Made by a program: the position numbers and the translations under genes. This document shows, one piece after another, positions 1-32,964 of a DNA stretch of 32,964 bases (within the stretch, counting starts at the first letter, position 1; each line of letters opens with the position of its first letter). Source of the stretch: Williamwhitmania sp. (GTDB lineage: Bacteria; Bacteroidota; Bacteroidia; Bacteroidales; Williamwhitmaniaceae); NCBI GenBank assembly GCA_035529935.1, contig DATKVT010000043.1, positions 1 through 32,964 on the forward strand, given 5' to 3'. The notes under the pieces are model-generated. The model did no database searches. It was not told the DNA's origin and saw only the letters and a program-made list of their open reading frames with translations.

Positions 1-470
1 AGAAAGAGTTTGAGGCACTTAACGCTGAGCTCATGGGTTTGAGTATTGACAGCATTCATGCTCACCTTGGATGGGTCAACAATGTTCGGGAGAAGACAGG
101 TGTCTACTTCGACTTCCCCATTATTGCTGACCTCGACATGAAGGTTTCAAAACTTTACGGAATGCTGCAGCCAAACGAGAGCGAAACGGCTGCCGTAAGA
201 GCAGTGTTCTTCATCGATCCTTCAAAGAAGATTCGTTTGATTATGTATTACCCGCTCAACGTTGGCCGGAACATGAACGAAATTCTTAGGGTGCTAAAGG
301 CAATGCAGGTGGCCGACAAGTTTAAGGTTGCCCTTCCACTTGACTGGACTCCTGGTGACAAGGTGATAGTTCCACCGCCGAAGACCCTGGATGAGCTAAC
401 CGCTAGGAATGCCGACAATTCGCTTGAAAAGGTAGATTTTTATCTAGCCAAAAAGGACTTGAAGGTTTAA
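1..470 (+). CDS. Peroxiredoxin, 1-Cys Prx6-like, C-terminal part (5' end outside window)
   Basis: The frame is open from the left edge (codons in phase with position 3) to the stop at 468-470, so this is the 3' part of a longer gene; the ATG at 33 is internal. Peroxiredoxins of this class reduce hydrogen peroxide and organic hydroperoxides in the cytoplasm. The visible part has the Prx6-type pattern: GLSIDSIHAHLGW, then a PIIADLD strand, LYGML, a RAVFFIDP strand, YYPLNVGRN, and the long C-terminal arm with LPLDWTPGDKVIVPPP. That arm separates Prx6-type from shorter AhpC/PrxQ forms. The peroxidatic cysteine lies upstream of the window and cannot be checked. A terminator follows directly, so the gene ends its transcript here. 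Confidence 0.93.
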   Translation, partial: KEFEALNAELMGLSIDSIHAHLGWVNNVREKTGVYFDFPIIADLDMKVSKLYGMLQPNESETAAVRAVFFIDPSKKIRLIMYYPLNVGRNMNEILRVLKAMQVADKFKVALPLDWTPGDKVIVPPPKTLDELTARNADNSLEKVDFYLAKKDLKV

Positions 471-493
471 ATAGCCCAGAAAAATAGTTGTTA

Positions 494-523
494 AGGGGCA
501 GCATTGTGCTGCCTCTTTTTATT
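494..523 (+). terminator. Rho-independent terminator after the peroxiredoxin gene
   Basis: A perfect 7-bp stem (ggcagca at 497-503, tgctgcc at 507-513) with a 3-nt loop is extended by a G-T and a G-C pair. Five Ts follow at 516-520. It lies 24 nt after the peroxiredoxin stop and serves the + strand. Confidence 0.85.
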
Positions 524-556
524 TACCCATGTGCGAAATATCTGATTTCTTCGTTT

Positions 557-564
557 TACTTTCG
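557..564 (+). promoter_or_regulatory. Candidate Bacteroidota -7 box (TACTTTCG)
   Basis: TACTTTCG differs by one base from the TAnnTTTG consensus. It sits just after the peroxiredoxin terminator and 16 nt before the TTG codon taken as the start of the DUF3108 gene. No clear -33 box is seen. If real, the upstream in-frame ATG at 529 cannot be the start, because it precedes the promoter. Confidence 0.4.
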
Positions 565-579
565 CAACAAATATTTCAG

Positions 580-1434
580 TTGAAGGTGGAACGGAGGATT
601 TGGTTAAGGTTATTTTGCCTTTTGTGGGCTGTTGGGTTGACCTTTAGCGCAGCTGCTCAAGTTGATTCATTGAATCCTGCCTTTCAGGTTGGGGAAACCC
701 TTCGCTATAAAATATCGTTTGGCTTTCTCGATGTTGGCACCGCTGACATGCGAGTTTACTTAGCTAACAATGGGGATGATCCTGTTTACTTTGTGAAGGC
801 GGAGGCTCACACCGATGCCTTAGCCAACAAGCTGTTTACCATTTACGATGTGTATGAAAGTTATATCGATATTTCTACCGGATTGCCAGTAAAATCCATT
901 CGTGATATTTCGGAAAACAACTATAGGTATTACAACGAGGTTACATTTATGCGAAATACCAAGCAGGTATTTAGCTCTAGGAGTGGCGTGCATTCGGTTC
1001 CCGACTCCATTCTCGACATTCTTTCTGCATTCTATTACGCTCGACGTTTTGCGCTAAACAAGCTCGTTGTTGATCAGAAGGTTGGGTTTAACACCTACTT
1101 TGCCGACGAGGTATTCAAGTTTGAGATGGTATACAAAGGTATAGAGATGGTGAAGACCGCCTTTGGCTGGATTGAGTGCCAGAAGTTTGTCCCCATTGTT
1201 CAGCTAGGCAGGTTGTTTCGCAAGAAGGATGCCGTTGTGTTTTACATTACCAACGATGCTAACCGGTTGCCTGTAAAGATCCAGATGCGGATGTTTTTTA
1301 GCAGCGTGGAGGTGAATTTGGAGGAGTTTTATGGTTTGAGTAACTCCATGTCCGTTTACAAAAACAAGAAACGAAAGGATAGCAAAAAAAATATGCCGGA
1401 ACAACTTAGTGGCTCAGATAAAAAGCCGGAATAA
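580..1434 (+). CDS. DUF3108 domain protein, exported
   Basis: About 284 residues from TTG 580. An in-frame ATG at 529 would add 17 residues ahead of the signal peptide and lies upstream of the likely -7 box, so I prefer TTG 580 or GTG 586. The N-terminus is a clear signal peptide: basic VERR, then a hydrophobic run ending FSAAAQ. The mature protein is mostly beta-strand, with the DUF3108 hallmarks: a GETLRYKISFGFLDVGTADM opening, YESYID, and a late PVKIQM strand. The tail is Lys-rich. The family is periplasmic or outer-membrane associated and of unknown function; I do not propose one. It is a single gene between two terminators. Confidence 0.85.
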   Translation: MKVERRIWLRLFCLLWAVGLTFSAAAQVDSLNPAFQVGETLRYKISFGFLDVGTADMRVYLANNGDDPVYFVKAEAHTDALANKLFTIYDVYESYIDISTGLPVKSIRDISENNYRYYNEVTFMRNTKQVFSSRSGVHSVPDSILDILSAFYYARRFALNKLVVDQKVGFNTYFADEVFKFEMVYKGIEMVKTAFGWIECQKFVPIVQLGRLFRKKDAVVFYITNDANRLPVKIQMRMFFSSVEVNLEEFYGLSNSMSVYKNKKRKDSKKNMPEQLSGSDKKPE

Positions 1435-1470
1435 AAAAATCCCCAACTTTTCCGAAGAAAAGCCGGGGGC
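1431..1470 (-). terminator. Rho-independent terminator of the MBL-fold hydrolase gene
   Basis: Read on the - strand, CCCCGG, CTTTTC, TTCG, GAAAAG, TTGGGG forms a hairpin with a 6-bp inner and a 4-bp outer stem around a 2x2 mismatch (1441-1468). It is followed by ATTTTTTTAT (1440-1431). The T-run is on the - strand only, so it mainly ends the leftward gene. It also lies just after the stop of the rightward DUF3108 gene. A weaker hairpin, gttcc/ggaac, lies at about 1477-1495. Confidence 0.8.
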
Positions 1471-1505
1471 CCTAGAGTTCCTTTTGGGAGGGAACCATCT
1501 TGGGA

Positions 1506-2216
1506 TTATCTAACTTCAACCTTAATTTTTCCGCTTAACAATTCTTTAAACTTTTCGGCATCGGCCTTGGTGCCCTCGTAAAGGCCGTAATGAATGGGTA
1601 TGGCAATGGATGCTTTTACATCAAGTGCCGCTTCGGTAGCCTCTTCCACCGAATTCATGGTGTAGGTTTGTCCAAGGGGAAGCATAACAATGTCAACCTT
1701 GAGGTTCTTCATCTCAGGAATACGTTCGGTATCCCCAGTATGGTAAACCTTAACGCCATCGAGGGTAAGGATGTAGCCCACCCAATTGTTGCTCTTTGGA
1801 TGAAATTTGGTTTTTACCACATTGTAGGCAGGAACTGCTTCTATGTTGATGCCGTCAATGGTGGTGGTGAAGCCAGGGGCAGAAGCAATCTTCTCCTTGG
1901 CAATTAAGTCAGTGGCATCATCAAGGCAAGCCTGAGGTGCAACGAGGATGGTTTTGTTAGTAATTATTTTATTGATGTCTTCCTTCGACCAGTGATCCTT
2001 GTGAGGATGGGTAATCAAAATAATGTCCGCCTTTACGCTATCCTTAAGCTGGTATGGGTCAATGTAGATAGTGAGCCCGTGGTAATGAATTCTTACCGCG
2101 GCTTGCCCCAACCATTCAATCTCATTTGCTACCTTCTGCACTTTGGGATCAACGGGTTTCATTGCAATGCTACTGATTAAAAATAATATGGGAAATAAAA
2201 TTTGCACACCATCCAA
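1506..2216 (-). CDS. Metallo-beta-lactamase-fold hydrolase (UlaG/UPF0173-like)
   Basis: 236 residues. The metal-binding motif is intact: THPHKDHW matches H-x-H-x-D-H, followed by a later HTGD and a C-terminal IPIHYG. The early WLGQAAVRI motif and IDPY are typical of the UlaG/UPF0173 branch of the superfamily, whose members bind two metals and hydrolyse varied substrates; the substrate cannot be told from sequence. The N-terminus LFPILFLISSIA is hydrophobic and could be a signal peptide, making the protein periplasmic. If instead translation starts at the Met encoded at 2162-2160, it would be cytoplasmic. It appears monocistronic and ends at a strong terminator. Confidence 0.85.
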   Translation of the reverse strand: MDGVQILFPILFLISSIAMKPVDPKVQKVANEIEWLGQAAVRIHYHGLTIYIDPYQLKDSVKADIILITHPHKDHWSKEDINKIITNKTILVAPQACLDDATDLIAKEKIASAPGFTTTIDGINIEAVPAYNVVKTKFHPKSNNWVGYILTLDGVKVYHTGDTERIPEMKNLKVDIVMLPLGQTYTMNSVEEATEAALDVKASIAIPIHYGLYEGTKADAEKFKELLSGKIKVEVR

Positions 2217-2457
2217 TTTCTAATGCAAGCTACTACAAAAAATAGCGCGCTGCAAGAACTGAAAGCTAAATAGCTATAAATTCAGTTAGGAGCCTCTTAT
2301 ACCCTCCAGTTGTTTGGTATGTCAATGGTTTAGTTTGCATTGTAATACCCTTACCAACGTTCACAAAACGGATAGGCATATCATTAAAAAGCTTAATTTT
2401 GTTGTGGCTGCAAATGCTCATTCAAGTAGGCAAAGAAAGGTAGCAAATTATTGATCT

Positions 2458-3156
2458 ATGGCGGCAACCTACATTTTTCCTGACATCCACGGGTGCGCTA
2501 AAACTTTCCGATATCTGCTAGAGGATGTAGTCTCACCTACACAGAAGGATAAACTCATCTTTTTGGGAGACTATATCGATCGCGGGCCAAATTCAGCCGG
2601 AGTGATTAATATGATTATCTCACTGATTTATTCTGGTTACCAGGTTACTGCGCTTAGGGGTAACCATGAGCAAATGCTTCTCGATTCCATAGCTGATGCC
2701 TACGCCTTTACAATCTGGAAACTAAACTCCGCGCGTAAAACATTAATGAGTTATGGCTGGAATATTGAAGATGTAGCGCATGAAAAGCTGATTAGCTTAA
2801 TACCGAAGGATCATCTTCACTTATTACAGGAAATGCCAATTCTACACCAGTTAGGCAGTTCACTTTGGAGTGTCCATGCTGGTATCCAGTTTCCAATTCG
2901 TGCGGAATTTTTACAGCAATACCTATGGCTGCGTCCCTGGGAGTGTGTTGATTCTATTACGGAAGGGGTTACCGTAATCCATGGACACACCCCAATTCCA
3001 CTGGTGGAGGTGGAGAAGCAGATTGCTCTATGGGGGCGGCTAGTAAATCTTGATGCTGGTTGCGTTTATGCCGGAATGCGTGAAGATCTTGGTAATCTAG
3101 TCTGTCTTCGGCTTGAAGACAGACACCTCTTCTATACCCCAAACATAGATTTGTAA
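2458..3156 (+). CDS. PPP-family metallophosphoesterase (serine/threonine phosphatase or ApaH-like)
   Basis: 232 residues, the usual length for bacterial PPP phosphatases. The full metal-site signature is present: D9-x-H11 in FPDIHG, GDYIDRG at 37-43, RGNHE at 67-71, then a His in SVHAG and the HGHTP motif near residue 180. These proteins use a dinuclear metal centre to hydrolyse phosphoserine/threonine or diadenosine tetraphosphate; motifs alone do not separate the two. Start is the ATG at 2458. A TAATTTTG match to the -7 box lies at 2394-2401, without a visible -33 box. The 240-nt gap before it holds no other recognisable element. Confidence 0.88.
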   Translation: MAATYIFPDIHGCAKTFRYLLEDVVSPTQKDKLIFLGDYIDRGPNSAGVINMIISLIYSGYQVTALRGNHEQMLLDSIADAYAFTIWKLNSARKTLMSYGWNIEDVAHEKLISLIPKDHLHLLQEMPILHQLGSSLWSVHAGIQFPIRAEFLQQYLWLRPWECVDSITEGVTVIHGHTPIPLVEVEKQIALWGRLVNLDAGCVYAGMREDLGNLVCLRLEDRHLFYTPNIDL

Positions 3157-3159
3157 AAA

Positions 3160-3193
3160 CAACAAAGCCTCCAGTTTATTGAAGGCTTTGTTG
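3160..3193 (-). terminator. Terminator between convergent PPP and zinc-protease genes
   Basis: An 11-bp perfect stem (caacaaagcct at 3160-3170, aggctttgttg at 3183-3193) with a 12-nt loop. On the - strand it runs into TTTTTAC, ending the leftward zinc-protease gene. The + strand side lacks a T-run, but the hairpin follows the rightward stop by 3 nt and may act in both directions. Confidence 0.85.
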
Positions 3194-3202
3194 ATGAGAT
3201 TC

Positions 3203-3886
3203 TTAACTTCGCCTTCCGCCCATATACACCAGCACAAGGTAAATTAAGGTGGCAAGCGACGAAATGGCGGCAATAAAGTAGGTATAGGCAGCCCATTTTA
3301 GTGCATCGAAGGCTTTTTCCTGAGTTGCAACAGTTGTTATTCCTGATGTCTTTAACCAAACTAACGCTCTTCTACTTGCATCCACTTCGACAGGTAGGGT
3401 AATTATGCTAAATAGCGTGGTGGTGGCAAAGAGTAGAATACCAAAGAATAAAAGCTGTGGAAAGATGTTGACCATTAAAATTCCAGCCAGCAATACCCAT
3501 TGCATCCATTGAGAGGCAAAATTAACAACCGGTACAAGCTGCGAGCGAAAATTGAGCATTGCATACCCTCTGGCATGCTGAACTGCATGTCCACATTCAT
3601 GGGCAGCAATGGCTGCCGCTGCAATACTAGTGCCAAAATAGACGTCATGGCTAAGGTTAACGGTTTTGTTAACAGGATTGTAGTGGTCGGTGAGCATGCC
3701 CGATACGGATCCGATTTTGACACCCTGAATACCACTATCACGTAGCATTTTCTCAGCAACCGCTTTGCCACTTAATCCGTTTGCTGTTGGTATTTGTGAA
3801 TACCTTTTAAACCGGTTCTGTAGCGATTTGCTAACGAGCCAACTTGCAAGGGCAAATAGCCCAAATATGAGGTATAATCCAATCAT
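3203..3886 (-). CDS. Membrane zinc metallopeptidase, YugP-like
   Basis: About 227 residues from the ATG at 3886. An in-frame ATG at 3916 would add ten polar residues before the first membrane segment and is less likely. The zinc-protease motif HECGH lies at residues 96-100 within AAHECGHAVQHARGY, the hallmark of the YugP family (a DUF-type neutral zinc metallopeptidase). Hydrophobic segments occur at about 3-18, 130-150, 152-172 and 205-222, so it is an integral membrane protein with the active site between the first and second segments. ALVWLKTSG and the downstream AAYTYFIAA stretch also fit the family. Its substrates are unknown. It looks monocistronic with its own terminator. Confidence 0.88.
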   Translation of the reverse strand: MIGLYLIFGLFALASWLVSKSLQNRFKRYSQIPTANGLSGKAVAEKMLRDSGIQGVKIGSVSGMLTDHYNPVNKTVNLSHDVYFGTSIAAAAIAAHECGHAVQHARGYAMLNFRSQLVPVVNFASQWMQWVLLAGILMVNIFPQLLFFGILLFATTTLFSIITLPVEVDASRRALVWLKTSGITTVATQEKAFDALKWAAYTYFIAAISSLATLIYLVLVYMGGRRS

Positions 3887-4006
3887 TTTATGAGATTTTA
3901 TTCCAAGAATTGTCAATTCTTATGCCGAAATTAAAACCTGCATATTTGTCATTCTTTTACTAAAACTAGTAGTTGGTCAACTATTTAAATATTTTCTTTC
4001 TGCAAT

Positions 4007-4037
4007 TTTGGATTTAATTCTGAACCGAATATCTTTG
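4007..4037 (+). promoter_or_regulatory. Bacteroidota-type promoter (TTTG, 19 nt, TATCTTTG)
   Basis: TTTG at 4007-4010 and TATCTTTG at 4030-4037 are separated by exactly 19 nt. This matches the primary sigma-factor promoter of Bacteroidota (TTTG, 19-21 nt, TAnnTTTG). The -7 box ends 26 nt before the ATG of the DUF3298 gene. It is the best promoter match in the window. Confidence 0.72.
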
Positions 4038-4063
4038 GCATCTCTCAATTATACCCTCCAATA

Positions 4064-4882
4064 ATGAAGAAAAAGTATGTTTCGGTAATTGCTATATTGG
4101 TTGTACTGACCATTGTTGTTGTATTAGTAATTAGGTATATTGGTAATGCCAACAGCAGTGAGCCTATTTCAGTGACTACCGATTCTGTAGTTTTCAAAAA
4201 AGGTTGCTACGCAGCCGATTCCTCCTGCCTCTATATCAGTTTCCATTTCCCAGTGGTTGACAAGGATAAGGATGGTCGGCTTTCGATGTTGTTGAACTCT
4301 GACTTTTTGCAGATGGTGGGCGACAGCCTAAAAGGGACTATGAGTGGCACAATCAAGGAGCACCTGAGCAGCATTGCGATGCAGTACGACAGCTCATTTG
4401 TGGACTATACCGGAGCATTCCCTTCGGGGGCGGTGAATACTTGGTATTTAAAGGTACGCTACAACGTTCTTATTAACGATGGAAAAATCCTTTGCATTCA
4501 ATATCTCTCCGACGATTATATGGGTGGTGCACATGGCACCTATCGATACCACTACTTGAATTTGGCATTACAACAGCCACGTCCTTTGTCCATTTCTGAT
4601 GTAGTTAGCGATCTAGATGTATTCGCCGAAAGGGCAGAGGAGGCCTTTAGACATCATTTTAAAATTCCAGAAGGAAAGAGTTTGGATAATTTTTGGTTTC
4701 CACAGGGTAAGTTCATTCTTCCTTCGGAGTATGGCTTTTCTAACGAGGGCGTTATCCTGCACTACAATGTCTATGAGATTGCGCCCTATTCGGATGGTGA
4801 CATTAAAGTGGTGGTTCCCTACTCGAGCATTAAGGATATTCTAAATAGCGATTGGAGCTATCTCGCCGAGACTAAATCTTAA
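4064..4882 (+). CDS. DUF4163/DUF3298 domain protein, membrane-anchored
   Basis: 272 residues. Residues 1-25 (KKK, then a long Ile/Val run) form an uncleaved anchor or signal peptide. A DUF4163-like segment follows, with two nearby Cys (GCYAADSSC) that could form a disulfide. Next comes DUF3298, recognised by YMGGAHGTY near residue 155 and by YNVYEIAPYSDG near 240. The same domain pair occurs in the extracellular part of RsiV-like anti-sigma factors, where the region binds lysozyme. Here there is no cytoplasmic anti-sigma domain, so an envelope protein of unknown role is the safest call. The 3' end overlaps the convergent SpoIIE-type gene by 11 bp. Confidence 0.82.
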   Translation: MKKKYVSVIAILVVLTIVVVLVIRYIGNANSSEPISVTTDSVVFKKGCYAADSSCLYISFHFPVVDKDKDGRLSMLLNSDFLQMVGDSLKGTMSGTIKEHLSSIAMQYDSSFVDYTGAFPSGAVNTWYLKVRYNVLINDGKILCIQYLSDDYMGGAHGTYRYHYLNLALQQPRPLSISDVVSDLDVFAERAEEAFRHHFKIPEGKSLDNFWFPQGKFILPSEYGFSNEGVILHYNVYEIAPYSDGDIKVVVPYSSIKDILNSDWSYLAETKS

Positions 4883-7061
4883 TTCCAAGGATTAATACAT
4901 CATCAACCTGAATGCCGTTGCCTTTCCATGCATCAAAGGAACATTCTAGAATATTCTTTTGCTGTTCTAATGGTTTGTCGCTCATTTGCAGCAGTAGATT
5001 TTTGAGACCTTTAACTCTGAACTTCTTACCATCGGGTCCGCCAAACTGGTCAGCGTAACCATCGGTACCAAGGTATAGACAGTCGTCCGGCATAATGCTC
5101 AGCTCCTTGGTGGTGAAAGAATTCATGTTGTAGTAACTGCCAACGGGCATTTTGTCGCCAGTAACATCAATCAATTCCGACTTTCTGGCGATAAATAAAT
5201 TAGCATTTGCGCCGCTAAAGAGTGCTTTGTTCCTTTTTTTGTTGATAAATAAAATTGCAGCGTCCATCCCTTCATTGTTTATCGGATCGTTGGAGTTCTG
5301 ATGCAAGGATGAAATAAATTTTGCTCTGAGCGAATTTAAAATCTCGTGTGGTTCTGGAATTCTTTGCTGGCTCACAATCTCATTGAGGAAGGCAACTCCA
5401 AGAAGGCTCATGAATGCTCCTGGAACTCCATGACCGGTACAGTCTGCCACAACAAAAATAGAAAAGTGTTCAGTGTCTCTTACCCAATAAAAATCGCCGC
5501 TAACAATTTCTCTTGGCCTAAAAAGCGCAAAGTAAGGAGGGAGGTGCGCCTGGTTTAAGTCTTTCGATTCAAGAACTGCGTGCTGAATTCTTGAGGCGTA
5601 GCGGATGCTATTGGTGATCTCCTCCTTTTGCATGGATATTTGATTCTTTTGTTCCTTTGCAATGTCGCGCTGTTTTTTGAGCTGTTCCGATTTCTCCTCA
5701 ATTTCTAGAAGTATTCGCTCGAGCCGTAGGTTTTTCTCCTCAATCTCTTGCTGTTTTATCTTTAACGAGTTGTGTTCCGATTTCTTGCTTCGGTAACGTT
5801 TTAGCAAAATAATTAGCAGAACGCCAAGTAGCACTACCGATAATCCCAGCATCAGCCCAAAATATGTTTGCATTCGTAACCGGGTGCTTTGTATCTCCTG
5901 CAGGTGGCTGAGGGTTTGAATTTCCTTCTCCTTCTTTTCCGATTCATACTTGGCTTCAACATCCTCAATTATGCGCTGCTTTTCTTCGGAAAAAACTGAA
6001 TCCTGAAGTGTAGTATAGGCAATATAGGCTTTCAATGCATTTTCATACTCTCTCTTCTGGCGAAGAATTAGGAATTCAATCTCAAGATTCTCTATCTTTA
6101 GGTCAGGCGACCCCACCTCCTTTATCTTTTTCTGATTTTCGTTGGAAATGGTACGTGCCATATTAGTATTTCCCATTTCTAAATAGATTCTTGAGATATT
6201 GTTGTTGGTGTTAGCTTCGCCCCATTTGTCGTGCTGCTGACGATACTGCACTAACGCCATGTTGAAGTAATCGAGGGCCTTTGGATAAAGTTTAAGCTCT
6301 GAGCATACAAGGCCAATATTGTTTATTGTATTGGCAAAGTTCCCCTTTGGATCTAGATTTTTCTTTAGCTCTAGCGCTTTCTCGAGAAATTCCAAGGCCT
6401 TAATGTTTTGGCCCATTTTGAAGTATGAGATGCCAATATTATTCATGGTTTTAGCTAGACCAAAAGTATTATTCTGCTGCTCATAGATTGTTCTCGCTTT
6501 TGAAAGGTAATTAATTGCTTGGGGATAGTCTTTAGTATGGAGGTAAACCAGTCCAATGGCGTTATATAAATAGGCAATCTCACTGATCTTGTTTCTTGGT
6601 TCGTAAATAGAAAGTGCTCTAAGAAGAAATTGCAGCCCTTGGTCATACTTATTCATCTCCCTTAGCGCGAGCCCCATTTTTGCATAGCTGTCGGCCATAT
6701 TCAGTGAATCGCCATTGTCTTCAAAGTAAATTAGGCATTTTTCTATTTGCCGATAGCCCGAATCGAGATTGCCAGTGGAGATGTTTGCCAATCCAGTAAT
6801 TAGCCCAATCCTAGCATTTAAATAATCTTTATTCATCGTCTGAAAGGCTTCCCTAGGAATACTTTTCAGTAGTTCCAAACTCTTGTCTGGTGTTACCTCT
6901 GCAATGCTATCTGCATTGGACAATATGGTATTCACCTGCTTCACAATTGAATCCCCGCCTGCTTGATTGGTTTGGCTTGAATTAATACGACTGCATAGGA
7001 ATGCTATGGTCGCTAGCGATATTACTACAATTATGATGAGGAGTTTTGTTTTTGTTTGCAT
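4872..7061 (-). CDS. TPR-repeat SpoIIE-family (PP2C-type) serine phosphatase, membrane-bound
   Basis: 729 residues. Order: transmembrane segment 6-22; about six TPR-like repeats at 60-350 (repeated NNIG/YNAIG and A-x-x-x-x-x-x-A-L patterns); coil 355-398; second transmembrane segment 400-421; coiled coil 428-490; SpoIIE/PP2C domain 490-729. Catalytic motifs are present: SGDFYW at 521-526, VADCTGHGVPGAFMS from 538, LYLGTDGYADQFGG, and a terminal VDDVLILGIK. The TPR part would face the periplasm and the phosphatase the cytoplasm. SpoIIE-type enzymes usually dephosphorylate STAS-domain proteins. The STAS gene in this window lacks a phosphorylatable residue, so it is probably not the substrate. 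No terminator separates it from the convergent neighbour. Confidence 0.9.
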   Translation of the reverse strand: MQTKTKLLIIIVVISLATIAFLCSRINSSQTNQAGGDSIVKQVNTILSNADSIAEVTPDKSLELLKSIPREAFQTMNKDYLNARIGLITGLANISTGNLDSGYRQIEKCLIYFEDNGDSLNMADSYAKMGLALREMNKYDQGLQFLLRALSIYEPRNKISEIAYLYNAIGLVYLHTKDYPQAINYLSKARTIYEQQNNTFGLAKTMNNIGISYFKMGQNIKALEFLEKALELKKNLDPKGNFANTINNIGLVCSELKLYPKALDYFNMALVQYRQQHDKWGEANTNNNISRIYLEMGNTNMARTISNENQKKIKEVGSPDLKIENLEIEFLILRQKREYENALKAYIAYTTLQDSVFSEEKQRIIEDVEAKYESEKKEKEIQTLSHLQEIQSTRLRMQTYFGLMLGLSVVLLGVLLIILLKRYRSKKSEHNSLKIKQQEIEEKNLRLERILLEIEEKSEQLKKQRDIAKEQKNQISMQKEEITNSIRYASRIQHAVLESKDLNQAHLPPYFALFRPREIVSGDFYWVRDTEHFSIFVVADCTGHGVPGAFMSLLGVAFLNEIVSQQRIPEPHEILNSLRAKFISSLHQNSNDPINNEGMDAAILFINKKRNKALFSGANANLFIARKSELIDVTGDKMPVGSYYNMNSFTTKELSIMPDDCLYLGTDGYADQFGGPDGKKFRVKGLKNLLLQMSDKPLEQQKNILECSFDAWKGNGIQVDDVLILGIKI

Positions 7062-7233
7062 ACCTAAACTTATTGCTACTAAGGTATAACCATTATAGTA
7101 TTAATTCAAGTGCTGAAAGAGGGTATTTTATTTGGAAGTGATTGTAATTAGAGGCTTAGGTCCAACTATGCTGCTGATGATAAAGTTGATAGAATTATTA
7201 TTTTGGGTGGTGACTGGTTTAAATTATAGGATG

Positions 7234-7241
7234 TATATTTG
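7234..7241 (+). promoter_or_regulatory. Candidate -7 box (TATATTTG) of the Ca2+-ATPase gene
   Basis: TATATTTG fits TAnnTTTG and lies 15 nt before ATG 7257. No -33 box is visible at the expected distance. It overlaps the in-frame TTG at 7239, which argues against that codon as the start. Confidence 0.35.
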
Positions 7242-7256
7242 AAAAAAAATTGGTCG

Positions 7257-10145
7257 ATGGGCAATTATGTTGGCCTTAGTGCAAGCGAGATTGATGAAAG
7301 CAGGGCTAAGTTTGGGAATAATATCATTACACCACCGCCACGGCAGTCTGCTTGGCGACTCTTTTTTGAAAAGTTTGACGATCCCATAATTCGCATCTTA
7401 CTAATTGCAGCAGCCATTGCCATTGTGGTTGGCATGCTGGAAGGTCATTATGTTGAGGGTGTGGGCATAATTATTGCTGTTTTTCTGGCAACCTTTCTTT
7501 CCTTCTTTAATGAATACAAAGCAAGCAAGGAATTTAGCCTGCTTAACAAAGCCAATGATGAGGTTGCTGTAAAGGTTATAAGGGATGGAAATGTTACCAC
7601 AGTGAGCCGCATGGATGTTGTGGTTAACGATGTAATAATACTTGATCTTGGTGATGAAGTTCCAGCCGACGGCGAACTATTAGAGGCGGTGAATCTGCAG
7701 CTGAATGAATCACAATTAACCGGTGAATCAATCTGTGCAAAAGCTGCCAACCAAGCTCTTTCCGATCCTGATGCCACCTACCCTTCGTATATGCTGTTAA
7801 GGGGGACAACAGTGGTGGATGGTCATGGAATTTTTAAAGTATCAGCGGTTGGCGATTCCACCGAAGTTGGGAAAACTGCACGGGAGGCAATGGTGGAAAC
7901 AAACACTGTAACCCCGCTGACCAAGCAGCTGAATAAGCTGGGCAAGGTAATAGGTGTGGTTGGTTTTGGATGCGCTACGTTACTGTTTGCAAGCCTTTGT
8001 ATTAGGGATGTATATCGTGGGGAATTAGTGTTTTCCGATCTTCAATGGATAAATCTTGCGGGGTTGATAACGTTTGCCTCTTTTGCCCTTTCTGGCGTTT
8101 GGACACCTATTCTATTTGATAGTTTTGAACTACTGGGTATCAAAGGTCGAAAAATGAGGTGGATGAAAGTTACCAAAACTTCATCCTGGGCCATGGCAGC
8201 CATTATTGGGGCTGCAATCTATTTCCTTATGGCCGTAGTGATTTGGATGATGGGGAGCTCGTTGTTTTCAACCCAAGTCTGGTTCCCATTGGAGGTGACA
8301 GAGCGATTACTCCTTTATTTTATGGTAGCTATCACCCTTATTGTGGTTGCCGTTCCCGAAGGACTTGCCATGAGCGTTACGTTAAGTTTAGCATATAGCA
8401 TGCGGAAGATGTTGGCAAGTAACAACTTGGTGCGAAAAATGCACGCCACAGAAACTATGGGGGCTGCAACGGTAATTTGCACCGATAAAACAGGTACTCT
8501 AACCGAGAACCAGATGAGGGTTCAGCAACTTCTAACAACGGGAACTGGGGAGCGGCTAGATCAAATTATCTACGAATCTTTCTCTATTAATACTACGGCT
8601 CACCTCGATACCAACAAGTCCGATAGTCTTAAAATTATTGGCAATCCAACCGAAGGTGCTTTGCTACTATGGCTTAAAAGTGCTGGTGTCGACTACCTCG
8701 AACTACGACAACAAGGAACTATTGTTGAGCAGCTGGCTTTTACCACCGAAAACAAGTTTATGGCCACCTTGGCTGTGGTTAACAATGTACACGTTTTATT
8801 TGTAAAGGGCGCACCCGAAATTATTCTGGAACGTTGCTCTAGCGTGTATGTGAATCAAGACCAGGAACTCCCAATAGCAACACGTATTAATGAGATTCAA
8901 GCGCAGCTGGTTGAACAGCAGCAGCTGGCCATGCGAACGCTTGGATTTGCCTATAAGACTTTTCAAAGTGCGCCGTCCCATACTTCCGCTAGTTTGCAAG
9001 AGGTTTGCAATGGCTTGACATTTATAGGGTTTGCCGCCATTTCGGATCCCGTTAGAGTGAATGTGCCAGAGGCAATTGCAGAGTGCATGCAAGCGGGAAT
9101 CGATGTTAAGGTGGTTACCGGCGATAATGCGCTGACTGCCGGAGAGATTGGTCGACAGATTGGTCTGGTAATAAGCGAAGATGACCTCCAAATGGGGCTG
9201 ATAACCGGAAATGAGTTTTCAGCCCTCTCGGAGAAGGAGGCATTGCGACGAGCGCCGGGGATAAAAATTATGGCTAGGGCAAAGCCTGCAGACAAGCTAC
9301 GACTGGTAAAAATCTTGCAGCAGCTGGGCAATGTGGTTGCCGTTACCGGCGATGGTACCAACGATGCACCTGCCATGAATTATGCCGATGTAGGTTTGGC
9401 CATGGGGTCTGGCACATCGGTGGCTCGCGAAGCCAGCGAAATAATTCTGCTCGACGACTCCTTTATTAGTATTGTAAATGCAGTGCGATGGGGAAGGTCG
9501 CTATACCTCAATATTCAGCGATTTATACTCTTTCAACTCACTATTAACGTTTTAGCTTTAGTGTTAGTGCTGGTTGGCCCCTTTCTAGGCATCGCGCTGC
9601 CACTTACTGTTACTCAAATGCTTTGGGTAAATCTCATAATGGACACTTTTGCCGCCCTTGCCCTTGCAACTGAACCATCCGATCCCAAGGTGATGGATCA
9701 AAAACCTCGCAAGCGTGATGCGTTTATTGTGACAAGGACAATGGCATTGCAAATATTCATTACTGCATTTGTTTTTCTAATAACCTGCGTCATTCTATTG
9801 GTAATTCTTAAGCATGATGGAACCATTACCAGCAAGGAACTTTCTCTGTTTTTCACCAGCTTTGTAATGCTTCAGTTCTGGAACTTGTTTAATGCACGTA
9901 GCTTTGGTACCAATAAATCGGCCTTTTCGGGGTTGCTTCATAATAAGAACTTCTTGCTAATTGCAGCGGTCATATTTCTCGGACAGGTAGCCATCGTATC
10001 TTATGGGGGACAATTTTTCAGAACGGTTCCGCTTTCAATATACGAATGGCTAATGGTTGTCGGAACTACCTCAATAGTGCTTTGGCTGGGTGAAGCAGTG
10101 CGCTTTTTTTATCGCAACACAAAATCGGCATCATTTGTAGGTTGA
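7257..10145 (+). CDS. Calcium-translocating P-type ATPase, PMCA-type
   Basis: 962 residues from ATG 7257; a TTG at 7239 would add six residues but overlaps a likely -7 box. It exports Ca2+ across the cytoplasmic membrane using ATP. Actuator motif: LTGES near residue 155. Phosphorylation motif: ICTDKTGTLT with Asp410. Hinge: VTGDGTNDAPAM near 700. Calcium-site motifs match PMCA rather than SERCA: VPEGLAMS in M4 and LWVNLIMDTFAALALATEP in M6. Between M3 (about 230-250) and M4 (about 350-372) there are roughly 100 residues, with two extra hydrophobic stretches at about 266-287 and 310-332. That is longer than the short loop I expect for the family. No calmodulin-like tail is seen. Confidence 0.93.
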   Translation: MGNYVGLSASEIDESRAKFGNNIITPPPRQSAWRLFFEKFDDPIIRILLIAAAIAIVVGMLEGHYVEGVGIIIAVFLATFLSFFNEYKASKEFSLLNKANDEVAVKVIRDGNVTTVSRMDVVVNDVIILDLGDEVPADGELLEAVNLQLNESQLTGESICAKAANQALSDPDATYPSYMLLRGTTVVDGHGIFKVSAVGDSTEVGKTAREAMVETNTVTPLTKQLNKLGKVIGVVGFGCATLLFASLCIRDVYRGELVFSDLQWINLAGLITFASFALSGVWTPILFDSFELLGIKGRKMRWMKVTKTSSWAMAAIIGAAIYFLMAVVIWMMGSSLFSTQVWFPLEVTERLLLYFMVAITLIVVAVPEGLAMSVTLSLAYSMRKMLASNNLVRKMHATETMGAATVICTDKTGTLTENQMRVQQLLTTGTGERLDQIIYESFSINTTAHLDTNKSDSLKIIGNPTEGALLLWLKSAGVDYLELRQQGTIVEQLAFTTENKFMATLAVVNNVHVLFVKGAPEIILERCSSVYVNQDQELPIATRINEIQAQLVEQQQLAMRTLGFAYKTFQSAPSHTSASLQEVCNGLTFIGFAAISDPVRVNVPEAIAECMQAGIDVKVVTGDNALTAGEIGRQIGLVISEDDLQMGLITGNEFSALSEKEALRRAPGIKIMARAKPADKLRLVKILQQLGNVVAVTGDGTNDAPAMNYADVGLAMGSGTSVAREASEIILLDDSFISIVNAVRWGRSLYLNIQRFILFQLTINVLALVLVLVGPFLGIALPLTVTQMLWVNLIMDTFAALALATEPSDPKVMDQKPRKRDAFIVTRTMALQIFITAFVFLITCVILLVILKHDGTITSKELSLFFTSFVMLQFWNLFNARSFGTNKSAFSGLLHNKNFLLIAAVIFLGQVAIVSYGGQFFRTVPLSIYEWLMVVGTTSIVLWLGEAVRFFYRNTKSASFVG

Positions 10146-10420
10146 AGAATAGCGTTCTTCCTTGTAATATGGTTTGTTTACAAACCTTACGAAAGAGTTC
10201 TCCTGATTTCACATTTTACACAGAGGGACTAGCTTTTATTCCTGTTAATCTTAACGTTTGTTATGATTTTGTAGCTAGTAAAATGAGGCTGAGTGGTAAA
10301 GTCTGTTAAATTGTATTTTTTTTTGACAATAAACGATTATTGTTATTGCATTCAACCATTGATTGTCATAACTTCATTGCAGCGAATTTCATGAAAAACC
10401 GATGAATTTTAGACCTGATT
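10146..10420. other. Intergenic region with small inverted repeat and T-run
   Basis: This 275-nt gap is the longest without a gene. It contains a T-run at about 10317-10324, directly followed by an inverted repeat, acaataa (10326-10332) and ttattgt (10337-10343), with a 4-nt spacer. A weak gaagaa/ttcttc hairpin overlaps the ATPase stop. I see no tRNA, small-RNA or riboswitch pattern and no good TAnnTTTG box. Confidence 0.45.
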
Positions 10421-10705
10421 ATGTCAAGTATCCGTTACATAAAAAAAGACGTTAAAGCGGTTGTTAACCATATAAAACAGGAGTGCTACGCCTCGTTAAA
10501 CTATGCGCATCCTCTCTACTATGAAAAAATATATGAACTCATGCTGGAGGCTCAGGAGTTGGAGGAAGAGTTTGTAAAAAAGACGATTAGCTGTCCCTCG
10601 CAGTTCACGTCGAAGGAAAAGAAACAATACTTTAAGAACCTCATAAAGGAGCTGATGGAGAAAACCGTCAACCTTGTTGATTACTTGGCTAGCGCTGAAT
10701 CTTAA
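10421..10705 (+). CDS. Small helical hypothetical protein
   Basis: 94 residues, start ATG 10421. I do not recognise the family. The sequence is Lys/Glu-rich and predicted almost wholly alpha-helical. One helix runs through YEKIYELMLEAQELEEEFVKK, and a second amphipathic helix through KEKKQYFKNLIKELMEKTVNL. The single Cys of CPSQF sits between them and another Cys lies near the N-terminus. There is no signal peptide or membrane segment. It overlaps the convergent YgjP-like gene by 4 bp. Its reading frame and codon use resemble the neighbours, so I take it as a real gene. Confidence 0.65.
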   Translation: MSSIRYIKKDVKAVVNHIKQECYASLNYAHPLYYEKIYELMLEAQELEEEFVKKTISCPSQFTSKEKKQYFKNLIKELMEKTVNLVDYLASAES

Positions 10706-11421
10706 AATATTCGCGTAGTATATTTTTTCATCTCCTTTGCCAGTAGTTTCGCATTCCCTCCACAATGTATATCGAGTAATTTCCAGAATTCACTTCCATG
10801 ATTCTTCTGGACGGTATGACAAAGTTCGTGCAGAATTACGTATTGGATAAGGCTTTCGGGAAGCAACACTAGGTAAATGCTGAAGTTTAAGTTGTTTTTT
10901 GAGGAGCAGCTGCCCCAGCGAGAGTGGATATTTTTAACCGATACATTATTGTATCGCAGTCCATGTTGCAGTGCAGTGGCGGAAACCTTACTGGGAATTA
11001 GCGCCTTTGCCTCCAGCGTAAGTGTTTTTACAATGGCACTTTTCAAACTGTGCTGCATCGCTTCAGTTTCCAATGAAGCCCCTTCTGGGTAGTGAAACAG
11101 TATTGCCTCTGTGGTAATTACTGCTCGAATATTTTTCCGCGTTTCTGGAACTAGAATAAGCGTATGGGATCGGGTTTTGTATCCATCACCAATAGTGAGT
11201 GTGGGGTGTTCGTTTTTTTTGGATCGAATAGTTATTATCGACTTTTGTATCCATTCAAGTTTTGCCGATATAAAATTTAGACCTGCAGAGGTGGCTACGC
11301 TATATGGCATCGAAAGAATTACGCGTTCCTTAATATCAACCCTGATGGAAATACGTTTTAGCCCACGACGCTTTCGTAGGGTAATGGTTCCAAGTTGGGG
11401 ATGTTCTATTGTTTTTTCCAC
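10702..11421 (-). CDS. YgjP-like (DUF45/SprT-type) zinc metalloprotein
   Basis: 239 residues from GTG 11421. The start is fixed mainly because the family's N-terminal strands (RKRRGLKRISIRV) begin about 15 residues later and no closer start exists. The C-terminal zinc-protease-like centre is intact: HELCH at 198-202 and NHGSEFW, whose His208 would be the third ligand. The preceding SRWGSCSSKNNLNFS at 167-181 is the YgjP signature. Members are annotated as M48/SprT-related metallopeptidases; substrates are unknown. The U-tract of the upstream gene's terminator directly abuts the GTG, leaving little or no leader of its own, so expression may depend on read-through. Confidence 0.86.
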   Translation of the reverse strand: MEKTIEHPQLGTITLRKRRGLKRISIRVDIKERVILSMPYSVATSAGLNFISAKLEWIQKSIITIRSKKNEHPTLTIGDGYKTRSHTLILVPETRKNIRAVITTEAILFHYPEGASLETEAMQHSLKSAIVKTLTLEAKALIPSKVSATALQHGLRYNNVSVKNIHSRWGSCSSKNNLNFSIYLVLLPESLIQYVILHELCHTVQKNHGSEFWKLLDIHCGGNAKLLAKEMKKYTTRIF

Positions 11422-11446
11422 AAAAAAGGCTGATTGGTATCAGCCT
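11422..11446 (-). terminator. Terminator between HU/SPOR gene and YgjP-like gene
   Basis: On the - strand an 8-bp perfect stem (aggctgat/atcagcct, 11446-11427) with a 4-nt loop is followed by six Ts at 11427-11422. It lies 20 nt after the stop of the HU/SPOR gene. The last T is adjacent to the GTG start of the next gene on the same strand. Confidence 0.82.
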
Positions 11447-11466
11447 GTAAATCTAGTAAAGATTGC

Positions 11467-12612
11467 TCAACGTGCCATTATCCAGCCATCACCATTTTTC
11501 TTTTTATAGCTTTCCAAGGAAAGTTTAGCCTCTGCTTTAGTCTTATGCCCGCTAATTACCACCGAGTTTAAGCCATTGCCGCGCTGCATTATTATTGGTT
11601 GATACCCTTCTGCCTCCAACTTGGTCTTCATGGCTTCGGCGTTTGCTTTACTTGTAAAAGTGCCCACAATTACAAAGAACTTGTTGGATGGGCTGTCAAT
11701 TACCGGTTTCACATACACCGGTAGCGGTTTAACTTTGGCAGGTGGAGTATTAGAGTTAGCAACTTGGGCAGCAGTTGTATCCTTATGCGTTGTATCTACC
11801 GCTATGGTTTTGGTATTTCCGAGAGTGAATGTTGTTTCACTAGATGGGCAAAATAGGTTTGCTATATTGTCGTATTGCCATACTGCAATGGCTAAAACTA
11901 CAATAAGGGAAAAGACAAGCAGAAGCCAATTCCTTCCAGACTTATTTGATGCGGATTTTTGTTTTGAACTCTTTTTTGGAGGCATAGATTTATTCTCGGT
12001 AGTTGTTATTGGCACTTCTGTTTGCTCTTCTTTTGTTTCTATAGGCTGCACTAATTCAACTGGATCCTTGCTTGTTACCTCAGGTGCTACAGCCTTTTCT
12101 TCCTCAACTTTACTAGGTTGACGCTTGGCGATAGGTGGTTTAGTGGATGTTTTTTTTGCGGCCCGTGGTGGTTCCTTTTCTATCGAAACAGGTTCTGCCG
12201 CAGGTATAGCCTTTTCCGACTCTTTCAAATTTTCAATGGATTTTATTTCGGCTGGTTTATCTGTGTCTTTTGAAGATTTTTTTGAGGTGTCTAGGGTAAA
12301 TTGAGTGGTTCCCCGGGAATCGAGCGAGAAATATCCCAATCCTGGCAAGTATACCTTTTCGCCCTTTTCAATTTGAGCCTTAAGGTTCTCGACATACTCC
12401 CGAACCTTTGTGGATGCATCCACCTTGGTCAATTCTTCTCTTTCCGCAAGAAAATTTTCAACCAGACCGTCGTTATACCGCAGAAATGGGCTGAATGTGG
12501 TATTTTTAATATCGCGTACGTCACCGGTATCCTTGACCAGAAAAGCTCCGAAGTCTGGAATAATTACTCTGTTGTGTTTTTCCAGTAATTCTCGAAAATA
12601 ATTTCCAAGCAT
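11467..12612 (-). CDS. HU-CCDC81 domain and SPOR domain membrane protein
   Basis: 381 residues. Residues 1-108 resemble the paired HU-type domain of the HU-CCDC81 group: VIIPDFGAFLVKD, then SPFLRYNDGLVENFLAERE, and later VYLPGLGYFSLD. Residues 110-225 are a low-complexity Lys/Pro/Glu linker. One transmembrane helix spans about 228-246. Residues 311-381 form a SPOR domain (KFFVIVGTFTSKANAEAMK), which in other proteins binds denuded peptidoglycan at division sites. The topology would put the HU-like part in the cytoplasm and SPOR in the periplasm. This suggests, as inference only, a link between a cytoplasmic scaffold or nucleoid and the septal wall. A TATATTTG box lies 52 nt upstream. Confidence 0.85.
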   Translation of the reverse strand: MLGNYFRELLEKHNRVIIPDFGAFLVKDTGDVRDIKNTTFSPFLRYNDGLVENFLAEREELTKVDASTKVREYVENLKAQIEKGEKVYLPGLGYFSLDSRGTTQFTLDTSKKSSKDTDKPAEIKSIENLKESEKAIPAAEPVSIEKEPPRAAKKTSTKPPIAKRQPSKVEEEKAVAPEVTSKDPVELVQPIETKEEQTEVPITTTENKSMPPKKSSKQKSASNKSGRNWLLLVFSLIVVLAIAVWQYDNIANLFCPSSETTFTLGNTKTIAVDTTHKDTTAAQVANSNTPPAKVKPLPVYVKPVIDSPSNKFFVIVGTFTSKANAEAMKTKLEAEGYQPIIMQRGNGLNSVVISGHKTKAEAKLSLESYKKKNGDGWIMAR

Positions 12613-12664
12613 GGCATATTTATTTTATAAAGCGTTAAAGTTTACAAATAAAATATGAGTTTGC

Positions 12665-12672
12665 CAAATATA
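12665..12672 (-). promoter_or_regulatory. Candidate -7 box (TATATTTG) of the HU/SPOR gene
   Basis: On the - strand TATATTTG fits TAnnTTTG. It lies in the 96-nt gap between the response-regulator stop and the HU/SPOR start, 52 nt before the ATG. No matching -33 TTTG is seen, so it is a moderate candidate. Confidence 0.4.
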
Positions 12673-12708
12673 GCGGTTGGTAATCGACATCTATATAGTT
12701 TTTAGCGG

Positions 12709-13083
12709 TTATACCTGACAAACCTGATTAACAACTCGGGATATTTTTTCAATAGAAAAAGGTTTCGTAATTAGGTCGCTGAATCCTACATCTTTGAAAT
12801 CAGCAAAAAAATTAATTGGGTTATGAGCTGTGATTGCAACAATGGGGATTTGATTCTGTGGAAAGGGTAAGGTATTTCTGATGTAACGAGTAGTTTCAAT
12901 GCCATTCATTACGGGCATTTCAATGTCCATAAGAATAGCGTCAAAATCATTTTTTAAGAGCAAGTCAATCGCAACTTTTCCATTCTCAGCCTCCATGTAG
13001 GTTGCTGGAATTTTTTTGAGGATTTCAGCGAGCAGAAGTCGGTTTACAAAGATGTCGTCGACGATTAGAATACGATAAGGCAT
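12709..13083 (-). CDS. Receiver-only response regulator
   Basis: 124 residues, a single REC domain. The acidic pair DD at 9-10, phosphoacceptor Asp53 in LMDIEMPVMNG, the Thr of VAITAH and the Lys of TKPF are all present. The DIEMPVMNGIE and NGKVAIDLL wording resembles receivers of hybrid histidine kinases more than CheY. It starts 17 nt after the stop of the Crp/Fnr gene, so the two are probably co-transcribed. It may serve as a phosphate sink or as a partner of a kinase outside the window. It is not part of the rightward chemotaxis operon. Confidence 0.9.
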   Translation of the reverse strand: MPYRILIVDDIFVNRLLLAEILKKIPATYMEAENGKVAIDLLLKNDFDAILMDIEMPVMNGIETTRYIRNTLPFPQNQIPIVAITAHNPINFFADFKDVGFSDLITKPFSIEKISRVVNQVCQV

Positions 13084-13100
13084 GGCTGTGATGGTTATGG

Positions 13101-13772
13101 TTATCCCAATTTACTTAGTGTTTCAATGATTGACTGACTGTTAATGGTAATATTTTTTCCTTGAACGGTAATGAGTTTGTCGTTCTTGAATTCTGTGAGT
13201 GTGCGAATAAGACTTTCCTTGGTAGTGCCTGCAAACTCTGCAAGTTCTTGCCTCGAAAGGGGTAGGCTAAAGGTATTGCTGTTGAATATTTCATGGGAAA
13301 AGTAGAGCAGAATGTCCGCCAATTTGCCGGGTAGCTGCTTGTAGGTTAACGCCGCTAGTCGAGAGACCAAAAAACGATTCTCATCGGAAATAATGTGCAT
13401 AATCTCCTTTACAAAGGCAGGGTTTTCTACGAGCAATCTCTGAAAAAAGTGGTAGTCGATATAGCAAACTGTGGCTGGGGTAATGGCCGAAAAGGAGCAG
13501 GAAAATGTGTCGTTATTAATTAGGTTGTCAAGGCCGAGGAAGCACCCAGCCTTACATAGTTTTACAATTATGTACTTCCCCTTTCTCGTTTCTAGGTGCA
13601 TCTTAGCAATGCCTTCAACGAGAAGAAGAATATTCGATGTGCGACTATTTTGCTTAACTAAAATATCATTATTTTCAAACGATAAATGGCCTGTGTGACT
13701 TTTTAACTCATCAAGTTGTTGGGGGGTTAAACTCTGAATCCAACTTGAGTTTTCGAGTAACTTTTGAAACAT
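13101..13772 (-). CDS. Crp/Fnr-family transcriptional regulator
   Basis: 223 residues. Residues 15-120 form the cyclic-nucleotide-binding-type beta barrel, a dimerisation helix follows near 125-150, and a C-terminal winged helix-turn-helix contains LSRQELAEFAGTTKESLIRTLTEF. The recognition helix keeps the Glu and Arg shared by CRP and FNR (T-K-E-S-L-I-R). The N-terminal Cys cluster of oxygen-sensing FNR is absent, and I cannot see a canonical cAMP pocket, so the effector is unknown. Divergent from the chemotaxis operon, with an FNR-box-like palindrome between them. It probably heads an operon with the receiver gene downstream. Confidence 0.9.
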   Translation of the reverse strand: MFQKLLENSSWIQSLTPQQLDELKSHTGHLSFENNDILVKQNSRTSNILLLVEGIAKMHLETRKGKYIIVKLCKAGCFLGLDNLINNDTFSCSFSAITPATVCYIDYHFFQRLLVENPAFVKEIMHIISDENRFLVSRLAALTYKQLPGKLADILLYFSHEIFNSNTFSLPLSRQELAEFAGTTKESLIRTLTEFKNDKLITVQGKNITINSQSIIETLSKLG

Positions 13773-13821
13773 AGAGGGTTATATATTTGACCGGAAAAGT
13801 AAGAAATTAATTCGTCATTTG

Positions 13822-13835
13822 TTGATGTATATCAC
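13822..13835. promoter_or_regulatory. FNR-box-like palindrome (TTGAT-N4-ATCAC)
   Basis: The sequence TTGATGTATATCAC matches nine of ten defined positions of the FNR/CRP-superfamily operator TTGAT-N4-ATCAA. It lies in the 148-nt divergent region, 50 nt upstream of the Crp/Fnr regulator start and 85 nt upstream of the cheY1 start. Autoregulation or control of the chemotaxis operon is plausible. Confidence 0.45.
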
Positions 13836-13920
13836 CATTCTTTTTGCTGAATTGCATTACTAAATTGGTGGAAAATTACTTAGGAATGTCTATTTTTCAC
13901 GGAAATTTAAAACAGTTGTC

Positions 13921-14286
13921 GTGTCGAAGTATATTCTCATAATTGACGATTCAGAAACCAACCTTATGCTGTTGGAGGCTGTTCTGGAACAGGAAGGTTA
14001 TCAAACTATCCTTGCTAGAAATGTTGCTGATGGGTTGAAGGCTATGCAAGCGCAAAAACCTTCCCTTATTCTTCTCGATCTCTTAATGCCGAAACGTTCT
14101 GGAATCGATTTTTTGGAGGAGATGAAGCAGAGTAATCATTTTGATGATGTCCCCGTATTTGTAATAACTGCCGCCAATGATGAACATAAGCCACAGGTAA
14201 TGAAGTTTGGTGTAGCGGGATTCTTTACCAAGCCTGTTGATATCAACGCTTTAATGATTAAGGTAAAGGAGATTCTAAATAGTTAA
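13921..14286 (+). CDS. CheY-like response regulator (first in chemotaxis locus)
   Basis: 121 residues from GTG 13921; no ATG fits the receiver fold. It is a stand-alone REC domain: DD at 9-10, phosphoacceptor Asp53 in LLDLLMP, Thr83 in VITAA and the switch Lys in FTKPVD. No output domain. It is the first gene of the rightward chemotaxis-type locus and ends 11 nt before the 589-aa coil protein, so the two are very likely co-translated. DLLMPKRSGIDFLEEM is less CheY-like than the second receiver at 16449. It may therefore act as an accessory receiver rather than the motor-binding one. Confidence 0.9.
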   Translation: MSKYILIIDDSETNLMLLEAVLEQEGYQTILARNVADGLKAMQAQKPSLILLDLLMPKRSGIDFLEEMKQSNHFDDVPVFVITAANDEHKPQVMKFGVAGFFTKPVDINALMIKVKEILNS

Positions 14287-14297
14287 AAGGGTTTATC

Positions 14298-16067
14298 GTG
14301 GAGAAGCAGAACACCCATCTTTCAATTTCAGAGATTTCTGGTTTTTTCTGGCAGATAGACCAGAAAATACAGCAGCTTCATACCTGTTCAAGTGAAGATT
14401 TTTTGGCACTGAATGGAGCCTTTAAACAATTTTATAAGCAGTCGAAGGAGTTGGAGTCCAACGCAAAAGAACTGTTTAGTCTTGTGTCGGGCAGTGATGG
14501 TACCGTTTTGTTTCAGCAGTTAAAATTGTTTTACCTACAGCTCGAAACGGATCAAATTTCGCTTAGTCATTTCTTTCGAGATTCAAAAAAATCGATGGAG
14601 GGTATTTCCCTGAGCATCGACGATTCGTTTTTTCCCCTTAAAAATCTTACACAGGACCTTCTTACCCTGAAATTTCTGGTAGCCAACAAGCAGTTGAATT
14701 CTTTGTGCAACGATGAAGCGAAAATCGGGGGCCTTATAGCGGAATCAGAATCTATCTTAACCGCAGTAGCGGAAATAAGAAATATTTGTGTTAGTTCGGC
14801 AAAGTTAATAGCCCAGTTTAAATTGGGATACAGCAATGGTGTTGATGTTTTTGATGTTCAAGCAACTGCTCAGCTGGAGGCTGTTGATGAGATTCTAGAA
14901 TACTCACACTCTGCCATTGTGCTGTTTGGTGAAAAGTACGAAGGCGCCAAGGGAATGCTTGCCAGCTTATCTGCAAAGACAGAACAAACTACAAACAGTA
15001 TTGGTGATATTGTCACGAAGTTGCAGTATCAGGACATTATACGCCAGAAGATGGAGCATATTCAAGCTTCGCACAAAGGGTTAATCAGGGAACTCGATGA
15101 TAAGGCTGGCCATAACGACGAGCAGATTAATTCTTCAATATTTTCTAAGATTCGAGACATTGCAGAACTTCAAGCCGCTCAGCTAATACATGCCAATAAG
15201 GAATACCAATCTGCCATTGAAGTAATAACAGGAAACTTTACGTCCATTGGTCAGAATTTAGGCGATATTGTTCAGCTGTGTAAGGAGTTTACCAACGGCA
15301 ACGTAGAAAATGAAGAATCACACTTTCTCCAGCTGTCCAATAAGCTCGAAAGGGCATCGAAGGTTATTCATCAGTCTATTCAGTTTTCTAAAAAATCAAT
15401 TGCATATTTGCAGGGGATCATCAAGCTTACTGCAGACTTCCTAGACTCTATTGAAAAGCTACCCAGTCAGTTGGAATCGCTTAATGAGCGATTGCAGAAT
15501 GTTTATTGTTTGGAAGGGCTCCAGAGCAATACTGAAAAACAAATCACAGAACTTCTTCAGGATCTTAATTCGAATAGACAAATTATTGTAACTTCCCAAA
15601 TTAAAACGGACCAACTTCTTGAGACACTTGCCAGTTCTGTTTCCAACAACGCAATGCTTGGAAAAGAAAATGGATCGTTAGTTAAGGTTGCTGATGAGTT
15701 GCAAGCAGTTTTAGTTAAGTTGAAGGAAAAGAGCTCCAAGGTGGAAAATATATTATCGAAGAACCTTCAGCTTGGGTCTACAGTTAAAGTTAGTATTGCC
15801 AGTTCGGTGGAGGCTTGTAAATACTATGACTTTTTTGAGCGGGTAATTGTTGAAATTATTGGGGAGTTGAACCAGATTAGTGAAATGGTGGCCTCAAATC
15901 GTGAATCACCTAGCTCTATAGGAGACAACCTCAAGAATATAAAACGGCTCTACACCATGGAGAGTGAGCATAACATTCATGAAAATGTGATCAATAAAAA
16001 TATGGGAAATCAGGAAAACGATAGCAATACAGATACCTCGCAGCAATCCAATATTGAGTTTTTTTAA
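14298..16067 (+). CDS. Large helical protein with CheZ-like motif, chemotaxis-associated, function unknown
   Basis: 589 residues from GTG 14298. It is soluble, without signal peptide or membrane segment, and predicted almost entirely alpha-helical/coiled coil. The chemoreceptor tip signature (E-x-x-x-Q-T-N-x-L-A-L-N-A) is absent, so it is not a classical receptor. Residues 242-255 read LQYQDIIRQKMEHI. The aromatic-Q-D-x-x-x-Q core (Asp246, Gln250) resembles the CheZ catalytic segment FQDLTGQ. A loosely similar YYDFFERVIVEI occurs at 509-520, suggesting two related helical units. The C-terminus is a disordered Asn/Ser stretch ending NIEFF. It lies between two receivers and ahead of cheA. CheY-phosphate phosphatase or signalling scaffold are the readings I favour; neither is proven. 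Confidence 0.7.
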   Translation: MEKQNTHLSISEISGFFWQIDQKIQQLHTCSSEDFLALNGAFKQFYKQSKELESNAKELFSLVSGSDGTVLFQQLKLFYLQLETDQISLSHFFRDSKKSMEGISLSIDDSFFPLKNLTQDLLTLKFLVANKQLNSLCNDEAKIGGLIAESESILTAVAEIRNICVSSAKLIAQFKLGYSNGVDVFDVQATAQLEAVDEILEYSHSAIVLFGEKYEGAKGMLASLSAKTEQTTNSIGDIVTKLQYQDIIRQKMEHIQASHKGLIRELDDKAGHNDEQINSSIFSKIRDIAELQAAQLIHANKEYQSAIEVITGNFTSIGQNLGDIVQLCKEFTNGNVENEESHFLQLSNKLERASKVIHQSIQFSKKSIAYLQGIIKLTADFLDSIEKLPSQLESLNERLQNVYCLEGLQSNTEKQITELLQDLNSNRQIIVTSQIKTDQLLETLASSVSNNAMLGKENGSLVKVADELQAVLVKLKEKSSKVENILSKNLQLGSTVKVSIASSVEACKYYDFFERVIVEIIGELNQISEMVASNRESPSSIGDNLKNIKRLYTMESEHNIHENVINKNMGNQENDSNTDTSQQSNIEFF

Positions 16068-16089
16068 TGGCAACCAAACCAAGTTAAAT

Positions 16090-16428
16090 ATGAAAAAGTT
16101 GACTTATAAGGTAATTCTACCTCTGCCTGAAGACAAAGACAATGCAAAAGCATCTATTGTTTTAGGTGGTGATCTTACAATTAATACAGCCAAGGAGCTC
16201 TCAGCGAAATTGGCCAAGGTAATCGTTGATCATGAGAACTTCCATATTAAAATTGCTGCTGTTGAAAACCTTGATCTAGCCTTTCTTCAAGTGATTCACT
16301 CCTTTGTTGTTTCGGCCAAGGAAAAGGGAAAGACGGTGACAATTTCTTCCTCTCTTAGTCCAGAAATCTCACTACTTGTAAAGAATAGTGGGCTATCTCG
16401 TATATTATCACCTGAAGTTAAAATGTAA
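16090..16428 (+). CDS. STAS-domain protein with non-phosphorylatable site
   Basis: 112 residues from ATG 16090; the frame is open to a TTG at 16054 that overlaps the upstream gene, but the STAS fold begins after the ATG. The beta-alpha pattern fits anti-sigma-factor-antagonist/STAS domains: ASIVLGGDLTINTAKELSAKL, then VENLDLAFLQVIHSFV, then KTVTISSSLSPEISLLVKNSGL. In most family members the central motif is D-[ST]-x-G, with the Ser/Thr phosphorylated. Here it is D-L-A-F, so switching by a kinase/SpoIIE pair is unlikely. It lies 22 nt after the coil protein and 20 nt before cheY2. A constitutive scaffold role in the chemosensory complex is an inference. Confidence 0.8.
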   Translation: MKKLTYKVILPLPEDKDNAKASIVLGGDLTINTAKELSAKLAKVIVDHENFHIKIAAVENLDLAFLQVIHSFVVSAKEKGKTVTISSSLSPEISLLVKNSGLSRILSPEVKM

Positions 16429-16448
16429 TCGATAACTATTGGCACGAT

Positions 16449-16814
16449 ATGGCAAAAGTAATTTTAATAGTAGATGATTCGGAAAGCATACGGGAAGTCG
16501 TAAGCTTTACGCTTGAAAATGAGGGCTTTAATGTCCTTGCTGCAGTAGATGGGAAGGATGCCTTACGTTTTTTGGATAATTCGCCTATTGACCTGATAAT
16601 AACTGATTTGCACATGCCAAATATGGATGGTATAGCGCTTATTAAGGAAGTTCGGGCTATGGAATTCTACAAGCATGTTCCAATTCTCTTCCTAACCACT
16701 GAATCTCAAGCAGCCAAGAAGATGGAGGCTAAGGAAGCCGGTGCAACCGGATGGATTATTAAGCCATTTGTTCCGACCAAACTTATTGCTGCACTATCAA
16801 AGGTTATGAGGTGA
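16449..16814 (+). CDS. cheY: CheY chemotaxis response regulator
   Basis: 121 residues, ATG 16449. A canonical CheY: DD at 9-10, Asp53 in ITDLHMPNMDG, Thr83 in LFLTTESQ, and Lys105 in AGATGWIIKPF. FLTTES plus GATGWI-KPF is the pattern of CheY proteins that sit directly upstream of cheA, and is closer to classical CheY than the receiver at 13921. CheA transfers phosphate to Asp53, and the phosphorylated form then controls the motility or other output machinery, which is not encoded here. Its stop codon overlaps the cheA start (TGATG), indicating translational coupling. Confidence 0.93.
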   Translation: MAKVILIVDDSESIREVVSFTLENEGFNVLAAVDGKDALRFLDNSPIDLIITDLHMPNMDGIALIKEVRAMEFYKHVPILFLTTESQAAKKMEAKEAGATGWIIKPFVPTKLIAALSKVMR

Positions 16815-18862
16815 TGGATAACTTTAAGAAAAAATTTATAGAGGAGGCCTACGATTTAATCGACAGCCTCGAAAAGTCCCTCTTGGTACTTGAAGACAAT
16901 CCTGAGGACATCCAGATAATTCAGCAGGTATTTCGAATTATGCATACCCTTAAAGGGAATAGTGCCATGTTTGGTTTCGTAAGCATCGATCAGTTTACGC
17001 ATAATTTGGAAACGCTCTACGATTCCATTCGAAACGGTAAGCTTAAGGTTAACAGATCAATATTGGATATTACGCTTGAATCAGTGGACCATCTAAAGCG
17101 ACTGCTGGACGAGGATTCTGAAAAGGATGTTGATGTGGACCGTCAGCATCAGGCGCTACTTGATCGCATGGCACAAATTGTTGTTGGTGATCCTACTCCT
17201 TCTTCGGAGCAGAAGTTGGATAAGCCTTCTGGAAGTACTCCGGATGGAAATGCAAAGACTTACTTCATCTATTTTGAGCCTAAGGAGGAGATTTTTCGAA
17301 ATGGGACTAATCCCCTCTATTTAATTGATGAGCTTCATACCCTAGGGCATGCTATTTCTTTTGCTCATCTTACTAAAGTTCCGCGGATTGCAGATATTGC
17401 ATTTGACCAGTGCTACACCTATTGGGAAATTTTATTGGCAACCCCTTATGATGTTGGTGCAATAAGTGATGTTTTCATCTTCGTGGAGGATGAGTCAACG
17501 CTTGAAATTAGCCAGATAAGCAATAAAAATCTACTGGCGGATAACGATTTTCTTGCTGCACTTAATGGAATTGCAGCCGAGGGGAACGATATCGGTATCG
17601 CTGCAGTTCAAAAATTAGCTTCTCGGGCGAAAAACACTAAGGTTAAAGCTCAGCTAGAAATGGCCAACAATGGAAAGAGTAAACCCAAGGATACAATAAT
17701 ATCCAGCATTCGCGTTTCCGCTGATAAGCTTGACCAACTCATGAACCTTGTAAGCGAATTAGTTACTACACAGGCGCGGTTGAGCTTGTTTGCAGAGCAG
17801 AATCCGGTTCCTGGATTGCTGGCCATTTCGGAGAATGTACAGAAACTTTCCCGACAATTGCGCGATAATGCATTTAGCATTGTGCTCATTCCCATTGATA
17901 ACATGCTGACCCGCTTTCAGAGACTCGTCCGTGACCTTTCAAAAGAACTTGGAAAGGATGTGGTCTTTCTTACGGAGGGTGCGGAAACCGAACTTGATAA
18001 AACCATAATTGAGGGGCTTACCGATCCGTTGATGCATATATTAAGGAATAGCCTTGATCATGGTATTGAGGATGCGGCAGTAAGAAAGCAGATGGGAAAG
18101 CCTGCTCAAGGTAAGATCATTCTAAAAGCCTTCTATTCTGGTGCAAATGTTCATATTCAAATTTACGATGACGGTGCAGGTATCGACCCTGAAAAGATAC
18201 GCCATAAGGCTATTTCCCAAGGGATTATTACTCCAGAAAAAAAGTTAACAAACAAGGAAATATTCGATATCATTTTTCTGCCCGGTTTTTCCACAGCCAC
18301 TAAGGTAACCGATGTATCCGGTCGCGGTGTTGGTATGGATGTGGTAAGGCGAAAGATTGCTGAAATTAGAGGTGAGGTTGAGGTGGATTCAGAGTTGGGC
18401 GTTGGTACAACTATAACTATTAAGTTACCACTTACCTTATCCATAATTGACGGTTTACTTGTAAAAATAGAGGATACGTCATTTGTTATTCCGCTCTCGG
18501 TTGTGGATAAAATATTTGCCATCGAACATGCACAGTTGGTGAACAAATTCAACAATCTGATTATTCTAGATGGGGCACAGGTGCCATTCTTCTATCTTCG
18601 TGAAGAATTTAATATGGATGTGAACAATGCCGATCACTTTGAGGAGATCGTGGTGGTGAAATTTGAGGAGAAACGGGTAGGACTGGCCGTTGATACTGTG
18701 ATTGGTGAGTACCAAGCGGTGCTAAAACCCTTGGGAAAACACTTCAAATCGCACGAGATGATATCTGGCGCCACAATCTTAGGCGACGGAACAGTTGCCT
18801 TGGTAATGGATACTAATAAAATGATTAAAACCTTTCTTTCAAAAGCACCGACTGACGAGTAG
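16814..18862 (+). CDS. cheA: Chemotaxis histidine kinase CheA
   Basis: 682 residues from ATG 16814, which overlaps the cheY stop; a GTG at 16811 is also possible. P1/HPt: phosphoacceptor His44 in MHTLKGNSAMFGF. Residues 147-235 match the region between P1 and P3 seen in many CheA proteins (FRNGTNPLYLIDELHTLG, then WEILLATPYDVGAISDVF). P3 dimerisation begins near 298 (RVSADKLDQLMNLVSEL). P4 ATPase: N-box HILRNSLDHGIED near 409-420, G1 DDGAGIDP, G2 GRGVGMDVV. The P5 CheW-like domain ends the protein. All catalytic motifs are intact. It autophosphorylates under receptor/CheW control and passes phosphate to CheY and CheB. Confidence 0.97.
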   Translation: MDNFKKKFIEEAYDLIDSLEKSLLVLEDNPEDIQIIQQVFRIMHTLKGNSAMFGFVSIDQFTHNLETLYDSIRNGKLKVNRSILDITLESVDHLKRLLDEDSEKDVDVDRQHQALLDRMAQIVVGDPTPSSEQKLDKPSGSTPDGNAKTYFIYFEPKEEIFRNGTNPLYLIDELHTLGHAISFAHLTKVPRIADIAFDQCYTYWEILLATPYDVGAISDVFIFVEDESTLEISQISNKNLLADNDFLAALNGIAAEGNDIGIAAVQKLASRAKNTKVKAQLEMANNGKSKPKDTIISSIRVSADKLDQLMNLVSELVTTQARLSLFAEQNPVPGLLAISENVQKLSRQLRDNAFSIVLIPIDNMLTRFQRLVRDLSKELGKDVVFLTEGAETELDKTIIEGLTDPLMHILRNSLDHGIEDAAVRKQMGKPAQGKIILKAFYSGANVHIQIYDDGAGIDPEKIRHKAISQGIITPEKKLTNKEIFDIIFLPGFSTATKVTDVSGRGVGMDVVRRKIAEIRGEVEVDSELGVGTTITIKLPLTLSIIDGLLVKIEDTSFVIPLSVVDKIFAIEHAQLVNKFNNLIILDGAQVPFFYLREEFNMDVNNADHFEEIVVVKFEEKRVGLAVDTVIGEYQAVLKPLGKHFKSHEMISGATILGDGTVALVMDTNKMIKTFLSKAPTDE

Positions 18863-18947
18863 GCAAGGTGTAAGGATATAAGCAATTAGTGGAAAGAGGG
18901 AAACCTTTTTTAAAAATTGTTGTAAAGTTAAGTATTATTATAAAAAT

Positions 18948-18953
18948 AAGGAG
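18948..18953 (+). promoter_or_regulatory. Strong Shine-Dalgarno site of cheW
   Basis: AAGGAG lies 8 nt before ATG 18962. A perfect Shine-Dalgarno with ideal spacing is unusual in this window, where most starts have none, as expected for Bacteroidota. It may set a high CheW level relative to CheA, from which it is separated by 99 nt. Confidence 0.6.
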
Positions 18954-18961
18954 ATAAAGGC

Positions 18962-19486
18962 ATGAGCGAAAATGACTTCTCAAATGTAAACTCTTACCTT
19001 TCGTTTAAACTGGGTGAAGAGGAATTTGCTGCCAATGTTGGCAAAGTATTGAATATCTTGGAGATGACTAAGATTACCGAAGTTCCAAAAGCTCCCAACT
19101 ACATGAAAGGGGTAATCAATCTTCGTGGAGCAGTATTACCGGTAATTGACACGCGAGTAAAGTTTGGAATGTCTCCAGCAGTCTATACACCAAATACCTG
19201 TATTATTGTGCTCGATATCGATATGGATGGTGAATCGGTGCACGTTGGAGCTCTGGTTGATTCCGTGCAGGCAGTTTTGGAGCTGGAGAAGGATAAAATC
19301 CTCCCTCCACCAAGCATTGGAAGTAAGTATAAGTCTGAATTTATTGAGGGTGTTGCCAATGTTGATGACCGGTTTGTCATGATATTGGATATGGATATGG
19401 TTTTTTCGTCCAATGAGTTAACAAACATGAAAGACACCGCAGTGGAAACTGCAAAAACTGCAGACATTGAAGAGGTTGGCATGTAA
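18962..19486 (+). CDS. cheW: CheW coupling protein
   Basis: 174 residues, ATG 18962, supported by a strong Shine-Dalgarno. A single CheW domain spans about 8-150: YLSFKLGEEEFAANVGKVLNI, then the core VPKAPNYMKGVINLRGAVLPVIDTRVKFG, and VGALVDSVQAVLEL. The Arg of NLRG, needed in CheW for binding the receptor/CheA interface, is present. The roughly 20 C-terminal residues form a polar tail. CheW bridges chemoreceptors and the P5 domain of CheA. It ends the first chemotaxis block; a terminator follows 40 nt downstream. Confidence 0.95.
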   Translation: MSENDFSNVNSYLSFKLGEEEFAANVGKVLNILEMTKITEVPKAPNYMKGVINLRGAVLPVIDTRVKFGMSPAVYTPNTCIIVLDIDMDGESVHVGALVDSVQAVLELEKDKILPPPSIGSKYKSEFIEGVANVDDRFVMILDMDMVFSSNELTNMKDTAVETAKTADIEEVGM

Positions 19487-19525
19487 CTAATCTTTTTTAA
19501 TATCTCCTAAAAGCTATTAAACTTG

Positions 19526-19567
19526 GTTCGCATCAGACAATTTTGCTTGGTGCGAACATTTTTTTAT
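19526..19567 (+). terminator. Rho-independent terminator after cheW
   Basis: A stem of ten pairs, one of them G-T, is formed by gttcgcatca (19526-19535) and tggtgcgaac (19548-19557). It has a 12-nt loop and is followed by ATTTTTTTATT. It separates the cheA/cheW block from the outer-membrane gene and excludes the in-frame TTG at 19543, which lies inside the hairpin, as a start. Confidence 0.85.
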
Positions 19568-19587
19568 TAAACGGCAAATTTAATTAC

Positions 19588-20838
19588 ATGAAGAAATTTT
19601 TACCTATTACAACTTTGGCCTTGTTGCTTTGTATTTCTAGCTTGTATGGTCAGGAAAAGGATTCACTGAAGTTCTCATTCTCCGGTTTTACTCGGTTTGA
19701 TTATTGGAACGATACGCGAGTGACGGATGATGCTATCGAGGGAATTTTTTCACTGGTTCCTTCTGCAAAACTCCCAGACAGCTATGGCAACGACTTAAAT
19801 GCCCACCCAAGTGCCAATGCCTTGGCCGTTTCGTCGAGGATACGGTTAAATATTTCAGGAAAAAGAGTTTTTGGTGCAAATGCTTCTAGCTTGCTGGAGG
19901 CTGACTTTACCGGTTCATCTGGGAGCAGCCGTGTGAGGCTTCGCCAAGCGGCTATTACTCTGGCCTGGCCAACCACAACACTTCTTATTGGTAATTACTG
20001 GCACCCAATGGTGGTGCCTGAAACTTTTCCATCCGTATTAGGCCTTAGCACAGGTGCACCCTTACAGGCCTTTAATAGAAGCCCGCAGGTGACATTTACC
20101 TATAAAAGCGCGAGTCATTTTTCAATTGCGGCTACAGCATCATGGGAAAGCGATTACACCAGCAATGGCCCCGACGGTTACTCTTCCAAATATTTAAGAA
20201 ATACTTCAATTCCTGACTTTACTTTGCATTTAAAATTCAGTTCTTCCGCGGTTATGATGGGGGTTCTGGGTGATATATTTGTTCTTCAGCCTCGAGTTTA
20301 CACAGTTTCGCCGCTTGACGCTGACATAATTAAGCAAACATCTGCAACGGTTACCTCATTTTCATATCAAGGTTACATTAAATATTCTACCAGTAAGTTT
20401 TTTATTACGACTAAGGCGATGATTGGTCAAAATTTGGTTCACTATCTAATGTTGGGTGGGTATGGAACCACTTCTATCAATGGGCAGACGGGAGCGGCGG
20501 AATATACCCCATTTACTCACTTCTTTACTTTTTTAAATATTGGCTATGGTAATTCTGTGAAGCCATCCATATTTATTGGCTATGCAAAGAATCTTGGCAC
20601 GGATAAAACCATTGTAGGCACGGACAAAAATATATATGGCCGCAGCTTAAACATTGCATCAATGTATAGAATTGCCCCAAATATTTCATGGACAATCAAA
20701 AACTTTATGCTGGCAACGGAAGTTGAATATACCAATGCAGAGTATGGTACGTTTGAGTTCCCATCAAAGGGAAACCTTGTTAATAGATATCATGTTTCAA
20801 ACACGAGAGTTCTTTTGGTGGCGCAATATAATTTTTAG
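19588..20838 (+). CDS. Outer-membrane beta-barrel protein (porin-like)
   Basis: 416 residues from ATG 19588, the Met that begins a clear signal peptide (MKKFLPITTLALLLCISSLYGQ). The mature chain alternates hydrophobic and polar residues throughout, with repeated aromatic-ended strands such as FSFSGFTRFDYW and RLRQAAITLAWP. It ends in a strand with terminal Phe (LLVAQYNF), as outer-membrane barrels do. GNYWHPMVVPETFP and NRSPQVTFTYK recall DcaP/porin-like barrels, but I do not recognise a named family with certainty. It sits between the two chemotaxis blocks with its own transcript boundary upstream. Function in uptake, or none related to chemotaxis, are both possible. Confidence 0.75.
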   Translation: MKKFLPITTLALLLCISSLYGQEKDSLKFSFSGFTRFDYWNDTRVTDDAIEGIFSLVPSAKLPDSYGNDLNAHPSANALAVSSRIRLNISGKRVFGANASSLLEADFTGSSGSSRVRLRQAAITLAWPTTTLLIGNYWHPMVVPETFPSVLGLSTGAPLQAFNRSPQVTFTYKSASHFSIAATASWESDYTSNGPDGYSSKYLRNTSIPDFTLHLKFSSSAVMMGVLGDIFVLQPRVYTVSPLDADIIKQTSATVTSFSYQGYIKYSTSKFFITTKAMIGQNLVHYLMLGGYGTTSINGQTGAAEYTPFTHFFTFLNIGYGNSVKPSIFIGYAKNLGTDKTIVGTDKNIYGRSLNIASMYRIAPNISWTIKNFMLATEVEYTNAEYGTFEFPSKGNLVNRYHVSNTRVLLVAQYNF

Positions 20839-20916
20839 AATACCATATTAGTGATGTTTATATCGCGTTAGTAATGTTTTGAATGGTAGGAATTTGACAA
20901 ATTTGTTTCTAAGTTG

Positions 20917-20950
20917 TTTGCGAAATGAAGATCAACCAAGTCTAATTTCG
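20917..20950 (+). promoter_or_regulatory. Weak candidate promoter upstream of cheR
   Basis: TTTG at 20917-20920 and TAATTTCG at 20943-20950 are spaced by 22 nt, slightly more than the usual 19-21, and the -7 box has one mismatch to TAnnTTTG. It lies in the 173-nt gap after the barrel gene and could start the cheR-to-PAS transcript. Confidence 0.25.
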
Positions 20951-21089
20951 ATACTTAACCAATATAATGAAAAGTGACGCAAAAGCACTACTTTAGTCTT
21001 TGTTGTAAAGGTTGGAAGTATTGGTCGACCTCAACAAACTTTGTCGGTTTCTCTTTTTTCGTTTTATAAGACTATTAATAAAAATAGGT

Positions 21090-21944
21090 TTGGATCCATT
21101 GCTTAATAAGGCCTTCAGCGCACAACTTAGTGATATCGAGTTCAGTCGGTTAAGCGATTTTATTTACAAGGAAAGCGGCATAAAAATGCCACCCATAAAA
21201 CGAATCATGCTTCAGAGCAGGCTTCAAAAAAGGCTTCGCGAACTTAAGATGATGTCGTTTAAGGAGTATTGCGATTATGTGTTTAGCAAAAGTGGGCAGA
21301 TTGGCGAGATTGTGCACATGCTCGACGTAGTAAGTACAAACAAAACAGACTTTTTCCGTGAACCGGTCCACTTTGATTTTCTTCAGGAAGTTGTTTTACC
21401 AGAGTTTTATGGCCAAAACACTACGCATCGACAGATGAAGGTATGGAGTGCTGGTTGTTCCAGCGGTGAGGAGCCATACACAATTTCTATTGTAATGACC
21501 GATTTTGCTGAGGAGCATACAGGTTTTGACTTTTCTATTCTTGGAACCGATTTGTCGACTCAAATTCTACAAAAGGCTAATAATGCCGTATACAATTATG
21601 ATCGGGTTGAAGCAATTCCTCTGGATATAAAAAAACGTCATTTTTTGAAGAGCAAGGATCGCGAGAAACCTACCGTAAAGCTTGCCCCGCATATCCGTAA
21701 GCGAGTTCGCTTTTCAAGGTTAAACTTTATGGATACCAGCTATGATATTTCTGATGTTTTTGATGTTGTTTTTTGCAGAAATGTGCTGATTTACTTTGAT
21801 AGAATAACTCAGGAGAAGGTAATTAACAAGCTCTGCACAAAGCTGAAACCAGGAGGCTACTTTTTCCTTGGGCATAGCGAGTCTATAATGAGCATGAATG
21901 TACCACTGGTTCAGGTAAAACCTACTATTTTTAAACGTATTTAG
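21090..21944 (+). CDS. cheR: CheR chemoreceptor glutamate methyltransferase
   Basis: About 284 residues from TTG 21090, close to the usual CheR length. The frame stays open to a TTG at 21012, but those 26 residues are hydrophobic/basic and unlike CheR, so the later start is preferred, with some doubt. The N-terminal helical domain reads LSDIEFSRLSDFIYKESGIKM. The SAM-binding domain has VWSAGCSSGEEPYTI, GTDLSTQIL, and FDVVFCRNVLIYF, with PGGYFFLGHSES near the end. CheR methylates glutamates on chemoreceptors using S-adenosylmethionine. It starts the second chemotaxis block and is followed after 35 nt by the kinase-like gene. Confidence 0.93.
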   Translation: MDPLLNKAFSAQLSDIEFSRLSDFIYKESGIKMPPIKRIMLQSRLQKRLRELKMMSFKEYCDYVFSKSGQIGEIVHMLDVVSTNKTDFFREPVHFDFLQEVVLPEFYGQNTTHRQMKVWSAGCSSGEEPYTISIVMTDFAEEHTGFDFSILGTDLSTQILQKANNAVYNYDRVEAIPLDIKKRHFLKSKDREKPTVKLAPHIRKRVRFSRLNFMDTSYDISDVFDVVFCRNVLIYFDRITQEKVINKLCTKLKPGGYFFLGHSESIMSMNVPLVQVKPTIFKRI

Positions 21945-21979
21945 AGTACTCTTATTCACTTCTAATACATCTTAATATT

Positions 21980-22882
21980 ATGAAAAAGTTAACGGACGAA
22001 GAGCTGATTAATGAGTTAACTAAGAGATTCGAAGAGAATAAGCGATCATTCTTGGAGATGCAAGAGCTGAATAAGGAGTTTCAGCTGGTAAATAAAAAGT
22101 TGGAGGAGAGTGAATCGCTAAAAAGTCACTTTATCTCCAACATTACCAACGAAATTGTCAATCCATTTACCTCCATTATTGGTCTTTCGCGTGCAATTCT
22201 TTCGGTGGATAAGGAGAACTGGAAGAAGGTAATATCCATGGTTGCGCTTATACACACGGAGGCTTTTCATCTCGATTTTCAGCTTAGGAATATTTTTGTT
22301 GCTGCAAAAATTGAGGCCGGAGAAGTGGTTCCTGAGGTAATGGAGGTTGATATACGGAGTTTGATCGACAGCGTGATTGATGCCTACAAGATTGAGGCGA
22401 AGAAAAAAAGGGTTGTCATTTCTGCCAAATTTGGCATTCCGGGATACTCGGGTGTTGGTCCATACAATTTTAAAACAGACCCAGAGAAGTTGAAGCTAAT
22501 TCTTTCCAACCTCATAAGTAATGCTGTAAAGTATTCGTTCGATGATGGAACTATTGAACTGAATATTTTAAGAGATAGTAACGTTCTTGCAATTTCGGTT
22601 GTTGATCACGGGACTGGAGTTTCTGAGATTAACCAATCCATCATTTTTGATAGATTTAAGCGGGTAGATACAGGAATAAATTCTATCAATCGTGGGCATG
22701 GGTTGGGCTTATCCATCAACAGGGCGCTGCTTGATGTGCTAGATGGGTCTATTGAGGTATCGAGCCAGGAGGGACATGGTGCAACTTTTACTATTTCCAT
22801 CCCTGAGGCTACCAATGCTAGTGAAGGATTTGCCGCCGATGATAATGAGTTCTTCTTTGGAGAAGAACCGCAAGTGTTTTAG
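21980..22882 (+). CDS. Histidine-kinase-like ATPase lacking the phosphoacceptor histidine
   Basis: 300 residues, no membrane segment or sensor domain. Residues 1-48 form a coiled coil. The dimerisation helix follows at 50-110: FISNITNEIVNPFTSIIGLS aligns with the usual F-L-x-N-M-S-H-E-I-R-T-P-L, but the phosphorylated His is Asn57. The HATPase domain looks complete: N-box SNLISNAVKYS at 176-186, G1 DHGTG at 209-213, F-box FDRFKRVD, G2 GHGLGLS at 239-245. It may still bind ATP and act as a phosphatase or allosteric partner, but cannot autophosphorylate at the normal site. It sits between cheR and cheD (5-nt gap), so a chemotaxis-linked role is likely. Confidence 0.85.
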   Translation: MKKLTDEELINELTKRFEENKRSFLEMQELNKEFQLVNKKLEESESLKSHFISNITNEIVNPFTSIIGLSRAILSVDKENWKKVISMVALIHTEAFHLDFQLRNIFVAAKIEAGEVVPEVMEVDIRSLIDSVIDAYKIEAKKKRVVISAKFGIPGYSGVGPYNFKTDPEKLKLILSNLISNAVKYSFDDGTIELNILRDSNVLAISVVDHGTGVSEINQSIIFDRFKRVDTGINSINRGHGLGLSINRALLDVLDGSIEVSSQEGHGATFTISIPEATNASEGFAADDNEFFFGEEPQVF

Positions 22883-22887
22883 TCGTT

Positions 22888-23373
22888 ATGGAGCAGCTCC
22901 CAATTCATTTTTTATACCCTGCGGCCATGTTTATCGACAAGACTCCCCATAAGGTGCACACCATTCTGGGCAGTTGCGTGGCTGTTTGTCTATACGACCC
23001 GGTTATGCGAATAGGAGGAATAAATCATTACATGCTGCCATACTGGAATGGGCAAGGACTTGCATCACCAAAATATGGTAATATTGCCATTGATCGGTTG
23101 GTAGAAAAAATGTTATCTTTTGGATGTCTTAAAGTTAACTTGAAGGCAAAGGTTTTTGGAGGTGGGGAGGTTATAGAAACCATTAATAACCAGTTTCAAA
23201 TTGGTGAACGGAACATAATGGTTGCCCGCGATTTACTCCGTGACCATGGAATTGTAACCATTGGATCAAGCGTAGGCGGTAAGTTGGGACGAAAGATAGA
23301 ATTTGATACGCATACGGGTGAAGTTAGAATGAGGTTTATTGAAAAGCAGGTAATCACGTTAAACAACAAGTAA
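22888..23373 (+). CDS. cheD: CheD chemoreceptor glutamine deamidase
   Basis: 161 residues, ATG 22888. The catalytic Cys30 is in LGSCVAVCLYD and the catalytic His47 in GGINHYMLPYW, both in the CheD arrangement. KVFGGGEVI and the later GSSVGGKLGRKIEFDTHTGEVRM complete the family pattern. CheD deamidates specific glutamines of chemoreceptors and in several bacteria interacts with CheC. No cheC is present here. The gene is tightly packed, 5 nt after the kinase-like gene and 9 nt before cheB, so it belongs to the same operon. Confidence 0.94.
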   Translation: MEQLPIHFLYPAAMFIDKTPHKVHTILGSCVAVCLYDPVMRIGGINHYMLPYWNGQGLASPKYGNIAIDRLVEKMLSFGCLKVNLKAKVFGGGEVIETINNQFQIGERNIMVARDLLRDHGIVTIGSSVGGKLGRKIEFDTHTGEVRMRFIEKQVITLNNK

Positions 23374-23382
23374 CCTGAAGCA

Positions 23383-24459
23383 ATGTCGGAGAAGATAAAA
23401 GTTTTGATTGTTGATGATTCTGCGGTTGTTCGTCAAACCTTAAGTCGGATTATCACATGCGACCCTGATCTGGAAGTTCTGTCTACTGCAGCTGATCCAT
23501 TCTTTGCAGCAAAAAAAATTTCGGAACACTTGCCCGATGTAATTACGCTCGATGTTGAAATGCCCAGGATGGATGGACTAACATTTTTGCGGAGGATTAT
23601 GTCGCAGCATCCTATACCGGTAGTCATTATTTCGAGCCTAACTGAGTCGGGAACAGAAACTGGGATGAAGGCGCTGGAATACGGTGCCGTGGAGATTATA
23701 ACTAAGCCTCAAATGAACACGAAACAGTTCATAGAGGAATCGAGCATTCGCATTTGCGACGCTATTAAGGCTGCTTCCCATGCACGAATCCAACGGCGTC
23801 GATATGTTGAACCTACCGTAATGCAGGTTGAACCAAAACTTTCTGCTGATGCAGTAATTCCAAAGACTTTATTAACACATAGCATGATTAAAACCACCGA
23901 GATAGTGGTTGCCGTTGGTGCTTCAACTGGAGGAACAGAGGCTATTGCTACTTTTTTGAAGGCTTTACCTCCCGATTGTCCTGGCATTATTATCGTTCAA
24001 CACATGCCCGAGAAATTTACTACTTCCTTTGCCAATCGGCTCAATGAAATTTGCCAAATTTCTGTTAAAGAGGCCAGTAATGGTGATACTGTAATTCGTG
24101 GTCAAGCGTTGATAGCACCCGGCAACTTCCATATGCTGCTCAAACGCAGTGGCGCTCGCTACTATGTGGAGGTGAAGGAGGGACCATTTGTAAATCGGCA
24201 TCGCCCATCTGTTGATGTTCTTTTTCGAAGCACAGCTCAGTATGCGGGTCCCAATGCCATTGGGATTATCATGACTGGTATGGGCGATGATGGCGCTCGT
24301 GGATTACTAGAGATGAAGGAGGCTGGTGCAAAAACCATTGCTCAGGATGAAAAATCGTGTATCGTTTTTGGCATGCCCAAGGAAGCCATCAGGCTAGGGG
24401 CTGCAGACAAGGTGCTTCCCATTGAGGCTATAGCTTCCTATATTATAAAACCTCATTAG
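23383..24459 (+). CDS. cheB: CheB chemoreceptor methylesterase/deamidase
   Basis: 358 residues, ATG 23383. The N-terminal receiver domain carries DD at 11-12 and phosphoacceptor Asp57 in [13 protein letters not shown] linker at 125-170 leads to the methylesterase domain. The catalytic triad is complete: Ser181 in [10 protein letters not shown], His207 in [13 protein letters not shown] and Asp303 in [12 protein letters not shown]. It removes methyl groups placed by CheR and is activated when CheA phosphorylates its receiver. It follows cheD by 9 nt and precedes the DUF4407 gene by 8 nt. Confidence 0.96.
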
Positions 24460-24467
24460 CTTTTAGC

Positions 24468-25871
24468 ATGACAACCAGAAGTTATTCACGCAGATCCTCC
24501 CTTCCTTTCTTCTACCGCGTGTTTTGTTGGTGCTCAGGTGCAAGACTTTATCTGCTGGAGCGCTGTCCTTCCGATTTGAATAAGTTTTTGGGAATTGGGG
24601 CAGTAATTCTTATGACTGGCATCTTAGCCTCATTGTCGGGGGGATATGCCATTTACACCATTTTTAGAAATCCGCTGCTTGCTGCTTTGTTTGGTATGCT
24701 TTGGGGGCTGCTCATTTTTTTTCTTGATTTTTTTCTAGTTTCAAGTCTAAAGAAGCAGGATCGCGTTTCAAAGGAGATGCCTTTTGCCATACCCCGCATT
24801 ATACTGGCTATTCTCATTGCTATTGTAATTTCAAAACCAATTGAACTCAAACTCTTTGAGCGGGAAATTAATGTCGAAATTGAGGCGATGCAGTCCTCTA
24901 AAAATCTAGAGATTTCGGATCTCGTCGATAAAGAATTTGGGGAGATCAGCCAGCTTACTCAGGAAAATGAACGGCTTAAGGCTGGTATTGCAGCCAAGGA
25001 ACAAAGTCGGAATCAACTCTTCGATATGATTGTTGCTGAGGCAGAAGGTAAAAGTCCTACCGGAAAAGTTGGCAAGGGACCAGTTTATTCAGAAAAAAAG
25101 GCCGAGTTTGATAAAACAGAGAGGGAACTTGAGGCTGTTCGTAAAGAGAACCAAACACAACTGGTCCGCAATAATCAACGTATTGAAGTATTAACGAAAC
25201 AACGTGATGAGCGACTGGCACAAACTACCCAAACGAGTAGTCGTGCCAATGGCTTCCTCGCTCGGTTGGAGGCAATGTCCAACATCTCATCCAAGAGTTC
25301 TATAGTAAGTATTGCTAGCTGGTTTATTACTCTGCTTTTTATTGTAGTAGAAGCATCTCCCATAATTGTCAAGCTTCTCTCCAAAAGAGGTCCCTACGAT
25401 TTCTTGCTGGAGGCGGAAGAATTTCAGAAGGAAGCTGAGGCCAGTATTATAATAGAAAATATCCGTTTTGGACACGAGGAAAGCATCGATGTCGATAGAG
25501 AAGTGGCTCGCATAAAGTTTAAGAGCGAGATATCGTTGCAGTCACAGTTTATTTCCGAGGAAGCAGAGGTGCGCCGTGAGCTATTTCGGAGGCGATTAAA
25601 AACGTTTGAAGAGGCAGGCAAGGTGCCTAAGTGTGATTTAAAGTTAGTTCCTGAGGCTGTCGATGGTGCTGAAGAAGAAAATTCGGAGGAGGTTCTTACT
25701 GAGAGTGCCGCTAATGTTGAGCTAATTGAGAGCGTTACTGCAAGTGATGAAGCTGAACAAAAGCAGATAGTGGTTGACTCCCCCGTGGAAAAAAACAGTT
25801 CATTGCCACTTCTAGAACGTTGCATCGAAGGCCGTATTGAGCCTATTCATAAAAATGGTGACGAAAAGTAG
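24468..25871 (+). CDS. DUF4407 membrane protein with coiled coil
   Basis: 467 residues, ATG 24468. The N-terminal motif FYRVFCWCSGARLYLLERCPSDLNKF marks DUF4407. Membrane segments lie at about 40-62, 68-92 and 108-124, followed by a long coiled coil (130-270) and a fourth segment near 280-305 that includes VVEASPIIVKLLSKRGPYD. The C-terminal 160 residues are soluble, highly charged and then acidic and disordered. The family's function is unknown. Placement 8 nt after cheB implies co-expression with the adaptation enzymes. The protein has no receptor hairpin, receiver or kinase domain. A membrane input or anchoring role in this signalling locus is only an inference. Confidence 0.85.
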   Translation: MTTRSYSRRSSLPFFYRVFCWCSGARLYLLERCPSDLNKFLGIGAVILMTGILASLSGGYAIYTIFRNPLLAALFGMLWGLLIFFLDFFLVSSLKKQDRVSKEMPFAIPRIILAILIAIVISKPIELKLFEREINVEIEAMQSSKNLEISDLVDKEFGEISQLTQENERLKAGIAAKEQSRNQLFDMIVAEAEGKSPTGKVGKGPVYSEKKAEFDKTERELEAVRKENQTQLVRNNQRIEVLTKQRDERLAQTTQTSSRANGFLARLEAMSNISSKSSIVSIASWFITLLFIVVEASPIIVKLLSKRGPYDFLLEAEEFQKEAEASIIIENIRFGHEESIDVDREVARIKFKSEISLQSQFISEEAEVRRELFRRRLKTFEEAGKVPKCDLKLVPEAVDGAEEENSEEVLTESAANVELIESVTASDEAEQKQIVVDSPVEKNSSLPLLERCIEGRIEPIHKNGDEK

Positions 25872-25945
25872 CATGAATACATGCGTAAAGTTGGCACCAC
25901 AAAAAAAATGTTTACTTTTAAGGGATAATTTTTCTTCCACAAAAT

Positions 25946-28228
25946 ATGAGCGGCGAACTTTCCAATTCAAAAGTTATTAGGTTAACTATTAACGGAGTTC
26001 TTATAGGTTTGGCAGCACTCTTGCTTGCCTTCTTTTTTGAGGCTTTTCGGACAAACAACGCCATTTCATTGTCTGGCTTTATTGCTATTCACCGGAATAA
26101 TCCAATATTCTACTTTATTGATCTGATGCCATTATTCTTTGGAGCCCTCTCTTTTTATTTTGGAGGTAAGGTTGTCTTAAAAGTGTTGGAGGCTGATCGT
26201 TTCTTAGAAGAGGACGAATCAAGAAAAAGGAGGCTTTACCGCTTCGTAGAGCGCATTAGGAATGGTGAAATTGATGCTGATTATGTTGCCGACGATGGAG
26301 ATGCGCTGGGCAAGGCAATTGTAAACCTACGCGACAACTTAAAATCGAGCAAAATTGAAGAATTAGCTCGTAAAAAGGAAGATGAGCAGCGCGCTTGGAT
26401 AGCCGAAGGTTTGGCTATGTTTGGTGAGATCTTGCGTGCAAATAATGACAGCATGGAGGAGCTCTCCTACGGTATTGTTAGCCAACTGGTAAAGTATGTA
26501 GGTGCCATACAGGGCGGTTTTTACTTACTTGAGGATGAGCACGAAAACGATAAGCATTTTCGGATGACGGCCAGCTATGCCTATGAGCGTAGAAAATATG
26601 CCGATAAAAGACTTGAGTGGGGAGAGGGAATGGTGGGAGCATGTGCACTTGAAGGCGATACAATTCATCTGAAAAAGGTTCCAAACAACTACTTAACAAT
26701 AACATCTGGGTTGGGGAATGCAACTCCTGATAATTTGCTAATTGTTCCACTAAAAGTTAATGGTGAAATACATGGAGTAATTGAGATTGCTTCATTCAAG
26801 CCATTTGAAAAGTATGAAATTGAGTTTGTTGAGAAGATAGCCGAAAACAGCGCTACTACCATTTCTAGTGTAAAGATAAACATCAGAACGGCTCAGCTTT
26901 TAAGAGATTCACGCGAGCGAGCCGAGGCAATGATAGAGCAGGAGACTCAGCTACGACAAAACATGGAGGAACTGCAGGCGACACAAGAAGAGGCTGCTCG
27001 GCAGGCTGAAAAGTTTATCAGTTTTACGAATTCTGTAAATCACACCCTTATACGGGCAGAATATGACGTGAATGGAATTTTGCTATATGCAAATACACAA
27101 TTTCTGCAAGAATTGGAGTACACCTCCAATAGCGAAGTTGAGGGCCAACATATTTCAATGTTCATCAATAAAAAGGATCGCGTTTGGTTCGACGATCTTT
27201 GGCTAAGTCTAGCAACGGGTGGGAAACACTTTGAGGGTGACATGAAGTTGGTCACCAACAGTGGAAAGGATTTGTGGACCATTGCAACTTACACTTGCGT
27301 GCGAAACGCCATGGGCGGAGTTGAAAAAATTCTATTTTTGGCTATTGATACTACCGAACAGAAGAAGCAAAGTCTTGACTATGAGGGGCAGATAAATGCT
27401 TTTAATCGGAGTAACATGAAGGCTGATTTTACTCCTATTGGTGATATTATCGACGCTAACGAAAAATTTCTGGTAGCTCTAGGTTACACCTCCATTGAAG
27501 TTCGCAACAAAACGGTTTTTGATTTCCCTCCGGAGGTAGAAAGAAAATCGCTGGAGAAGGTCTGGGACGATGTAACGCATGGAATTCCCAACGAGGGTGC
27601 CATGCGAATGCTTACAAAGAGTGGTGAGGAGCGCTGGATAAGGGGGACCTTTACTGCTGTTAACGACATGTACGACGAAATTGCCAAGGTTGTTTTCATT
27701 GGCCATGATATTACGCGCGAAAAGTTGATGGAGCTTGAGACTAAGCGACAAACTGAAATTCTCCGGCAGCAGGAAGAGCAGCTGCGACAAAATGAGATTG
27801 AGCTCAATCGAAAGCTCCGTGATGCTCGAGAAGAGGTTAAAAACCAGTTTAAGGAGATTGAGAAAGTTAAAATTAGAAATGAAAAAACTTTGGAGGGCGT
27901 TCTTGATTCAGTTGTTACCATTGATCAGCAGGGAGTTATAGAATTTTTCAACAAAGCTGCAGAGCAACTATTTGGCTACGATCGGAACGAGGTTCTGGGC
28001 AAAAATATCCGTGTTCTTTTCCCCGGTGATGCCGCTAAGCGTGATGAATTTATTGCCACCTATGTCGATCCTGATAAGTTGAAAATCATAGGACAACGCA
28101 AGGAGATTACCATTATGAATAAGATGGGTGATGAGATTCCTGTGCTGATTTTGCTATCTGAAGCTCGGGTAGGGAAGGAATATACCTATACTGCCTTTAT
28201 CCAAAACATTTCTGTTGACCTTTTTTGA
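25946..28228 (+). CDS. Membrane GAF/PAS sensor protein without output domain
   Basis: 760 residues, ATG 25946. Two transmembrane segments lie at about 12-32 and 54-73. A HAMP-like helical stretch follows at 78-135 (RFVERIRNGEIDADYV). A GAF domain spans about 150-315 (GIVSQLVKYVGAIQGGFYLLEDE). After a coiled coil, PAS domains occur at about 365-480 and 490-600, another coil at 600-645, and a last PAS at 650-760 with FNKAAEQLFGYDRNEVLGKNI. The protein stops after this PAS: there is no kinase, cyclase, MCP hairpin or DNA-binding domain. The output must therefore go through protein contacts, for example with the His-less kinase or CheA. It lies 74 nt after the DUF4407 gene and ends at a terminator. 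Confidence 0.87.
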   Translation: MSGELSNSKVIRLTINGVLIGLAALLLAFFFEAFRTNNAISLSGFIAIHRNNPIFYFIDLMPLFFGALSFYFGGKVVLKVLEADRFLEEDESRKRRLYRFVERIRNGEIDADYVADDGDALGKAIVNLRDNLKSSKIEELARKKEDEQRAWIAEGLAMFGEILRANNDSMEELSYGIVSQLVKYVGAIQGGFYLLEDEHENDKHFRMTASYAYERRKYADKRLEWGEGMVGACALEGDTIHLKKVPNNYLTITSGLGNATPDNLLIVPLKVNGEIHGVIEIASFKPFEKYEIEFVEKIAENSATTISSVKINIRTAQLLRDSRERAEAMIEQETQLRQNMEELQATQEEAARQAEKFISFTNSVNHTLIRAEYDVNGILLYANTQFLQELEYTSNSEVEGQHISMFINKKDRVWFDDLWLSLATGGKHFEGDMKLVTNSGKDLWTIATYTCVRNAMGGVEKILFLAIDTTEQKKQSLDYEGQINAFNRSNMKADFTPIGDIIDANEKFLVALGYTSIEVRNKTVFDFPPEVERKSLEKVWDDVTHGIPNEGAMRMLTKSGEERWIRGTFTAVNDMYDEIAKVVFIGHDITREKLMELETKRQTEILRQQEEQLRQNEIELNRKLRDAREEVKNQFKEIEKVKIRNEKTLEGVLDSVVTIDQQGVIEFFNKAAEQLFGYDRNEVLGKNIRVLFPGDAAKRDEFIATYVDPDKLKIIGQRKEITIMNKMGDEIPVLILLSEARVGKEYTYTAFIQNISVDLF

Positions 28229-28246
28229 TAATCGATAAAATGAGTT

Positions 28247-28285
28247 AAAGCCCCGGCCGAAAAATTTTATCGGAAGGGGCTTTTT
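28247..28285 (+). terminator. Rho-independent terminator ending the chemotaxis locus
   Basis: An 8-bp stem (aaagcccc at 28247-28254, ggggcttt at 28276-28283) contains an inner ccga/tcgg pairing and is followed by TT (five Ts counted from 28281). It lies 19 nt after the PAS protein stop. Confidence 0.87.
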
Positions 28286-28288
28286 CGT

Positions 28289-28296
28289 TACCTTTG
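28289..28296 (+). promoter_or_regulatory. Candidate -7 box (TACCTTTG) of dnaX
   Basis: TACCTTTG is a perfect TAnnTTTG match, 27 nt before ATG 28324. It begins only 5 nt after the T-run of the preceding terminator, so its -33 region would fall inside the terminator hairpin. The in-frame TTG at 28294 overlaps the box and is not a likely start. Confidence 0.5.
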
Positions 28297-28323
28297 CTTT
28301 GTATTGCATCTAATGTTTTGATG

Positions 28324-30111
28324 ATGGACCACTTTATTGTTTCGGCGAGAAAATATCGCCCTTCTACCTTTGCTTCGGTGATTGGACAGGTATCCATAAC
28401 CACCACATTGAAGAATGCGATTCAACGAAAACATCTTGCCCAGGCATATCTTTTCTGCGGTCCTCGAGGTGTGGGCAAAACAACCTGTGCTCGAATTTTT
28501 GCTAAGACCATCAATTGCCTTAATCTCTCGGCGGAAACCGAGCCATGTAATGTGTGTGAATCGTGCAAATCGTTCAACGAAAACCGTTCACTCAACATTC
28601 ATGAGCTCGATGCGGCCTCTAATAACTCTGTGGAGGATATCAGAACGCTCATCGATAAGGTGAGAATTCCCCCGCAAATTGGACGTTACAGCGTATATAT
28701 TATCGATGAGGTTCACATGCTCTCCAACGCGGCATTTAATGCATTTCTTAAGACGCTTGAGGAACCGCCGGCTCACGCCATATTTATTCTTGCTACCACC
28801 GAAAAGCATAAAATCATTCCTACCATACTGTCGCGCTGCCAGATCTTTGATTTTAACCGCATACGCGTGGAGGATACCGTCAAGTACCTTGAATATATTG
28901 CAAAGGCAGAAGAGGTTGCCTATGAGGTTGATGCATTCAACATCATAGCCCAAAAGGCAGATGGTGCCATGCGCGATGCCCTTTCCATTTTCGATCAGGT
29001 AGTCTCCTTTTCCGGTGACAGTATTACCTACCAGAAGGTCATTGAAAATCTAAACGTTCTGGACTATGAGTTTTACTTTCGCCTCACTGAATACTTTCTG
29101 CAAGGTAAGTATTCCGATGCAATGCTATTGTTCGACGAAGTATTATCAAAAGGTTTTGACGCTCACAACTTCATTAAAGGTTTAAGCGGTCATTTCCGTG
29201 ATTTGCTGGTATGCAAAGACCCTAGGACTGTCTCGCTATTGGAGGTAGGAGCCTCTATTGCTGAACGATATCGTGCCCAAGCGCTCATCTCAAGCCCTGA
29301 ATTCCTTTTTGAGGCAATGGCGATTACCAACAGGTGCGACGTGGGCTATAAAAATAGTAGTAGTCAGCGGCTTCATGTGGAGCTAGCGTTGGTTGAGCTG
29401 TGTAATATACTGGCTGAAAAAAAAAAGTCTGATAGCGAGGTAGTAGAAGATGTATTGCCCAAGCCTTATGCTGGGTCACCAACACCTGATGCTGCAAAAG
29501 TGCCGAAACCAGCCCCTGCCGTTATGGCGCAAACGGAAGAGCTTCATTCTGCCGCCAGCACTCCAACTGCCAAATCGGCACTAACTGTAGGCAAAACGAT
29601 AGGAAACGTATCTGGCTACTCTTCTGTTTCAATTAAGAATGCTGTATCCAATGTGCCTAACCCTACTAAAGGTTCTGAAATCATTGATAAATCGGATGAT
29701 ATAGACATAGATGAAGAGCATGAAATTGAGGGGGATGAAATTGTTGATAAGCCTTTTACTGAAGCAGAGCTGAAGATTGTTTGGAAAAGTTATGCTGAAA
29801 GGGTTAAGCAAACCAAATTCCGGCTCTATAATGCATTAATGACCTCTGAACCAAGCCTTCAAGATGGCTACAAGGTTGAATTTCTAGTTGTTAACAACCT
29901 TCAAAAGGAAGAGGTAGAATACGTATTTAAGGAACTGCAGTATTACCTCCGTAAGAATCTATCTAACAGTCAGATTGAGTTTGTTGTGGATCTTTCAGCC
30001 GTGGATCAGAAATCGGTGATATATACTCCTGAGGAAAAGTTTAGGCATATGAGCCAAAAAAACCAAGTATTAATTCTTTTGCGTCAGCAAATGAACCTAG
30101 ATTTTGAGTAA
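28324..30111 (+). CDS. dnaX: DNA polymerase III subunits tau/gamma (clamp-loader ATPase)
   Basis: 595 residues from ATG 28324 (ATG 28321 also possible); MDHFIVSARKYRPSTFASVIGQ matches the usual N-terminus. AAA+ motifs: Walker A GPRGVGKTT, the four-Cys zinc module (NC, then PCNVCESC), Walker B IIDEVHMLS, sensor ATTEKHKIIPTILSRC. The core ends near 365. A low-complexity linker follows, then a C-terminal domain at about 475-595 with FRLYNALMTSEP, expected in tau. At 29417-29426 a run of ten A includes A AAA AAG in the zero-frame phase. A -1 shift reads GTC then TGA, which would give a gamma-like product of about 369 residues. Ferritin follows downstream. Confidence 0.96.
   Translation: MDHFIVSARKYRPSTFASVIGQVSITTTLKNAIQRKHLAQAYLFCGPRGVGKTTCARIFAKTINCLNLSAETEPCNVCESCKSFNENRSLNIHELDAASNNSVEDIRTLIDKVRIPPQIGRYSVYIIDEVHMLSNAAFNAFLKTLEEPPAHAIFILATTEKHKIIPTILSRCQIFDFNRIRVEDTVKYLEYIAKAEEVAYEVDAFNIIAQKADGAMRDALSIFDQVVSFSGDSITYQKVIENLNVLDYEFYFRLTEYFLQGKYSDAMLLFDEVLSKGFDAHNFIKGLSGHFRDLLVCKDPRTVSLLEVGASIAERYRAQALISSPEFLFEAMAITNRCDVGYKNSSSQRLHVELALVELCNILAEKKKSDSEVVEDVLPKPYAGSPTPDAAKVPKPAPAVMAQTEELHSAASTPTAKSALTVGKTIGNVSGYSSVSIKNAVSNVPNPTKGSEIIDKSDDIDIDEEHEIEGDEIVDKPFTEAELKIVWKSYAERVKQTKFRLYNALMTSEPSLQDGYKVEFLVVNNLQKEEVEYVFKELQYYLRKNLSNSQIEFVVDLSAVDQKSVIYTPEEKFRHMSQKNQVLILLRQQMNLDFE
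29417..29432 (+). promoter_or_regulatory. Predicted slippery site for gamma/tau production in dnaX
   Basis: The A10 run at 29417-29426, followed by G, is read GAA AAA AAA AAG in frame. The last seven bases, A AAA AAG, form the same phased heptamer used in E. coli dnaX. In the -1 frame, or after insertion of one A by transcript slippage, GTC is followed by the stop TGA at 29430-29432. A weak hairpin (ccca/tggg with inner gc pairs) lies about 30 nt downstream. Confidence 0.6.
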
Positions 30112-30116
30112 ATTTG
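30109..30116 (+). promoter_or_regulatory. Candidate -7 box (TAAATTTG) of the ferritin gene
   Basis: TAAATTTG fits TAnnTTTG and overlaps the dnaX stop codon. It lies 42 nt before the ferritin ATG. No -33 box is seen at 19-21 nt, so the evidence is moderate. Confidence 0.33.
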
Positions 30117-30158
30117 TGTATTGGTTGAGCGATGTAATTGTAAATAAAATATAAAGCT

Positions 30159-30680
30159 ATGATTACAAAAAGAATGGAAGACGCAATTTGCGCACAAATA
30201 AATGCCGAATACTGGTCGGCATACCTTTACTTAGCCATGTCAGCCCATTTTGTACAGGCAGGATATCCTGGCCTTGCTAACTGGATGCGGATTCAGGCAA
30301 AGGAGGAGGGTACCCATGCCGCTAAGTTTTTCGACTATGTGCTCGAACGTGATGGTAAGGTAACGCTTATGCCCATTGCTGCTGTCCCGGCTAAGTGGGA
30401 AAGCCCTCTAGTTGCCTTTGAAGATGTGCTCAAGCATGAGCAAAAGGTAACCTCTTTAATCAATGGCTTAATGCAAGTGGCTGTGGAGGAAAAAGACTTC
30501 GCCTGCCAGAGTATGCTGAAGTGGTTCATTGACGAGCAGGTTGAAGAGGAGGCCAACGTTAAAGAAATTCTAGATTCACTACGCATGGTTCAAGGCAATG
30601 GCAATGGAATGTTTATGATCGACAGAGAGTTGCGTCAGCGCGTTTTTGTTGATGCTACGGCTTCGTCTGCCACTAAGTAA
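30159..30680 (+). CDS. Bacterial ferritin (FtnA-type)
   Basis: 173 residues, ATG 30159, typical length for non-haem ferritin. All ferroxidase-centre ligands are at their usual positions: Glu17 in INAEYWSAYLYL, Glu50 and His53 in AKEEGTHAAKFFDY, Glu94 in LKHEQKVTSLI, and Gln127 with Glu130 in FIDEQVEEEA. The protein would oxidise Fe(II) and store the ferric mineral in a 24-mer cage in the cytoplasm. The bacterioferritin haem-binding Met is not evident. It appears monocistronic, with a long hairpin terminator directly downstream. Confidence 0.95.
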   Translation: MITKRMEDAICAQINAEYWSAYLYLAMSAHFVQAGYPGLANWMRIQAKEEGTHAAKFFDYVLERDGKVTLMPIAAVPAKWESPLVAFEDVLKHEQKVTSLINGLMQVAVEEKDFACQSMLKWFIDEQVEEEANVKEILDSLRMVQGNGNGMFMIDRELRQRVFVDATASSATK

Positions 30681-30705
30681 AAAAGGAACGTTATTTGAGT
30701 AACAC

Positions 30706-30750
30706 CTTCCGACCTTCCGATCGAAATCGGTAATGGTCGGAAGTTTCTTT
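30706..30750 (+). terminator. Rho-independent terminator after ferritin
   Basis: The outer arms cttccgacc (30706-30714) and ggtcggaag (30735-30743) pair perfectly over 9 bp. An inner ccgat/atcgg helix forms within the loop. A T-rich TTTCTTTGTT follows. It lies 25 nt after the ferritin stop. Confidence 0.82.
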
Positions 30751-30795
30751 GTTAACGCTCTGCAAAACAAAATTTTTTTGGACAAAATATTCAGC

Positions 30796-30803
30796 TAATT
30801 TTG
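30796..30803 (+). promoter_or_regulatory. Candidate -7 box (TAATTTTG) of secA
   Basis: TAATTTTG fits TAnnTTTG and lies 25 nt before the secA ATG. The nearest TTTG (30777-30780) is only 15 nt upstream, shorter than the usual 19-21, but the region is T-rich. Confidence 0.42.
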
Positions 30804-30828
30804 TTGGCAGTTTTAAAAACTATAGAAA

Positions 30829-32964
<2,136 letters not shown>

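Follow-up and report, generated by a model that had tools for sequence, protein, structure and literature searches.

How is the signal ended in a bacterial chemotaxis pathway whose genome appears to lack the usual CheY phosphatases? Signal termination is essential to chemotaxis, and the CheA-positive Bacteroidales genomes examined here hold essentially no CheZ or CheX matches. The window, an entire 33-kb contig from a draft genome of 4.04 Mb (97.7% complete), contains a chemotaxis operon with one protein that may fill this gap. P0001 is a predicted all-helical protein of 589 amino acids, encoded at 14298–16067 on the + strand from a GTG start, the position and length that an initial annotation had assigned to it. 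Its sequence and family alignment point to a large, duplicated CheZ-type CheY-P phosphatase of a flagella-less Bacteroidales chemotaxis pathway, a reading to which we give a probability of roughly 0.6.

The gene was initially described as lying between two CheY genes. On the upstream side this is exact. CheY1 (13921–14286, +), a receiver-only protein and candidate substrate, abuts P0001 and keeps the equivalents of D12, D13, D57, T87 and K109. On the downstream side, a STAS-domain gene (16090–16428, +) intervenes before CheY2 (16449–16814, +), which is the more conserved partner and likewise a candidate substrate. An alternative TTG start for the STAS gene at 16054 would overlap P0001; the ATG at 16090 is more likely to be the start. 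The order then continues with the histidine kinase CheA (16811–18862, +), CheW (18962–19486, +), an outer-membrane-type gene, CheR (21012–21944, +), a small histidine kinase (21980–22882, +), CheD (22888–23373, +) and CheB (23383–24459, +), the last two being named from sequence and synteny rather than from a Pfam scan. A gene for a DUF4407 protein (24468–25871, +) lies 3' of cheB, and such a gene follows cheB at several other loci as well, among them L041, L064 and L059 of the named strain Perlabentimonas gracilis M08_MB. The genome as a whole has about eight chemoreceptor genes.

The initial annotation had noted no cheZ, cheC or cheX elsewhere in the locus, and this extends to the whole 97.7%-complete genome, in which none is found over threshold. 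CheZ gives no match there even at E <= 10. The CheC and CheX families (PF04509, PF13690) have no match in P0001 and none over the cut-off in its genome. Among 149 relatives, CheZ passes the cut-off in 0 and CheX in 1. Seventeen of the 41 relatives with CheA have neither P0001 nor CheZ or CheX over the cut-off, so none of the three appears to be indispensable to the pathway, which weighs against the phosphatase reading.

Homologues of P0001 can be counted in two ways. A whole-protein search of the 149 relatives, which forms the unbiased set, found them in 24 genomes; a more sensitive profile search of the same relatives added only coil noise, and the 24 positives stand. All belong to genomes with CheA: P0001 is present in 24/41 CheA-positive and 0/108 CheA-negative genomes (one-sided Fisher p = 5e-17). 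Across 85,000 species genomes, a search seeded on the motif discussed below returned 119 relatives, of which the best 80 are all from Bacteroidota, mostly named Bacteroidales. The family alignment comprises 83 distinct sequences, and the family is Bacteroidales-wide with at least that many members. Plasmids searched with P0001 and with the motif peptide gave no match, nor did viral contigs searched with CheA. No account of the family was found in the open-access literature, and subscription journals may differ. It is a previously unclassified family, located in the chemotaxis operons of gut and sediment Bacteroidales that have CheA and no flagella.

The usual place of the P0001 gene is 5' of STAS-CheY2-CheA-CheW-CheR-HK-CheD-CheB. 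Where enough flanking sequence is available, CheY2 follows P0001 at 58/75 loci and CheA at 57/75, while CheY1 precedes it at 38/69. The STAS gene, between P0001 and CheY2, belongs to the conserved part of the cheA operon (48/75 loci). CheY2 is missing behind P0001 at 17 loci, several of them in rumen genomes, and three of the 17, viewed closely, have no adjoining chemotaxis gene. P0001 homologues apart from cheA occur at L051, L054, L055, L057, L060 and L074 and in other rumen Bacteroidales. At L057 and L074 the homologue is followed by the same ORF of about 900 amino acids (MGRKKA...FVSPIDRFKNW), FtsK-like by eye; at L057 and L060 a glycosyltransferase-like gene lies 5' of it. At the 16 CheA loci that have no P0001, the order STAS-CheY2-CheA is mostly retained, and the CheY1 neighbour is missing in nearly all of them. 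A search of these 16 loci for a hidden, diverged P0001 copy found none. One candidate, an ORF beside the STAS gene at L165, was rejected because it is a chemoreceptor.

The case for a phosphatase is centred on residues 244–250, which read YQDIIRQ, as first reported. For the length and own composition of P0001, the expected number of occurrences of the pattern [FYW]QDxxxQ is 0.011. The motif lies in the most conserved segment of the protein, residues 242–254 (LQYQDIIRQKMEH; 15021–15059, +). Within it all 24 homologues of the whole-protein search set share Q243, D246, I247, I248, Q250 and H254 without exception. The best-conserved 11-residue window of P0001, YQDIIRQKMEH, contains the motif, and D246/Q250 is the sole D/E...Q/N pair retained across all 24. 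Judged from sequence, the motif is for these reasons beyond chance. Both residues are also present in 83/83 members of the full alignment, a set that draws on the motif-seeded scan; since the 85,000-genome scan took the motif as its seed, it is no argument for motif conservation.

The established phosphatase motif of CheZ is DxxxQ. HisKA_3 kinases such as NarX have it too, adjoining a conserved His, and in both CheZ and the NarX-type kinases the Asp and the Gln are each required for phosphatase activity (PMC3510030). The CheZ-like pattern proposed for P0001, aromatic-Gln-Asp-x3-Gln, is retained in part. Residue 244 is aromatic (Y/F) in all members aligned, and D246 and Q250 are kept; Q245 varies, being His in 55/83 and Gln in 26/83, so that one or the other stands before Asp246 in 81/83 members; the corresponding residue of CheZ is Gln. 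AF2 models place residues 244–250 in a helix.

By Pfam criteria, P0001 is outside the CheZ family. PF04344 (CheZ) has no match in P0001 and is not among the 25 most frequent families of the 83 members (E <= 1). The protein accordingly fits neither classical CheZ nor a chemoreceptor, as had been anticipated: MCPsignal (PF00015) has no match in it, with weak matches in 2/83 members (best E 0.0039), and a receptor tip is absent. Searches of Pfam, NCBIfam and PDB sequences yielded only coil-type or sub-threshold matches, with no confident match to an unrelated coiled-coil profile. When P0001 was compared directly by profile with a set of seven classical CheZ proteins, as the initial annotation had suggested, the result was not significant (E 0.67, score no better than reversed CheZ). 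The best local alignment in that comparison falls on YQD/FQD, within an overall score that is not significant. A second feature of CheZ, AxxFQ adjoining DxxxQ (PMC7750401), is not seen in the family, where position 241 is mostly N or K and position 245 is His in 55/83.

A closer likeness is found in a divergent CheZ from a genome of the same order. A CheZ search of the relatives identified a short contig, G131:C292 (loci L118 and L172). The L118 protein, encoded there directly upstream of a cheY, has a Pfam CheZ match at E 1.3e-5, below the curated cut-off, and carries LQFQDITTQ. Its SIINALQFQDITTQQ corresponds to IITNLQYHDIIRQK in the P0001 consensus. The two proteins align without gaps over 46 columns, motif on motif, with a score of 27.8; 100 block shuffles reached at most 20.3 and 150 ORFs from the loci compared, chemoreceptors included, at most 23.2. 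The alignment, with one sequence from a short contig, is suggestive of a common catalytic segment. G131:C292 may be contamination from another organism or phylum in the bin.

Structure prediction also covers the region of the motif. AF2, run on the 83 sequences, gives an all-helical model of P0001 (pLDDT 81, pTM 0.62) with a disordered tail. A helical hairpin at the motif had been proposed as a check, and residues 139–333 are indeed modelled as an antiparallel two-helix hairpin with pLDDT 91. The second hairpin helix, residues 286–311 (15153–15230, +), has conserved Q292, L296, N300 and I310 and is predicted opposite the motif. Read from the helix ends of the model, the motif would lie about 20 residues before the turn, with Q292–N300 about level with it. 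Foldseek and VIA searches with the full model and with 139–333 returned generic long-helix bundles and hairpins; CheZ, whose hairpins form a four-helix bundle, is unlisted among them, which is no argument either way.

The hairpin seems to have a counterpart in the C-terminal half. A weaker copy of the motif (YYDFFERVIVEI) was reported at residues 509–520, and it is present there within a degenerate segment spanning residues 509–525 (YYDFFERVIVEIIGELN; 15822–15872, +), in which F513 is invariant. D511 is Asp or Glu in 74/83 members, and the Gln at i+4 is missing in most. Comparison of the N- and C-terminal half profiles gives a probability of 91% and a score of 50.2; none of 40 block shuffles scored higher than 30.3, and the reversed profile reached 29.2. 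The alignment pairs YQD (244–246) with YYD (509–511), and the conserved motif YTMESEHNIH at residues 552–561 (15951–15980, +) with about 290–299. The internal duplication that had been hinted at is therefore supported by the half-profile scores, with a second copy that has lost the catalytic Gln. Judging by the profiles, this copy is in all likelihood a true duplicate within the protein. Since CheZ acts as a dimer of hairpins (PMC7750401), the analogy makes it an attractive idea that P0001 could be a single-chain pseudo-dimer.

P0001 ends in a disordered tail (16020–16064, +), acidic in the family, whose last five residues are NIEFF. The tail has low pLDDT, and its conserved part is only [VIL]E[FL]F, with an invariant terminal Phe. 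This pattern forms the last four residues in 80/83 members and is exactly terminal in 81/83. The tail was initially likened to the CheY-binding tail of CheZ. Its disorder and conservation stand; the likeness itself is ambiguous, and the tail resembles the receptor ending [YF]E[KR]F at least equally. In its own genome, five of six distinct receptor C-termini that were read end in YEKF, and in relatives the receptors have [YF]E[KR]F at their end. This ending is that of the CheR/CheB-tether pentapeptide. The tail may thus be a docking pentapeptide of CheR/CheB type instead of a CheY-binding CheZ tail.

A similar style of tail can be found in the small kinase of the operon and its homologues (L038–L099), which have a conserved acidic tail with NE[TAM]FF and a terminal E-x-F (such as DEETF or DSEVF), resembling those of P0001 and the receptors. 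The kinase may dock to the same partner as these tails. An acidic-aromatic disordered tail that binds a response regulator is known from WalK (PMC9087282).

If P0001 is a phosphatase, its action can be outlined as follows. The hairpin around residues 140–332 would present Asp246 and Gln250 to the active site of a receiver. Asp246 would then be paired to the conserved Lys of that receiver (K109 equivalent), and Gln250 would position the attacking water. CheY2-P, and perhaps also CheY1-P, would be hydrolysed. The second copy without its Gln may stand in for the second subunit of a CheZ dimer, and the acidic [VIL]E[FL]F tail would dock P0001 to a partner. A bolder version of the proposal makes P0001 a new class of phosphatase, namely a single-chain, duplicated CheZ-like enzyme with one live and one dead site and a receptor-like docking tail. 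It would reset the signal in Bacteroidales pathways that control a non-flagellar machine; in this full form the proposal must be called tentative.

One objection to any catalytic role is that polar residues conserved in helical bundles can be structural. The alternative to be taken most seriously casts P0001 as an effector or scaffold for CheY-P, a FliM-like link to a motility machine such as the T9SS/gliding motor, with DxxxQ as a binding face only. FliM is missing from all 15 P0001-positive genomes tested, and each of them carries GldL, a motor protein of the T9SS, so that CheY needs a target other than the flagellar switch, which could by inference be the T9SS/gliding motor. The size and long helices of P0001 would suit a scaffold, as would the occurrence of its gene apart from cheA in some rumen genomes. 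GldL is general among T9SS-bearing Bacteroidota, however, and its presence is therefore unspecific. Moreover, an effector leaves unexplained why precisely an Asp and a Gln, at a spacing of four residues, never vary in the best-conserved segment, and why the likeness to the divergent CheZ is centred on the motif. We consider this role unlikely. The GldL of the own genome (G000:C48:28655-29800) is encoded in a 406-aa frame that matches the 247-position family model in two parts, and the match is likewise split in several relatives; an insertion in this GldL is possible.

The tail invites another explanation, in which P0001 belongs to the adaptation arm of the pathway and uses x[VIL]E[FL]F to dock, and so tether, sequester or regulate, CheR or CheB. 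Nearly all 83 members share with the receptor tails, at the exact C-terminus, the Glu in position 3 and the Phe in position 5 of the pentapeptide, and tether pentapeptides are usually acidic (PMC7390727). Known pentapeptides nevertheless have aromatics at positions 2 and 5, the former playing an important part in the binding of CheR (PMC7390727); in the P0001 family, position 5 is always Phe but position 2 is Val, Ile or Leu in 82/83. The gene also adjoins cheY and cheA rather than cheR or cheB, and a tether would be compatible with P0001 as a phosphatase. We consider this reading quite improbable. Least probable of all is a degenerate cytoplasmic receptor-like coil or structural array protein, with the motif as a structural polar layer. 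The all-helical prediction, weak coil-type matches to receptor structures and the MCPsignal matches in two members are in its favour, but P0001 itself lacks the receptor tip and any MCPsignal match. The PDB matches to receptors reflect composition and not kinship: designed coiled coils score equally, and the matches fall within the variable coil 315–489, outside the conserved segments.

If the phosphatase reading is right, a conserved and previously unclassified protein beside cheY and cheA, with the catalytic pair of CheZ, fills the phosphatase gap of these pathways. P0001 would then serve as a metagenomic marker of such chemotaxis systems and would help to show how CheY acts without a flagellar switch, with the T9SS/gliding motor as a possible target. 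In addition, it would offer a natural case of phosphatase duplication followed by the decay of one active site.

Among known systems, methyl-accepting chemotaxis proteins share with P0001 a long helical coil and an exactly terminal x-x-E-x-F; P0001 differs from them in having no signalling tip, no membrane or sensor domain and no recognised methylation helices. CheC, CheX and FliY (CXY) have the function proposed here, dephosphorylation of CheY, but achieve it with ExxN in an alpha/beta fold, whereas P0001 has DxxxQ in an all-helical one. HisKA_3 kinases such as NarX and DesK, whose conserved His stands exactly one residue from DxxxQ, resemble the two thirds of the P0001 family that have H-D-x-x-x-Q. 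Unlike them, P0001 has no kinase or ATPase domain and no reported HisKA_3 match, and its His is variable (Gln in 26/83).

The nearest comparison is CheZ itself (E. coli, PF04344). CheZ is 214 amino acids long, while P0001 has 589 with an internal duplication and a degenerate second copy. P0001 lacks AxxFQ, having N or K in place of the Ala and varying between H and Q where the Gln stands; its tail has no VDDLL of the kind found in the CheY-binding helix of CheZ (199–214, VDDLLxSLGF); and within the sets searched it is confined to Bacteroidota. The two are alike in the pattern aromatic-[Q/H]-D-x-x-x-Q, borne by a long helix that is part of an antiparallel hairpin (predicted in P0001), in a gene beside cheY and cheA, and in an acidic-hydrophobic terminal tail with a final Phe (VDDLLDSLGF in CheZ). 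Both systems have the conserved receiver Lys, present here in both CheYs, and the divergent CheZ of L118 is colinear with P0001 over about 46 residues.
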